Positions 1 through 64,000 of a stretch of DNA of 64,000 bases are shown in pieces (the stretch's first letter is position 1; each line of letters starts with the position of its first letter). The notes beneath the pieces are model-generated. The model ran no database searches, was not told where the DNA came from, and saw only the letters and a list, made by a program, of their open reading frames with translations. The translations under genes were made by a program, and so were the position numbers. Location: NCBI RefSeq assembly GCF_002777825.1, contig NZ_MEIR01000080.1, positions 186,001-250,000 of the forward strand, read 5' to 3'. Origin of the DNA: Snodgrassella alvi (GTDB lineage: Bacteria; Pseudomonadota; Gammaproteobacteria; Burkholderiales; Neisseriaceae).

Positions 1-249
1 CAGGTACTGGCTGATTTGATGACCATTGGCAGCAGTGATGTGATACGGGAACATGAAAATCGTATTCTGTCTACTTTAGCCTGCCATGGTTCAGTACGTG
101 CCGGGCGTAAATTGACACTACCGGAAATGAATGCTTTGCTGCGGGATATGGAACAGACAGAACGGGCAAATCAATGTAATCATGGCCGTCCTACATGGGT
201 AAAATTGCGTTTGCAGGATTTGGATGCCCTCTTTTTACGCGGACAGTAA
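1..249 (+). CDS. mutL: DNA mismatch repair protein MutL, C-terminal fragment (5' end outside window)
   Basis: The reading frame is open from base 1 and ends at a TAA at 247-249, so this is the last ~82 codons of a gene that begins upstream. The residues match the end of the MutL dimerisation domain: an ACHGSVRAG motif, then the CNHGRPT signature near the C-terminus. MutL dimerises through this region and couples MutS mismatch recognition to strand incision and removal. The sequence ends shortly after the HGRPT block, as is usual for the family, so the gene looks complete at its 3' end. A strong palindromic terminator follows. Confidence 0.93.
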
Positions 250-313
250 TATTTTGCCAGTGTTCAGTGACGCTACGCTGACCAGCAGTATTCTCTGATT
301 TGATATTTATTAT

Positions 314-347
314 AAAACCCTCTTAATCAATTGATTAAGAGGGTTTT
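314..347. terminator. Bidirectional terminator between mutL and the YdgA-like gene
   Basis: A perfect 17-bp inverted repeat with no spacer. The arms run AAAACCCTCTTAATCAA and its complement, flanked by A and T runs on both sides. It lies between two convergent genes, so it can end transcripts from both strands. Confidence 0.85.
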
Positions 348-363
348 GTGATTTCATTACTGC

Positions 364-1947
364 TTAGTGAGTATTGGCAGCTTCTGGTGCTGAGGCTGCT
401 GGCAATTCAGCATAATCAGGTTCATTCTCTGGTTCAGGTTCAATATTCCATATTTTGCCATTCAGATAAACTTTACCATTGATTAATTTAAAATGTGTTT
501 TCACAATACCATTGGTTACCTGTATGTAACCACGTGCCTGCATGGATTTAATCGCACTATCAATCATCAGGCGGATTGTCTGGTCAATATCTTCCAGAGC
601 TTCAGCACCGCCGGCGCTGGCATCCACCGTAAACAGCGCCCGTGCCTGACTGATGGCAAAATTTTCCATAATGGCCTGAGGAATAGCGAAATCCATTTCC
701 GCTTCAGTTTTATTCAGCATCAATCCCAGTTGCTGCATATCGGAAGCAAGCAGGCTTTTGAAACCCAAACTACCATGTATATCAATCAGTCCCTGCGGCA
801 TTTGCAATTTAAAACTGTTGAGTTTAAGAAGTGGGTCATGAGTAAATAAACCCAGTCCTTCATTGCGCACTGCCTCTACTATTGCTGCGCGTAACTGCTC
901 ATTATTCAGATTCTGGCTTGATAGCTGGGTAATTTTATTATTGATTGCTACCAGACTGGCCGCATCCAGATGCTCAGCCGAGGCATCGATATCCAGCGGG
1001 CCATAAATATCATTACCATACTGCAATTTGGCAAAGCCAAATTTACCACTACTGTTAATCCATTGATCTTTTTCTTCAGTAGAAGTGGCCAATTTCAAAT
1101 CCTGAATGATAATTTTGGTAGGCATACTGTTGCCAGCCGGGCTGATGAAAGCACCAATCTGTAATTTGGTCACCAAATTAACTAGCTGATCCAGACGGAT
1201 AGTATTGTCTGTGGTATCGTTCCAGGTAAAGGTAATGGCCTTGATACGCAAATCGCTGTTACCTAAAGCGAGTGAGGTTTTACCGTGTTCAGTATGGCTA
1301 TTAAGCTGCAAATCCTGATAGGAAGCATGTCCTTTGCTGGCAAGAACCATATCCAGCCCGGGGCTGACGGTATGGCTGTCATAACTGTTAAAATCTTCAG
1401 CATAATCAATCGTTGACTCCAGCCCCTGCCAGTTGATTTTGATACCAGACAATTCTTCATAATTGAATTTTGGTATCGCAACGTGCATTTGTCCGCTGCC
1501 TCCGAGATTAATCGTATTTTCCAGTCTGACTGGTGCTTCCTGCCCGAAAAAACGCGCCAGAATCTGTTGAGCTTGCGGAGTGAAGCGCAATTCTGTTTCC
1601 ACACGAGCCCGTACCGGACGGATGCTGCCAGCAAATAAACCATGCTGAACATGATTAACCAAAGTAATCGGCTGTTGCAACACCGTACGCACATTATCAG
1701 GTAATTGTTGCTGTACTCCAGCAAAGAAACTTGGCTTAAAGCGAATCTGCATAGTTTCTGTAGATGTAAACCAGCCACGCTCATAGCTGTGTTTATCAAT
1801 CACAAGAAAAGGACTTTTAGCCAGTAAAGCGCGTTGTTCGTCTAGACTATGCTGGGCTTTGATGCCTAAATAAAAAGGCAAAGCCAGAGCAATAAGCAAT
1901 ATGACTGCCGCAATAGCGGCGATGATCGTTACAATTCGTTTATTCAT
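364..1947 (-). CDS. YdgA-like DUF945 family protein
   Basis: A 527-residue protein with one N-terminal membrane segment (about residues 5-28, IVTIIAAIAAVILLIALAL), probably an uncleaved anchor or signal. A long beta-rich periplasmic portion follows. The opening FYLGIKA...LDEQRALLAKSPF and the ERGWFTSTE block match the YdgA/DUF945 family seen across gamma- and betaproteobacteria. The biochemical role of the family is not established, though its layout recalls AsmA-like envelope proteins. The C-terminal tail is rich in E, P and A. The gene stands alone, facing mutL, with its own promoter region upstream of 1947. Confidence 0.8.
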   Translation of the reverse strand: MNKRIVTIIAAIAAVILLIALALPFYLGIKAQHSLDEQRALLAKSPFLVIDKHSYERGWFTSTETMQIRFKPSFFAGVQQQLPDNVRTVLQQPITLVNHVQHGLFAGSIRPVRARVETELRFTPQAQQILARFFGQEAPVRLENTINLGGSGQMHVAIPKFNYEELSGIKINWQGLESTIDYAEDFNSYDSHTVSPGLDMVLASKGHASYQDLQLNSHTEHGKTSLALGNSDLRIKAITFTWNDTTDNTIRLDQLVNLVTKLQIGAFISPAGNSMPTKIIIQDLKLATSTEEKDQWINSSGKFGFAKLQYGNDIYGPLDIDASAEHLDAASLVAINNKITQLSSQNLNNEQLRAAIVEAVRNEGLGLFTHDPLLKLNSFKLQMPQGLIDIHGSLGFKSLLASDMQQLGLMLNKTEAEMDFAIPQAIMENFAISQARALFTVDASAGGAEALEDIDQTIRLMIDSAIKSMQARGYIQVTNGIVKTHFKLINGKVYLNGKIWNIEPEPENEPDYAELPAASAPEAANTH

Positions 1948-2091
1948 GCTCGAAATGTCTTATATATCCACATTCTGGGAGATTTGCAGGATAACATCAA
2001 ACTGGCCGTTTGTCCGCCGTGTTTGCCGGCGATAACACCTTTATTTCAGAATCTAAACCAATCAACACAGCCAATTTGATAAAAATATTAA

Positions 2092-2889
2092 TTACTTATT
2101 ATATGCTTGCAACCGCTGTCGCTGTTGTTCAAATAAACAAACAGTTGCAGCCATGGCTACGTTGAGCGACTCTGTGTGCCCACTCATCGGAATAATCACG
2201 TGTCTGGATGCAGTTTGTAGTATTTTTGCACTCAAACCACTGCCTTCATTGCCAAACAGCCAGCCGGCAGGCAGAGTCAGATTCAATGTATAGATACTTT
2301 TAGCTGATGTGCTTAATGCAGTAGCATACAATGGCCAGGTGTAATCTGCACACCAGGCAGCCAAATCTGTAACAGTTTGAATATTCAGATAAGCGTGCGC
2401 ACCCATTGCTGCACGCAATACTTTGGGCGACCACACATCAACACTGTCTTTGCTCAGGACAATATCATTAATACCAGCAGCAAGTGCACTGCGTAAAATC
2501 GTACCTACATTACCCGGATCCTGCACTCGCTCTAACAGTACAACATCCTGAATTTCAGTTGCTGTAGTATTTTTTGGTAACTGTACTATTGCAACAGGTT
2601 CTCTTGAACTGACTAAATCGCTGATTTTATCCAATAGATTATCAGCAACCAGTACCACTTTCTGCAACGGCATTTTTGCTATTAAGGCAGCTATTTCATG
2701 GTCATGTTCGCGCAGTTGCGGTACATACAGTGTTTGAATTGAATGTCCTGCCTGCATAAATGTCTGAATAAGGTGTATTCCCTCCAGAACGGCGAGCTGA
2801 TGCTGACGGCGGTAATTTGATTGAGCAATTAAACGGGCTAAATGTTTAAGTTCACTATTGCTAGCAGATTGAATAATTTTATGGTTCAT
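2092..2889 (-). CDS. TrmH/SpoU-family RNA 2'-O-methyltransferase
   Basis: A 265-residue protein of the SpoU (SPOUT) class, which transfers a methyl group from S-adenosylmethionine to ribose 2'-OH in rRNA or tRNA. An N-terminal substrate-binding region (about 1-100) precedes the knotted catalytic domain. The three family motifs are present: LERVQDPGNVGTILRSA (119-135), LFGNEGSGLS (211-220) and IPMSGHTESLNVAMAA (233-248). The exact target nucleotide cannot be told from sequence; RlmB-like rRNA methylation is one possibility. The start overlaps the end of the upstream dusC gene by 4 bp (ATGA type), so the two are translationally coupled. Confidence 0.88.
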   Translation of the reverse strand: MNHKIIQSASNSELKHLARLIAQSNYRRQHQLAVLEGIHLIQTFMQAGHSIQTLYVPQLREHDHEIAALIAKMPLQKVVLVADNLLDKISDLVSSREPVAIVQLPKNTTATEIQDVVLLERVQDPGNVGTILRSALAAGINDIVLSKDSVDVWSPKVLRAAMGAHAYLNIQTVTDLAAWCADYTWPLYATALSTSAKSIYTLNLTLPAGWLFGNEGSGLSAKILQTASRHVIIPMSGHTESLNVAMAATVCLFEQQRQRLQAYNK

Positions 2890-3869
2890 CCAGTAATCTG
2901 GCTTTCTGTTTGCTGTTGATTAAGAATCTGGCTGATATCTGCGATGGTAGTCAGAGTACGTAACTGAGTAAATAACTGCCCGGCTTCTGGATAGGTTAAT
3001 TTTAGCATTGCTAGCCACTGCTTTAACCTTGCCACCGGATAATTAGCATTGGCTACAGCTTTACTGCAACAACAGTCAAAAAAATCATTAATCCACGGCA
3101 GAATTTCTGGCCATGGCAAAGAGGGAGTTATTTTTCCCTGATTATAAGCGGCAATTTGTCGGGCTAAATCAGGCCGCTGAATGGCACCACGCCCCAGCAT
3201 CACATCCGTACAACCGCTGACAGAACGAATCTGCTGATAATCGGCCAGTGTAAATACATCGCCATTTGCAATAACAGGAATGCTAACAGCCTGCCTGATA
3301 CGGGCAATCCATTCCCAATGTGCAGGCGGTCGGTATCCTTCGGTTTTGGTACGCGCATGAACGGTAAGCTCTCCTACCCCACCCTGTTCTATGGCTTGTG
3401 CACAGGCCAGTGCCAAATCTTTATTCTCATAACCCAGACGCATTTTCGCACTGAGCATGATTTCAGCAGGCAAATTCCGGCGCACAGTAGCTACTATCTG
3501 CTCTAATTTTTCAGGATATTGTAAAAGGACTGCCCCACCCTGATGCTGGTTAACAGTGGGTGCCGGACAGCCAAAATTTAAATCAATATGCGTAGCACCC
3601 AGCTCAACCACCTTTCGGGCGTTCTGCGCCATGTTTTCACCATGGCTGCCCAATATTTGTACTATTACGGCAGTACCAGCATGAGTCTGATTAGCATGTG
3701 CCAGTTCTGGCATGTATTTTAGCCATATAGAACGCCCATGTACGGTATGAGTAATACGGACAAATTCAGTGACACAGGCGTCAAATCCGCCGATACGAGT
3801 TAACAAATCGCGCATGGGTGCATCAATCAGCCCCTGCATGGGAGCCAAAAATAATCTGGGCGAATTCAT
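2886..3869 (-). CDS. dusC: tRNA-dihydrouridine synthase, DusC type
   Basis: An FMN-dependent enzyme that reduces uridine to dihydrouridine in tRNA; the DusC branch acts on U16. It begins MNSPRLFLAPMQG, matching the FMN-binding start of the family. The CVTEFVR segment and the NFGCPAPTVN block carry the catalytic Cys, and the MRLGYEN and LTVHART motifs follow in the barrel. I chose the ATG at 3869 because the family normally starts a few residues before LAPM. An in-frame ATG at 3908 would add 13 residues with no family resemblance. Neither start has a strong ribosome-binding site. Coupled to the downstream methyltransferase gene. Confidence 0.88.
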   Translation of the reverse strand: MNSPRLFLAPMQGLIDAPMRDLLTRIGGFDACVTEFVRITHTVHGRSIWLKYMPELAHANQTHAGTAVIVQILGSHGENMAQNARKVVELGATHIDLNFGCPAPTVNQHQGGAVLLQYPEKLEQIVATVRRNLPAEIMLSAKMRLGYENKDLALACAQAIEQGGVGELTVHARTKTEGYRPPAHWEWIARIRQAVSIPVIANGDVFTLADYQQIRSVSGCTDVMLGRGAIQRPDLARQIAAYNQGKITPSLPWPEILPWINDFFDCCCSKAVANANYPVARLKQWLAMLKLTYPEAGQLFTQLRTLTTIADISQILNQQQTESQITG

Positions 3870-3926
3870 TTTTGCTTGCAAACTTGCGTTACTCACACAA
3901 ATAACCATTACTCAACTATAAAAAAT

Positions 3927-3958
3927 AACGCAACCTGTTTTCATCAACAAGTTGCGTT
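3927..3958 (-). terminator. Terminator of the PAS/PhnD-like pair
   Basis: 13-bp arms (AACGCAACCTGTT and a complement with one mismatch) around a 6-nt loop. On the minus strand the stem is followed by ATTTTTTATAG, a U-rich tract. It lies just past the stop of the PhnD-like gene. Confidence 0.7.
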
Positions 3959-3991
3959 TCCAATTATAAAATAAAAATGGTTGCGACAGGT

Positions 3992-4741
3992 TTAGTCGCG
4001 TAACGTTTCAATCAGGTCAATCAGTAATTCAATTTCTTCTTGCTTCAATACATCAAACCCATCATGCAACCCTAAATCTTCCAGCATCATCTCACCAGAT
4101 ACCGTTTTATTCATTGAGCTGAATGCATTCTGTAATGTTTCAAGCATACCGGAATTACGGGGATGCAGCAAAACCACGTGATATAAATCATTGATTTTAC
4201 TTTCAATCATTAAATTCAAACGACTGCGGGTAATTGAAGTTAATTTGTGGTAGGCAGATGACATAAATAGACCAATATCACCCTCATGCTGAATCAATCG
4301 ACGAGCTACAGCCGAGAATGATTCACTTTTAACCCATGTGAGGTCTTTTTCTTCTATATCCACTGCTTCCAATAAGCGCAAGGCAATCAATTTAACATCA
4401 TAATTTTCCGTACATAGGACTGACATACCAGGTTTAATATCTTTCAGTGATTTAATTTCACTTTCTGCAGCGCTGGCAATGATCATTTCATCGAAACGAT
4501 TTACTGGACGTACTACTGGTAAATATCCTAAATCGCGGATCAGTTTGGAAGCGTTAAACGGGTTGGCGTAGATGATATCAACATTATCATTGTCGATTTC
4601 CTGCTGTTCTTCTTCAGCATTGCTGGCCATAAACAAATGTACAGGTGCATCTATTAATCGTTGTAGACTAGTATTGAGAAAGTGCCAGCCTGCATAAAAT
4701 TCTGGAGGAAAATCAGGTGCAATCAAAAAATTAATAGTCAT
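3992..4741 (-). CDS. PhnD-like (phosphonate-type) solute-binding domain protein lacking a signal peptide
   Basis: A 249-residue protein resembling the periplasmic solute-binding fold of the PhnD family: FLIAPDFPPEFYAGW at the start, then DIIYANPFNASKLI, a hinge-like region, and LFMSSAYHKL. It begins directly with the first beta-strand (MTINFLIAP), with no signal peptide or membrane segment, so it is probably cytoplasmic. No permease or ATPase genes are nearby. Its start overlaps the stop of the upstream PAS gene (ATG at 4741, PAS stop at 4738-4740), so the two are co-translated. A role as a ligand-sensing partner of the PAS protein is inference; no transport role is supported. Confidence 0.7.
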   Translation of the reverse strand: MTINFLIAPDFPPEFYAGWHFLNTSLQRLIDAPVHLFMASNAEEEQQEIDNDNVDIIYANPFNASKLIRDLGYLPVVRPVNRFDEMIIASAAESEIKSLKDIKPGMSVLCTENYDVKLIALRLLEAVDIEEKDLTWVKSESFSAVARRLIQHEGDIGLFMSSAYHKLTSITRSRLNLMIESKINDLYHVVLLHPRNSGMLETLQNAFSSMNKTVSGEMMLEDLGLHDGFDVLKQEEIELLIDLIETLRD

Positions 4742-5229
4742 GAATTACCCTGTTCTTCTTTTATTAGTCCCTCATAGAGACTCTGCATTTCCAATACTTT
4801 ACTTCGTGAAGGCTTACGCCGCACTGAAGTATAACCCTGAATGACACCATCACGGATATTTGGCACAATAGTTGCATATACCCAGTAAAAGCCTCCATCT
4901 TTGCGCAGATTTTTGACATAGCCATGCCATTTGTTTCCTTTTTGCACGGTATCCCATAAATCTTTATAGGCCACTTTCGGCATATCAGGATGGCGCAAAA
5001 TATAATGCTCAGCACCCATTAGCTCATTACGCGACCATCCACTCATATGCACAAATACCTCATTGGCATGTGTAATTATGCCCTTCAGGTCTGTCGTTGA
5101 TGTAATCAGACAGCCATCAGGAAATTCTGTTTCTACATCAGTACAATATACGGTGCGTGTAACCCCATCGTAATGTGTCAATTCAAATGTACGGTGCTCA
5201 ATTTCAGGCACCTGCATTGGTGAAATCAT
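4738..5229 (-). CDS. Aer-type PAS domain protein, soluble and single-domain
   Basis: A 163-residue protein that is nearly all one PAS domain (about residues 38-135). Family features are ITHANEVFVHMSGWSRNEL, the HPDMPKVAYKDLW stretch and KNRKDGGFYWV-like residues (KNLRKDGGFYWV), typical of the FAD-binding PAS of the aerotaxis receptor Aer. No membrane segment, HAMP domain or methyl-accepting domain follows, so it cannot itself be a chemoreceptor. Cofactor binding is inferred from resemblance. It is the first gene of a two-gene unit with the PhnD-like protein and presumably senses redox state, oxygen or a small molecule for it. Confidence 0.78.
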   Translation of the reverse strand: MISPMQVPEIEHRTFELTHYDGVTRTVYCTDVETEFPDGCLITSTTDLKGIITHANEVFVHMSGWSRNELMGAEHYILRHPDMPKVAYKDLWDTVQKGNKWHGYVKNLRKDGGFYWVYATIVPNIRDGVIQGYTSVRRKPSRSKVLEMQSLYEGLIKEEQGNS

Positions 5230-5460
5230 TATGACTCCATTTTCTTGAATATGGACAACTAGGCAAACAATACAAAAGTCAATTCAAGGTATATATTGCG
5301 CCGATTAGCAAAAGAATACAAATTATTTAATAAATAAGTACATAAAACTACAATTTTTATTGACATGAATCAATAAATGCAGAATTTAATATAAAAAATT
5401 TACTACTTTAATTAATCGGATATAACATATACTAGGGCAGTTGTTTAATTAAATTGCAGG

Positions 5461-6513
5461 CTATCTACTTATCCTTTTTCTTGCAGAATCAGATTGATAC
5501 AGACCGGCCCATTTCATGATATTAGCTACCTCAAACTCATTAAATTCATAATACTGGCCGCGTTTCAGCCTTTTAGGTAGTGCAATCGGTCCGAAGCGAA
5601 CCCTAACCAGGCGGCTTACAGTCAGTCCCTGACTTTCAAACAAACGTCTTACTTCACGGTTGCGGCCTTCTTTAATGATAATGTTGTACCATCTGTTGGC
5701 ACCTTCACCACCCTGTTCCCACAAATGTTGTGCTTTGGCAATACCATCTTCCAGTTCAACCCCATTGAGCAGGCTTTGTTTTTGTTCATCACTCAGCTCA
5801 CCGAGAACGCGTACAGCATATTCTCGTTCCACTTCGAAACTAGGATGTGCGAAGCGATTTACCAATTCACCAGAAGTGGTGAGTATCAACAGGCCACATG
5901 TATTGATATCCAGACGACCAATCGCTACCCATCGGCTGCTGGCAGTTTGTGGCAGCCTGTCAAAGATACTGACGCGTCCCTGAGGGTCGTCGCGGCTGAC
6001 AATTTCACCTTCCTGTTTGTAATACACCATAATACGCGGCAAACGATCAGGCCATTTGATGTTAATGGCTGAACCGCGCACACTAACCTCATCGTCTGGG
6101 GTAATTCTGTCTCCTAACTGAGCCACTTTACCATTAACCCGCACCATTCCCTGGCTAATCCACTGTTCCATTTCACGCCGAGAGCCCACACCAGAAGCAG
6201 CAAGTGCTTTTTGTAGGCGCACTGGTTCCATTTTTTCCAGATCGATACGCTGTTCTTTCAGTACCCGAGCACGCTGTAAAATTTCCTGATTTGGTGTACG
6301 CTGAACCAGTTTTTTGGCGCGCTGAACTTTTACTTTGGCGCCGCCCTGTGTTTCAGGCTGAGAGAATGCAGAGCGTACAGTGGATTCATTTTGGCGTTTA
6401 AAAGCAAATTTAGCTTTACCGGCAGTATGTCTGCTGGCAGTATGCTTACTGCTTTTGTTGGTCACACCATCACGTATCTGGCGCTTGGTTAATTTTTTGT
6501 TGGCTTGACTCAT
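5461..6513 (-). CDS. rluB: 23S rRNA pseudouridine synthase RluB
   Basis: Converts U2605 (E. coli numbering) of 23S rRNA to pseudouridine. An S4 RNA-binding domain lies at about 97-150 (VRLQKALAASGVGSRRE). The catalytic RsuA-family domain carries GRLDINTCGLLILT with the catalytic Asp at 202, and the C-terminal part has KEGRNREVRRLFE. The first ~90 residues are a Lys/Arg/Gln-rich, low-complexity extension that may help bind rRNA; such extensions also occur in other betaproteobacterial homologues. The start lies 2 nt after the stop of scpB, so the two are co-transcribed. The family assignment is firm; the exact uridine is by analogy. Confidence 0.9.
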   Translation of the reverse strand: MSQANKKLTKRQIRDGVTNKSSKHTASRHTAGKAKFAFKRQNESTVRSAFSQPETQGGAKVKVQRAKKLVQRTPNQEILQRARVLKEQRIDLEKMEPVRLQKALAASGVGSRREMEQWISQGMVRVNGKVAQLGDRITPDDEVSVRGSAINIKWPDRLPRIMVYYKQEGEIVSRDDPQGRVSIFDRLPQTASSRWVAIGRLDINTCGLLILTTSGELVNRFAHPSFEVEREYAVRVLGELSDEQKQSLLNGVELEDGIAKAQHLWEQGGEGANRWYNIIIKEGRNREVRRLFESQGLTVSRLVRVRFGPIALPKRLKRGQYYEFNEFEVANIMKWAGLYQSDSARKRISR

Positions 6514-6515
6514 AG

Positions 6516-7115
6516 TTATACTCCTAATCCGTCATCAGACGGCTCTTCTGCGGTGGTTTGAGCCACGGCAGGTTCATTTAAATCGGGTAAAACCAATTCA
6601 CCCAATTCTGTTAAAGGCGGTAGCTGGCTTAAATTTTCCAGCTGTAAATCACTTAAAAAAGTAGCTGTAGTAGCCCACAAATTTGGCCGCCCTACACTAT
6701 CCCGCTGCCCGATAATCTCTATCCAGCCTCGGTCCTGTAAGGTCTGTAAAACATTACTGGAAACAGTAACACCGCGAATAGCTTCGATATCACTGCGTGT
6801 TACCGGTTGCTGATAGGCAATTATAGCCAATGTTTCCAGTACCGCGCGCGAATAACGTGGTGTGCGCTGCACATCCAGACTGGCCAACTGCGGATAAGCT
6901 GTTTTAATTACCTGAAAACGCCAACCCTCTGCACTATGTACCAGATTCAGCGCCCGTTCCTGCCAGCGCTCACGCAGTGCTGACAGTATGTCACCTAATT
7001 CCTCTGCTGATAACGGCGGCTCCCTCAAGCTTGCTAATACCTGCTCGCTTAACGCTTCACTTTGGGTCAGTAATGCAGCTTCAATCAACGCTTCGATAGA
7101 AACAGAATGATTCAT
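6516..7115 (-). CDS. scpB: Segregation and condensation protein B
   Basis: The winged-helix partner of ScpA and SMC in the bacterial condensin complex that compacts and segregates chromosomes. Family blocks include YSRAVLETLAIIAYQQPVTRSDIEAIRGV (read in two parts) and LLQTLQDRGWIE-like residues (VLQTLQDRGWIEIIGQRD), followed by GRPNLWATT. The ATG at 7115 gives MNHSVSIEALIEAALL, the usual family start. The frame continues upstream only to a TTG at 7151, which I regard as less likely. It lies between rbgA and rluB in a likely three-gene leftward unit. The acidic C-terminal tail is poorly conserved. Confidence 0.9.
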   Translation of the reverse strand: MNHSVSIEALIEAALLTQSEALSEQVLASLREPPLSAEELGDILSALRERWQERALNLVHSAEGWRFQVIKTAYPQLASLDVQRTPRYSRAVLETLAIIAYQQPVTRSDIEAIRGVTVSSNVLQTLQDRGWIEIIGQRDSVGRPNLWATTATFLSDLQLENLSQLPPLTELGELVLPDLNEPAVAQTTAEEPSDDGLGV

Positions 7116-7165
7116 GGTTATATGTTTCAACGCTTTAAATGCTGTTTTCAATGGACTATGTAAGA

Positions 7166-8089
7166 TTAACTTTTGCGAGCTGCTTTTTTGGCTGCCCGTT
7201 CGGCTTTAAGCTGCGCTTCGTGCTGCTGTCCCTTTTTCAGCCACACTGCCCATTGATTGGGTGTTTCCAGCGTGATACGGCCAATCAGCCCGTCACGGAA
7301 ATCAGTAAGCAGGCGTTCAGCAGCTTTCTGGTAATCAATGCGTCCGCCACTTAACAGGGCACCACGTTTTCTACCAATCCAGTCCAGCCAGTTGTCATCA
7401 CGCCAGTGCGGACTTTCACTCAGGTCAGCCTGATAGCGCTGCTGAAGTAAAGGCAGATAATGCCGGCGCAGATAATCCAGTAATTCCAATGCTACCATTT
7501 CTTCATCCAAAGCATTACGTCCGACAGCGCCGCTGGCAGCCAGATTATAACCAGCCTCTTCAACAATAATTTTTGGCCACAACATCCCGGGGGTGTCATA
7601 TAACCAGAAATCATCGGCCAGTATCAGCCGCTGTTCAGCTTTGGTGATACCTGGCTCATTGCCAGTTTTGGCACTGCGTTTACCCAGCATACCATTAATT
7701 AGAGTAGATTTACCTACATTGGGAATACCACAGATAAGCACTCTTAATGGCCGGTCCAAACCATGACGATTTGGCACCAGAGTGCGGCAGGCTGCAATAA
7801 TCTTACTGGCTGCCTGTTTTTCCGATGCGTCCAGTGCCAGTACGTTGGTATTGGGCTGAGAACGGTAATCTGCCAGCCACAACTCAGTACGTTCGGCATC
7901 GGCCAAATCCTGTTTATTCAGAATTTTCAGTTTGGGTTTGTCACCAGACAGTTTTGCCAGTAATGGGTTGGCACTGGAAGCCGGTAAACGGGCGTCCAGT
8001 ACCTCAATGACCATATCTACACTTTTAATCCGTTCGGCAATGGCTTTTTTGGCTTTGTTCATATGCCCGGGATACCATTGAATAGCCAT
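7166..8089 (-). CDS. rbgA: Ribosome biogenesis GTPase RbgA/YlqF family
   Basis: A circularly permuted GTPase: the G4 motif NKQD (58-61) precedes the G1 P-loop GIPNVGKST (121-129), then G3 DTPGMLWP. The opening MAIQWYPGHMNKAKKAI is the family signature. In Bacillus the homologue acts in late assembly of the 50S subunit. The start at 8089 is fixed by this motif and by a good ribosome-binding site (AAGGAC) 7 nt upstream; an earlier in-frame start would add 15 unrelated residues. The basic C-terminus (KAERAAKKAARKS) probably contacts rRNA. Confidence 0.92.
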   Translation of the reverse strand: MAIQWYPGHMNKAKKAIAERIKSVDMVIEVLDARLPASSANPLLAKLSGDKPKLKILNKQDLADAERTELWLADYRSQPNTNVLALDASEKQAASKIIAACRTLVPNRHGLDRPLRVLICGIPNVGKSTLINGMLGKRSAKTGNEPGITKAEQRLILADDFWLYDTPGMLWPKIIVEEAGYNLAASGAVGRNALDEEMVALELLDYLRRHYLPLLQQRYQADLSESPHWRDDNWLDWIGRKRGALLSGGRIDYQKAAERLLTDFRDGLIGRITLETPNQWAVWLKKGQQHEAQLKAERAAKKAARKS

Positions 8090-8133
8090 AAACTGTCCTT
8101 GTCTGATACACAAAACACTTATACAAAAACACA

Positions 8134-8161
8134 CAGGCAGCCTAATTTCAGGCTGCCTGAA
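8134..8161. repeat. DNA uptake sequence (AGGCTGCCTGAA dialect) in a hairpin
   Basis: The plus strand at 8150-8161 reads AGGCTGCCTGAA, the AG-simDUS dialect described in Neisseriaceae. Its first 10 bases pair with CAGGCAGCCT at 8134-8143 across a 6-nt loop (AATTTC). Paired uptake sequences acting as terminators are typical of Neisseria genomes. Here the hairpin lies between rapZ (ends at 8178) and rbgA (starts at 8089), both leftward, so it can also end the ptsN-hprK-rapZ transcript. No second exact copy was found by eye in the window. Confidence 0.75.
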
Positions 8162-8177
8162 TAAATCATAGCTCTTA

Positions 8178-9038
8178 TTATACCGTTTTTTCGGAACTAT
8201 TACTTAACTCTAACTGCCGGTGCCGCACCAGTACGCAATAGGCATTTAATTGCTGCGCTAAAGCTTCCACGATATAAACTGAACGATGCTGACCACCAGT
8301 ACAGCCAATACCGATATTAACATAGCTGCGGCTTTCTTTTTCCATCATCGGTAACCAGCGCAGCAGAAAATCGGCTAACTCAGCAATCATTTCTGCCATC
8401 ACTGGCTGCTGGGAAAAAAATGCCCTGATGGGTTCATCCAGACCACTAAAGGGACGTAAGTGAAAATCATAATAGGGATTAGGTAGAAAGCGTACATCAA
8501 AGACAAAATCCAGTCCGGCGGGCACGCCATATTTATACCCAAAAGATTCCAGCACTACGCGCATTGGAGCCACGGGCAGATGCAGCCACTGCTGAATCTG
8601 CCGGCGCAATTGCGGTACATTCAGCAAAGAGGTATCAATAACATAAGCATATCTTTGTAAGGCGGACATATATTGCTGTTCAGCAGCAACGCTTTCACTT
8701 AAGGTTTTGTGCTCCTGTGCCAAAGGATGACTGCGGCGCGTTTCAGAAAAACGGCGAAGCAATACGGCCGCGGAAGAAGTTAAAAACAGCAAATCAACCT
8801 GATGTTCTTGAGCACGCAAGCGGGTTACCAACTCCAGCACTTCAACCGGATTAAAGCGAGAGCGTATATCCACACTGACACCTAGCTGTGCCACATCGCT
8901 GGCAGCATAGTGTTCAATCAAATCAGGTAAAAGCTTTACCGGCAGATTATCCACGCAGACAAAACCAACATCTTCCAGTAAACGCAAAGCAATAGATTTT
9001 CCGGAACCGGATAATCCACTAATCAATACTATCCTCAT
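8178..9038 (-). CDS. rapZ: RNase adapter protein RapZ (YvcJ-type P-loop ATPase)
   Basis: A nucleotide-binding protein with P-loop GLSGSGKS (8-15) and the family segments FVCVDNLP and [14 protein letters not shown] near the C-terminus. In E. coli RapZ controls the small RNA GlmZ and so glucosamine-6-phosphate synthesis; in this lineage the target is not known. At 286 residues it is full length. Its start overlaps the 3' end of hprK by 20 nt. The order ptsN-hprK-rapZ is the common betaproteobacterial arrangement linking nitrogen-PTS signalling to RNA control. Confidence 0.92.
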
Positions 9039-9981
9039 GATTCACAGCGTCCTCTTGCAGCATGGAATTATGACGATCCAGAAATTGCTTGGTACTGTCT
9101 TTTCCCCGCATCTGTAAAATGAAATTACTGACAGCAGCTTCTACCAGTACAGCCAGATTGCGCCCAACTGCTACCGGCAAGGTAACACTGCGAATAGATA
9201 CGTTCAGAATACTTTCTGTTTCACTTTTGATACTCAGGCGGTCTATTCGCTGCATATGTCTGTCATCTGCCAGTACCAGATTGATTATCAGCTGTAACTG
9301 TTTTTTTGGTCGTACGGCAGTTTCACCAAAAATTGCCCGAATATTCAAAACCCCCAAGCCGCGTACTTCAAGAAAGTCTTTCAACAAGGCCGGACAGCGC
9401 CCTTCAAGCGTTTCCGGGCCGATACGATACAGTTCCACTGCATCATCCGCCACCAGGCCATGCCCGCGCGATATCAGTTCCAGCGCCAGCTCACTTTTAC
9501 CCAGTCCAGACTGGCCGATAATCAATACTCCGATTTCAAAAACATCCAGAAATACACCATATTTGACTGTAGATGCAGCCAGTACCCGTTGCAGATAGAT
9601 GCGTAATACATCCATCAGAAAAGGACTTTCCGTCTTGGATGTCAGCAATGGTACATTATGCGTATGGCAATAATCACGCAACATATATGGTACAGGCAAA
9701 TCATTGGCAACAATAATCAGCGACATAGTTAAATCGAATAATTCATTGAGTGTGGTTTTAATTTCACCAGCCTCAATTTTATTCAGATATTCTACTTCAG
9801 CAATCCCGATTACCTGTACCTGATTGGGGTGAATGAAATTCAGGTGACCAACCAGCGCCAGTACCGGTTTATCAGCATCAATACTGATACGATTATCCGC
9901 ACCAGCCGTACCAGCAGACCATGCAAGTTTCAATTTGGTCTGATTGTCATGATATAAGCGCCGTACCGATATACTGGGCAT
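9019..9981 (-). CDS. hprK: HPr kinase/phosphorylase
   Basis: Phosphorylates and dephosphorylates a Ser of HPr. The N-terminal domain (1-135) precedes the catalytic domain, which has Walker A GQSGLGKS (156-163), a [11 protein letters not shown] segment with the catalytic His/Asp residues, and the HprK signature [10 protein letters not shown] (205-214). At 320 residues it has the normal length. Located 12 nt after the stop of ptsN and overlapping rapZ. In betaproteobacteria the PTS is usually regulatory and does not import sugar; no EIIB/EIIC genes are in this window. Confidence 0.93.
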
Positions 9982-9993
9982 GATAATTCGTCC

Positions 9994-10455
9994 TTACACC
10001 TGTTCTGCTACCAGTATTTCGCGCACACTTTCAGCACTGGTTGCGGATAATAAGGCATTGCGTACTGATTTCTGTGAAAATTTTCCAGCCAGTTCTGATA
10101 ACACATTCAGGTGTCTGGTTGAAGCATTTTCCGGCACCAGCAACACAAATACCATACTAACTGGCTGTTCATCTGGTGCATCAAAGGCGATGGGTGTTTG
10201 CAGCCGAAAAAAAGCCCCTACGGTATCTGTCACTGCGCCAGTACGACCATGAGGAATAGCCACGCCCTTACCTAATGCTGTAGAGCCCAGCTTTTCGCGC
10301 GCAAACAGACAATTAAACACATCTTCCTGAGAAAGACCTGCCTGTTGAGACAACAAATGGCCGGCTTCTTCGAACAGGCGTTTCTTACTGCTTACGTTCA
10401 AATCCAAAACCACATGTGAAACCGGTAAAATATCCCCAATTAAACTCATGCTCAT
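9994..10455 (-). CDS. ptsN: PTS EIIA-Ntr-type regulatory protein PtsN
   Basis: A fructose/mannitol-type EIIA domain protein of 153 residues. The phospho-accepting His is in ALGKGVAIPHGRT (His69). EIIA-Ntr accepts phosphate from NPr/HPr and acts as a regulator, for instance of potassium transport in E. coli. The ATG at 10455 has a well-placed AGGAA 7 nt upstream, so I prefer it to the TTG at 10461. It is the first gene of the ptsN-hprK-rapZ unit, read leftward from a promoter in the AT-rich 10456-10599 interval. Confidence 0.88.
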   Translation of the reverse strand: MSMSLIGDILPVSHVVLDLNVSSKKRLFEEAGHLLSQQAGLSQEDVFNCLFAREKLGSTALGKGVAIPHGRTGAVTDTVGAFFRLQTPIAFDAPDEQPVSMVFVLLVPENASTRHLNVLSELAGKFSQKSVRNALLSATSAESVREILVAEQV

Positions 10456-10599
10456 TTTCAATTCCTATCAAATTACACCATTGGCAGTAACAATCCGGCT
10501 AAGGATATATTTACTGCACCAAATAATGTGCAATTTATTCAAATACAATCAAATTACAAAAAATTTTGTTACTTGCCTGCTTAATACTGCTCTCAATCT

Positions 10600-11514
10600 T
10601 TACGCTTTACCCAGTAAATAATGCAGTAATAGTCCAGTAAACCAGATGAGTCCGATCCGGTTATTACGTACAAACATAGTAAAGCATACTTTACGGTCAC
10701 GGGTACGGATTTTCAGCCACTGCCAATACTGCAAACTGAGTACCAGCGGCAAAGCCAGCCAGTACCAGAAACTGGCATGAATCAGCCAGCCAGCCAAAAT
10801 CATCAGCACATCAAAGCCTGCATGGCACAGCATAGCCGCAGTGATATCATGTTCACCGAAAGTAATTGCAGAAGTATGAATACCAATTTTCAGATCATCT
10901 TCTTTATCTGCCATGGCATAAATGGTGTCATAAGCCAAAGTCCATAACGTATTGGCCGCCAGTAAAATCCATGCAACCGGCGGCACATGATTGCTAACAG
11001 CAGCAAACGCCATCGGAATGCCAAACGAAAATGCCAGACCAAGATATAGCTGCGGCAAGGGAAAAAAACGCTTGGTAAACGGATACGTTATGGCAAGAAA
11101 CAGCGCCGGAATACTCATAATACAAGTTAGCCGATTCATAGGCAGTAAACACAGCGCTGCCAAAGCACACAATAACAGAGTTAATGTAAGTGCTTCCTTC
11201 TTGCTGGCCTTTTTCAAGGCAAATGGCCGCTGATTGGTACGTTCAACGGCACCATCAAAATTGCGGTCTGCATAATCATTAATCACACAACCAGCACTGC
11301 GCATTAAAAATGTACCAATAGTAAACAACAATAAGAGAAGCCCGTCCGGATGGCCATCTGCGGCAATCCATAATGCCCACCAAGTTGGCCACAACAGCAG
11401 TAAGGTGCCAATTGGCCGTTCTACACGCATTAGCTGCATATAAACATGAAGGCGATCCGCAAGCTGCGAGCACTTTTTGTGCTCCAATTCCCCTTCAACA
11501 GAAAATCGATTCAC
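10600..11514 (-). CDS. ubiA: 4-hydroxybenzoate octaprenyltransferase
   Basis: An inner-membrane prenyltransferase that joins the polyprenyl chain to 4-hydroxybenzoate in ubiquinone synthesis. The two Asp-rich Mg-diphosphate motifs are present: NDYADRNFD (79-87) and [13 protein letters not shown] (195-207). About eight or nine hydrophobic segments surround them. [19 protein letters not shown] near the N-terminus is characteristic. At 304 residues it is of normal length. A single gene, divergent from sixA. Confidence 0.93.
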
Positions 11515-11685
11515 ACCAGTCTTTCAATGTTAATGCTTGATTAAAAAACACAAAGATAGTCTGTCTAACATTGCCAGAACCATCAAGATGCCACTACTAT
11601 CATATAGCTGTCTGCAAACCAAACAATTGTAACATAAGCATAACAGCTCACTGTATTTTGATGCCATTATCCGAAAGAGTAAGAT

Positions 11686-12150
11686 ATGGATTTAATTTTA
11701 TGGCGCCATGCCGAAGCTGAAGACAACAGGGATGATCTGGCGCGCAGATTAACAAACAAAGGACAGCAACAGGCTAAACTCAGCGCCCAGTGGCTACAGC
11801 AACATTTGCCTGCCAACTTTCAGGTTTATTGCTCTGAAGCAGTACGGACACAGCAAACTGCAAAATATCTTAAACAGCCTTTGTCTGTGCATAAATTACT
11901 TAATCCAGACAGCCATCCGCTCAATCTGGCTACATTTCTGCAACAGCAGCCACCAACTGCTACCCAGATATGGGTTGGTCATCAGCCGTGGATTGGCCAG
12001 TTTTGCGCCTATCTGCTCAATGGTGTGTGGTTACCACAACAATTCTGGGCGATAAAAAAATCGGCCTTCTGGTGGTTTGATATCCGTTTTTATCAGCAGC
12101 ACCATCAGGCTCGTTTAAAAATAGCCTTGTGTCCCACTGCTTTGAAATAA
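11686..12150 (+). CDS. sixA: Phosphohistidine phosphatase SixA-like
   Basis: A 154-residue protein of the histidine phosphatase superfamily. It opens MDLILWRHAEAED with the RHAE catalytic motif (His8), and the second conserved His lies in WVGHQPW. SixA of E. coli removes phosphate from NPr/HPt histidines, so a link with the nitrogen-PTS genes 1.2 kb away is plausible but only inferred. The family also includes phosphatases of other substrates. Confidence 0.85.
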   Translation: MDLILWRHAEAEDNRDDLARRLTNKGQQQAKLSAQWLQQHLPANFQVYCSEAVRTQQTAKYLKQPLSVHKLLNPDSHPLNLATFLQQQPPTATQIWVGHQPWIGQFCAYLLNGVWLPQQFWAIKKSAFWWFDIRFYQQHHQARLKIALCPTALK

Positions 12151-12191
12151 ACAGTATACAAATAAGCAATTAACACGAAAGCACAAATGCT

Positions 12192-12548
12192 ATGAATTTC
12201 TTACCCAAAAGAGTGAATGTTCGCCATTCCTGGTTTAATGAGCAGGGCTTTTTAGCCAAGTTGGCCAAAAACGCCTTGCGTCTGGGCAAACCGGTTGCCA
12301 TACAACTATATACCTTATATCTGCTGTTTAAATCACCCGAGACACCATTACGCAGCAAAATGTTGATTCTGGGTGCATTAGTCTACTTTCTCAGCCCGAT
12401 TGACCTGATTCCCGATTTTCTTGGGCCATTCGGATTCACTGATGACATAGCAGTGATCACCATGGTGTGCAGGCAATTACAGGCAGCCATTACACCTGCT
12501 CTGAAAGAGCAGGCTCTGGCGGCAATTGCACGATTCTTTCCTAAATAA
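12192..12548 (+). CDS. YkvA-type DUF1232 protein
   Basis: A 118-residue protein with the DUF1232 core: KMLILGALVYFLSPIDLIPD, then FGFTDDIAVI. The YFLSPIDLIPD motif defines the family, whose members are small membrane-associated proteins of unknown role. One hydrophobic helix spans about 55-70. The N-terminal 45 residues are basic. It lies 41 nt after sixA on the same strand and could share its transcript. Confidence 0.82.
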   Translation: MNFLPKRVNVRHSWFNEQGFLAKLAKNALRLGKPVAIQLYTLYLLFKSPETPLRSKMLILGALVYFLSPIDLIPDFLGPFGFTDDIAVITMVCRQLQAAITPALKEQALAAIARFFPK

Positions 12549-12605
12549 AACACAGTAAAATATTAAGCAAAATTTGTTTTTAAACCGGATAATTCTCAGC
12601 CGCAT

Positions 12606-13328
12606 TCATTGCTGCGTCTGGTATCTCAGCATAAATTTATCGAGAAAAACAAATAGCTGCTGATTCATTGCCATGTAATCAAACGATTGTATTTCCCGTT
12701 CAGATTGAATAAAAGGGTATGTACCTGCATGATGTAAATCTGTTCCAGAATGCGTAATCAGTGCATTGATTGCTGCTGTATTCAGCTCCAAATGACATTG
12801 AAACCCATATACCAAAGGTGCATAACGTACAATCTGCCGCGGACAGCCGGTACTGTAAGCCAGAATCTGTGCCTGTGGTGTTAAGCCCGGCATATCTCCA
12901 TGCCAGTGCCCTACAACTAACTCCTTACCAAAATGCGCAATAAGCTCATCAGTTAAACCTGCTGAGGTTAGATATATCGGGAAATAACCTATTTCCTTAT
13001 CGGGACTGGTTTCTACCATTCCACCCAACGCCTGTCCTATTAACTGCGCACCCAGACAAATACCCAATACAGCTTTACCTTTGTCAACAGCATCAGTAAT
13101 CAGTTTTTGTTCTGCGTTACTATCAAAATAGCAGCATTCCTTAGTTGAGGTCAAAGGTGATTGCGGGCCACCCATAATAATCAACATATCCAGATTCACG
13201 GCAGAATCTGGCAGCTTTTCTCCAAGATACAGACGTGAATATGAAATGTGATGCCTTCTGCTTTTCGCCCACTCTTCGCAAGCTGCCGGGCCTTCAAAAT
13301 CTTCGTGAATAATAAAATGTACATGCAT
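12606..13328 (-). CDS. Class I glutamine amidotransferase (stand-alone)
   Basis: A 240-residue GMP-synthase-like amidotransferase domain without a synthetase partner. The nucleophile elbow GICLGAQ places the catalytic Cys at 91; His179 and Glu181 lie in the QCHLE segment, a variant of the usual HPE motif. MGGPQSP forms the oxyanion region. Such stand-alone proteins release ammonia from glutamine or hydrolyse gamma-glutamyl compounds; the substrate is unknown here. Upstream of the start an AGGAG-type site is visible (AAAGGAGAGTAGGA just before the ATG). Confidence 0.82.
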   Translation of the reverse strand: MHVHFIIHEDFEGPAACEEWAKSRRHHISYSRLYLGEKLPDSAVNLDMLIIMGGPQSPLTSTKECCYFDSNAEQKLITDAVDKGKAVLGICLGAQLIGQALGGMVETSPDKEIGYFPIYLTSAGLTDELIAHFGKELVVGHWHGDMPGLTPQAQILAYSTGCPRQIVRYAPLVYGFQCHLELNTAAINALITHSGTDLHHAGTYPFIQSEREIQSFDYMAMNQQLFVFLDKFMLRYQTQQ

Positions 13329-13447
13329 TCCTACTCTCCTTTATGGATTCGAATCAGCTTTGACAAGGCAAAACTATACCGTTTTACCGACCAGATATCG
13401 AACCTAAACAGGATTTTTATTTGCATATAAGAGCAGGCAAACGCAAT

Positions 13448-13475
13448 AGCACCGTACTTTGAAAAGTACGGTGCT
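13448..13475. terminator. Hairpin downstream of aspD
   Basis: 12-bp perfect arms (AGCACCGTACTT and complement) around a 4-nt loop, 25 nt past the aspD stop. The T tract on the minus strand is weak, so the terminator call is moderate. Confidence 0.6.
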
Positions 13476-13500
13476 GACATTTAAGCTACAGTAAAATTAA

Positions 13501-15111
<1,611 letters not shown>

Positions 15112-15124
15112 TTAAAAGCACATA

Positions 15125-16825
15125 TCAGACAAGAGCCACAATCAATGGTCCTAACAATGTTAGGAACACATTGGCTAATGCATATGTAACGGCAAATGGA
15201 GTAGTCGGAATAGCATTACCTGCTTTATCCAGAACTTCACCAAATGCAGGATTGGCACTACGTGAACCAGATAAAGCACCAGCAAAAACTGCTGCATTGT
15301 CATAACGGAGCACATAGCGACCAAAGAAAATAGCCAGAATCATTGGAACCAGAGTAACTACGACACCAATCAAAAACAGAGTCAATCCATGTTCTTTAAT
15401 AGTCGTAATTGCCTGTAATCCAGACTGCAAACCTACTACAGACACAAAACCAGCCAAACCAAAGTCTTTCATAAACTGGGAAGCAGCAGCCGGCATATTG
15501 CCAAAGGTCTGTTTACGGGCACGTAACCAGCCAAAAAACAAACCGGACAACAACGCACCACCACCGGCACCCAAAGTAATTGGAATATTGCCAACACGAA
15601 CCACTATCCAACCGATAATCAGGCCAAGCACAACACCCAAACCGTGATAAGCCCAGTCAGTTTTACTGTTGACAGTAATCGGCGCGCCAATAATATGAAC
15701 GACACGATTAATATCACTGGTAGCACCGTAAATAGTCATCACATCGCCCATCTTGAATTCTGTGTCAGGAGTGATATCCAGTTTTTCACCATTGCGATGC
15801 AATTCAATCAGATAGACACCATGCTGAATTTCGAAGTCATTGTCACTTTGATGTACTTTAGAGCGAATTTCAGCCATGGTTTTGTTGGCATATTCTGGAT
15901 TGCGGAATACCACATTTCTGGTATCAACAATGACTTCCAGACCATGCTCAGAATCCAGCTCGCGGCCAAACAGAGTGCTCACAGAGGTAACTGCTTCTCT
16001 ACGGCCAACAATGAGAATAATGTCATCCTGTTTAAGCACTGTAGACGGCGTACAATCAATCAGATTGCCATGACGTTTAATGCGCTCAATAGTAATACCC
16101 AGATTTTCCAGCTCTATATCCTTAATGGTTTTATGAATATCACGTTCAACCACATAGATACGGCCAACCATCTGCGTAATTGCCATCCCCTGATTGCCTT
16201 CCAGTGCCATGGCACCTTTCAGTTGCTCAGCTTCGGCAGCTACTGCATCATCGCGAATATCTCGCCCCATGATTTTTGGCAGCACATTCATACAGATAAT
16301 GATTGCACCCAGTGAACCAAAGATATAAGTCACTGCATAACCAATGGCTACATTAGCCTGCAATTGCTGCAATTCATTTGCAGGCAGACCCATATGCGTT
16401 AAAGCATCAGCAGCAGTACCTAGAATGGCTGACTGTGTTAAACCACCGGCAGCTAAACCAGCAGCTAAACCTTTATCCAGATGGAACAGACGTGCCATAA
16501 TCATCACCGTAATAAAGCCGGTAATGGCAATGAACAGCGCCAGAAAGATTTCACGTAGAGTTTTGACGCCCAATGAACGGAAGAACTGAGGGCCACTTTC
16601 ATAACCAACAGCATAAATAAATAAAGTAAACAGCAATGCTTTAAGACCTGAATCAATGTGAACATTGAGCAGGCTCAAAATCACCGCCACCAACAGAGAG
16701 CCAGCAACTCCGCCAAGCTGGAATTTACCGAAACGAAAACTGCCCAGTAAATAGCCCAGACTTAACGACAGAAACAACAGAATAACCGGCGATTCCTGAA
16801 TATTAGTCAATACCCAATTCAACAT
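15125..16825 (-). CDS. aspT: Aspartate:alanine antiporter
   Basis: An inner-membrane exchanger of the AAEx family, importing aspartate and exporting alanine. The architecture is canonical for 566 residues: an N-terminal membrane block (to about 180), two TrkA-C-like cytoplasmic domains (about 205-295 and 300-380; IVERDIHKTIKDIEL and GDVMTIYG are visible), and a second membrane block to the end. The conserved SGSRSANPAFGEV segment is near the C-terminus. A strong AGGAGAAGG ribosome-binding site precedes the ATG. A 26-nt palindrome lies 63 nt upstream. Confidence 0.92.
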   Translation of the reverse strand: MLNWVLTNIQESPVILLFLSLSLGYLLGSFRFGKFQLGGVAGSLLVAVILSLLNVHIDSGLKALLFTLFIYAVGYESGPQFFRSLGVKTLREIFLALFIAITGFITVMIMARLFHLDKGLAAGLAAGGLTQSAILGTAADALTHMGLPANELQQLQANVAIGYAVTYIFGSLGAIIICMNVLPKIMGRDIRDDAVAAEAEQLKGAMALEGNQGMAITQMVGRIYVVERDIHKTIKDIELENLGITIERIKRHGNLIDCTPSTVLKQDDIILIVGRREAVTSVSTLFGRELDSEHGLEVIVDTRNVVFRNPEYANKTMAEIRSKVHQSDNDFEIQHGVYLIELHRNGEKLDITPDTEFKMGDVMTIYGATSDINRVVHIIGAPITVNSKTDWAYHGLGVVLGLIIGWIVVRVGNIPITLGAGGGALLSGLFFGWLRARKQTFGNMPAAASQFMKDFGLAGFVSVVGLQSGLQAITTIKEHGLTLFLIGVVVTLVPMILAIFFGRYVLRYDNAAVFAGALSGSRSANPAFGEVLDKAGNAIPTTPFAVTYALANVFLTLLGPLIVALV

Positions 16826-17552
16826 ATGTCTACCTTCTCCTGAAAGAACGAAGATTAGTGTGCGCTTGTGCGATTTTAATTTTTGTCTTTATTTTCATAG
16901 GTATGAAAATAAATGATAACTTTGGTATTTTGTTAACACCAAAAGCATATAATTAAATTAAATAACCACGTTTAAGTTATATGTAAGAATAATTTCACAC
17001 TTACCGAAAAAGTAGATATAAGCCACTTTTTCATTGATTCAAAAAGAGAAAAGTTAAGAATATGTTTAGAAAATTTAATTAATATATTAATAAAATAAAG
17101 AATAAATTATGCTATAAATATAATAATTATAAAATAATCTAATAATTCTATATTTAGCATACAAATTAAATAATCCATTTTTTTCTAAATATATTTATAT
17201 ATATGGCATATATTATTATTAAGCTATATAAATGCCTATCGCAACATAAGCAACAACTCATAACATATTGAAATAGTAACAAGAATCCAAATTTAAAAAC
17301 CGGCCATTTCTGCCTGATTCCGTGGCCATTTTACAACAAAATCCATTTTTTCCTAAAAAAAATGAAAATAAAATTAACATAAATTGCAAATTAAAAATAT
17401 TTCCTCTGGCATAGGGCTAACTAATTCCATTCTGCTACACAAAATTTACACAAAAAATAATTGCAAACCTGCTGGCCAAAATCCTACCCATAAATAACAG
17501 CATGCAGTGAGTCTGAGTAGCAAATAGGCAATTACCAGCAAAGAAAAAAAGA
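16826..17552. other. Long AT-rich intergenic region upstream of aspT
   Basis: Over 700 bases without a supportable gene, very AT-rich between about 16,900 and 17,450 with many short A/T runs. It holds the aspT promoter region and the palindrome at 16888-16913. No tRNA-like or protein-like signal was seen in the rest. Confidence 0.6.
16888..16913. promoter_or_regulatory. 26-nt palindrome upstream of aspT-aspD (candidate operator)
   Basis: Perfect 12-bp arms, TTTATTTTCATA and TATGAAAATAAA, separated by GG. It lies 63 nt upstream of the aspT start codon, in the expected promoter zone. The size and symmetry suit a dimeric repressor or activator site. The regulator is unknown. Confidence 0.5.
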
Positions 17553-17579
17553 AAAGCCTGAAAAAAGCTTTCAGGCTTT
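17553..17579 (-). terminator. Terminator of the patatin-like gene
   Basis: 11-bp perfect arms (AAAGCCTGAAA and complement), 5-nt loop. On the minus strand a T-rich run (TTCTTTTTTTC) follows. It lies about 110 nt after the patatin gene stop. Confidence 0.8.
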
Positions 17580-17689
17580 ATTAATAATGATTTTTATATA
17601 AAACTCATTGAGTAATGGCAAAAGGGTAACCGCAACAGATGCACACTTATCCGGTAACCCACTTTATTTGTTTAGTCAGGCCAGATAAA

Positions 17690-19249
17690 TCAGCGTAGCA
17701 ACGGTAGCGATTCGGTATTGATAAAATTGACTACATTATTTAAATCATTTTGTGGATTATCAACCATATCAGAATTTCTGGTATCCGCTGCTGTATCAGA
17801 ATCTGCATCAGATGCTTCATCATCATATAGAGTAAATGATTCCGTCTTAGGCGCTGAAGATGGTACACCTATGTCTTTAATCAGCCGCTGATACTCGGGA
17901 GATTGTGCCAACAACAGTTTAGCAGCCTTGCGCAAATTATTGACCTCACTATGAGCCAGATAAAACGTAGTCGGAATATGAATTACTTTTTCTCTCAAAG
18001 GTGAAGGCGGCAAATCCAGCAAATTTACACTGATATAATAGACACGTGGCGCGTTCTCACCTCGATTCTCGTTCCACCATTCAGCATATTTTTGAAACTG
18101 ACGCTGCGTATCTTCCGAATACTTCTCAATCGGAATACTGGTCAATGCCCTGACTACATCTGTCGTACCCGGAACACTGGCACTACCGTCAATTTCATTT
18201 TTCCGCTGCGACTGTGCATTGACATTAATAATAATGATTTTATGAATCTTCGCCGATTCCAACCGGTCGTACAGAGTTTTATTACTATATAGTTCAGTCG
18301 TATCCAGCAGGCTGCGTAAGCCAAGATTATCAGTCAATCCACCATCCAGTAAGTGAATATAAGGCCTTTTCTGGCTATCCTGATACTGTTTTAAATTGGC
18401 ACGGTAAACCGCGCGCGTCTGGGCACGAAAAGCTGTGGTACCAGTAGCATCCGCAGTATCGCTATCCACTAGATCATTTGGCAATTGATAGTGGCAGTTG
18501 CCGCCATTGTTATTCAGTGTTACCGGAGCAAATACCAACGGTACCGCGCTGGAAGCAGCCACTGCCCGTGCAATAGATACCTTGGTTAAATCCAGACAGA
18601 GCACATCAAAATACTCTTGAGTAAAATCCAGCCGGCTACCCAGACTCATATCCGTGGCACTAATCACAACAAACGGCCCCTGACGTTTATTATTTAAATC
18701 GGCATAGGTAGCACCATGATATAAATGTAAATCTAGCTGCTCTTGCAACAAATCCCCGCGACCAAACTCAGGTGAAGCCAGCCGCGACCAGTTTGCCATC
18801 GAAAAAACCTGCCCGATAAGCATTTTCTGTAAATTCTGATTGAGAAAATTATGCTCAAATCTGGGAATCGTTTCTGCACCATGCAGGCCAAAATAAGTAG
18901 CCAGTACAGAACCGCCAGAAATACCATAGGCCACATCTACTGTATCCAGCAAGCTGGTTTGCCGGCCACCTATTTTCACCTGCTGCTGTTTCAGCGATTC
19001 AAGAACGCCATAGCCAAAGGCTGCTGCACGTGTGCCGCCACCAGAGAACATAACAATACCAATTACATCATCTCTTTTATCCGTATTATTATTTAGTAAA
19101 GCATTTTGCAGTCGATAGCCCTTATTTTCATTAATATGATCAATCGTTGCCACCGGCTGATATTGCAAAGTAGCACAGGCATTCAATCCGAATACAACAA
19201 TCAAAGTTAGCATCAGCCATATTGTGGATCGAGTAATACACTGCGGCAT
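17690..19249 (-). CDS. Patatin-like phospholipase lipoprotein
   Basis: A 519-residue protein with a lipoprotein signal: hydrophobic stretch then lipobox LNAC (Cys25). The patatin domain follows: oxyanion loop GGGTR (70-74), nucleophile elbow GISGG with Ser111, and the catalytic Asp302 in LLDGGLTDNLG. Patatin enzymes are Ser/Asp-dyad lipid acyl hydrolases; as a lipoprotein it probably acts in the periplasm or at the outer membrane. The ATG at 19249 is preferred because a GGGAG site lies 7 nt upstream and the lipid signal starts there. The C-terminal ~60 residues are Asp/Ser-rich and unstructured-looking. A monocistronic gene with its own terminator. Confidence 0.87.
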   Translation of the reverse strand: MPQCITRSTIWLMLTLIVVFGLNACATLQYQPVATIDHINENKGYRLQNALLNNNTDKRDDVIGIVMFSGGGTRAAAFGYGVLESLKQQQVKIGGRQTSLLDTVDVAYGISGGSVLATYFGLHGAETIPRFEHNFLNQNLQKMLIGQVFSMANWSRLASPEFGRGDLLQEQLDLHLYHGATYADLNNKRQGPFVVISATDMSLGSRLDFTQEYFDVLCLDLTKVSIARAVAASSAVPLVFAPVTLNNNGGNCHYQLPNDLVDSDTADATGTTAFRAQTRAVYRANLKQYQDSQKRPYIHLLDGGLTDNLGLRSLLDTTELYSNKTLYDRLESAKIHKIIIINVNAQSQRKNEIDGSASVPGTTDVVRALTSIPIEKYSEDTQRQFQKYAEWWNENRGENAPRVYYISVNLLDLPPSPLREKVIHIPTTFYLAHSEVNNLRKAAKLLLAQSPEYQRLIKDIGVPSSAPKTESFTLYDDEASDADSDTAADTRNSDMVDNPQNDLNNVVNFINTESLPLLR

Positions 19250-19444
19250 GTATGGCTCCCAGACCAAAAAAAGCGTATCAAAATATTCTATTCAATTATC
19301 AATAATACTATTTGTTTATTGATTAAGGTACCAGTGTAACATTGTTACCACTATTCAACCTTATCAGTCCTACTTTGTAAGTATACTATCAAACTATTAA
19401 ATTACCGATATAGTCAGGAAACCAAATTCTGTTGCGCGTATTGG

Positions 19445-20923
19445 CTATTCTGCATCACTGCCCTGCCAGCCGCCGCCAAGTGTCTTATACAGATTCACCA
19501 GATTACGCGCTTCTTCCAACCGTCCTTGAATCTGTTTGTCAGTCAAATCTTCCGCATTCAAGCGTGCGCGTAAACTACGATCCAGTGTCATATCGCCAAA
19601 ACGAAATAGTTTCTCTGCTGCACTGGCCTGACTGCTTGCCTGCGTTTGCGCCTGATGCATTAACTGAGTTTGCTGGTACAGACTGAATTGCATCTGATAG
19701 GCATTATCCACTTCAGCCAGCGCCTGCAAAATCATATTATCATACTCGGCAATGGCTGCCTGCAACTGCGCATCTGCTCTTTCAATATTGTGCTTAATCC
19801 GGCCAGCGGTGAATACCGGAATAGTCATACCGGCATCAAGCAAGCCACCAACATTTTTTAAATATGATGTGTTGTTATTTAAATGTATCTGGCCAGTTTG
19901 CCATAAAAAATTAAGTGAAAAGCGCGGTAGTCGATCTGCTTTAGCACTGGCCAGCCCAGCACTCATCGCTTTCACCACATTTTCCTGAGTACGTATATCT
20001 GGCCGCCGGGTAATAACATCTAATGGCAACTGCCCAGCAGGTGCAGAAGGCAAATGCTGAAAAATGTCCAAAGACGCAGGAGCAATAGTAAAACCCTGCG
20101 GTGGCTGGCCGGTTAATACCGCGATATTGCGCTGATACACATCTGCCTGTGCCTGATATGTGGCAATCTGTGCCTGCATACCGGCCAGTTTGGCAGCAAC
20201 CTCCCTTACATCATAAGCTGTAGCCTGACCGGCTCGAAAACGGCCAACCGTATAGCGCTGCAATTCTTTGAGCGTAGCCACACTGTGTTCACCTACTTTC
20301 ACACGCTGCTGCATGGCACGCATTTTCAAATAATTATCAGCAATCTCACTACTAAGTAGCATCTGAGCACCATGCCAGCGTTCTGTTTCGCTCAGACTTA
20401 GATAATGCATTTCATCAGCATCACTGCGCTTCTGGCCAAATACATCCGGTTCCCAGCTAGCGGTAAAACCCGCCTGCACCGTATTGCCATGCAAGCGACT
20501 GCGATTGGCACCAAGAGGCGAACCGGCTGCCTGTAAATAATCCTTGGTATTACCGATTCCCGGCAGATCAAGGTCTTTGAGCGCATTGGCACCATTGTAG
20601 CGGTGCAAGCCGCCACTGCTTTCCAACCCAGCCTGCGGACTAAGATCAGACTCCGCTATAGCTGCACTGGCACGGGCTGAAAGCATGTTGTCTTTCATCT
20701 TGGCCAGATTACGGTTATTTCTTAAACCCGTATTAATCAGATCATTCAATACCGGATCTGGCCAGCTCTGCCACCAGCGGCTAATATCTGCTGTACCGCG
20801 GGCAATAGTATTGTGGTCAAACTGCTGTGGTACAGCCACGGTGGATTTCACCTGAATATCAGTTCTGCCACAGCCTACCATTAATTCCATAGCCAGTAAT
20901 ACCGGCAACCATGTTTTATTCAT
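19445..20923 (-). CDS. Outer-membrane efflux lipoprotein (NodT/TolC-type outer-membrane factor)
   Basis: A 492-residue protein of the outer-membrane factor family, which forms the exit duct of tripartite pumps. The start at 20923 (GTAAGG site upstream) gives a lipoprotein signal MNKTWLPVLLAMELMVGCG with the lipid-attached Cys at the end. The paired repeat architecture is typical: RWWQSWPDPVLNDLI near the N-terminus, then coiled-coil hairpins with DVREVAAKLAGMQAQI, and TRRPDIRTQE in the middle. It is the last gene of the exporter cluster, starting 32 nt after the ABC-2 permease stop. Confidence 0.88.
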   Translation of the reverse strand: MNKTWLPVLLAMELMVGCGRTDIQVKSTVAVPQQFDHNTIARGTADISRWWQSWPDPVLNDLINTGLRNNRNLAKMKDNMLSARASAAIAESDLSPQAGLESSGGLHRYNGANALKDLDLPGIGNTKDYLQAAGSPLGANRSRLHGNTVQAGFTASWEPDVFGQKRSDADEMHYLSLSETERWHGAQMLLSSEIADNYLKMRAMQQRVKVGEHSVATLKELQRYTVGRFRAGQATAYDVREVAAKLAGMQAQIATYQAQADVYQRNIAVLTGQPPQGFTIAPASLDIFQHLPSAPAGQLPLDVITRRPDIRTQENVVKAMSAGLASAKADRLPRFSLNFLWQTGQIHLNNNTSYLKNVGGLLDAGMTIPVFTAGRIKHNIERADAQLQAAIAEYDNMILQALAEVDNAYQMQFSLYQQTQLMHQAQTQASSQASAAEKLFRFGDMTLDRSLRARLNAEDLTDKQIQGRLEEARNLVNLYKTLGGGWQGSDAE

Positions 20924-20954
20924 CACCTTACTTCCCGAAAAGCTAGCGCTACCA

Positions 20955-22082
20955 TTATGAATGCTGCGCCAGCATGCCACGAAAGCGCGACAGAGCCAAA
21001 GCCAGAAATAGCGCACCCATGATTGTCATCATCATTATCTTTGGCCAGACAATATTCAGCCCGGCATTACGAAACAGCACATCCTGACTAAACTGAGTAA
21101 ACTGGGTTTCTGGTGAAAACCAGGTTATATACTGAAAAAAAGCCGGCATGCTTTCTAGCGGCGATTCCGAGCCTGAAAGCAAACGCATCACCACATATAT
21201 CGGCAAACACAGCAAACCAAATTGCGGCATGGTTGGTGCCAGCGTTGCAAACCAGATACCCAGCGAAGCCACAGAAAACAGATAAATCAGCATACCCAGA
21301 CTAAACAAAGACACCGAACCATTAATTGGAATACCCAGCCAGCCCTCAATCACCAACCACAGCGAAAGCAGAGAGGCCACCGAAATCACCGCACCATTGG
21401 CAAAAATCTTGGCCATTACAATTTCACTGGGGTGTACCGGCATCACCAGCAACTGCTCAATCGTCCCGTGCTCACGCTCACGAATTACCGCTGCACCAAC
21501 CAAAATAATTGCCAGCAAAGTCAGATTCGATATCACATTCATCGTAGCGATAAACCATGAAGATTCACCATTGGGATTAAACTGAATATTCAACACTGGA
21601 GTCACCGGTGAATATTCAGTCGCCACCGGCTGGTGTAAAAATGAGCGTGTCTGGGCATCAATTATCTGGCTTAAATAGTTAAAGCCAATCCCGGCCTGAG
21701 TTACCGAAGTGGCATCAGCCAATACCTGAATGGTAGGCGAACGCCCTGCCACCACATCACGTTCAAAATTAGCCGGAATATCCAGCACAAACACATAATC
21801 GCCCTTGTCCATGGCTGCCTCAATTTCCTCGCGCTTTACCTCCACCGGCGGCTTGAAGTATGGTTCCAGCAAAGAATCACGAATCCGGTAAGACAGCACA
21901 CTATGGTCAGCATCCATTACCGCCACAGAAGCATGTCGCACTTCCGTAGAAATACTGGTGGCCACAGAATATATGGCTATAGACAATACCACCACCATCA
22001 AAGCAATCAGTACCACATCGCTCAGCAGGCTTTTCAGTTCTTTAATACTCAGTACCCATACATTTTTAAACCATTGCAGCAT
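20955..22082 (-). CDS. ABC-2 type permease (YhhJ-like)
   Basis: A 375-residue ABC-2 membrane subunit. One N-terminal membrane helix (about 22-42) is followed by a ~150-residue periplasmic domain, then about five helices with the family stretch EREHGTIEQLLVMPV. The layout matches YhhJ and related multidrug or polyamine-type export permeases. Its start directly abuts the stop of the fused ATPase/permease gene (22083). It probably pairs with the permease half of that protein to form a heterodimeric channel. Confidence 0.88.
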   Translation of the reverse strand: MLQWFKNVWVLSIKELKSLLSDVVLIALMVVVLSIAIYSVATSISTEVRHASVAVMDADHSVLSYRIRDSLLEPYFKPPVEVKREEIEAAMDKGDYVFVLDIPANFERDVVAGRSPTIQVLADATSVTQAGIGFNYLSQIIDAQTRSFLHQPVATEYSPVTPVLNIQFNPNGESSWFIATMNVISNLTLLAIILVGAAVIREREHGTIEQLLVMPVHPSEIVMAKIFANGAVISVASLLSLWLVIEGWLGIPINGSVSLFSLGMLIYLFSVASLGIWFATLAPTMPQFGLLCLPIYVVMRLLSGSESPLESMPAFFQYITWFSPETQFTQFSQDVLFRNAGLNIVWPKIMMMTIMGALFLALALSRFRGMLAQHS

Positions 22083-24881
22083 CTATACCTCCTGCTTTTT
22101 TAATAAGCAGCCGGCCAAAAATACATACACCAGACAAAATGCCAGCAATACCAGATAATAGTTAACAAAATCCAGAAAGCCCAAACCTTTAGTAAAACCG
22201 CCAAGACTGATTAACTGATACCATGCAGTGGGAAAACTCCAGCCAAACCAGTAATTCACACCAGTTAGCGTGGATAAGGGATAAAGCAGGCCGGAAAAAT
22301 TCAGCGCCGGAATCAGTGACAAGATAGCAGAACCAAAAATCGCAGCCACCTGTGACTTAACAAAACTGGAAATAAGTAAGCCAAAAGCAGTGGCGGCACA
22401 AATCAGCGCCAGCGCTCCCAGACTCATGGCAAAGAAACTGCCACGTACCGGTACACCCAGTACCACTACCGCCAGCCACACCAGAATCAAATAGCTGATA
22501 AAGGAAACAAACACATAGGGTATCTGCTTGCCAATCAGAAACTGCCTTACCGAAGCCGGAGAAGTATACAGATTAGTAATTGAGCCGATTTCCCGCTCGC
22601 GCACCACACCTAGCGCCGTCATCATAACTGGTATCAGCATCATTGCCATCATAATCATGCCGGGTGTTATCGCAAAAATACTTTTAAAATCCTGATTGTA
22701 TACATAGCGCGGCGCAATCTGCGCATTAGGCTTGAGCGATACAGGCAAACCTTTCTGAGCCCATTCAGCCGTAGCATAGCGGTTCAATATCACCAGAATA
22801 AAACTTTTAATATTTTCAGCCATAAATGGCATGGTACCATCTACATAAAACCCCACTTCCGGCTTATCACCACGCAGCAAATCGCGACCAAAATGCGGGG
22901 GAATATCAACAACTAGTCTGGCTCGCGAAATTTTCAGCGTTTGGTCAACTTCACTGGCATCATGCAAATTGCCGGTAAAGGTAAAATAGCGTGAACCGCG
23001 AAAATGTTCGATTAACGCACGACTTTCCACCGTCTGATCACGATCCAATACCGCAAACTTGACATGCTCTACATCAAAAGACACCGACCACGCAGCCATC
23101 ATCATTAAAACAACCGGCCCAAACAAAGCAAAAAACAGGCGAATTTTATCGCGCAGCAACTCCTTGCCTTCACGTACAGCAAACGTCCATACCGTCCGTA
23201 GCCAGTAAGTAAGACTATCAACATTCATTGCCTTGCCAGCAGTTTGCGCCAGCTTGGTTTCCTGAGGTGGATTATGCTCGGCAGTTGCTGGCTGATTACC
23301 CTGATTTTTGTCTACCGCTTCCTGCAAATAATCAATAAATGCTGTTTCCAGATCATTTGTATTCTTATTGGCACACAACTCAGCAGGCGTACCAATAGCC
23401 AGTACCCGTCCCTGATGCATAAACGATATCCGGTCGCATCGTTCTGCCTCATTCATAAAATGTGTCGATACAAAAATAGTTGTGCGATTCTTTCTAGATA
23501 AATCAAGCAGATGATGCCAGAACATATCTCTGGCCACTGGGTCAACCCCTGATGTTGGTTCGTCCAGAATCAATACCTGCGGATGGTGCAGACAGGCCGC
23601 AGCCAGTTGCAAACGTTGCCGGATGCCCAAAGGCAGTTCACTGGGCTGGATATCAGCAAATTCAACCAGATCAAACTGCTGTAAAGACTGCTGAACCGAA
23701 GAACCAATCTGCGCCGCATCCATACGATATAGCCGAGCAGACAAAACCAGATTCTGCCGTACCGTTAACTCCTCATATAAAGAAAACGACTGCGACATAT
23801 ATCCAATCTTCATGCGCGTCGTCATATCATCGGCATCAACCGTGTGCCCAAGCAACTGGGCAGTACCTGAGCTGGCGTCCAGCAAGCCAGTGAGCATTTT
23901 CATGGTTGTCGATTTACCGCAGCCATTCGACCCCAGAAAGCCAAAAATTTCGCCACGCTCAATCGTAAAGCTTACATTATTTACCGCAACAAAATCCCCG
24001 AAACGCTTGGTTAAATCTTTCGCCTCAATAGCCGGTGGTGAATCCTTATCGGGTACAAACGGCGTTAGCTGTAAACTACCAGCCTTATCCTGCTTCGACT
24101 CAGGCAGCATTTTCACATAAGCCTGTTCCAGCGTATCCGTATGCGTCTCTTCCAGAACCTGCTGCGTCGGTGCATTAACAATCAGGCGGCCATCATCCAT
24201 CGCCAGCAAATATTCAAAGCGCTTGGCTTCATCAAAATAGGCAGTGGCCACGATAACCGTCATATCCGGATTTTCCTGCCGCAATTGATCAATCAACTGC
24301 CAGAACTGCCGTCGTGATAATGGGTCAACCCCCGTAGTTGGCTCATCCAGGATCAGCAACTCAGGATTATGTACCAGCGCACAGCATAGGCTTAACTTCT
24401 GCTTCATCCCGCCAGACAGCTTACCAGCCGGCCGATCGGCAAAAGGTGTTAGTCCCGTAGCCTGCAACAAACGCGCAATACGCTCATGCCGCATCGCGCC
24501 ACGCAAACCGAATAAGCGCGCATGAAAATCAACATTTTCATTAACTGATAAAGTCGGATACAGATTCTGGCCAAGCCCCTGTGGCATAAATGCAATACGA
24601 TGGCTTAGCAACTGACGGCTGTGCTTGTCCGCCATACTGTCACCAAATACCAGCACCTCGCCCTGCTGAATAATCTTCACACCAGCAATCAACAACAGCA
24701 AAGTCGATTTACCTACCCCGTCCGGCCCAATCAGGCCAACCGTGGCACAGCGCCGGATTTGTAGCGACACATCGCGCAACGCCACCGTCTGCCGGTATTG
24801 ATGGGACACATGGCGTAAATCAACAGCCCAGTTTTCTCCTGTCGCAGCCTGCTCTTTAGCAGTACTCTCCATCTCAGGCAC
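22083..24881 (-). CDS. rbbA: RbbA-type fused ABC transporter: two ATPase domains plus ABC-2 permease
   Basis: A 932-residue fusion. ABC domain 1 has Walker A GPDGVGKST (52-60), signature LSGGMKQ and LILDEPTTGVDP. ABC domain 2 has Walker A GSNGCGKST (317-325), Walker B LILDEPTSGVDP and a non-canonical signature LPLGIRQ (416-422), which I believe is common in this subfamily. From about residue 570 an ABC-2 permease follows, with a periplasmic domain and EREIGSITNLYTSP. Length and order match E. coli RbbA (YhiH). RbbA was first described as ribosome-associated, but this gene's context between an HlyD adaptor and a permease argues for export. It overlaps the adaptor gene by 8 nt. Confidence 0.9.
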   Translation of the reverse strand: MPEMESTAKEQAATGENWAVDLRHVSHQYRQTVALRDVSLQIRRCATVGLIGPDGVGKSTLLLLIAGVKIIQQGEVLVFGDSMADKHSRQLLSHRIAFMPQGLGQNLYPTLSVNENVDFHARLFGLRGAMRHERIARLLQATGLTPFADRPAGKLSGGMKQKLSLCCALVHNPELLILDEPTTGVDPLSRRQFWQLIDQLRQENPDMTVIVATAYFDEAKRFEYLLAMDDGRLIVNAPTQQVLEETHTDTLEQAYVKMLPESKQDKAGSLQLTPFVPDKDSPPAIEAKDLTKRFGDFVAVNNVSFTIERGEIFGFLGSNGCGKSTTMKMLTGLLDASSGTAQLLGHTVDADDMTTRMKIGYMSQSFSLYEELTVRQNLVLSARLYRMDAAQIGSSVQQSLQQFDLVEFADIQPSELPLGIRQRLQLAAACLHHPQVLILDEPTSGVDPVARDMFWHHLLDLSRKNRTTIFVSTHFMNEAERCDRISFMHQGRVLAIGTPAELCANKNTNDLETAFIDYLQEAVDKNQGNQPATAEHNPPQETKLAQTAGKAMNVDSLTYWLRTVWTFAVREGKELLRDKIRLFFALFGPVVLMMMAAWSVSFDVEHVKFAVLDRDQTVESRALIEHFRGSRYFTFTGNLHDASEVDQTLKISRARLVVDIPPHFGRDLLRGDKPEVGFYVDGTMPFMAENIKSFILVILNRYATAEWAQKGLPVSLKPNAQIAPRYVYNQDFKSIFAITPGMIMMAMMLIPVMMTALGVVREREIGSITNLYTSPASVRQFLIGKQIPYVFVSFISYLILVWLAVVVLGVPVRGSFFAMSLGALALICAATAFGLLISSFVKSQVAAIFGSAILSLIPALNFSGLLYPLSTLTGVNYWFGWSFPTAWYQLISLGGFTKGLGFLDFVNYYLVLLAFCLVYVFLAGCLLKKQEV

Positions 24882-25872
24882 CTTTGGCAGATTGGTTCAT
24901 ACTGGGTAGATTAACCTGCCACTGCTGCGGCCATGCCTTACTGTTATCTAAACGGATATAGCCATTACCCGTTAAGCCGCCCTTGAGCAAACCACTATAT
25001 TGCAACGCAATCTGTGGCGGAATTTTTAGCTTGACCTTATACATCAGCTTTTGCCGCTCGTTCAGCGTTTCCACAAACTTGGGCGTAAATTGTGCATTGG
25101 AATCAATAAAATCCACTTTTGCTGGCCAGACTGCATTCATCCCGTCTAGAATAATCCGTGCTTCATCGCCAAGCTTCAGCTTACCAATAGTATCTGTAGG
25201 CAAATATACCGACAACGTCACATCAGTTGGGTCTAGCAGCGACACCACCTTATAGCCTTCGCCCAGCACATTACCGGCTTCAGCAATACGATACTCAACC
25301 CGACCGGCTTTAGGTGCCCGAATCAGCATATCGTTGTTTGCAGAAGAAGTAGCATCAATTTGCGCCTGCGCCTGTTTCACCGCAGCCTGTGCCTCAGCGC
25401 GTGCCGCCTGCGCCGCTTTAACTTTAGCAATAGCCGCATCGCGGTCAGCCAGACGCCGGCGTAACTCCGGCGAAGATACCAGCTCATCTGATCTGAGCTG
25501 GCGCGTATTATCCAGATCCATCTGCGCAACTTTATGTGCTTGTTGCTGAGCAGCAATTTCCGCTTCTGCTTTAGCTACATTTTCCTGCGCGCGCAGTTTA
25601 TCCGCACGCGCAGCCGCCAGCTTACTACTAGTCTGATCAGATGAAAGCTCAGCCAAAACCTGATTTTTGACTACAACATCACCCTCATCCACTTTCATTT
25701 CCACTACCCGACCAGCATATAAAGTAGCCACATCCAGCCGTTTTAACTCCATGCGACCATTGCCACCAGCAAAACCATCCGGTAAAGCAGTATGACTGCG
25801 CATATTAATCCATACCGCCAACCCCACCAACACCAGTACCACCAACACAAACAACAGTCTTCTTATTTTCAT
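24874..25872 (-). CDS. HlyD-family membrane fusion adaptor (YhiI-like)
   Basis: A 332-residue periplasmic adaptor. An N-terminal membrane anchor (about 5-22) is followed by the lipoyl half-motif VVEMKVDEGDVVVKNQVLAEL. A coiled coil rich in Ala/Gln/Lys spans about 80-170, then the second lipoyl half (IRAPKAGRVEYRI) and a beta-barrel domain. First gene of the four-gene leftward unit adaptor, ATPase/permease, permease, outer-membrane factor. The genes overlap or abut, indicating one transcript from the 25873-26125 intergenic region. Confidence 0.9.
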   Translation of the reverse strand: MKIRRLLFVLVVLVLVGLAVWINMRSHTALPDGFAGGNGRMELKRLDVATLYAGRVVEMKVDEGDVVVKNQVLAELSSDQTSSKLAAARADKLRAQENVAKAEAEIAAQQQAHKVAQMDLDNTRQLRSDELVSSPELRRRLADRDAAIAKVKAAQAARAEAQAAVKQAQAQIDATSSANNDMLIRAPKAGRVEYRIAEAGNVLGEGYKVVSLLDPTDVTLSVYLPTDTIGKLKLGDEARIILDGMNAVWPAKVDFIDSNAQFTPKFVETLNERQKLMYKVKLKIPPQIALQYSGLLKGGLTGNGYIRLDNSKAWPQQWQVNLPSMNQSAKGA

Positions 25873-26125
25873 TTATCTATTCCTGATTATTGAACTGTTT
25901 TACTGGTTTCGCATCACGAAACTCGCCGAATTTCACTCACGTAAGTTAACACACAAAATAAAGTCACATTTCATAAATAACAATAGTTTACTATCATTGT
26001 TGCACTATCACCATAATAGCTGACACCCCAAACGGACAGGCTTAATTCTGATTCCTGCCAATCACCACTTGTCAGCATCCCGATTTTTTCTGACAATCGG
26101 AACCCTGCTATCAAGGACTTTCGAC

Positions 26126-26983
26126 ATGATTATCGTAATGCAGCGTCAGGCAACAGCAACCCAGATCAACAACGTCATCGCCTTTATCCGCCAGCGCGGA
26201 TTGCATGAACACATATCGCACGGCGAAGAACGCACTATTATCGGCGCAGTTGGTGACGAAAGAGTATTTGAACCACGCGAGCTTGAAGCACTCGCCGGCG
26301 TCGAAAAAGCATTGCGCATACTACAGGACTGGCGCATCATCAGCCGCGAAACTCAGCCGCAGGACACCATCATCACCGTGCGCGGCCAGCAGTTCGGCGG
26401 CCAGCACTGTCATCGGGTAGCCAGCACCACTGGCTTACAACTTCCAGAAAACAACAACATATTTATCGACCCTTTCTACCAGACTGCCTCACCCTATACA
26501 CCACCACAGCAAACAGGTACTAACGTGCTGCAACAGATTAAACAGGCACATCAGGCCAATAAATCCGTCTGGTTACGTATCAGAGATGTGCGCCAGCTCG
26601 AACCTGCCTTACAAGCAGAAGCAGATATTATTTATCTGGGCGGAGAACTGATGTCCAACCGTGCCCTGCTCAATGAAGTAGGTTGTCTGAATATCCCGGT
26701 AGTATTGTGCAAAGACAAACATCATCAGGTTGACGACTGGCTGATTGCTGCCGAACACATCGCCCTCAAAGGCAACCATCACCTGATGCTGGGTGAAGCC
26801 GGAACATTAAGCCTTGAGCGCAATGCCCCATACAGGCTCGATGTAGAAGCCATTGTTAAGGCCAGACAAATTACCCATTTACCTATTGTTGCCAATATTT
26901 CCCACCTTGCCCATGCCTATATGAATAGTGCAACACTCACACAACTGGCACAGGCAGCAGGTGCCCATATTATTATTAATTAA
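26126..26983 (+). CDS. DAHP-synthase-like protein (AroF/AroG type I-beta) lacking catalytic motifs
   Basis: A 285-residue protein. Residues 1-70 match the ferredoxin-like regulatory domain of type I-beta 3-deoxy-7-phosphoheptulonate synthases (MIIVMQRQATATQI, then GAVGDERVFEPRELEAL). The rest follows the barrel of the enzyme (DIIYLGGELMSNRALLNEVG, WLIAAEHIALKGNHHLMLGEAG, THLPIVANISHLAHA), but the key motifs are replaced. The metal-binding GPC motif is absent, KPRT is lost, KRG reads KDK, CERG reads LGEAG, DPSH reads NISH and the EVHP end is missing. It is therefore probably not an active synthase; a regulatory or diverged role is inferred. The start has AAGGA 9 nt upstream. Divergent from the exporter. 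Confidence 0.72.
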   Translation: MIIVMQRQATATQINNVIAFIRQRGLHEHISHGEERTIIGAVGDERVFEPRELEALAGVEKALRILQDWRIISRETQPQDTIITVRGQQFGGQHCHRVASTTGLQLPENNNIFIDPFYQTASPYTPPQQTGTNVLQQIKQAHQANKSVWLRIRDVRQLEPALQAEADIIYLGGELMSNRALLNEVGCLNIPVVLCKDKHHQVDDWLIAAEHIALKGNHHLMLGEAGTLSLERNAPYRLDVEAIVKARQITHLPIVANISHLAHAYMNSATLTQLAQAAGAHIIIN

Positions 26984-27049
26984 ATGAGCTATTAAGTGGA
27001 CAATAAGTCTAAAATTCAATAATTAACAAAAACATATAATTTCTTTAGT

Positions 27050-27091
27050 TTTGGACAAATTAGTTGAAATAAAAGGTTAAATTTGTCCAAA
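27050..27091. repeat. Perfect 12-bp inverted repeat downstream of the DAHP-synthase-like gene
   Basis: TTTGGACAAATT at 27050-27061 and AATTTGTCCAAA at 27080-27091, with an 18-nt spacer. It could be an operator for the ilv operon or a weak terminator of the preceding gene; no U-tract supports the second reading strongly. Confidence 0.5.
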
Positions 27092-27180
27092 TTTAGCATT
27101 ATATTGTCTATAAATAAAAAAACTCAGCATAAAATAAATTAAAAAAACCATAAAAACAGCAATTTTCATAAAATTAGCAC

Positions 27181-27209
27181 TTGCTTAACATCAACACCTG
27201 ATTTATCGT
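27181..27209 (+). promoter_or_regulatory. Possible sigma70 promoter of ilvI-ilvH
   Basis: TTGCTT at 27181-27186, a 17-nt spacer, then TATCGT at 27204-27209. It would start transcription about 165 nt upstream of ilvI, just ahead of the structured leader. Assigned by eye only. Confidence 0.3.
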
Positions 27210-27385
27210 AAACACTCATTTAGCTAACCCAAACCTGCTAATCCGACTATCTGACGCAGAGCCAACAGTCCATCACAATAGATGTATTCGCGTACCAAAA
27301 ATCGCTGTTTACATCTATTAAATCTTACCGGATGAAGATGCATTGGCAACGTGTCAGTCGGACTACTAGAACATAAGAGGTTGAT

Positions 27386-29158
27386 ATGCAACTTTCAGGT
27401 GCACAAATACTCGTGCAGAGTCTCAAAGCCGAGAATGTAGAATATGTTTTCGGATATCCAGGCGGAGCAGTTCTCGAAATTTACGACGCCATCTTTCAGT
27501 TAAAAAAATTTCGCCACATACTCGTCAGACACGAACAGGCCGCAGTTCACGCTGCCGATGCCTATTCACGTGCCAGTAATGGTGAAAAAATCGGCGTAGC
27601 ACTGGTTACATCCGGCCCGGGTGCCACCAATGCCATCACCGGCATTGCCACAGCCAATTCCGACTCAGTACCCCTCGTAGTTATTTCCGGACAGGTTGGC
27701 ACACCCGCCATTGGTTCCGATGCCTTTCAGGAAGTAGATACCGTTGGCATTTCCCGCCCCTGTGTCAAACATAATTTTCTGGTAACACACGTTAGCGAAC
27801 TGGCCGAAACCGTAAAAAAAGCATTCCAGCTTGCCCGTACCGGCCGGCCCGGAGTAGTGGTTATCGATGTACCTAAAGATGTTACACAGGCAATGGCAAA
27901 ATTCAGCTATCCACAGGAAGACATCAACATCCGCTCCTATCAGCCCGTTACCCACGGGCACACCGGCCAGATAAAAAAAGCAGCACAGGTAATGGCTGCG
28001 GCCAAACGTCCGATTATTCTGTTTGGTGGCGGCGTGATACTGGGCAATGCCAGCAATGTCCTCACTGACTTCATCCAGTCTACCGGCACCCCCTGTGTAT
28101 CCACCCTGATGGGATTGGGCGCATTCCCCAGCACTAATCGTCAGTTTCTGGGCATGGTAGGCATGCATGGCTGCTATGAAGGCAATCTGGCCTTGCAAAA
28201 CGCAGATGTTGTACTGGCCGTGGGCGCACGCTTTGATGACCGCGTTATCTCTGTACCAGATAAATTTACCGATGATGGCAAAAAAATCATCCATATCGAT
28301 ATCGATCCCTCCAGCATTGCCAAACGCGTTAAAGTAGATGTGCCAATTGTTGGCGATGTAAAAAACGTCCTTGCTGATTTACTCGCCCTGTGGCAGAAGC
28401 AGAATCTGACTTTCAACAGTAATGCACTGGAAAGATGGTGGAAAACTATCGAAAACTGGCGCAGCTATAACAGCCTGTGGTTTGACAGCACAGGCGAATC
28501 CATCACACCGCAACAAGTAATCCAGACACTGGCCAAACTTACCAGCAATAATGCACTCATTACCTCTGATGTTGGCCAGCACCAGATGTTCACAGCCCAA
28601 TACTACCCATTTCAACGACCGCGCCAGTGGCTTAATTCCGGCGGTCTGGGCACCATGGGCGTAGGCTTACCTTATGCCATGGGCGCCAAACTGGCCAAAC
28701 CAGAGGAAGACGTATTCTGTATCACCGGTGAAGGTTCCATTCAAATGAACATACAGGAACTATCCACCTGTTATCAGTATCGCCTGCCCATCAAAGTGAT
28801 CAACCTGAATAACGGTTTTCTCGGCATGGTTCGCCAATGGCAAGAGTTATATTACGAAAATCGCTACTCAGAAACCTATATGGAATCATTGCCTGACTTC
28901 GTCAAACTAGCCGAAGCTTACGGCCATGTCGGTATCCGGGTTGAAAAAGCAGCCGATATAGAAGGTGCCCTGAAAGAAGCCATTGCCCTGAAAGACCGGC
29001 TGGTATTCATGGACTTCATTACCGACCGTACCCAGAATGTCTACCCGATGGTAGGCAATGGCAAAGGACTGGACGAAATGGTATTACCACCGCATATGAG
29101 TACCCCCCCAACTACCGCAGGCAGTGACCGCGAACAGAATAGCCGGAGTGCATCATGA
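27386..29158 (+). CDS. ilvI: Acetolactate synthase large (catalytic) subunit
   Basis: A thiamine-diphosphate enzyme joining two pyruvates, or pyruvate and 2-oxobutyrate, at the first common step of valine, leucine and isoleucine synthesis. Features at 590 residues: GYPGGAVLEIYDAI, the catalytic Glu in LVRHEQAAVHAADAY, the FAD/central domain with GARFDDRV, and the ThDP motif GEGSIQMNIQELSTC to NNGFLGMVRQW. A GAGG site lies 5 nt upstream of the ATG. It overlaps ilvH by 4 bp (ATGA). Could equally be named ilvB. Confidence 0.95.
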   Translation: MQLSGAQILVQSLKAENVEYVFGYPGGAVLEIYDAIFQLKKFRHILVRHEQAAVHAADAYSRASNGEKIGVALVTSGPGATNAITGIATANSDSVPLVVISGQVGTPAIGSDAFQEVDTVGISRPCVKHNFLVTHVSELAETVKKAFQLARTGRPGVVVIDVPKDVTQAMAKFSYPQEDINIRSYQPVTHGHTGQIKKAAQVMAAAKRPIILFGGGVILGNASNVLTDFIQSTGTPCVSTLMGLGAFPSTNRQFLGMVGMHGCYEGNLALQNADVVLAVGARFDDRVISVPDKFTDDGKKIIHIDIDPSSIAKRVKVDVPIVGDVKNVLADLLALWQKQNLTFNSNALERWWKTIENWRSYNSLWFDSTGESITPQQVIQTLAKLTSNNALITSDVGQHQMFTAQYYPFQRPRQWLNSGGLGTMGVGLPYAMGAKLAKPEEDVFCITGEGSIQMNIQELSTCYQYRLPIKVINLNNGFLGMVRQWQELYYENRYSETYMESLPDFVKLAEAYGHVGIRVEKAADIEGALKEAIALKDRLVFMDFITDRTQNVYPMVGNGKGLDEMVLPPHMSTPPTTAGSDREQNSRSAS

Positions 29159-29646
29159 GACACATTTTATCTATTCTGATGGAAAACCAATCTGGTGCCA
29201 TGAGCCGCATCGTTGGCCTGTTTTCAGCCCGTGCCTACAACATCGATTCTCTGTCTGTATCGCCCACAGAAGACAAAACCCTGTCACGCATGACAATCGT
29301 CACCAGCGGTAACGATCTGGTCATGGAGCAGATAACCAAACAACTAAACAAACTGATTGAAGTCATCAAGGTAATCGACCTCAATGACAGCCAATACGTC
29401 GAACGCGAATTAATGCTAGTCAAGCTGCGCGCCACCGGTAAAGACCGCGATGAAATACTGCGTCTGGCTGATATTTTCCGCGGCCACATCATTGATGTTA
29501 CCGATAAAACCTATACCGTAGAAATCACCGGCACCAGCAACAAACTTGATGCCTTTCTGGATACCGTGGGCAAACCACTGATTCTGGAAACAGTTCGCAC
29601 AGGTGCTGCCGGCATAGGCCGCGGCGAACGTATGTTACGTATTTAA
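29155..29646 (+). CDS. ilvH: Acetolactate synthase small (regulatory) subunit
   Basis: A 163-residue regulatory subunit with an N-terminal ACT domain (MRHILSILMENQSGAMSRI, then NIDSLSVSPTED) that binds valine for feedback inhibition, and a C-terminal domain (RELMLVKLRA, TGTSNKLDAF-like residues). Its ATG overlaps the stop of ilvI, coupling translation of the two subunits. Confidence 0.95.
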   Translation: MRHILSILMENQSGAMSRIVGLFSARAYNIDSLSVSPTEDKTLSRMTIVTSGNDLVMEQITKQLNKLIEVIKVIDLNDSQYVERELMLVKLRATGKDRDEILRLADIFRGHIIDVTDKTYTVEITGTSNKLDAFLDTVGKPLILETVRTGAAGIGRGERMLRI

Positions 29647-29715
29647 TCAGGTACGCTGACAAAATTACCGGCTTAAAGCCATACCCAAACACCAATTATA
29701 AAATCAAAGCATTAA

Positions 29716-30747
<1,032 letters not shown>

Positions 30748-30778
30748 TTTAGCTGCCTAAGTCAGTTTGTACCCAAAC

Positions 30779-30816
30779 AAAAAGCTTGTGTATGCATTTT
30801 CATATACAAGCTTTTT
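30779..30816 (+). terminator. Terminator of the ilv operon
   Basis: 16-bp arms (AAAAAGCTTGTGTATG and a complement with one G-T pair), 6-nt loop, ending in a T run. Confidence 0.85.
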
Positions 30817-30840
30817 TCAACCCTGAATCCTAGAAAAATT

Positions 30841-32181
30841 ATGACTAACACACCCGCATCGCAGTCCGAATCTGCACCTCAAATCACCCAAAACTCCCCT
30901 ACTAAAGTTGCCGTGGCCAGCCTAGTAGGTACAGCCGTAGAATTTTACGACTTCTACATATACGGCCTGGCCGCCGCACTGGTACTAGATACCCTGTTTT
31001 TTGCAAACAAGGATCCGGCACTTGCCGTCATGCACTCATTTCTCACCTTTGGCATCGCCTTTATCGCCCGCCCCATTGGTGCAGCACTGTTCGGCCATTT
31101 CGGCGACAAAGTCGGCCGCAAAACCACCCTGATTGCATCCTTACTAATAATGGGCATCAGCACCACGCTGATTGGCTTTCTGCCAACCTATCAACAAGCT
31201 GGCATCTTTGCACCAATTTGTTTATGCATCCTGCGCTTCTGTCAGGGGCTTGGGCTGGGTGGCGAATGGGGCGGTGCCGCCTTACTGGCTACCGAAAATG
31301 CCCCAAGAGGAAAACGCGCCCTCTTCGCCATGTTTCCACAAATCGGGCCTCCTATCGGCTTCATCACCGCCAGCCTGATATTTATTATCCTGTCCAAAAG
31401 CCTGAGCAACGAACAAATGATGGCTTGGGGCTGGCGTATCCCCTTTCTGCTGAGCATAGTACTAGTTGGCCTTGGCATGTATGTGCGCATGTCCATTATT
31501 GAAAGCAATGCCTTTCGCAGCATGGTTGCCAACCAGAATGCAGTAAAAGTGCCACTGGCTGATACCGTCCGTAAGCATTACAAACAGCTTATCCTTGGTT
31601 CACTGGCGGCCATGTCATGCTTTACCCTGTTTTTTCTGTCTACTGTATTTTCCCTGCAATATGCCACCACACAGCATCCATGGCAAAGCGCAGCATTGTT
31701 TAACAAAATTGATTACCTATTCATCCTGATGGGTGCCATTGTATTTATGGCTTTAGGCTCGCCCGTCTCAGCATGGCTTTCCGATAAAATCGGCCGCCGT
31801 CCGATATTTTTAATTGGTGGCATCCTAACCGTAATAATCGGTTACTTCTACGGTGATTTAATCAATTGTGATAGTACTGCTGTTGCCGCCATATTTCTGT
31901 CCTTTTCCTTATTCGTTATGGGCATTCTATGGACACCACTGGCAGCCTTTTTACCGGAAATATTTCCTACCAACGTACGTTATACCGGCGCAGCCATCTC
32001 TTTCAGCTTCGGCGGCATCCTGGGCGGTTCACTCACACCCTTTACCGCCGCATGGCTAGTTAAAGAATACAGCTTACAGGGTACCGTATACGTTGGCTGG
32101 TTTCTAATCGTCTCCTGCCTACTTAGCATGCTCGCCGTCCTGCTGCTACCAGAAACACACCAACAGGAAATTGAAAACTAA
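30841..32181 (+). CDS. MHS-family (metabolite:H+ symporter) MFS transporter
   Basis: A 446-residue, 12-helix major facilitator. The start segment VGTAVEFYDFYIYGLAAALV and the loop 2-3 motif GHFGDKVGRKTTL are characteristic of the MHS branch, which includes ProP, ShiA and KgtP-type uptake carriers for osmolytes, shikimate or dicarboxylates. RFCQGLGLGGEWGGAALLATE is the helix-4 signature. The substrate cannot be fixed from sequence. The gene sits between the ilv terminator and its own terminator, so it is a separate unit. Confidence 0.87.
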   Translation: MTNTPASQSESAPQITQNSPTKVAVASLVGTAVEFYDFYIYGLAAALVLDTLFFANKDPALAVMHSFLTFGIAFIARPIGAALFGHFGDKVGRKTTLIASLLIMGISTTLIGFLPTYQQAGIFAPICLCILRFCQGLGLGGEWGGAALLATENAPRGKRALFAMFPQIGPPIGFITASLIFIILSKSLSNEQMMAWGWRIPFLLSIVLVGLGMYVRMSIIESNAFRSMVANQNAVKVPLADTVRKHYKQLILGSLAAMSCFTLFFLSTVFSLQYATTQHPWQSAALFNKIDYLFILMGAIVFMALGSPVSAWLSDKIGRRPIFLIGGILTVIIGYFYGDLINCDSTAVAAIFLSFSLFVMGILWTPLAAFLPEIFPTNVRYTGAAISFSFGGILGGSLTPFTAAWLVKEYSLQGTVYVGWFLIVSCLLSMLAVLLLPETHQQEIEN

Positions 32182-32188
32182 AACAGAT

Positions 32189-32217
32189 AAAAAACCGATT
32201 AACCCAATCGGTTTTTT
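32189..32217 (+). terminator. Terminator after the MHS transporter
   Basis: 12-bp perfect arms (AAAAAACCGATT and complement), 5-nt loop AACCC, T run at the end. Confidence 0.88.
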
Positions 32218-32319
32218 ATTTATTCCATCTATTCCCATCAGCTTTATTAGTAATCTATCTCCATTGCCCATTCTTTCTGCTAAAATAGACACAAAAATAC
32301 AACGTAACAGAAAACCAAC

Positions 32320-32766
32320 ATGAGCATTATCAACAATAAAAAAGCCTTTCACGATTACTTTATTGAAGAACAGATAGAAGCCGGCATCGTTCTGGAAGGC
32401 TGGGAAGTCAAAGCCATTCGCGCCGGCCGAGTGCAAATCAAGGAAAGCTATATCCAGTGGAAAAAAGGTGCCTTCTACTTAGTCGGCAGCCACATCACTG
32501 CATTGCCTACCGCCTCCGATCACGTCAAACCCGATCCGGTACGCCAGCGGAAACTTTTACTGAATCAATCCCAAATCAACAAACTGATTGGCAAAGTAGA
32601 ACGCAGTGGCTATACCCTTGTCCCCGTCAACATGCATTACAGCCATGGCTATGTCAAAATCGACATGGGCTTAGCCAAAGGTAAAAAACAGCACGACAAA
32701 CGCCAGAGCAGCAAAGAAAAAGACTGGAACCGTGAAAAACAACGGCTAATAAAACAGGCTCGCTAA
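32320..32766 (+). CDS. smpB: SsrA-binding protein SmpB
   Basis: The tmRNA-binding partner that rescues stalled ribosomes by trans-translation. The 148 residues show family motifs [38 protein letters not shown] and [15 protein letters not shown], with the basic C-terminal tail that enters the mRNA channel. No tmRNA gene is visible nearby. Monocistronic, with a strong terminator. Confidence 0.95.
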
Positions 32767-33084
32767 CTCATGCCAAATCATAAAATATTAAAAAGGGAAA
32801 TTGATATTCTTCAATTTCCCTTTTTAATAAAATTCAAATACGATTGATAATCGCAATCCCATCCATTTTATCCATAAAATAAAAGCCATCAATAACTGCC
32901 AAAAAAGCCAAAATAAAAAACACCAACCCAAAATAAATTAAAAAGTACACAATTACTTACTCATCCACCCCATACCACTTTCCTGCAAATTTAACTAAAC
33001 AGAAACCTACTAAAATATGTTATATTTAAAACTTAAAAGTACAACATAACCAATGCTTTCAACAACAAAAAAGAGAAATTAGCG
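32767..33084. other. AT-rich spacer between smpB and a small lipoprotein gene
   Basis: About 320 bases. It holds the smpB terminator at its left end and presumably the promoter of the lipoprotein gene at its right end. Nothing else was recognised. Confidence 0.6.
32787..32828. terminator. Terminator of smpB
   Basis: Perfect 18-bp arms (ATTAAAAAGGGAAATTGA and complement) with a 6-nt loop TATTCT. A/T runs on both sides allow it to work in both directions. Confidence 0.9.
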
Positions 33085-33339
33085 ATGAAAAAAACTGCTT
33101 ATCTTTTAGGGCTGCTATTATTAAGTGGCTGTATAACCGTCAGTGGAGATTATCGCCTTGTTGCCCAAGATGAAAATGGTAAAGATTTATTACCTAAAAT
33201 GAAATTACTGGCACATGGCACTGGCATCTACACCGTTAAAAACTCCCTATGTGCATCCTTTCCCAAAGCTACTATTCGTATTTACGACCTCCACACCAAC
33301 CAAGAGCTCAAGGGCGAAAGCCCGCGCAAATGCCGCTAA
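33085..33339 (+). CDS. Small putative lipoprotein, unknown function
   Basis: An 84-residue protein. A short positively charged start and hydrophobic core are followed by the lipobox LLSGC (Cys16), so it is probably lipid-anchored in the envelope. The mature part is about 68 residues with two further Cys residues (near 52 and the C-terminus, in LCASF and RKCR), which could form a disulfide. AAAGAG upstream is a fair ribosome-binding site. No family was recognised. Confidence 0.65.
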   Translation: MKKTAYLLGLLLLSGCITVSGDYRLVAQDENGKDLLPKMKLLAHGTGIYTVKNSLCASFPKATIRIYDLHTNQELKGESPRKCR

Positions 33340-34051
33340 ATCCGGTTCCATTATCAATAAAATAATGACATTTCCTCTTCAATAATTTATAGCTAAGTTT
33401 GATTGGGAAAAATAACATTCAGCAATAGCATGAGCTATCAACCCAAAGACTTAAAATCATGCAGGAATAGCGATGTAATTCAAGAGATCATACAAGCATT
33501 TAGCTGTTTTTTTGCCAGAGTAAATGCTTTCATATCCCTGCTTTGTGAACTAGCAATCTAACAAATAATGAAGATTTCAGCATGCTAATATTTCTATTAG
33601 CAGCAATAAGTACATATCCGCTATCTGCAATCAGTCAACTTTATCAAAACAACTAACGAACCGAACGGAGAAGTTAACACCAATGAATTCTGCATGACAT
33701 CTACACCTAAACCCATCATTAACAAAAAAATTCATTTCTATATAGAACCTGGCAAAAGCACTTTTAATAATACATTAAATAACGACTATCAGAACCGGCT
33801 TAGCAATATCCTGAAATTTCTGGCACAAAATCGAAAAAAGAAGCTGAATAAAAATTATAAAAGTATGCAACCCACAAAACAGCAAAACCAAATAACAGCA
33901 GCCATAAAACAAATACATTAATCATCTTATCCAGATAGATAGCCTATTTTTCACAATATTAGTTTTCCGCATACAGAGCACTAGCAGAAATAAAAACAGA
34001 AAAGTGTTAAAATAACTCGCTTCATACTCAAACACCTGTCAAGAGCCTAGC
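33340..34051. other. Low-coding spacer between the small lipoprotein gene and guaA
   Basis: About 700 AT-rich bases. The central part (33568-33921) looks like a broken gene, annotated separately. The right end contains the guaA promoter region. No RNA gene was recognised. Confidence 0.5.
33568..33921 (+). pseudogene. Decayed secreted protein, possibly OmpA-like domain
   Basis: Successive reading frames look like parts of one broken gene. An ATG at 33568 reads MKISAC then stops. An overlapping frame from 33582 reads like a signal peptide (MLIFLLAAISTYPLSA) and stops at 33654-33656. The next frame is open to 33921 and contains KKIHFYIEPGKSTFN and NRLSNILKFLAQN, spaced like the FDxGKSxL and LxxIAxFL segments of OmpA-like peptidoglycan-binding domains. 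The tail is Lys/Gln-rich and degenerate. At least two frameshifts are needed. The OmpA reading is tentative. Confidence 0.3.
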
Positions 34052-35617
34052 ATGAATCAGGATAAAATCTTAATTCTCGATTTTGGTTCACAAGTAACCC
34101 AGCTCATCGCCCGGCGCGTACGTGAAGCTCATGTTTATTGTGAATTACATTCATTCGACATGCCCATTGCCGACATCAAGGCATTCGCCCCCAAAGGTAT
34201 TATCCTGTCTGGCGGCCCCAATTCAGTATACGAATCAGACTATCAGGCCGATCCAGAAATCCTTAATCTGGGTATCCCTATTCTTGGCATCTGCTATGGC
34301 ATGCAATGGCTGGCACATACCATGGGTGGTGAAGTCAGCGGTGGCGACCAGCGCGAATTCGGTTATGCGCAGGTGCATACAGAAGACAGCCAGTTTACCA
34401 ATGGTATTTTCGACAACCAGCCCAACACACTGGATGTATGGATGAGCCATGGCGACAAAGTAAGCAAACTGCCAGACGGCTTTAAAAGCATTGGTCATAC
34501 CCCTAGCTGCCCTTATGCCATCATCGAAAACCCACAAAAACACTTCTATGGCGTACAGTTTCACCCCGAAGTTACCCATACCAAACAAGGGCGTGAACTA
34601 ATCAACCGCTTTGTACTAGACATCTGTCAGGCCAAACCAAGCTGGACAATGCCAAACTACATCGAAGAAGCCATTACCAAAATTCGCGAGCAGGTAGGTA
34701 CCGATGAAGTTATTCTGGGTCTTTCCGGTGGCGTGGATTCATCCGTAGCCGCTGCCCTGATTCACCGAGCCATCGGCGACCAGCTTACCTGCGTTTTCGT
34801 TGATCATGGCCTGTTGCGCTATCAGGAAGCGCAAATGGTTATGGACATGTTCGGCAAAAACCTTGGCGTAAACGTAATTCACGTCGATGCCTCTGCCGAC
34901 TTCCTCGAAAAACTCGCCGGCGAAACCGACCCCGAACGCAAACGCAAAATCATCGGCGCCGAATTTGTCGAGGTCTTCCAGCGCGAAGCTGGCAAACGCC
35001 AAAACGCCAAATGGCTGGCACAAGGCACCATCTACCCTGATGTAATTGAAAGCGCCGGCGCCAAAACCAAAAAAGCGCATGCCATCAAAAGCCATCACAA
35101 CGTAGGCGGCCTGCCGGAAACACTCAACCTGCAACTGCTAGAACCACTGCGCGATCTCTTCAAAGACGAAGTGCGCGAACTAGGCGTAGCTCTGGGACTA
35201 CCACGCGACATGGTATATCGCCATCCCTTCCCCGGCCCCGGTCTGGGCGTGCGTATTCTGGGCGAAGTTAAACGCGAGTATGCCGACTTACTGCGCCGTG
35301 CCGACCACATCTTTATCGAAGAATTGCGTAACACCTGTGATGAAGATGGCCTATCCTGGTACGACAAAACCAGTCAGGCATTTGCCGTTTTCCTGCCAGT
35401 AAAATCCGTAGGCGTCATGGGAGACGGCCGCACCTATGAATACGTAGTAGCCTTGCGTGCAGTTATTACCAGCGACTTCATGACCGCCCACTGGGCACAC
35501 CTGCCGTACGATTTACTTGGCCGCGTTTCCAACCGCATCATCAACGAAGTCCGCGGCATCAACCGCGTGGTTTACGATGTCAGCGGCAAACCACCTGCTA
35601 CCATTGAGTGGGAATAA
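34052..35617 (+). CDS. guaA: GMP synthase (glutamine-hydrolysing)
   Basis: Converts XMP to GMP using glutamine and ATP. Its 521 residues contain an N-terminal class I amidotransferase domain (nucleophile Cys81 in GICYGMQ; FHPEV later), an ATP-pyrophosphatase domain with the P-loop [11 protein letters not shown], and the C-terminal dimerisation domain with [15 protein letters not shown] and the terminal PPATIEWE. Full length and well conserved. Single gene with a terminator. Confidence 0.97.
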
Positions 35618-36104
35618 CAGCGCACACACCATATTAACGCAAACCAAAAAGCCTTGTTCACCACAGGGCTTTTTCTTTTTCAGCATCCTCTAGCCCCAAA
35701 ACCCTGCTTATTCTTGCCACCAGCAATAAAAAACACATTTTTCAGAAAAACAACAGCAATACTTTCATACTAAATCTGATTTCCAACTACAAGCAAATTA
35801 CAACATCTATCAATTTTTCACTAACTTATCTTCGCCATCTAAAGCCAGCATTTACTTCACTCCCCCAAGCAAATTTCAGTACATATCATCCTTAAAAAGT
35901 CACCAAACCATGCTTTTCAGGCATTAATTGCCATAAAGCATAAGTATTTTACATAGAAATTTTAGCTACTTATACTTTTCAAAACAGCATGAAAGTATCA
36001 ATCAGCCAATAAAACATCCACAAAAAACATAGTAAATACCCACACGACTCTAAAAACGAATACCACATCAATTGCGCAAACCAGATAACGGAGATTCAGC
36101 AACA
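35618..36104. other. AT-rich spacer between guaA and the MFS gene
   Basis: About 490 bases. The guaA terminator lies at 35646-35674. The remainder is AT-rich with no reading frame I can support and no clear structured element. Confidence 0.55.
35646..35674 (+). terminator. Terminator of guaA
   Basis: 12-bp arms (AAAAAGCCTTGT pairing with ACAGGGCTTTTT, one G-T pair), 5-nt loop, followed by CTTTTTC. Confidence 0.82.
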
Positions 36105-37301
36105 ATGCAGCAGCAAACCCATCAGCCACCAGCAACAGCACACTGGTCTGCCGTTTTCTCATTATTTATGGGCGTTACCAGCCTCATCAGCGCCGAATTT
36201 GTCCCGATTAGCCTGCTAACGCCAATAGCCAAATCCCTGAACATCACTGAAGGCATGGCTGGGCAAACAGTTAGCGCAGTAGGTATTTTTGCCGTAATAG
36301 CCAGCCTCTTCCTGTCATCAGTAGCCAAAACCACCAACAGGCGCACAGTCTTATTAATCATGTCTGCCATGTTAATAGCAGCAAATACATTAATTGCCTT
36401 TGCCCCAAACTATATTCTACTGCTTAGCGGACGTTGCCTATTAGGACTGTGTGTCGGCAGCTTCTGGTCACTAGCATCCGCCGTAACCATACAACTGGTA
36501 CCGGAAAAAGAGGTTTCGCGTGCGCTCAGCATTGTCTACGCCGGCGTATCCGTGGCCACCATCATTTCCCTGCCATTGGCCAGTTATCTGGGCAACATCA
36601 TCGGCTGGAGAAGCATCTTCCTGCTCACCGCACTTTTAGGCGTTGCCGCATTTATCTGGCAATTCTTCTCCTTACCCGCCCTGCCAGCGCAAGCTGATAG
36701 CAACTTTAAACAGATGCTCTTACTCTTAAAGCAGCCATGGGTAGCCACCGGAATACTGGCCACCATATTCAGCTATGGCGGATATCATATTTTCTTCACC
36801 TACTTAAGACCTTTTCTGCAACATACACTTTCCCTGCCAGCTAATACCTTATCCATACTGTTACTGATTTTCGGCATCGGCAATTTTGCCGGCACCATTA
36901 TCGCCGGATGGATAATGCATAAACACTTTAAACCAAGCATGATAATCAGCCACATCATTTTATTTATTCTGGCTGTCACATTACTGTTCAGCCATAACAA
37001 TCCGGCCACCGATTCAGCACTTATTGTTGCATGGGGTTTCATGTTTGGTTTTCTGCCTGTCGGCTGGTCAACATGGATAGCCATTACATTGGCCAACAAA
37101 GCCGAAATGATGGGCGGCCTGTCTGTGGCAGCCATACAATTTGCCATCGGCTTAGCTGCGGCCATAGGCGGCCTCATCTATGACCATCAGGGCATACAAG
37201 GAATTTTCTTAAGTTCAGCGCTAATTTTTATCGCAGCACTACTACTCATGAAAACCAGCTTTGCACTATATACCCGCACAACAGCTAAACCCTTTTCATA
37301 A
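36105..37301 (+). CDS. MFS drug/sugar efflux-type transporter (DHA1-like)
   Basis: A 398-residue major facilitator with 12 hydrophobic segments. The N-terminal helix motif FVPISLLTPIAKSLNITEGMAGQTV and LLSGRCLLGLCVGSFWSLAS resemble AraJ/SotB-like exporters of the DHA1 family. The ATG at 36105 is preferred over a TTG at 36072; GGAG lies about 11 nt upstream. It is followed 39 nt later by a secreted hydrolase gene on the same strand, and the pair may form one transcript. Substrate unknown. Confidence 0.83.
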   Translation: MQQQTHQPPATAHWSAVFSLFMGVTSLISAEFVPISLLTPIAKSLNITEGMAGQTVSAVGIFAVIASLFLSSVAKTTNRRTVLLIMSAMLIAANTLIAFAPNYILLLSGRCLLGLCVGSFWSLASAVTIQLVPEKEVSRALSIVYAGVSVATIISLPLASYLGNIIGWRSIFLLTALLGVAAFIWQFFSLPALPAQADSNFKQMLLLLKQPWVATGILATIFSYGGYHIFFTYLRPFLQHTLSLPANTLSILLLIFGIGNFAGTIIAGWIMHKHFKPSMIISHIILFILAVTLLFSHNNPATDSALIVAWGFMFGFLPVGWSTWIAITLANKAEMMGGLSVAAIQFAIGLAAAIGGLIYDHQGIQGIFLSSALIFIAALLLMKTSFALYTRTTAKPFS

Positions 37302-37340
37302 ATTATTCTTCACCAGATTCAACAAAGAGACTTCCCAATC

Positions 37341-38408
37341 ATGCAAAACATCAGTCTTTATCTCAAAAAGAAAATTTTTATAACCATATGTCTCAGTTTT
37401 TTCGGACTGTTTCCCCCACTATCAATCGGAGCCAATATGTCAAACCACGCAGATAACTTTTATCAAAGCAAACAAGTAACCATGCAGAAAGTCAACTTTC
37501 TCAATCAGTATAAAATGAAAGTGGCTGGTAATCTGTTTACACCGAAAACATTAGCAGCAAACACAAAATACCCGGCCATCATTGTCGGCCATCCCATGGG
37601 CGCAGTAAAAGAACAAAGCGCCAATTTATACGCCACCAAAATGGCCGAACAGGGCTTTGTCACACTAGCAATCGACTTATCATACTGGGGTGAAAGCGAA
37701 GGACAACCACGCAATGCCGTATTGCCCGACGTGTACAGCGAGGATTTCAGTGCCGCTGTAGATTTTTTAGGTACCCAGCCTTTTGTAGACCGCAACAACA
37801 TAGGCGTAATCGGCATTTGTGGCAGTGGCAGTTTTGCCATCAGCGCCGCCAAAATCGACCCGCGTTTCAAAGCCATCGCCACAGTCAGCATGTACGACAT
37901 GGGTGCCGCAAGTCGCAATGGCCTCAATCATTCACTCACCCTGCAACAGAGAAAACAAATTCTTCAGCAAGCAGCAGAACAGCGTTACATAGAATTTACC
38001 GGCGGTAAAACTTTATATACCGGTGGCACCATCAATAAAGGGCAAATTACCGCCAAAGACAGCTCAATCGCACATGAATTTTATGATTTTTACCGCACCG
38101 CGCGTGGCGAATTTACCCCGGCTGGCTCTCAACCTGAATTAACCACCCATCCCACCCTGACCAGCAACCCCAAATTCATGAACTTCTACCCCTTCAACGA
38201 CATAGAAACCATATCTCCGCGACCATTATTATTTATTACCGGTGATAAAGCCCATTCCAAAGAATTCAGCGAAGATGCTTACCGTCGTGCAGCCGAGCCT
38301 AAAGAACTTTACTATGTCAAAAATGCGGGACACGTTGATCTGTACGACCGTGTCAACCTGATTCCATTTGACAAATTGGTTTCATTCTTTAAGACAAATC
38401 TGCATTAA
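37341..38408 (+). CDS. Secreted alpha/beta hydrolase (DienelactoneHydrolase/YcjY-like)
   Basis: A 355-residue protein with an N-terminal hydrophobic signal (about 11-31, ending IGANM). The alpha/beta hydrolase core follows: HPMGAVKEQ oxyanion region, GICGSG nucleophile elbow with a probable catalytic Cys160, LLFITGDKAHS with the acid residue, and NAGHVDLYD with the His. A Cys nucleophile is also found in dienelactone hydrolases and YcjY-like proteins. Substrate unknown; an ester or peptide-like compound is possible. Co-oriented with the MFS gene upstream and convergent with the LysR gene. Confidence 0.8.
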   Translation: MQNISLYLKKKIFITICLSFFGLFPPLSIGANMSNHADNFYQSKQVTMQKVNFLNQYKMKVAGNLFTPKTLAANTKYPAIIVGHPMGAVKEQSANLYATKMAEQGFVTLAIDLSYWGESEGQPRNAVLPDVYSEDFSAAVDFLGTQPFVDRNNIGVIGICGSGSFAISAAKIDPRFKAIATVSMYDMGAASRNGLNHSLTLQQRKQILQQAAEQRYIEFTGGKTLYTGGTINKGQITAKDSSIAHEFYDFYRTARGEFTPAGSQPELTTHPTLTSNPKFMNFYPFNDIETISPRPLLFITGDKAHSKEFSEDAYRRAAEPKELYYVKNAGHVDLYDRVNLIPFDKLVSFFKTNLH

Positions 38409-38460
38409 CACCACAGCATGACAAAAAAACATAACATCAATGTTTAAAAATATCTCTTCC

Positions 38461-38496
38461 TACCTGCACCATAAGCTTAGCTTATGCGTGCAGGTA
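38461..38496. terminator. Hairpin between convergent hydrolase and LysR genes
   Basis: Arms TACCTGCAC + CATAAG and CTTATG + GTGCAGGTA pair as 15 bp with one bulged C, 5-nt loop CTTAG. T tracts are weak, but the position between convergent genes suits a terminator for both. Confidence 0.6.
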
Positions 38497-38530
38497 TAGC
38501 CTTACATAAAACTAAGCGCAGATTCCACCA

Positions 38531-39412
38531 CTAAACACAAAAACTTGCCTTCAAGCGTTGCAAAAACAGAGCAGAAACCCGTGAAAATAACTGATATCTT
38601 TTCCAGACAACATTCACATCAACTTCCAGCAGCGGCTCCAGCGGCCTGAAACAAAACATACTTTCCCCGGTCGTATTAATAAGCTTGTCCAGACACAGCG
38701 CATAGCCCACATTCTGTTCCACCAGCAACGCCGCATTAAAAATCAGATTATACGTAGCAACCACATCAAGCTTGTCATAATCCCTTTTTATCCATCTGGC
38801 TATACTATCACTCACATACTTTTGTCTCGACATAATCAGAGGCAGGTTCCATAAATCTTCCGGCCGAATAAACTCACGCTCAGCCAGCTCATCATCCTTT
38901 CTCATCAATACCCCCCATCTATCTTTCTGCGGCAGACACAAAGATTCATAATTCTCCAGATAAGCAGGATCAATCAACACCCCGAAATCAAGTAAGCCCT
39001 TATCAATCCGTTCCGTCACATCATTCGCATTACCACTGTAAATATGAATACGAATATGCGGATAATCCAGCTGCATCGCCTTAATCACCTTTACTACCGG
39101 CCTTAAAGCATCTGTTTCACCACAGCCAATATAAATATCACCACTAAGCGTTTTATCAGACTTATGAAATTCAGCTTCAGTTTTGTGCACCAGCTCAAGA
39201 ATTTCCTCAGCACGCTGGCGCAAATGCATGCCGTCTTCAGTCAGCATAATTTTCCGGCTGCCACGGATAAACAGCTTACGCCCCAGCTCCTCTTCCAGCT
39301 CCATAAGCTGGCGCGACAGCGTTGGCTGAGTAATATGCAAATAATCGGCCGCAGCAGTCACACTTTCCTGTTTAGCCAACGCCAGAAAATAGCGTAAAAC
39401 CTTAATATCCAC
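38531..39412 (-). CDS. LysR-family transcriptional regulator
   Basis: A 293-residue protein with an N-terminal winged helix-turn-helix (MDIKVLRYFLALAKQESVTAAADYLHITQPTLSRQ, shown here as the first ~35 residues in two parts: the helix motif AAADYLHITQPTLSRQ and LEEELGRKLFIRG). The C-terminal substrate-binding domain (about 90-290) senses a ligand. It lies convergent to the MFS-hydrolase pair. LysR regulators usually control a divergent neighbour, but upstream of 39412 only decayed sequence remains, so its original target may have been lost. Confidence 0.88.
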   Translation of the reverse strand: MDIKVLRYFLALAKQESVTAAADYLHITQPTLSRQLMELEEELGRKLFIRGSRKIMLTEDGMHLRQRAEEILELVHKTEAEFHKSDKTLSGDIYIGCGETDALRPVVKVIKAMQLDYPHIRIHIYSGNANDVTERIDKGLLDFGVLIDPAYLENYESLCLPQKDRWGVLMRKDDELAEREFIRPEDLWNLPLIMSRQKYVSDSIARWIKRDYDKLDVVATYNLIFNAALLVEQNVGYALCLDKLINTTGESMFCFRPLEPLLEVDVNVVWKRYQLFSRVSALFLQRLKASFCV

Positions 39413-39642
39413 CCGTTCACCCCTCCTAACTCCATGACCAAATTACCCTCTAAGCAGAATATTTATTTCCTTTAAACCATCATTTAACTGGCCACCAATC
39501 CTATCTATAAAATCAGACTGCCACAAAATATTATTGCAACCACATCAGCTTAAAATCAAACCAAACTATCCTAACAAAATTATCCAGCAAAGCCATTACT
39601 CATTTTCTATCAATAATTTACCAAGAAAATCAGCCACACCCC

Positions 39643-39798
39643 TTATTCTTCGAAAATAAACAAAGTCAGCACAGATAACCAGCCAGAGAGATTAATTACA
39701 GCCAATATCATTACGCACACAAACCAGATTTTAGTTAAAGCAATAAAATGCGTTAATACCTTCATCCCGATACCAGCTTCAACAGCACAACTATGCAT
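39643..39798 (-). CDS. Possible small membrane protein (51 residues)
   Basis: Starting at MHSCAVEAGIGMKVL, a short protein with one long hydrophobic stretch (ALTKIWFVCVMILAVINLSG) and a second (WLSVLTLFIF), ending FEE. An AGTAGG sequence lies 6 nt upstream of this ATG. It may be a real small membrane protein or the tail of the decayed frame to its right. No family recognised. Confidence 0.25.
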   Translation of the reverse strand: MHSCAVEAGIGMKVLTHFIALTKIWFVCVMILAVINLSGWLSVLTLFIFEE

Positions 39799-39815
39799 AG
39801 ACATCCTACTGGCTG

Positions 39816-40070
39816 TCAGGCAGCAGAATTTCTGATGACTATTTTTTCTAACCATTGTGCTGCTGGCAGGTACTCATGCGTCTCAGACCAGCCAACAAAA
39901 TCAGCCTCCTTAAACTTAGCATCTTCCCTGCCCGCCGGTTTGCCTTGCAGATAGCTTGCAGCAGCATACAGACCAAACCCAAGTACGCCTAAGCACCAGA
40001 TATTGATATTATCCCGTACATAATATACTGCATAATTCTTAATTAAATCAGCAGCGCCATAGACGGATGC
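39816..40070 (-). pseudogene. Start-less remnant of a membrane protein
   Basis: A frame of about 84 codons between stops with protein-like composition, including one probable membrane segment (WCLGVLGFGLYAAASYL) and a soluble tail (REDAKFKEADFVGW). It has no ATG, GTG or TTG start in frame. It reads like the 3' half of a truncated gene. Confidence 0.3.
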
Positions 40071-40473
40071 TTATTCTTTTACTACTGAGCTATTGCCGCA
40101 ATTATTCAGGCCTTTGCCCTGCCCGCCATGCGGCACTGCCTGATTGGGACAAAAGCAAGTCTGCAACGGTTATTCACCTTAAACACTTAATTCGTATATA
40201 TGATTGCTTCTGCGGCCATCATCGCTCACTTTGCTACCTTACTCATATAGAAATTTTCTGGCCAAACAAATAGCCAGCACTACCAATCAGATTGCCATTT
40301 ATCGGTTGGCATACGCAGCCGCGGATGTGATTGGCAATCTGTTAATCAATGCACACAGATTTCAAAACAAACCCCTCTCTAAATCAATATAATCTTTGAC
40401 AAAAAATAACCTATTACTTTAAAGTTAAATCACGTAAACATAAATCAATCTCTATCTAAGCGTAAATTTGACA

Positions 40474-41136
40474 ATGGATATTATTTCAATAATCAAATCT
40501 TTAATATGTACATTCCCTATGAGTTATTTTCATGAATTTGTCTCACAACAATTTATTCCGTCTGAAGACGATATGAAAAAAATTGCAGAGTACTTAGTAA
40601 CAACCAGAAAAGAGCTTAATGATAAAAATGCCGACCCTACTGAAAGAAAAGCAGTATTAATGTCAGTACCCTATTTAAAGTATCTGGATTTAAGCCAAAT
40701 AGATTTTTGGGAAGAAAATTATAGTGATGACATAGAGCTATTATTAGATCTTTATGTTGCGCAAGGAGTTCACCATAAAGGCCTCAGACGAGTTATATGG
40801 AATAAAAACGATTTAAATTATTATTATTATGATCCTTCTTCAGTGAAAAACAAAAGCAAGAAAAAAAAATTACGGCTAAAAAGACTTATGAGCAGCACAG
40901 CACGGTCAATTATTTTTATACTCATTCTGGCCATATATATATCAGTAATGCTATGGATTTTGAGTTTAAGTTTCGGTTCAGCAATATTTTATTATGCTTT
41001 TGGTATTATGATCGGAATCAATCTGATTATTTTCAGCTTAATCCTGTATCGTAATCGAATTGTTATTGATACCACTGAAAAAATCATTAATCAATATCCA
41101 GATTTAATAAAAGGATTAGATCTGGAGCAGAAATAA
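40474..41136 (+). CDS. Membrane protein of unknown family
   Basis: A 220-residue protein. Residues 1-125 are soluble and charged, with clusters of Asp/Glu (WEENYSDDIELLLDLY) and a Tyr run (NYYYYDP). A strongly basic segment (KNKSKKKKLRLKRL) precedes two membrane helices (about 147-167 and 172-192). By the positive-inside rule the N-terminal domain is cytoplasmic. A short tail with TTEKIINQYPDLIKG ends it. Codon use is AT-rich compared with the core genes, as in the TPR gene to its right, consistent with accessory DNA. The ATG at 40474 is chosen over a TTG two codons earlier. No family recognised. Confidence 0.6.
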   Translation: MDIISIIKSLICTFPMSYFHEFVSQQFIPSEDDMKKIAEYLVTTRKELNDKNADPTERKAVLMSVPYLKYLDLSQIDFWEENYSDDIELLLDLYVAQGVHHKGLRRVIWNKNDLNYYYYDPSSVKNKSKKKKLRLKRLMSSTARSIIFILILAIYISVMLWILSLSFGSAIFYYAFGIMIGINLIIFSLILYRNRIVIDTTEKIINQYPDLIKGLDLEQK

Positions 41137-41178
41137 ATTGATAATAAACCATCAATTAAAATATTTAAGCTAATCACC

Positions 41179-41207
41179 AATAAGCCGCTCTTATTGAGCG
41201 GCTTATT
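41179..41207. terminator. Bidirectional terminator after the unknown membrane protein
   Basis: Perfect 12-bp arms (AATAAGCCGCTC and complement), 5-nt loop TTATT. It lies between convergent genes (membrane protein and csbD-like). Confidence 0.85.
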
Positions 41208-41221
41208 TATCATTTCAGATA

Positions 41222-41416
41222 TCAATCCTGAAGTTTTTTCTTAATCGAATCAACAGCGCCATCTATCGCATTAGACATATCGTGTACGGCGTCTTTAACA
41301 CCACCAACAGCCTTGTCTACCATACCCTCAGACTGGGTTTTAGTATCACCAACCACCTTACCAACATTTTCTTTTACTTCGCCTTTAGCTTTATCAACGA
41401 ATCCATTATCACTCAT
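41222..41416 (-). CDS. CsbD-family stress-response protein
   Basis: A 64-residue hydrophilic protein beginning MSDNGFVDKAKGEVKEN, with the repeated KGEVKE / VGDTKTQSEG pattern of the CsbD family. Members are small, abundant and induced by general stress in many bacteria; their mechanism is unknown. A GGAG site 6 nt upstream fixes the ATG at 41416. The C-terminal half (AVHDMSNAIDGAVDSI) is amphipathic. Confidence 0.82.
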   Translation of the reverse strand: MSDNGFVDKAKGEVKENVGKVVGDTKTQSEGMVDKAVGGVKDAVHDMSNAIDGAVDSIKKKLQD

Positions 41417-41812
41417 AACCATCTCCATTCTGTTGGTTTACTGTTTACAACAGCATTAAATTAAACTACCGGTAAATTCTTATCCTTCAAAAACTTATCT
41501 TAGAGAGACAATCATTCGCCTGCAATGGCTAAAACCAATATTTGCAGCTAATTACAAATATCATGGCAAAATAAGCAAATCATACTATTAATTAACCTAA
41601 AAAGATAATTATACATATAACTACACATTAATAATCGCCGCGCTACAGTGTTTTATCTCAGACAAGATAAAACCTGCTACCTCAATAATAGTCATATACA
41701 GTTTTATTTAATACAGTTTTTAAATATAATTATTCGTTAAATTTAAACAATATAAGTCAACAACCTAAAGTATAATAACAAAACTCAGAACCCCGCTAAA
41801 ACAGGATTAGTA
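41417..41812. other. AT-rich spacer upstream of the TPR gene
   Basis: About 400 bases with divergent promoters expected (csbD-like leftward, TPR gene rightward). No gene, tRNA or clear repeat element was seen. Confidence 0.55.
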
Positions 41813-44737
41813 ATGGAAAATAATAATATTGATGCATCAATTAAAGAACTTAGTCAAATTACACGTGATGATGGGAATGAAAAATATGCAGATGCTCAAT
41901 TTGGATTAGGATTTATCTACGATGATATAAAACACGATTATGATCAGGCTGAAGCTTATTATTTAAACATCACCAGAGAAGATTGTCCCGAGGCTTATGC
42001 TAATGCCCAATTTAATTTAGGACTCCTTTATATAAAAATAAAATACGATTATGATAAGGCTGAAGCTTGTTACTTAAATATCATCAGAGAAAACTGTCCT
42101 GATGCTTATGCTCATGCGCAATTAAACTTAGGAAATATTTATAGTGAAATAAAAGGCCATTATGATAAGGCTGAAGCTTGTTATTCAAATGTTATCAGAG
42201 AAGACTGTCCTGAAGTTTATGCTCAAGCTCAATTTAATTTAGGACTTCTTTATAATGAAATAAAAAGCGATTACGATAAGGCAGAGAATTGTTTCTCAAA
42301 TATCACCAGAGAAGACTGTCCTGATGCTTATGCTAACGCCCAATTAAATTTAGGATTTTTGTATAAAAATATAAAATGCGACTATGAAAAGGTTGAAGCT
42401 TGTTTCTTAAATATCATTAGAGAAGACAATCCTGAGGCTTATGCTAATGCCCAATTAAATTTAGGACTTCTTTTTGATGAAATAAAAGGCGACTACGATA
42501 AGGCTGAAGTCTGTTACTTAAATATCACCAGAGAAGATTGCCCTGAAATTTATGCTAATGCCCAATTAAATCTAGGAATTATCTATAATAATATAAAAGA
42601 CAATTATGATAAAGCTGAAGCCTGTTATTCAAATATCACCAGAGAAGACAGCCCTGAGGCTTATACTAACGCTCAATTCAATTTAGGACTTCTTTATAAT
42701 GAAATAAAACAAGATTATGATAAGGCTGAAGTCTATTACTCAAATATCACCAGAGAAGACCATCCTGAAATTTATGCTAGAGCTCAACTCAATTTAGGAC
42801 TTTTCTATGATGAAATAAAACACGATTATAATCAAGCTGAAGTTTATTACTCAAATATCGCCAGAGAAGACTGTCCTGAAGTTTATGCTAATGCCCAATT
42901 AAATTTAGGATACTATAATTATATAAAAGACAATTATGAAAAGGCTAAACGCTGTTTCTCAAATATCATCAGAGAAGACAACCCTAAAATTTATGCTGAA
43001 GCTCAATTACAATTAGGACATCTTTATAATGAAATAAAACACGATTATGATAAATCCGAAGCCTATTACTTAAGTATCACCAGAGAAGACGATCCTGATA
43101 TTTTTACTAGCGCTCAATTTAATTTAGGATTTTTCTATACTGATATAAAACCCGACTATGCTAAAGCTGAGGCCTATTACTTAAATATCACCAGAGAAGA
43201 CCATCCTGATAATTATGCTAATGCCCAGTTTAATTTAGGATTTTTTTACTATAATAAAAAACACGATTATGATAAGGCTGAAGCCTGCTGGATAAATATC
43301 ATCAGAGAGGATAGTCCTGAAGCTTATGCTCGAGCTCAATTTAATTTGGGTTTTATTTATGAATATAAGAAAAATAATTTGGTTAAAGCCATTGAGTCTT
43401 ATTCAAATATTTTAGAAAGTGACTATCAGGAAGCTTATTCTAAAGCTCAGTACCAGCTAGCTAATATTTATTTTTTTCATAAAAACGACAGCAATAAAGC
43501 CCGAGATTATTATAATAAAATCAAATATTGCAGTTCTACGTCTTATATTTATGTTTCCGCCAGAGTAATATCAGAACTAATTGATACTAATTCCAACCTT
43601 ATTTCAAATAAAGAGAATTTAAAAGAATCAATTCTTGCTAATATTAAAAATATTTGTACGTCAGTTAATGATATAAAAAATAGATTATTGGTTTCTTTCA
43701 ATCTAAACAACTCACCTAATGGTAACACAGAGGTAAAGGCGCCGGAACGGCGCGTTGCCCATTATACCAAACCGGCAGTCTTGTTTAATCTGCTTAAAGG
43801 AAAAAATCCCAGTAAATTCCGGCTGAATATCGTCGATTTTATGAATGATCCCAATGAAAATCAGGTATTAACCAACTGGCTGAATATCACTAATAATTCG
43901 GATAATGAAATCAAAAGTTTTTTAGCCAGTTTTTCTTTTAATCATAATTCTTTAAACCAGTTCCGTTTATACGGTAATGAAGATAATATCTCTGGCTCTG
44001 GCGTGAGTATTGCTTTTAATCAGAATTTTTTTGGTCTGGATACAGAACGCAGTATCAGTAATGAAATAGCACTAGTAAGCAGCATTAAGCCTATTATGTC
44101 CATCGACAATAAACAAATAAAACTTGAAACTATACAAACAGAAAATAAAAGTAACGATACACTTCATCCTCTGCCTTTATATCGTTGCCTGTATTTTGAC
44201 CCAAAAACTGAATATATGGCTTTAGCCAAACGCAATAAACAATCGTTTTCTCTGGAAATGTATGATGAAGAAAACAAAACTTTTGACATAGACGCCAAAT
44301 GGGAAAATTATATTGAAAAATTAGAAGAAGAAAAAAGAATAAAAGAAATTCGCAAAGAGTTAAAAAACATAAAAGATTTAATGGAAGAGTTTTTAGAAAA
44401 TGCAGAATTGCAAAAGATATCCAATCTGGAGCAATTGCTTAGTTTGGCCGTCTTACCCATTTCCTGTCTGATAAAACATGCTGCTTTTGAAGATGAAGAT
44501 GAATGTCGTATGATTTATATCACTCATATTGCAGATAAAAAAATTGTAGAACCTCAAGACTACCAGTCCACTACTAGTCTATACGTTGAATACACTAATG
44601 TAGAAAATCATATTGATATTATTTATTTAGGCCCGCAGTGTAAATTACAGCATAAATTATGGCTGCAAAACCATTTCAAGAAAAAACAGCGTGGGAAACA
44701 AATCAAGCTGATTAAGTCTGAAATGCCGCTGCGTTAA
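41813..44737 (+). CDS. Large TPR/Sel1-like repeat protein with C-terminal DUF2971-like domain
   Basis: A 974-residue protein without signal peptide or membrane helix, so probably cytoplasmic. Residues 16-569 are 15 tandem copies of a 37-residue unit (one copy has 36); a typical unit contains AYANAQFNLGLLYNEIK and YDKAEACYLNITRED. The LG..Y and A-rich spacing is that of TPR/Sel1 solenoids, which bind proteins. After a linker (to about 640) comes a domain resembling DUF2971: VAHYTKPAVLFNLLK, FMNDPNEN, SLNQFRLYGNED, GSGVSIAF and later KHAAFEDEDECRMIYI. A Lys/Glu coiled coil lies near residues 835-865. DUF2971 has no settled function to my knowledge. The gene is AT-rich and stands alone. Confidence 0.75.
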   Translation: MENNNIDASIKELSQITRDDGNEKYADAQFGLGFIYDDIKHDYDQAEAYYLNITREDCPEAYANAQFNLGLLYIKIKYDYDKAEACYLNIIRENCPDAYAHAQLNLGNIYSEIKGHYDKAEACYSNVIREDCPEVYAQAQFNLGLLYNEIKSDYDKAENCFSNITREDCPDAYANAQLNLGFLYKNIKCDYEKVEACFLNIIREDNPEAYANAQLNLGLLFDEIKGDYDKAEVCYLNITREDCPEIYANAQLNLGIIYNNIKDNYDKAEACYSNITREDSPEAYTNAQFNLGLLYNEIKQDYDKAEVYYSNITREDHPEIYARAQLNLGLFYDEIKHDYNQAEVYYSNIAREDCPEVYANAQLNLGYYNYIKDNYEKAKRCFSNIIREDNPKIYAEAQLQLGHLYNEIKHDYDKSEAYYLSITREDDPDIFTSAQFNLGFFYTDIKPDYAKAEAYYLNITREDHPDNYANAQFNLGFFYYNKKHDYDKAEACWINIIREDSPEAYARAQFNLGFIYEYKKNNLVKAIESYSNILESDYQEAYSKAQYQLANIYFFHKNDSNKARDYYNKIKYCSSTSYIYVSARVISELIDTNSNLISNKENLKESILANIKNICTSVNDIKNRLLVSFNLNNSPNGNTEVKAPERRVAHYTKPAVLFNLLKGKNPSKFRLNIVDFMNDPNENQVLTNWLNITNNSDNEIKSFLASFSFNHNSLNQFRLYGNEDNISGSGVSIAFNQNFFGLDTERSISNEIALVSSIKPIMSIDNKQIKLETIQTENKSNDTLHPLPLYRCLYFDPKTEYMALAKRNKQSFSLEMYDEENKTFDIDAKWENYIEKLEEEKRIKEIRKELKNIKDLMEEFLENAELQKISNLEQLLSLAVLPISCLIKHAAFEDEDECRMIYITHIADKKIVEPQDYQSTTSLYVEYTNVENHIDIIYLGPQCKLQHKLWLQNHFKKKQRGKQIKLIKSEMPLR
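41858..43519 (+). repeat. 15 tandem in-frame repeats of 111 bp
   Basis: The coding repeats of the TPR protein. Neighbouring units are also similar at DNA level (for example CCAGAGAAGACTGTCCTGA recurs with few changes), one unit being 108 bp. The array is a likely site of copy-number change and of assembly error. Confidence 0.85.
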
Positions 44738-44909
44738 ACTGCATAAATAATTAAAGATTGATTCAAAGATTCATTTTTAGCACGCAGTAAAGGCAAGCTG
44801 CTTAGTTAAGCCATGTATAATCTAGCTTTATGAGAAAATGATTAGAGTGAATGCTGAGCTGAGTTTCTGGCTCAGCTTGATTTCACTGATGTTTTAAGAA
44901 TGCTGGATT

Positions 44910-45983
44910 ATGCAAGAAAATAAGCAGTTAAGCAGTACGGATGGTTCTGTACAAGGTAGTGGTTGTCAGCCTGATAACAGCCCTCAGCCGAAAAGAACCT
45001 TGTCTGTGGCACCCATGCTGGACTGGACAGACAGGCACTACCGCTATATGGCCAGAGTGATTACCAGAAACGCATGGTTGTATACAGAAATGATTAATGC
45101 CAATGCAATCATTCATGGTAATAGCGATAAATTACTGGCTTATCACCCACAGGAGCAGCCAATTGCCTTGCAGCTAGGCGGTAGTGACCCCGCTGCTTTG
45201 GCGCAGGCAGCAAAAATTGCTGCCGGTTATGCATACAATGAAATCAATCTGAACTGTGGCTGCCCTAGCCCGCGGGTACAGCAAGGTGCCTTTGGTGCCT
45301 GTCTGATGCGTGAAGTTGCGCTGGTAGCGCAATGTCTGAATGCGATGCAGGAAGCTGTATCCATTCCGGTAACCATCAAGCACCGCATTGGACTGGATAA
45401 AGAAACCGCCTACCAGCCACTGGCCGATTTTGTGGGTACATTACGCGAGCAAACAGCCTGCCGCGTTTTTATTGTGCATGCGCGCAATGCATGGCTGGAG
45501 GGTTTATCTCCCAAAGATAATCGTGATATTCCACCGCTGCGTTATGATTATGTTTATCGTCTAAAACAGGAATTTCCTGATCTGGAAATTATTCTTAATG
45601 GTGGTGTCACCACCAATGAGCAAATCAGCCAGCATCTGCAATATGTGGATGGTGTGATGGTTGGGCGCGAGGCTTATCATAATCCGATGCTGATGCGCAG
45701 TTGGGATGCTGAATTTTATGGCAGCAGGCAGCCTGCCGTTGAATACGATGCGCTGGTTGAGCAGTTAATCAACTATACGCAGCAGCAACTGGCTGAGCCA
45801 GATAATTCTTTACGCCATATGGCACGGCATTATCTGGGGCTGATGCACGGGCTGCAAGGTGCACGCCAGTGGCGGCGCATGTTATCAGATGCTACATTAT
45901 TAAAAAATAACGATGCCGGCCTGATTGCCACTGCATGGCAGGCAGTGAAAAACAGCAGCATCAGCCAGCCTGTATCAATTTAA
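44910..45983 (+). CDS. dusA: tRNA-dihydrouridine(20/20a) synthase DusA
   Basis: FMN-dependent tRNA U20 reductase. After a ~28-residue extension the family start [15 protein letters not shown] appears, then [13 protein letters not shown], the catalytic Cys block [29 protein letters not shown], and [16 protein letters not shown]. The 357-residue length is normal with a slightly long N-terminus. It is the second Dus enzyme of the window besides the DusC-type gene. Followed 35 nt later by thyA. Confidence 0.93.
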
Positions 45984-46018
45984 GCTACAATTGCCCTATT
46001 TTGTATTGGATAATCCGC

Positions 46019-46813
46019 ATGCAACAGTATCTTGATTTAATGCAACACGTGCTCGACCACGGTGTAGATAAGGCAGACCGTACCGGCACTGGTACCCGCT
46101 CAGTATTTGGTTATCAGATGCGCTTTAATCTGGCTGATGGCTTTCCTGTGCTCACTACTAAAAAGCTGCACTTACGCTCTATTATTTACGAATTATTGTG
46201 GTTTTTACGTGGTGATACCAATATCCGCTACTTGCACGAGCATAATGTTTCTATCTGGGATGAGTGGGCTGATGCCGATGGCAATCTGGGACCAGTATAT
46301 GGTTATCAATGGCGTAGCTGGCCAGCTCCGGATGGCCGTCATATCGATCAGATAAGTAATCTGCTGCAACAGATTAAAACCAATCCGGACAGTCGCCGCC
46401 TGATTGTTTCTGCATGGAATCCGGCTTTAGTAGACGAAATGGCCTTGCCTCCCTGTCATGCATTGTTTCAGTTTTACGTCGCCGAAGGCAAACTGTCGTG
46501 CCAGCTTTATCAGCGTAGTGCGGATATTTTTCTGGGCGTACCATTTAATATTGCCAGCTATGCTTTGCTGACAATGATGATTGCTCAGGTATGTGATTTA
46601 AAAGCAGGTGAATTTATTCATACACTGGGTGATGCTCATCTATACAGCAATCACTTTGAACAGGCGAAGCTGCAATTAAGCCGCAGCCCGAAAAAGCTGC
46701 CGCAAATGCACCTTAATCCCGAGATTAAAGACTTGTTTTCTTTCCAGTTTGAAGATTTCACGCTTTCTGATTATCATCCGGATGCTCATATTAAAGCCCC
46801 TGTAGCAGTATGA
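46019..46813 (+). CDS. thyA: Thymidylate synthase
   Basis: Methylates dUMP to dTMP with methylene-tetrahydrofolate. The 264 residues match the E. coli enzyme in length and spacing: catalytic Cys146 in [18 protein letters not shown] near residue 21, and [18 protein letters not shown]. The ATG at 46019 is the family start; the longer frame upstream overlaps dusA and is not homologous. The stop overlaps folA by 4 bp. Confidence 0.96.
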
Positions 46814-47307
46814 ATAAACACAACAAAATTACCTTAGTCGCCGCACTGTCTGACAACAACTGTATCGGTGAAAACAACCGTATTCCTTGGCACGTACCTG
46901 AAGATTTTGAATTTTTTAAAAATTACACCATGGGGAAGCCCGTGGTGATGGGGCGCAAAACCTGGGAATCACTGCCGAAGAAACCGCTGCCGGAGCGGCC
47001 AAACTACGTTATTAGCCGGCAGCAGGAGCAGCAATTCAGTGGGGCTATTTTGTGTCACAGTATCGAAGAGGCGATTCAGGAACTGGCGGATTGCCCGGAA
47101 ATCATCATCATGGGCGGAGCGCAAATTTACGCTCAGGCGATGCCGCTGGCCACAGATTTACGCTTAACCAGAATTCATGTCAACGTAATGGGTGACACCT
47201 TTTTTCCAGTAATTGACGCCACTGAATGGCAGCAAACAGAAAGCAGCAGTCATATCAGCAGTAAAAACAATATTGCTTATGATTTGCAGCATTTTGTACG
47301 ACGCTGA
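46810..47307 (+). CDS. folA: Dihydrofolate reductase
   Basis: NADPH-dependent reduction of the dihydrofolate released by ThyA. In 165 residues: [11 protein letters not shown] with the catalytic Asp32, [24 protein letters not shown], and the [12 protein letters not shown] nucleotide-binding segment. The ATGA overlap with thyA couples production of the enzyme that regenerates the cofactor ThyA uses. Confidence 0.95.
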
Positions 47308-47530
47308 GCTTCTATCTAAAGATTTTTCCTAATAGCCGGTTTGCATTCAGCCTGAATACAGCAATACCTGTAACAGCAATGCTTGCTGGCTAGTTGCATT
47401 AATTAACTCTGCTTATGCGCTGATGTTTTAACAACTGTAATCAGCATAGATAAACTTTGACAGTTACCCACCAATCCCCCACAATAAGCCTACACCTTAT
47501 TAACCACATTAAACATCAAAGGATACAATC

Positions 47531-48028
47531 ATGAGTACAGTTACCCTGCAAGGTACACCCGTAGAAGTAGGCGGCCAGTTTCCACAAGCAGGCAGCACGG
47601 CACCGGCATTTAGCCTTACCGATGCCAGCCTGAATGAAATATCACTTGCAGACTTCGCCGGCAAACGCAAAGTACTGAATATTTTTCCCAGCGTAGATAC
47701 AGGTGTTTGTGCTGCGTCAGTACGCCATTTCAATGCAGCCGCAGCCAAGCTGTCCAATACAGTTGTATTGTGTATTTCTGCTGATTTACCTTTTGCTCAG
47801 GCACGTTTTTGTGGTGCTGAAGGGCTGGATCAGGTAAAAACTTTATCTACATTCCGCCATCCTGAATTTCAGGATCAATACGGTGTTAAGCTGAGTAATG
47901 GCCCTTTGGCTGGCTTATGTGCCCGCGCTGTAATTGTGCTGGATGAAAACAATCAGGTATTACATAGCCAGCTAGTGACTGAAATCACGACTGAACCGGA
48001 TTACGAGCAGGCATTAGCTGTGCTGTAA
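47531..48028 (+). CDS. tpx: Thiol peroxidase (Tpx)
   Basis: A 165-residue atypical 2-Cys peroxiredoxin that reduces peroxides with thioredoxin. The peroxidatic Cys60 is in [12 protein letters not shown] and the resolving Cys94 in QARFCGAEG; the spacing equals that of the E. coli enzyme. A good AAAGGA site lies upstream. Likely cytoplasmic or periplasmic without signal peptide. Monocistronic. Confidence 0.95.
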
Positions 48029-48044
48029 AACAGCCTTCTCATAC

Positions 48045-48068
48045 AAGCGTTCAGATATCTGAACGCTT
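48045..48068 (+). terminator. Terminator of tpx
   Basis: A perfect 24-nt palindrome (12-bp arms AAGCGTTCAGAT and complement) followed by a T run. Confidence 0.88.
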
Positions 48069-48151
48069 TTTTTCTTTCCAACTATGTTGTTGTGCTGGCA
48101 GCTTTGTTAAAATCTCTTCAGAAAAATAGCAAATATCAGGAAATCACATCA

Positions 48152-48829
48152 ATGAACCCACAACCAGTTACCACAGCGGTACAGCGCCCCAAATTAACTC
48201 TCCCCAATGGCGCAAATAAAGTATTGCTACACTCATGCTGCGCCCCCTGCTCCGGTGAAGTCATGGAAGCCATGCTGGCCTCAGGTATCGATTACACCAT
48301 TTATTTTTATAATCCCAACATTCATCCGAAAAAGGAATACGAAATTCGCAAGGATGAAAACAAGGCCTTTGCCGAAAAATTCAATATTCCTTTTATCGAT
48401 GCTGATTATGATATGGATAATTGGTTTGAACGTGCCAAGGGTATGGAGTTTGAACCCGAGCGCGGTATCCGCTGCACTATGTGCTTTGATATGCGCTTCG
48501 AACGCACTGCTTTATATGCGCACGAAAACGGCTTTCCGGTTATTACCAGCTCTTTAGGTATTTCCCGCTGGAAAAATATGCAGCAGATTAACGACTGCGG
48601 CAAACGCGCAGCAGAAAAATATCCCGACCTTACTTACTGGGACTATAACTGGCGTAAAGGCGGTGGCAGCCAGCGCATGATTGAAATCAGCAAACGTGAG
48701 CAGTTTTATCAGCAAGAGTATTGCGGCTGTGCCTACTCTTTACGTGATACCAATGCATGGCGTCGTGAGCAAGGCAGAGAAACGATTAAAATCGGTACCA
48801 AATACTACGGCGTTGAAGACGAAGCATAA
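48152..48829 (+). CDS. queH: Epoxyqueuosine reductase QueH
   Basis: The last step of queuosine tRNA modification, by the QueH (DUF208) family, a non-homologous alternative to cobalamin-dependent QueG. Conserved Cys residues form the metal sites: [11 protein letters not shown] (Cys29, 30, 33), GIRCTMCFD (Cys108, 111) and YCGCAYS (191, 193). The ATG at 48152 has AGGAAA about 9 nt upstream; an earlier in-frame ATG at 48092 adds 20 unrelated residues. At 225 residues it is of normal length. Confidence 0.9.
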
Positions 48830-49150
48830 GCAATCAGCCTGAATATAATAGTTTACAACTGATTGCGCCAACGGCTCATCAAAAACAGTTCAGTATCAAA
48901 GCGGATTCTGGTATAAATCCGCTTTTTCTTTGGTAAAAAATGGCAGAACGGAAATGAAATTATCAGCAATCCATTGTGTTGGTGCTGATAATCAAATTTT
49001 CTATCATTGGGCAACACTGTCGATATCTCAGCCTGATGACCAAAATTATTAAACCACACTACAGCGCGCTGTAGACAATATGACTGAACAGTAGCTTTTC
49101 CGGCTATGTTCTGCCATGCTTAAGCGCAGAAGCAGCAAAAAAGGATAACT
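48830..49150. other. Spacer between queH and the SMR pump gene
   Basis: About 320 bases. It contains a terminator hairpin at 48898-48925 and the promoter region of the SMR gene. Nothing else was recognised. Confidence 0.6.
48898..48925 (+). terminator. Terminator of queH
   Basis: 10-bp perfect arms (AAAGCGGATT and complement), 8-nt loop, followed by TTCTTT. Confidence 0.75.
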
Positions 49151-49483
49151 ATGAATCAATGGCTTTTTCTAGCAGTAGCTATACTGGCGGAAATATTTGC
49201 AACCAGTATGCTCAAGCTGAGTAATGGCTTTACCCGGCTCATGCCCAGCATCTGTTCGATTATGGGCTATATAATCTCATTCTATTGTCTGGCACAAACT
49301 CTGAAAACCATGCCAGTAGGCATTGCCTATGCGGTATGGTCTGGCGTAGGCATTGTTTGTGTCTCCGTAATAGCTTGGCTCAAATTCGGGCAAAAGCTGG
49401 ATATGCCTGCTATTTTCGGTATTGGCCTGATACTGGTTGGCGTGGTGGTTATTAATCTGTTTTCCAAATCGATGACCCATTAG
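49151..49483 (+). CDS. Small multidrug resistance (SMR) family transporter
   Basis: A 110-residue protein with four membrane helices. The essential Glu14 is in AILAEIFATSMLKLSNGFT, and YAVWSGVGIV is the helix-3 signature. It works as an antiparallel dimer exchanging protons for cationic drugs or small cations such as guanidinium; the substrate of this member is not known. AAAGGA precedes the ATG. Convergent with hfq across a shared terminator. Confidence 0.92.
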   Translation: MNQWLFLAVAILAEIFATSMLKLSNGFTRLMPSICSIMGYIISFYCLAQTLKTMPVGIAYAVWSGVGIVCVSVIAWLKFGQKLDMPAIFGIGLILVGVVVINLFSKSMTH

Positions 49484-49515
49484 CAAAAAACCGTGGTTGC
49501 CCACGGTTTTTTGCT
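49482..49515. terminator. Shared terminator of the SMR gene and hfq
   Basis: Perfect 15-bp arms (AGCAAAAAACCGTGG and complement), 4-nt loop TTGC. It begins inside the SMR stop codon and has A and T runs suitable for both directions. Confidence 0.9.
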
Positions 49516-49532
49516 TTAACAGAACAACTGAA

Positions 49533-49781
49533 TTACTCTGCTGATGCAGGTTTCTGCTCGTGCTGCAAACTTACTGCTCGTGCAGGCACAATCGTAGAAA
49601 TTGCATGTTTATACACCATTTGTGTTACTGAAGTGTTACGCAATAACACAACATACTGGTCAAATGATTCCACCTGACCTTGTAGTTTGATACCGTTAAC
49701 CAGATAAATTGATACTGGCACATACTCTTTCCGCAGTGCATTCAAGAAAGGATCTTGTAACATTTGTCCTTTGGCGCTCAT
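49533..49781 (-). CDS. hfq: RNA chaperone Hfq
   Basis: Forms a hexameric ring that pairs small RNAs with mRNAs. The 82 residues carry the Sm1 motif ([22 protein letters not shown], in parts: VNGIKLQG and [10 protein letters not shown]) and the Sm2 motif [10 protein letters not shown]. The N-terminal [12 protein letters not shown] contains the Gln8-type residue binding uridines. It lies downstream of der in the same direction, a common proteobacterial neighbourhood. Confidence 0.97.
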
Positions 49782-49865
49782 GTGGATACTCCGTTTTTTT
49801 GATTATGTTGTCGCTAAGCTGCACCCGCGTACAGCGATTAGAAAAGCGAAGTCAATGCTATCACA

Positions 49866-51317
49866 TTACAGCGCATTTGTTTTCTTCGAACTGACTTTAT
49901 TTTTACGCTTTACCTGCTTTTTCGATTGTTTAACCTGCTCACGCTTGGCAATGCGGTTACTTAGCTTAACCCGACGCAAGGGTTGCGCTGGTTTACCGTC
50001 TTTTTCTTCATAGGGATTTTTATTTACATTATATTGAATACGTAAAGGTGTTCCCTGCAAATGAAATGCTTTGCGAAAGGTTTGTGTCAGATAACGGGTA
50101 TAAGCATCACTGATATGTTGCAAGGCATTACCATGTATAACAATGACTGGCGGATTCATGCCTCCCTGATGTGCATAACGCATCTTGGGGCGAATCAGTC
50201 CGGCACGGGGAGGTTGCTGCCGCTCCAGCGCACTTTGTAGCACACGGGTTATTTTCGGCGTTGATAACTTAATCATTGCCGCATCGTAAGCAGCCTGAAT
50301 CGAGCTGAAAAGCCCGTCAATTCCTTTTTCTTTTAACGCGGAAATAAAATGGAATTTGGCAAAATCCAGAAAATACAGTTTACGCGCAATATCCCTTTTT
50401 ACCTGCTGCTTGCGCTCATCACTTAGTCCATCCCATTTATTAACTGCCACCACCAGCGCACGGCCTGCCTCTAAAGCAAAGCCGGCAATGGTGGCATCCT
50501 GATCAGCTATGTCCTGCTGGGCATCCAGCACCAGCACAGCTACATTAGCGGCCTCAATTGCCTGCATTGCCTTAATCACGGAAAATTTTTCTATTGCATC
50601 ATCAACCTTGCCGCGACGGCGTACACCGGCAGTATCAATAATGGTAAACGGTTTATCACCACGCTCAAAATCAATATGAATCGAATCGCGGGTAGTACCG
50701 GCCATATCAAAAGCAATTACCCGTTCCTCGCCCAGTATGGCATTCACAAGGGTTGATTTACCCACATTCGGCCGGCCAATAACTGCAAAAACCGGATGAT
50801 GGCTTTCAGCTTCCTCTTCTTCATCAGGAAATGTTTCCAGCACTGTTTCTATCAGTTCATAAACGCCGTCACCATGCGCACCAGAAATAACCACCGGTTC
50901 ACCAAGACTCAGTTCATAAAATTCAGCAGCCAGAACAGGACGGTTACCACCCTCACCTTTATTAACGGCCAGATACACCGGACGGGTACTCTGGCGCAGA
51001 CGGTTAGCAATAATCTGGTCTTGCGGTGTTAAACCGGTACGTCCATCTACCAGAAAAATAACCGCATCAGCCTCATCAATAGCTTGTAGTGTATGTCGAG
51101 CCATTTCATACAGGATACCGCTGTCTACTACCGGCTCAAAGCCTCCGGTATCCACCACCAGATAAGGTTTAGTCCCTACCCGGCCATGGCCATAATGACG
51201 GTCACGAGTCAAACCGGGTAAATCAGCAACCAGTGCATCCTTGGTACGGGTCAAACGGTTAAATAATGTTGATTTGCCTACATTCGGGCGACCAACCAGA
51301 ACAATCGTTGGTTTCAT
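49866..51317 (-). CDS. der: Ribosome-associated GTPase Der (EngA)
   Basis: An essential double-GTPase for 50S subunit assembly. The two G domains begin [14 protein letters not shown] (near residue 9) and [15 protein letters not shown] (near 190), followed by a KH-like domain and a very basic tail rich in Lys ([12 protein letters not shown]). The start at 51317 ([12 protein letters not shown]) is the family one; the frame continues 14 codons upstream without homology. 135 nt separate it from yfgM, with an inverted repeat in between. Confidence 0.95.
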
Positions 51318-51395
51318 ATTGATTCTTTCAGATAATTTTGCCTTGCTGTAAAACAGCAACAGCCTGCCAGCGGCAAGCTCTTTCAGTACAACGAT

Positions 51396-51441
51396 AAACC
51401 TGAAATTCCTGCCGGATTAATCTGGCCGAAATTTCAGGTTT
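51396..51441. repeat. 12-bp inverted repeat between yfgM and der
   Basis: Arms AAACCTGAAATT and AATTTCAGGTTT, 22-nt loop. No U-tract follows on the minus strand, so it may be an attenuator, processing site or partial terminator within the leftward operon. Confidence 0.45.
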
Positions 51442-51452
51442 GATTAAACAGA

Positions 51453-52079
51453 TTAACTCAAACTACTGATTTTCATCTGAAGTACTTCACGTTGTACTGA
51501 ATCTTTTGATAACAGATTTAATGCCTGCTGGTAGGCAGCAACAGCCTCGGCATTTTTCTTCTGAGCCTGTAAAATATCGCCTCTGGTTTCCAGCAAAACC
51601 GGCTTAAACTGACTGGTTACTTGTATGTCTAGTGCCTGTAAAGCATCACTATATTTACCTTGTTGTAAATAAACGGTAGCCAGCCGCTGAGCAACGATAG
51701 TTTGCAGTAAATCATCTTGCTGTTTGCCTTTGACCCACTGCAAGTGACGGATTGCCTCATCATACTTGCCATCATCAAAAGCTGAACCAGCCATCATTAA
51801 TGTAGCCTGTGTAGCATTCATGGTACCAGGGTATTCCTGCTGCAATTGCATCAGCGCTTTTTTACTCTCAGCTATATTATTGGCACCTGCCTGAGTCACA
51901 AATGTATTAAATACCTCCGCTGCTTTTTCATTATTGCTGCGTATATGGCTCTGATAGAGCACATAGCCCAGATAGGCAAGAGCCAAAACAACCAGAACCG
52001 CAAAAAGCCAGCGCCCCCAGCGATGCCAAAAATATTTGAAATTCGCAACTTCCTGTTCATCCTGAATATGTACAACCAT
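51453..52079 (-). CDS. yfgM: YfgM-family ancillary translocon TPR protein
   Basis: A 208-residue protein with one N-terminal membrane helix (about 25-45, WLFAVLVVLALAYLGYVLY) and a periplasmic TPR-like domain (FDDGKYDEAIRHLQWV, LQQGKYSDALQAL). YfgM in E. coli associates with the Sec translocon and PpiD. It occurs between hisS and der in many proteobacteria, as here. The ATG at 52079 shares one base with the hisS stop codon, so the genes are tightly coupled. Confidence 0.88.
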   Translation of the reverse strand: MVVHIQDEQEVANFKYFWHRWGRWLFAVLVVLALAYLGYVLYQSHIRSNNEKAAEVFNTFVTQAGANNIAESKKALMQLQQEYPGTMNATQATLMMAGSAFDDGKYDEAIRHLQWVKGKQQDDLLQTIVAQRLATVYLQQGKYSDALQALDIQVTSQFKPVLLETRGDILQAQKKNAEAVAAYQQALNLLSKDSVQREVLQMKISSLS

Positions 52080-53392
52080 TATGTATTCTTCCATTGTTGG
52101 ATTAACTGTAAAGCTGCGCTGGCAGCAACAGTTTGTTGTTCATGAGTACGCAGATTTTTAATAGTTAGCGTATTGGTTAACTGCTCTTCCTGTGCCACGA
52201 TAACAGCAATTGCCGCGCCACTGGCATCGGCTTTCTTTAATTGCGCTTTCAGGCTCTGTTCACCGCAATGCAGGTAAACATTCAGCCCTTTGGCACGCAG
52301 TAAAGCAGTATGCTGCATGGCCGCCAGACTACTGCCTTCGCCCTGATGTAAAACATACACATCAGGTGCATTGTTAACCGCAAGCTGCCCGAATTCCTGT
52401 ACCAGCAATAATAAACGCTCAATACCCAGTGCAAAACCAATAGCTGGTGCAGGTTTGCCGCCTAACTCTTCAATCAGCCCGTTATAACGCCCACCCCCAC
52501 ACACTGTAGCCTGCGCCCCGAGTTTATCAGTTGTCCATTCAAATACAGTTAGATTATAGTAATCCAGACCACGTACCAGACGCGGATTTTCTACATAGCT
52601 AATACCGAGGCCATCCAGCATGCTTTTCAGCGCATTATAGTGTGCCAGAGATTCGCTACCCAGATAATCTATCAGACGTGGTGCAGCATTGGCCATTGCC
52701 TGCAAATCAGGATTTTTGGTGTCCAGTACCCGTAGTGGGTTGGTATGCATACGACGCCGGCTATCTTCGTCCAGTATAGCTTCATGCTGTTGCAGATACG
52801 CAATCAGCGCCGTACGGTGAGCAGCACGCTCCTGCCGATTACCCAGCGTATTCAGTTCCAAAGTCAGATGCTCACGAATACCCAGTCGCTCCCACAGATT
52901 GGCACTCATAGCAATCAGCTCGGCATCCACATCCGGCCCATTAAAACCAAGTGCTTCAATACCTACCTGATGAAACTGGCGATAACGCCCTTTTTGTGGT
53001 CGTTCCCGTCGGAACATTGGCCCCATATACCATAATTTTTGCGGATTATTATAAAGTAAATTATGCTCAACCACTGCACGCAAACAGGATGCCGTGCCTT
53101 CCGGCCGTAAACTGAGACTTAATTTATCGTTGGAATCGGCAAAAGTATACATCTCTTTGCCAACCACATCAGTCTCTTCACCAATTGAGCGCACAAACAG
53201 GCCTGTTTGCTCCACAAGCGGTGTACGAATCTGGCTATAGCCAAAACTACGCGTCCATGCAACGACCACATCTTCAAATGCCTGCCAGAGCGCAGATGTC
53301 AGTTTGAAATCTTTCTGCGCTACTGGTAACAAATCATTCATGCCTTTAACGGCCTGGATTTTCTGACCCATATTAATTAAATTTTTATCCAT
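52079..53392 (-). CDS. hisS: Histidyl-tRNA synthetase
   Basis: A class II aminoacyl-tRNA synthetase of about 430 residues. Motif 2 is in [19 protein letters not shown], the histidine-binding HisA segment in [13 protein letters not shown], motif 3 around [13 protein letters not shown], and the C-terminal anticodon-binding domain ends the protein. Start: ATG at 53392 gives seven extra residues before [16 protein letters not shown]; the inner ATG at 53371 fits the family better but neither has a clear ribosome-binding site. Confidence 0.95.
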
Positions 53393-53434
53393 ATGAAACT
53401 GTACAGCGATTAATCGCCATAACAGTAATATTTA

Positions 53435-54703
53435 TTATAAAGCTGTAATCGGAATCACTTTTGCCGTTACCCGTTTTTTACCCTGCTCACCATAATTGAT
53501 ATGTATATATTCTTCCACCAGTGCCAAAAATTCTTCGGCCATATGCTCCCCTTTTAAAGTGGTTTTCCGTTCACCATCCATATATACGGGAGCCACCGGT
53601 GTTTCCCCTGTACCCGGCAAAGAAATACCGATATCAGCAAGTTTACTTTCACCTGGGCCATTAACCACACAGCCCATAACGGCCACATTCAGATTTTCAA
53701 CACCCGGATATTGTAGCCGCCAAACTGGCATTTTCTCGCGCAAATACTGCTGTATATCACGCGCCAATTCCTGAAATACCGTACTGGTAGTACGTCCGCA
53801 GCCAGGACAGGCTGTTACCATGGGTGTAAAGGAGCGCAATCCCATGGTTTGCAGAATTTCCTGAGCCACAACCACTTCCTGCGTCCGTGCACTACCCGGT
53901 TCTGGTGTAAGTGATACTCGGATAGTATCACCTATGCCCTGCTGTAATAAAATAGCCAGCGCCGCCGTAGAAGCCACAATACCTTTACTACCCATACCGG
54001 CTTCCGTTAGGCCAAGGTGCAATGGATACAGACAACGCGCAGCCAGATTATGATAAACCTCAATCAAATCCTGCACATTTGATACTTTGCACGACAAAAT
54101 GATTCGGTTAGCCGGTAAACCCAGATCTTCAGCTTTCTGTGCTGATTCCAGTGCAGAAACAATTAATGCTTCTTTCATTACTGCTTCAGCTGGTAGTGGT
54201 ACTGATAACGCTAGATTACTGTCCATCATGCGTTTGGCCAGTGTCTGATCCAGAGAACCCCAGTTTACGCCAATCCGGACAGCTTTATCATGCTCAGCTG
54301 CGGTGTGAATCATAAAGGCAAATTTTTCATCACCTTTCACACCTTTCCCCACATTACCGGGGTTAATCCGGTATTTGGATAACGCACGCGCACAATCCGG
54401 ATAATCCTTTAGCAGTCGATCACCATTAAAATGAAAATCCCCCACTAAAGGAACATTACAGCCCATATCATTAAGACGCTGGCGAATTTCAGATACTTTG
54501 GCAGCAGCCTGAGGTGAATTTACCGTGATCCGCACCAGCTCGGAACCGGCATCGGCCAGAGCTTTAACCTGACTGGCAGTCTGTTCAGCATCAGCAGTAT
54601 CGGTATTGGTCATCGACTGCACCAATACTGGTGCGTTGGAACCAATTACAGTATGATCAATTTTTACCTGGTGTGTTTTCCTGCGTACTCCAGCCAACGT
54701 CAT
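53435..54703 (-). CDS. ispG: 4-hydroxy-3-methylbut-2-en-1-yl diphosphate synthase (IspG/GcpE)
   Basis: A [4Fe-4S] enzyme of the non-mevalonate isoprenoid pathway. In about 422 residues the iron-sulfur ligands appear as [10 protein letters not shown] and [12 protein letters not shown]; the N-terminal barrel has [13 protein letters not shown] and HFNGDRLL. The ATG at 54703 has AGGTGG 9 nt upstream and lies one base after the rodZ stop; a GTG four codons earlier is in the rodZ coding end and less likely. Confidence 0.95.
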
Positions 54704-54704
54704 T

Positions 54705-55592
54705 TTAATTTCCACCTACCGTTATTGCAGCAGTTCTTTTTTTATTTTGTGGGATAGCCACATCTTTGCCGGCAAACTGGATACTGGCACCCAGCGTATA
54801 ACCCAGAATAACCTTATACGGTGCACCACCACTGAACTGATGTGTGCTTCCAGCGTCGACAATCTCGCTGATTAATACCTTGCCACTTTTGTCACTTACC
54901 TGTAACCATGTTCTTTTTGCCGGTTTAATAACCAGTGCTTCTGCACCTGTTACAACAGATTGAGAAGCTGCTGCTATGCCAGTACTGGTGCCATTAGCCT
55001 GGCTGGCACTAGTACCTGCATAAGCAGCTTGCGTGTTGGTGTGTTCACTGGCTGTCATTGGAACGACACGAATATTGCTGGCAGCAACATCGCCAATAGA
55101 AGCTGCCTGTACAGATACTTCCTGACTGGATGTAGCTGTCTGTCTGGCATTTTCTGATGCAGATTTACTTTGCCATGCATACACCACAATACCAATTAAA
55201 ATAACTACCAGCACAACAACCAGCCAGTGTGGAAAATGACGACGTAGCGGCCTATCCTGAAAATCCAGCTCAGTAGGTGCTACTTTATAATTATCCGAAA
55301 CTAAATGACCATTACCAGATGGAAAAATCTGTTGCAAATACTGCTTTAGCTCTTTCTCATCCAGTTCAAGCAAACGGGCGTATGAATTCAGAAAACCTTT
55401 AATAAATACAGCTTCGGGCAAACCTTTATAACTGCCACTCTCCATCGCCTCAATCTGTCTGGCCGGTAATTTCAAGCGCTCAGCAACCTCTCCGACAGAC
55501 AAGCCTTTCTGCTTTCGTGCCTGTGCAAGTATTGTTCCCAGAGTAACTGCGGCATTTGGGGCGGATTCGGGAATTTTGGTTTGCTCATTCAT
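54705..55592 (-). CDS. rodZ: Cytoskeleton protein RodZ
   Basis: Links MreB to the membrane for cell-shape control. The 295-residue layout is canonical: N-terminal Xre-type helix-turn-helix (about 17-85, [21 protein letters not shown]), basic juxtamembrane region, one membrane helix (122-140), a Ser/Ala/Thr-rich periplasmic linker, and a C-terminal DUF4115 domain ([14 protein letters not shown]). Located between pilW and ispG, an arrangement shared with many betaproteobacteria. Start overlaps the pilW stop. Confidence 0.93.
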
Positions 55593-56356
55593 CAGAATTT
55601 TCCTGTAGAAATCTGCTCTAATTCAGCAGAATAAGGGAAATTATTACGCAGTTGAGCCTCATATTCATAGGCAGCCTGCATATTACCCAACGACCTTTCA
55701 ATTTTCCACCCCAGCAATAAATCATCGGCAGATAATTTGTTTATCTGGCTCTGATACTGCCTGAACAGATAATTTGCTTCTGATGTGCTGCCTGACTGTA
55801 GATTATTACGAGCCATTTCTTTTTTTGCAGCAATAAAATTCGGGTTGGCAGCCAGCGCGCGCTCAAAATAACTATTAGCCAGCTGATATTGCCCCATGCG
55901 GCTCGTGCAAATACCTTTATTAAACTGGGCAATTTCAGGTGTAGGATACGTAGGATCCGTCAAAGCCTTATCAAAATAAGCTATTGAGGCATCAGGATTC
56001 TTTAAAGCATCACATAAGAACCAGCCATAATTATTGTTTACTTCAGCACTATTCGGAGCTATCGACAGTGCGCGCCGAAAGCTTTCTTCGGCTTTGGCCG
56101 GTTCCTTTAAATATTGCCATATCTGCGCCCGTATCAGCCAGGCATTAAACGAACTGCTATTGCTTTTTAATGCTTCATCAATAGCCTCTACAGCCTGTCG
56201 ATAATTTTGAGTTCTCATATACTCAATCGCCAGCTGAGTTTTAATTTGTGCTATTTCACGGGCTCGCTGAGCAGCAGTTGGTTTCTTATTCATGCCCTGA
56301 TTCGCACAAGCAGATAATATCAGTGCAAATAATAAAGTTAAGCCTATCTTTTTCAT
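55592..56356 (-). CDS. pilW: Type IV pilus biogenesis/stability lipoprotein PilW (PilF)
   Basis: An outer-membrane lipoprotein required for assembly or stability of the PilQ secretin and pili. The signal ends in lipobox ILSAC (Cys17). Six TPR-like helical repeats follow (for example QLAIEYMRTQNYRQAVEAI). The start at 56356 follows an AGGGG site. It overlaps rlmN by a few bases at its 5' end, and is followed by rodZ. Its presence indicates that the organism makes type IV pili or uses them for DNA uptake. Confidence 0.92.
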   Translation of the reverse strand: MKKIGLTLLFALILSACANQGMNKKPTAAQRAREIAQIKTQLAIEYMRTQNYRQAVEAIDEALKSNSSSFNAWLIRAQIWQYLKEPAKAEESFRRALSIAPNSAEVNNNYGWFLCDALKNPDASIAYFDKALTDPTYPTPEIAQFNKGICTSRMGQYQLANSYFERALAANPNFIAAKKEMARNNLQSGSTSEANYLFRQYQSQINKLSADDLLLGWKIERSLGNMQAAYEYEAQLRNNFPYSAELEQISTGKF

Positions 56357-56360
56357 CAAA

Positions 56361-57443
56361 TCACCCCTGTACAAGTTGCCATTTTTGTTGACGACGTGTT
56401 TTGTCTTTCACTTTTCCAGCTAGCTGACCACATGCAGCATCAATATCATCGCCACGAGTTTTTCTAACCGTAACAACAAAACCAGCTTCCTGCAATATTT
56501 CACGAAATACACGAATACATTCATTTGTCGAACGCTCAAAACCTGAATTGGTAAATGGATTAAACGGAATCAGATTAAATTTACACGGTACATCCTTAAC
56601 CAGCTCTATCAATTCGCGTGCATGCTCCGGGGCATCATTAACATCCTTGAGCATAATATACTCAAAAGTAATGAAATCACGTGGCGCCTTAACCAGATAA
56701 CGCTGACAAGCAGCCATTAGCTGGCTAAGTGGATACTTTTTATTCAATGGAATAAGCTGATCACGCACTTTGTCATTGGATGCATGTAACGAAATGGCCA
56801 GAGCCACCGGCATTACTTCTTTCAAGCGATCCATTTGTGGCACCATACCTGAAGTAGATACTGTTACGCGACGACGCGATAGACCATAGCCATGGTCATC
56901 GAGCATGATACTCAATGCAGTTACCACATTATCAAAATTGGCTAAAGGCTCACCCATTCCCATCATGACTACATTGGAAATGACTCTTTCATCTTTGGGC
57001 GTTGCACCGAGCGCTCTATTCGCCCACCACAACTGACCAATAATTTCTGCAGTAGTCAGATTACGGTTAAATCCCTGTCTTCCAGTAGAACAGAACAGAC
57101 ATTCCAATGCACAACCTATCTGTGAAGAAATACATAAAGTTCCGCGTGTATCTTCCGGAATAAAAACCGTTTCCACACCATTACCAGTGCCAACATCCAG
57201 TAACCATTTGCATGTACCATCAACAGATTTTTGCTCAAACAGTAAATCCGGCACTTTTACTTCGGCATTATCCAGTAATTTGTGACGTAAAGATTTGGCC
57301 AGATCTGTCATGTCAGAAAAATCGGCCACGCCGCCAAGGTGCATCCAACGCATAACTTGTCTGGCACGAAAAGGCTTTTCCCCCATCTGGGCGAAATGGG
57401 CAGTTAAACCGGGTAAATCAAAATTTAGCAAATTGGTTTTCAT
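56361..57443 (-). CDS. rlmN: 23S rRNA/tRNA adenine-C2 methyltransferase RlmN
   Basis: A radical-SAM enzyme methylating A2503 of 23S rRNA and A37 of some tRNAs. The 4Fe-4S motif CALECLFC supplies Cys111, 115 and 118, and the C-terminal Cys338 in DAACGQLAG is the methyl-carrying residue. [19 protein letters not shown] is the N-terminal domain signature. 360 residues, full length. First gene of the leftward run rlmN-pilW-rodZ-ispG-hisS-yfgM. Confidence 0.95.
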
Positions 57444-58059
57444 CAGGGTATTACAATAAAATTGGGAAAAGTCGGGAACAATTAGTATTCAGTTAAGTCA
57501 TTATGCTGATAATTCAAATTTATTCAACAATTTATACAATTATTTAATTTCTACCAGATAGGCAATGCCATAATTTTTTCAATGTTTTCCCAGTTTTCTT
57601 CTTTTGTACAATGACGTTAAACAGGCGCCGGCAATGATTGGGCGGGCAAGTTAAAACTTCGGTAGCATGCCAGCCATCAACCGTATTTTTAAATAAAAAA
57701 CTACTATTATTGCGTATATCAAAAGCTTTCTATAGTTTCAAAATCAGTTTTATATCATGATTGGTTTTCGCTGTTTTTTGCCACCAAGAGCTAAAATAAA
57801 ACCACCCCATTCAACTTCCCAATCAACTGAAATATTAAAATAGAAAATATGTGTGCTAATTTTATCAAAACTATCACCATATGGCTAAACTTCAGAATCT
57901 GTTTCACCTATGCCATGCATCGCAAATAACATATTCGTCAAGATTTAAATATCAACGTACAAATTCCTGCTATACTTTTCGTTTCTCACATTTGCATTTT
58001 AATTATAAATTAGTCCACCTGTTTTCAGGTGGACTAATTCTATAAACTTATCTACAGCC
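57444..58059. other. Non-coding spacer between rlmN and ndk
   Basis: About 600 AT-rich bases, holding the rlmN promoter region at the left and the ndk terminator at 58008-58039. No reading frame with protein-like composition was seen between. Confidence 0.6.
58008..58039 (-). terminator. Terminator of ndk
   Basis: Perfect 14-bp arms (AATTAGTCCACCTG and complement), 4-nt loop TTTT, about 20 nt past the ndk stop. Confidence 0.75.
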
Positions 58060-58485
58060 TTAGCGCGCGTATACTTCTTCAGCAGCAAAGAAATATGCAA
58101 TTTCAGTAGCAGCATTCTCAAGACTGTCTGAACCATGTACAGCATTAGCATCAATTGAATCGGCAAAATCAGCGCGGATGGTACCGGCAGCAGCTTCTTT
58201 AGGATTGGTAGCACCCATCAATTCACGGTTTTTTGCCACTGCGCCATCACCTTCCAGTACTTGAATCATCACAGGGCCACTAATCATGAAATTAACCAGA
58301 TCAGCAAAAAAAGGCCGTTCCTTATGCACAGCATAAAAGCCTTCTGCTTCGGCTTTAGAAAGATGTTTCATTTTAGCAGCAACAATTTTCAGACCATTAC
58401 TCTCAAAGCGGCTATAAATCTGTCCGATAACATTTTTAGCCACGGCATCCGGTTTAACAATAGATAATGTGCGTTCAATAGTCAT
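58060..58485 (-). CDS. ndk: Nucleoside diphosphate kinase
   Basis: Transfers phosphate between nucleoside di- and triphosphates through a phospho-His. His117 lies in the signature [12 protein letters not shown]. The opening [18 protein letters not shown] and 141-residue length match the E. coli enzyme. Monocistronic. Confidence 0.97.
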
Positions 58486-58567
58486 ATTTTTTCCATTATG
58501 TTAAATATATTAAGTTTTTGCGTACAGACACAAAAAACAGATTTATTTATTTTAACAAAATTCAGCT

Positions 58568-59728
58568 TTATTTAATATCTTTTCCTGTATCCGTAGTATC
58601 TTTATCCAGTGTCAGATGTGGCAAAGTTAAATATTCTTCCGAACCCATTTCGGTAAGACGGCTGGCTGTACGGGTAAACTCATTTGCAAAATCACCATCG
58701 GTATAAATAGCATCTATGGCTACTTCACAACTGGCACAAAGCTTGATACGGTAATCATACAGTACATCAATCAGCCACGTAAGGCGACGTGCTTCTGCCA
58801 TTTGGCCAGAACCCATTTTAGGTATATGAGACAAAATTAATACGCGAAACTGTTTTGCTAGCTCCAGATAGTCATTCTGCGAACGCGGCCCACAACATAA
58901 TGTATTAAAGTCAAACCAAATTGTTGTTTCAGAAATGGCTTTATATGCCAGCTTCCGCCCCAGGATTTCAATTTCTCCCCCTACTATCTGCTGCTGATTA
59001 TTAATATTGTGAAACAAGTGCTCAAGCTTTACTTCACTGTCTGCATCTGCCGGAATGTAAAATACATCTGCTGGCTTAAGCGTACGCATGCGATAGTCTT
59101 GCCCACCATCCACATTCAGAATAGTCAATTCTTTTTCAATCAATGCAATAGTAGGTAAAAAACTGGAACGATTCTGACCTTGGGGATAAAGCTCGCATGG
59201 AGCGTAATTTGATGTAGCTACCATAACCACACCCTGCTCGAATAGACCGTCCAATAATCGTCCCAGTATCATGGCATCAGCAATATCGCTGACGTGGAAC
59301 TCATCAAAACACAATACTCTAACTTCACGTGCAATGTCCTGCGCCACTGCATTTAATGGATTGGCCTGACTATGATGATCTTTCAGGCGTTGTTGTACTT
59401 CTGCCATAAATGCATGAAAATGCACTCTACGTTTGCGTCGGTAAGGTAGGCAGCCAAAAAACACATCCATTAAAAAACTTTTGCCACGCCCAACTCCTCC
59501 ATACATATATAAACCCTTGGGCGCGCGTGGTGAACGTAAACTACGCCCTAAAAAGCGGTTACGCTTACGCTTGAACATCATCAATTCAGCCCAAAGCCTG
59601 TCGAGCTGCTTAATTGCTCGCAACTGGGCTGCATCATGAATGAACCCGGGTTGCTGTTCTGCAGTCTGATACCAGCTCAGGGGACTTTGATTATTAAATT
59701 CGGGAGCAACAAAGATGGGTGTGGTCAT
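58568..59728 (-). CDS. zapE: Cell division protein ZapE (AFG1-like ATPase)
   Basis: A 386-residue P-loop ATPase with Walker A GGVGRGKS (77-84), Walker B-like VLCFDEFHVSDIADA, and FATSNYAPCELYPQG-type sensor residues (VATSNYAPCELYPQG). In E. coli ZapE acts at the Z-ring under low oxygen; the eukaryotic homologue works in mitochondrial protein quality control. The ATG at 59728 is the family start; upstream codons to 59815 look like leader sequence. Confidence 0.9.
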   Translation of the reverse strand: MTTPIFVAPEFNNQSPLSWYQTAEQQPGFIHDAAQLRAIKQLDRLWAELMMFKRKRNRFLGRSLRSPRAPKGLYMYGGVGRGKSFLMDVFFGCLPYRRKRRVHFHAFMAEVQQRLKDHHSQANPLNAVAQDIAREVRVLCFDEFHVSDIADAMILGRLLDGLFEQGVVMVATSNYAPCELYPQGQNRSSFLPTIALIEKELTILNVDGGQDYRMRTLKPADVFYIPADADSEVKLEHLFHNINNQQQIVGGEIEILGRKLAYKAISETTIWFDFNTLCCGPRSQNDYLELAKQFRVLILSHIPKMGSGQMAEARRLTWLIDVLYDYRIKLCASCEVAIDAIYTDGDFANEFTRTASRLTEMGSEEYLTLPHLTLDKDTTDTGKDIK

Positions 59729-59829
59729 ATTATATAATTTCTTCTGGAAATTAAACTTGTATATGGCAAAAGCTAAAAGACTTAACCTTAGCACACCCAC
59801 TAAACATTCGACCACCCTAAAATAAAAAT

Positions 59830-59850
59830 ACGCCGCAGAAACTGCGGCGT
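59830..59850 (-). terminator. Terminator of ihfB
   Basis: 9-bp arms ACGCCGCAG and CTGCGGCGT, 3-nt loop AAA. On the minus strand ATTTTTATTTTA follows. Confidence 0.88.
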
Positions 59851-59877
59851 TAACGTCTATCTCAAATAAAAACAGTA

Positions 59878-60195
59878 TTATTTATTCGCAGACTGTAGCG
59901 CATTGTCAACGCGTTCGCGTAACTCCTTGCCAGGCTTGAAGTGTGGCACATATTTTTCTGGTACCGATACTTTTTCACCTGTTTTAGGGTTACGGCCAAT
60001 ACGGGCTGGGCGATGATTCAGATCAAAGCTACCAAATCCGCGAATTTCGATTCGCTGGCCTCTTGCTAAAGCACGAGTCATGGTATCAACGAGAATCTTG
60101 ATACTTTGCTCAACGTCCTTGGCATTTAATACAGTACTACTATTATTAGCAGTATATAACTCCGCCAAGCGGATCATTAACTCCGACTTTGTCAT
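59878..60195 (-). CDS. ihfB: Integration host factor beta subunit
   Basis: A DNA-bending HU-family protein. The 105 residues contain [26 protein letters not shown] with the minor-groove Pro loop ([12 protein letters not shown]). It lies 6 nt after the rpsA stop, the standard cmk/rpsA/ihfB neighbourhood, and pairs with IhfA encoded elsewhere. Confidence 0.96.
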
Positions 60196-60201
60196 AACCC
60201 C

Positions 60202-61884
60202 TTATTCGCTTTCACCAGATAATTTTGCTTTTAACAAGTCACCCAGGCTGGTAGTACCAGCAGAGGCATTGTTCGCTGATAATGAACGCAAGGCAGCACT
60301 GTTTTCCTGTGCATCTTTAGCTTTGATAGACAGGTTGATACTGCGATTTTTGCGATCTACGGTAGTAATCACTGCTTCAACATCGTCGCCTTCTTTCAAG
60401 GCATTGCGAATGTCTTCAACACGATCATTTGAAACTTCAGATGCACGCAGATAACCTTCAACATCATCAGCCAATGCAATAACAGCACCTTTAGCATCCA
60501 GTGATTTTACTTTACCGGTTACGATGCTGCCCTTGTCATTTACGCTGACATAATTGCTGAACGGATCACCAGCCAACTGTTTCACGCCAAGAGAAATACG
60601 TTCCTTGTCAACATCAATGGCCAGAACTACGGCTTCAACTTCTTCACCTTTCTTGAATTGACGTACGGCTTCTTCGCCACCATCAGTCCACGACAGGTCA
60701 GACAGGTGAACCAAACCATCAATACCGCCAGGCAAGCCTACAAACACACCAAAATCAGTAATGGATTTCACCACACCTTTGATTTTGTCGCCTTTTTCAT
60801 GGTTGGATTCGAATTCCTGCCATGGATTAGCCTGACACTGTTTCATGCCCAGAGAGATGCGACGACGATCCTCATCAATTTCCAGAATCATCACTTCTAC
60901 TTCATCACCCATCTGAACTACTTTGCTTGGATGAACATTCTTATTAGTCCAGTCCATTTCAGAAACGTGTACCAGACCTTCGATGCCCTGTTCGATTTCC
61001 ACAAACGCACCGTAATCAGTCAGATTGGTTACTTTACCAAACAGACGGGTGCCTTGCGGATAACGACGAGCCAGACCATTCCATGGATCCTCACCCAACT
61101 GTTTCAGCCCCAGAGAAACACGGCTGCGTTCCTGATCGAATTTCAATACTTTGGCTTCTACTTCCTGACCAACTTCCAGTACTTCACTTGGATGTTTAAC
61201 ACGACGCCAAGCCAGATCAGTAATATGCAGCAAACCATCAATACCGCCCAGATCAACGAATGCACCGTAATCGGTAATGTTTTTCACAATACCTTTCACC
61301 ACTGAACCTTCTTTCAGGTTTTCCAGTAATGCTTTACGTTCTTCGCCCAAAGTTTCTTCCAATACAGCACGACGAGAAACCACAACGTTGTTACGACGCT
61401 TGTCCAGTTTGATTACCTTGAATTCAATTTCCTTGCCTTCAAAGTGAGAAGTGTCTTTAACCGGACGTACATCTACCAGCGAACCCGGCAGGAATGCGCG
61501 GATGCTGTTAATCATGACGGTCAGACCGCCTTTGACTTTACCATTGATCACGCCAGACAGAATTTCACCATTTTCCATGGCTTCTTCCAGCTTGATCCAG
61601 TCAGCCGCACGTTTGGCTTTTTCACGTGACAGTTTGGTTTCACCAAAACCATTTTCCACAGATTCAATAGTTACAGTGACAAAATCGCCAACTTTAACCT
61701 CAATCTCGCCCGCTGCATTTTTGAATTCGCTCACCTCAATCAGAGATTCTGATTTCAGACCGGCATTCACAGTGACGAAATTATTGTCTATGGCAACAAC
61801 TTCTGCGGTGATGACTTCGCCGGGATTCATCTCTTGTAAGGTGAAACTTTCTTCCAGCAACTGGGCAAAATTTTCCATAGTCAT
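60202..61884 (-). CDS. rpsA: 30S ribosomal protein S1
   Basis: Six S1 RNA-binding domains over 560 residues, for example the repeated [24 protein letters not shown] and [19 protein letters not shown] (parts shown: TDYGAFV in domains 3 and 4, [12 protein letters not shown] in domain 5). It recruits mRNAs to the 30S subunit. In E. coli S1 represses its own translation through a structured leader; the 226-nt region 61885-62111 upstream may serve that role, though no defined element was recognised. Confidence 0.97.
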
Positions 61885-62111
61885 ATATTTATGTTCTCAA
61901 ACAAGTATCGTCAGGGGATACGAAAGTTAGTTAATCAAAGCCAGCACACCCTGACTGTGCCAGCAATACTCCTGACTGCGGCTGATGCAGGCTACAACTA
62001 CACCAGCACAAAAAAATAATGTAAAACAATTACTTATGACAAGGTTCGTATACTACCAAATGTGCAAACACACTGAACGCCTGTACAAAAGACCAGAATT
62101 GTAACCTATTT

Positions 62112-62786
62112 TTAGATTTTTCGATACCAATCAAGTACTTTTTCTACACTTTCTTTAATACTAAGCAAAGAAGTATCAAGAATCATGGCATCACTGGCCG
62201 GTTTGAGGGGGGCAACAGCACGGGAGCGGTCGGCCTGATCCCGTTTTTCAATATCAGCAAGTATCTGCTGATAGTCTGATCCAACAGTATCTATTCCCAA
62301 TTGTAAGGCACGCCGTTGTGCCCGTATTTGTGCACTGGCAGTAAGAAATATCTTGAGTTCGGCCTGCGGAAACACTACTGAAGCCATATCCCGCCCGTCA
62401 GCCACCAGCCCTCGGGGCGTTAAAAAATCCCGCTGGCGTTGTAGTAGCGCAGAGCGCACCGCCGGCAAAGCAGCAATAGCCGATGCACCCATACCAATTT
62501 TTTCAGTGCGAATTGCTGCCGTTACATCCACGTTATCCAGTAAAATGGAATCTGCCCTGAAAACCACAGGCAATTTGTACGCAAGTGCAGCAATTTCATG
62601 CTCATTTTGCCAGCCAATATTCTGCTGACAGGCATACAGTGCTGTTAATCGATAAAGTGCACCGGAATCCAGATAATCTCTGTCCAGAATAGCTGCTACC
62701 TGCGCGGCCACAGTCCCCTTCCCGGATGCACTGGGGCCATCAATAGCAATTACTTTCAATCGCGGCTTAAATTGCGTCGCAACCAT
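62112..62786 (-). CDS. cmk: Cytidylate kinase
   Basis: Phosphorylates CMP and dCMP. P-loop GPSASGKG (17-24), then DSGALYRLTALY, VADGRDMASVVFP and the KRDQADRSRAVAPLKPA lid region. The ATG at 62786 has AAGG 8 nt upstream; a GTG six codons earlier is less likely. It lies upstream of rpsA as in most proteobacteria. Confidence 0.95.
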   Translation of the reverse strand: MVATQFKPRLKVIAIDGPSASGKGTVAAQVAAILDRDYLDSGALYRLTALYACQQNIGWQNEHEIAALAYKLPVVFRADSILLDNVDVTAAIRTEKIGMGASAIAALPAVRSALLQRQRDFLTPRGLVADGRDMASVVFPQAELKIFLTASAQIRAQRRALQLGIDTVGSDYQQILADIEKRDQADRSRAVAPLKPASDAMILDTSLLSIKESVEKVLDWYRKI

Positions 62787-62942
62787 ATTGTTACCTTTTT
62801 TCACAAAAGTTTTTACGCATCGTACTGAATTTGAATCAGCACTGATAATTGTCTGACACCACTAAATTTCTATACCGAACAATCTAATCCAACCATAAGC
62901 AGCCGCACTCACTGCTACTATTTGTTTCAGTAAAAATTAACA

Positions 62943-62975
62943 AGCCATCAGGCTTACTTTCAATACCTGATGGCT
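62943..62975 (-). terminator. Terminator after the 208-residue membrane protein gene
   Basis: 10-bp perfect arms (AGCCATCAGG and complement), 13-nt loop. On the minus strand TTGTTAATTTTTACTG follows. Confidence 0.7.
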
Positions 62976-63004
62976 AAATTTCCTTTTTTATCAAATACAA
63001 TAAA

Positions 63005-63631
63005 TTATTGTACCTCAGCCTGCTTTAATGATCTTTTCATCTGAACAATTGTCCGCCATTGCAACACTACTGATACAGTAAACAAAGCCAACATAAAGGG
63101 ACACTCATATAATTCTTCCAGCATATCATCATAAGCAGGATTGTACAGAATAAAATGTGAAATCCAGCGTCCACGCTCTATCGCATCGGCCAACAAAAAG
63201 CCGGCAGTGGCGAGCAGGAAATTCCATGCAGGAAAAGGTTGATGATAGTAATATTCGATGCCAGCACGCAAGCGCGACCACAGCAACATTAATATTAGCC
63301 CAAGAATCAGCACTGCCGCGATACCATGATACACCGCATGCGGATAACCAGAAAAAGTTTGCCTGCCCCAGTTTTGATCACGCCCTAGCAATACCAGCCA
63401 CCACAATGATGCCCATAGCCAGAATGCTCTTTCTTTGCCACTTAATCCGCTGCATAAAGTTGATAACAGAGTAAACAAAAAGCAAAATAACAAAAAAACA
63501 GTTTGCCCCTGCTCCACAAATGATACCCAAGCAAGATTAATTTGCAATTTCTGTACAAAGGGCACACACAGTAGCATTATTAACCATACCGTACTGAATT
63601 TAGACCAGTGCCAGTCTAGTTTTATTCTCAT
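63005..63631 (-). CDS. Multi-pass membrane protein of unknown function
   Basis: A 208-residue protein with about five or six hydrophobic segments (for example AVYHGIAAVLILGLILMLL and FLLATAGFLLADA). A conserved-looking acidic segment (NPAYDDMLEELYECPF) lies near the C-terminus. No family recognised; similar proteins may occur in related Neisseriaceae, but I cannot confirm. It lies between cmk and aroA, convergent with neither, with its own terminator. Confidence 0.65.
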   Translation of the reverse strand: MRIKLDWHWSKFSTVWLIMLLCVPFVQKLQINLAWVSFVEQGQTVFLLFCFLFTLLSTLCSGLSGKERAFWLWASLWWLVLLGRDQNWGRQTFSGYPHAVYHGIAAVLILGLILMLLWSRLRAGIEYYYHQPFPAWNFLLATAGFLLADAIERGRWISHFILYNPAYDDMLEELYECPFMLALFTVSVVLQWRTIVQMKRSLKQAEVQ

Positions 63632-63821
63632 AGTTATTACATTAAAATATTAATATATTTACTATTATACTTAATATAACCAGTGATTACCTGATTTATA
63701 TAAGCTTCATTTGTACATTTTCCTGTTAATACTTGCCCAAATCCAGATATATATACATATCCTGTAACACAATTAACTGATAAACTTCCAGCCAAATCTT
63801 CCAAAATTACCCAATACCAGC

Positions 63822-64000
63822 ATGAATACCCTGCATTTAAAAGCCAGTACCTGTCATTCTGCCAGCATCAATCTGCCTGGTTCCAAAAGCATCAGCAATC
63901 GTATCCTGCTTCTTGCCGCCCTGGCAGAGAATATCTGTGAAATTCATAATTTACTTGATTGTGATGATACCCAATACATGCTGAGAGCGTTAAAAACCCT
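63822..64000 (+). CDS. aroA: 3-phosphoshikimate 1-carboxyvinyltransferase (EPSP synthase), 5' fragment
   Basis: The first 59 codons of aroA, continuing past the window edge. The EPSP synthase start is clear: [20 protein letters not shown], with the PEP/shikimate-binding Lys and Ser of GSKSISNR, then [11 protein letters not shown]. It catalyses the sixth step of the shikimate pathway. Transcribed divergently from the membrane protein gene. Confidence 0.95.

Follow-up and report, generated by a model that had tools for sequence, protein, structure and literature searches.

The closest solved chains, by sequence, to the protein described here are those of type I-beta DAHP synthases, namely a chimera (4grs) and the T. 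maritima enzyme (1rzm and 1vr6). An active type I-beta DAHP synthase holds its metal through four ligands, Cys, His, Glu and Asp, and in DAHP synthase the KPR motif, the Arg of GAR, the KRG motif and the Arg of ERG bind PEP and phosphate. Some KDO8P synthases work without metal, their metal Cys being replaced by Asn. We read the name AroGA as that of the type I-beta enzymes (COG2876). HisZ, a non-catalytic member of an amino-acid pathway, descends from an enzyme, HisRS, and would resemble our protein in this. The abstract of PMC9734150 describes HisZ as the regulatory subunit of ATP phosphoribosyltransferase; complex formation, reported for HisZ, is hypothetical for our protein. Another degenerate type I-beta protein tied to PheA occurs in Shewanella, where, according to an excerpt of PMC1173090, a type I-beta DAHP synthase pseudogene is fused to PheA; it differs from the present case in being a fusion and in being called a pseudogene.

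For N. meningitidis, a section of PMC4735112 gives a single DAHP synthase, of type I-alpha and inhibited mainly by Phe. Further Neisseria genes are treated as DAHP synthase in passages of PMC10634446 and PMC3046118. In the latter, a gene inserted just before dhpS and called aroA or DAHP synthase is present in some meningococci and gonococci and missing from others, and in the former NEIS2494, beside folP, is a 'putative phospho-2-dehydro-3-deoxyheptonate aldolase'; according to an extract of PMC4981724, strains Z5463 and Z2491 differ in two genes, of which NEIS2494 is one. In 2025, a study quoted here from an excerpt (PMC12054151) found 'DAHP synthase (AroGA)' to be specific to N. mucosa versus N. 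subflava and interpreted it as aromatic amino-acid synthesis. A folP neighbour in a gonococcal locus of our set (L034), together with the gene name, suggests that NEIS2494 and the pre-dhpS gene are orthologues of the gene studied here, and from its name we infer that the AroGA of N. mucosa belongs to the same family. Among the papers listed by our searches of the open-licence PMC literature, none was seen to describe this gene as a pseudoenzyme.

Results and Discussion

A type I-beta gene with a complete regulatory domain

The window, by which we mean the whole stretch of DNA analysed, comprises 64,000 nucleotides of Snodgrassella alvi and contains the following features:

26126..26983, + strand: gene for a putative pseudo-DAHP synthase of the type I-beta lineage (ATG start, 285 amino acids, TAA stop)
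26113..26117, + strand: ribosome-binding site AAGGA, read in the sequence
26126..26326, + strand: residues 1-67, the ferredoxin-like (FL) regulatory domain (PF18152), in which H29 and S31 are invariant

The original prediction of a DAHP synthase-like pseudoenzyme had claimed an intact frame with a good ribosome-binding site and a well-kept N-terminal regulatory domain, and both claims held, the open reading frame and the AAGGA being where they were expected and the DAHP synthase ferredoxin-like domain of Pfam (PF18152) matching residues 1-67 over its full model length with 78.9 bits (cut-off 27). The match of the Pfam barrel model PF00793 was restricted to residues 151-277 (40.4 bits), and the five NCBIfam DAHP synthase models that matched the 285-residue protein all scored far under their own cut-offs (NF006421, 147.9 against 335 bits; TIGR01361, 86.2 against 267.75 bits). 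Residues 1-284 could be aligned to residues 1-296 of the 338 of T. maritima DAHP synthase (1rzm). Among named relatives, Snodgrassella gandavensis and S. alvi came nearest, at 96%.

Around the gene, no Rfam score came near the gathering threshold, and the promoter and terminator signals detected were no commoner than in shuffled sequence. Phage families gave no match to the protein at E 0.001. In a plasmid collection 23 records matched, and among the 20 listed two chromosome-size gonococcal records stood at 51.5% and the other 18 at 24.5-30.4%.

A complete DAHP synthase elsewhere in the genome, a search for which had been suggested with the original prediction, was found. The window's genome carries two further PF00793 genes, one being AroG of type I-alpha on contig C59 (33088-34104; TIGR00034, E 9.9e-166) and the other KdsA on contig C82, over the cut-offs of three KDO8P synthase models. 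Its PheA lies on contig C85, with a PDT match at 50304-50834.

Distribution and selection in the Neisseriaceae

Counting the window's own, 58 of 83 Neisseriaceae genomes had a match at E 0.001 or better, as had 50 of the 71 good-quality ones. Internal stops were absent from all 58 matches, 57 of which spanned at least residues 1-281 of the 285, the remaining one (G042) lying at a contig end. We fetched 57 loci, consisting of 56 of the 57 loci beyond the window and one gonococcal record, which together with the window gave 58 aligned rows and 57 distinct proteins. Frameshifts in relatives, put forward with the original prediction as a sign of decay, were looked for across the Neisseriaceae and did not occur, since all 57 fetched loci read through in an open frame from the homologous ATG to the stop. 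An AGG or GGA was located 4-18 nucleotides 5' of the start codon in 53 of the 58 rows.

Nei-Gojobori dN/dS was calculated for 16 chosen pairs, 13 of which lay at 0.015-0.106 and one at 0.248 (L079/L080), while two had saturated dS; both the FL domain and the barrel were constrained. The view that the gene in Neisseriaceae encodes a pseudo-DAHP synthase under purifying selection is thus supported by the comparison of sequences. As an observation apart, the Neisseria pair L079/L080, of the gonococcal group, had a dN/dS of 0.25 overall and 0.37 in the barrel, and L034 had a long branch; selection may be relaxed near the pathogenic Neisseria (L079, L080 and L034).

The gene was absent from 25 of the 83 genomes (21 of the 71 of good quality). 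Among these 25, AroG is still found in 24, PheA in 23 and ilvB in 23, so that none of the three depends on the gene. Over the whole set, 80 of 83 genomes had type I-alpha AroG (TIGR00034 over cut-off) whether or not they carried the pseudoenzyme gene, 79 had PheA, and 81 had ilvB at E 0.001 (80 over cut-off). Co-occurrence across the 83 genomes gave no partner signal from AroG, PheA or ilvB, because all three are near-universal and presence or absence can therefore yield no partner.

Lost catalytic residues and newly fixed residues

According to the original prediction, the barrel had lost the metal Cys, KPRT, KRG, CERG, DPSH and the EVHP end. Most of this was confirmed: the protein has neither the metal Cys nor KPR, it lacks the Arg of both GAR and ERG, the first two residues of KRG (Lys and Arg) and, towards the C-terminus, the Glu and Asp ligands, and this catalytic set is missing from all 58 Neisseriaceae rows. 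Two elements proved to be retained, namely the Glu of ERG, which is kept as E224 in 58/58 rows, and, in the window protein, a His at the place of DPSH (H260) that just 12/58 rows of the family have. Counted over the four metal ligands, Cys occurs in 0/58 rows, His at the aligned place in 12/58, Glu in 0/58 and Asp in 1/58. Neither the K or R of KPR nor the R of GAR occurs in any row; the Lys of KRG is replaced by Cys in 57 rows and by Tyr in one, the next Arg by Lys in all 58, and the Arg of ERG by Ala or Ser in all 58. Of the properties of an active type I-beta DAHP synthase, the protein thus has the FL domain, found in the T. maritima subtype, and lacks the metal ligands, the PEP- and phosphate-binding residues and scores over the NCBIfam cut-offs.

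At or near the lost sites, the following motifs are fixed in the family:

26468..26476, + strand: D115-P116-F117, end of strand 2, in the GGAFKPR region (D115 and P116 58/58, F117 53/58)
26576..26593, + strand: R151-x-R153-D154-x-R156, end of strand 3 (R151 and R153 58/58)
26708..26725, + strand: C195-K196-D-K-H199-H200, replacing KRG (C 57/58; K196, H199 and H200 58/58)
26792..26803, + strand: G223-E224-A/S-G226, replacing CERG (G, E and G 58/58; residue 225 is Ala in 50 and Ser in 8)

An intact reference sequence (L193) has Glu and Met at the positions of R151 and R153. Further invariant barrel residues among the 58 rows are Y124, G172, R237 and D239, and a conserved motif is absent from strand 1. 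In the FL domain H29, S31, G33, E35, T37, D44 and R46 are invariant (58/58), and in the alignment H29 and S31 are also found at the matching places of T. maritima DAHP synthase, where we presume them to form the Tyr site. Conservation of the changed residues in relatives had been proposed as a check on the original prediction, and random differences between strains as grounds for abandoning it; across the 58 Neisseriaceae rows, the changed residues were near-uniform and no such random pattern emerged.

Predicted fold and the conserved face of the barrel

An AlphaFold2 model built on 43 sequences (pLDDT 87.8, pTM 0.74, residues 129-131 below 50) predicts the following fold for the C-terminal part:

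26411..26980, + strand: degenerate barrel, residues 96-285, modelled with eight strands and lacking helix 1 and helix 8

The helices predicted to be missing are those between strands 1 and 2 and after strand 8. Foldseek placed 4grs at the top (E 2.4e-24, TMq 0.81), followed by T. maritima chains, and VIA-align gave a Z of 27.3 for 4grs_A (rmsd 3.6, 280 residues aligned) and 26.3 for 1vr6_C (277 residues), at 26-28% identity, the structural alignment stopping at residue 297 of the 338 of T. maritima. KDO8P synthases had Z values of 21.9 and lower in the same comparison, against 27.3 for DAHP synthase, and KdsA models were not among the protein's NCBIfam matches, whereas the true KdsA of the genome passes three. 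The window protein shares domain order, FL domain and fold with T. maritima DAHP synthase and differs from it in that helix 1 is unmodelled, the last 41 or so residues are absent, and CKDxHH, DPF and RxR stand in place of the catalytic set.

We compared conservation between parts of the barrel, taking as its C-terminal face the ends of strands 2-7, positions which we chose ourselves from the secondary structure of the model. The mean column entropy of this face was 0.50 bits, compared with 1.45 bits elsewhere in the barrel (Mann-Whitney p 1.4e-7) and 1.33 bits in the helices (p 1e-5); that of the FL domain was 0.95 bits. As placed on the predicted structure, conservation in the barrel is highest on the face of the former active site, and we conclude that the pocket at the barrel mouth is one that was rebuilt and then held.

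Probable descent from pheA-linked type I-beta genes

With an alignment profile, homologues were found in 59 of 61 Chromobacteriaceae genomes. A tree was made from 101 chosen rows, fragments being left out, of which 52 came from Chromobacteriaceae (51 distinct sequences, with near-copies remaining), 23 from other bacteria and 26 from the 58 Neisseriaceae. The 26 Neisseriaceae formed a single clade (SH-aLRT 100) nested among the type I-beta rows of Chromobacteriaceae, the exact sister being unsure since the method was a quick one and carried a long-branch warning for the two Chromobacteriaceae rows that meet the clade. The stem leading to the clade is long, at 2.84 changes per column. The metal Cys was present in all 23 other rows and missing in 40 of the 52 Chromobacteriaceae rows, and at least three changes of Cys state are required on the tree.

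Eleven catalytic positions were read in the non-Neisseriaceae rows, in which some species appear twice. Thirty rows, duplicated species among them, were intact, and the others had many different losses, with the Cys changed to A, S, G, P, T or V and, in part, the Lys of KRG to H, Y, Q, T, R or L. Across the pheA-linked loci L120-L125, L128-L130 and L222-L261, the metal Cys had been lost repeatedly, in several residue combinations and mostly with long open frames kept. Purifying selection acts on Cys-less types of the Chromobacteriaceae as well, dN/dS being 0.02-0.12 in 10 pairs of three types and 0.08 in an additional pair (L228/L229); in the Chromobacterium clade five pairs gave 0.14-0.25. 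All 61 Chromobacteriaceae genomes also carry another PF00793 gene that scores higher, at 310 bits or more, the copy in G507 having three internal stops; we infer this gene to be AroG, its type being assumed.

In all 40 Chromobacteriaceae loci examined for neighbours (L222-L261, out of 59 genomes with a match), pheA lay 5' on the same strand at a distance of 71-3511 bp, and it was upstream as well in nine named loci (L120-L125 and L128-L130) of partly overlapping species. The query pheA, taken from L121, encodes chorismate mutase, prephenate dehydratase and ACT domains, with PF00800 and PF01817 confirmed. Outside this family, in another order of the class, locus L292 carries an intact-looking type I-beta barrel (4822-5886, + strand) just upstream of a PheA gene (PF00800, PF01817), so that the association with pheA may predate the Betaproteobacteria.

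Taken together, the sequences suggest that the Neisseriaceae protein descends from a pheA-linked type I-beta DAHP synthase of Betaproteobacteria. The Cys-less Chromobacteriaceae paralogues 3' of pheA (Aquitalea, Paludibacterium and Chromobacterium) resemble it in lineage, in the replaced Cys and in the FL domain that was kept; they differ in that many are full length and retain part of the PEP site, and in that their changes vary by type, whereas those of the Neisseriaceae are nearly uniform. These intermediates give the impression of genes retained after their function was lost, and not of a gain. The gradient in neighbouring families, from intact through Cys-less to fully rebuilt, provides a natural series for the change from enzyme to pseudoenzyme.

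Possible role of the protein

It is strongly supported by the residues lost that the protein would be unable to make DAHP. Our best explanation, which we hold to be about as likely as not, is that the gene encodes a conserved pseudoenzyme acting as a non-catalytic, aromatic-responsive regulator of the aromatic pathway. A type I-beta ancestor would have lost its metal site and most of its substrate-binding lysines and arginines, while the N-terminal aromatic amino-acid sensor, the FL domain, was kept and the barrel mouth was rebuilt into a new conserved pocket. The FL domain may bind an aromatic amino acid, probably Tyr, the rebuilt pocket may bind a phosphorylated or carboxylated metabolite, and the signal might then be passed to an enzyme of the aromatic pathway, PheA or AroG being the likeliest. 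In favour of a regulator are the intact FL domain, the loss of the catalytic set in 58/58 rows, purifying selection, pheA-linked descent and the supply of AroG from elsewhere in the genome. Of the properties expected of a regulatory pseudoenzyme that works like HisZ, kinship with an enzyme, catalytic loss, purifying selection and a working enzyme for the same reaction in the cell were found; a physical complex and an allosteric effect would belong to them too. Against it count the absence of the gene from 25 of the 83 genomes, the lack of a constant neighbour and of a co-occurrence signal, the absence of pheA from the 57 fetched Neisseriaceae stretches, the possibly relaxed selection in L079/L080, the long-branch warning on a quick tree, and the finding that within the barrel conservation peaks in the pocket and not on an outer surface, which would suit an enzyme as well as a sensor.

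Since it is the old active site, and not an outer surface, that the conserved residues of the barrel line, the reading of the protein as a new enzyme is a serious rival, even if we consider it rather unlikely. The eight-stranded barrel would then use new catalytic residues (C195, K196, H199, H200, E224, R151 and R153) for some other reaction, still gated by the FL domain, in which a newly acquired metal or a Cys acting as nucleophile might take part. A near-invariant Cys and invariant Lys, His, His, Glu and Arg at or beside the active-site positions of DAHP synthase are what such an enzyme would show, as are a C-terminal face more conserved than the rest of the barrel and a long stem followed by conservation; on the other hand, the neighbours suggest no reaction or substrate, the gene is dispensed with in 25/83 genomes, strand 1 offers no motif, one row has Tyr for Cys195, and the Chromobacteriaceae intermediates speak for loss with retention. 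Slightly more doubtful still is the fuller proposal that the barrel was remodelled to form a new site, catalytic or metal-binding (Cys-Lys-x-x-His-His, the Arg pair and the Glu), under control of the old aromatic sensor domain, giving a new Neisseriaceae enzyme family that is masked by its DAHP synthase annotation and was reached via Cys-less intermediates surviving in the Chromobacteriaceae. Should the protein prove to be a sensor, or an enzyme of a new kind, the DAHP synthase interpretations given to the Neisseria genes would change.

The remaining explanations are improbable to differing degrees. Regulation of branched-chain amino-acid synthesis through the neighbouring ilvBHC, which we judge improbable, starts from the adjacent gene:

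27386..29158, + strand: ilvB, a neighbour judged to lie outside the system (TIGR00118 match)

The ilv operon had been noted as a neighbour in the original prediction, and it is one: ilvB starts 402 nucleotides 3' of the gene on the same strand and is followed by ilvH and ilvC (Pfam). A nearby ilvB occurs in 17 of the 57 fetched loci, from three genera (Snodgrassella, g4 and g6, the last with an open reading frame in between), and comes directly after the gene in 16 of them. The other 40 loci have no ilvB nearby, however, and the gap of 360-402 nucleotides, where the two are adjacent, contains a leader hairpin of ilvB, which 75 of 83 genomes have whether the gene is present or not; together with pheA as the neighbour in Chromobacteriaceae, this weakens a functional tie to ilv. 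The same stretches offered no other partner, in that pheA occurred in 0/57 fetched Neisseriaceae stretches (about 6.5-17 kb) and clustering of the neighbours of the 57 loci and the window gave no constant adjoining gene, an AsmA gene being often divergent in the Neisseria group and folP lying 3' in gonococcal-type loci (Pfam identifies the two genes in L034). Plain decay of a dying aroF copy is very unlikely. It would accord with the weaker constraint on some Chromobacteriaceae copies (the five Chromobacterium-clade pairs at 0.14-0.25) and with variable presence in Neisseria, seen in our own genomes and in a passage of PMC3046118; for the Neisseriaceae it is refuted by open frames with 0 internal stops in 58 matches, fixed substitutions and low dN/dS, and it could hold for single Chromobacterium copies. 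Less probable even than decay is that DAHP is still made by an altered, metal-independent route, for which KDO8P synthase, with its Asn in place of the metal Cys, would be the precedent; beyond the Cys, the KPR, the GAR Arg, the Lys and Arg of KRG, the ERG Arg and both C-terminal ligands are gone as well.

A candidate RNA hairpin upstream of ilvB

The candidate cis-regulatory RNA hairpin upstream of ilvB lies at 27277-27319 (+ strand) of the window. It has an inner GCG/CGC stem with the loop UACCCNAAAY (in the window, UACCAAAAAU), and its outer stem covaries. A 19-nucleotide pattern of the hairpin was found in 22 of 83 genomes, once in each, compared with 0 for the reversed control. An RNA model derived from 13 sequences at 12 places, one of which is the window, matched 76 of 83 genomes at E 0.01, and in 75 of them, those of the model itself included, the match was 72-87 nucleotides upstream of the ilvB profile match; eight of the 83 RNA-model matches were located elsewhere. 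RNAalifold, run on 12 longer sequences, gave 11 pairs, eight of which were changed on both sides, with the three inner pairs invariant and each outer pair broken in 2-4 of the 12 rows. Rfam searches of the window (E 1) and of five relatives (E 0.5) gave no match overlapping the hairpin. Since it occurs with or without the pseudoenzyme gene, we conclude that the hairpin belongs to ilvB.

Farther along the window, positions 41813-44737 (+ strand) encode a protein of 974 amino acids with N-terminal tandem repeats of about 38 residues (NITREDCPExYANAQLNLG...), which several TPR models match, and with a non-repeating C-terminal part.
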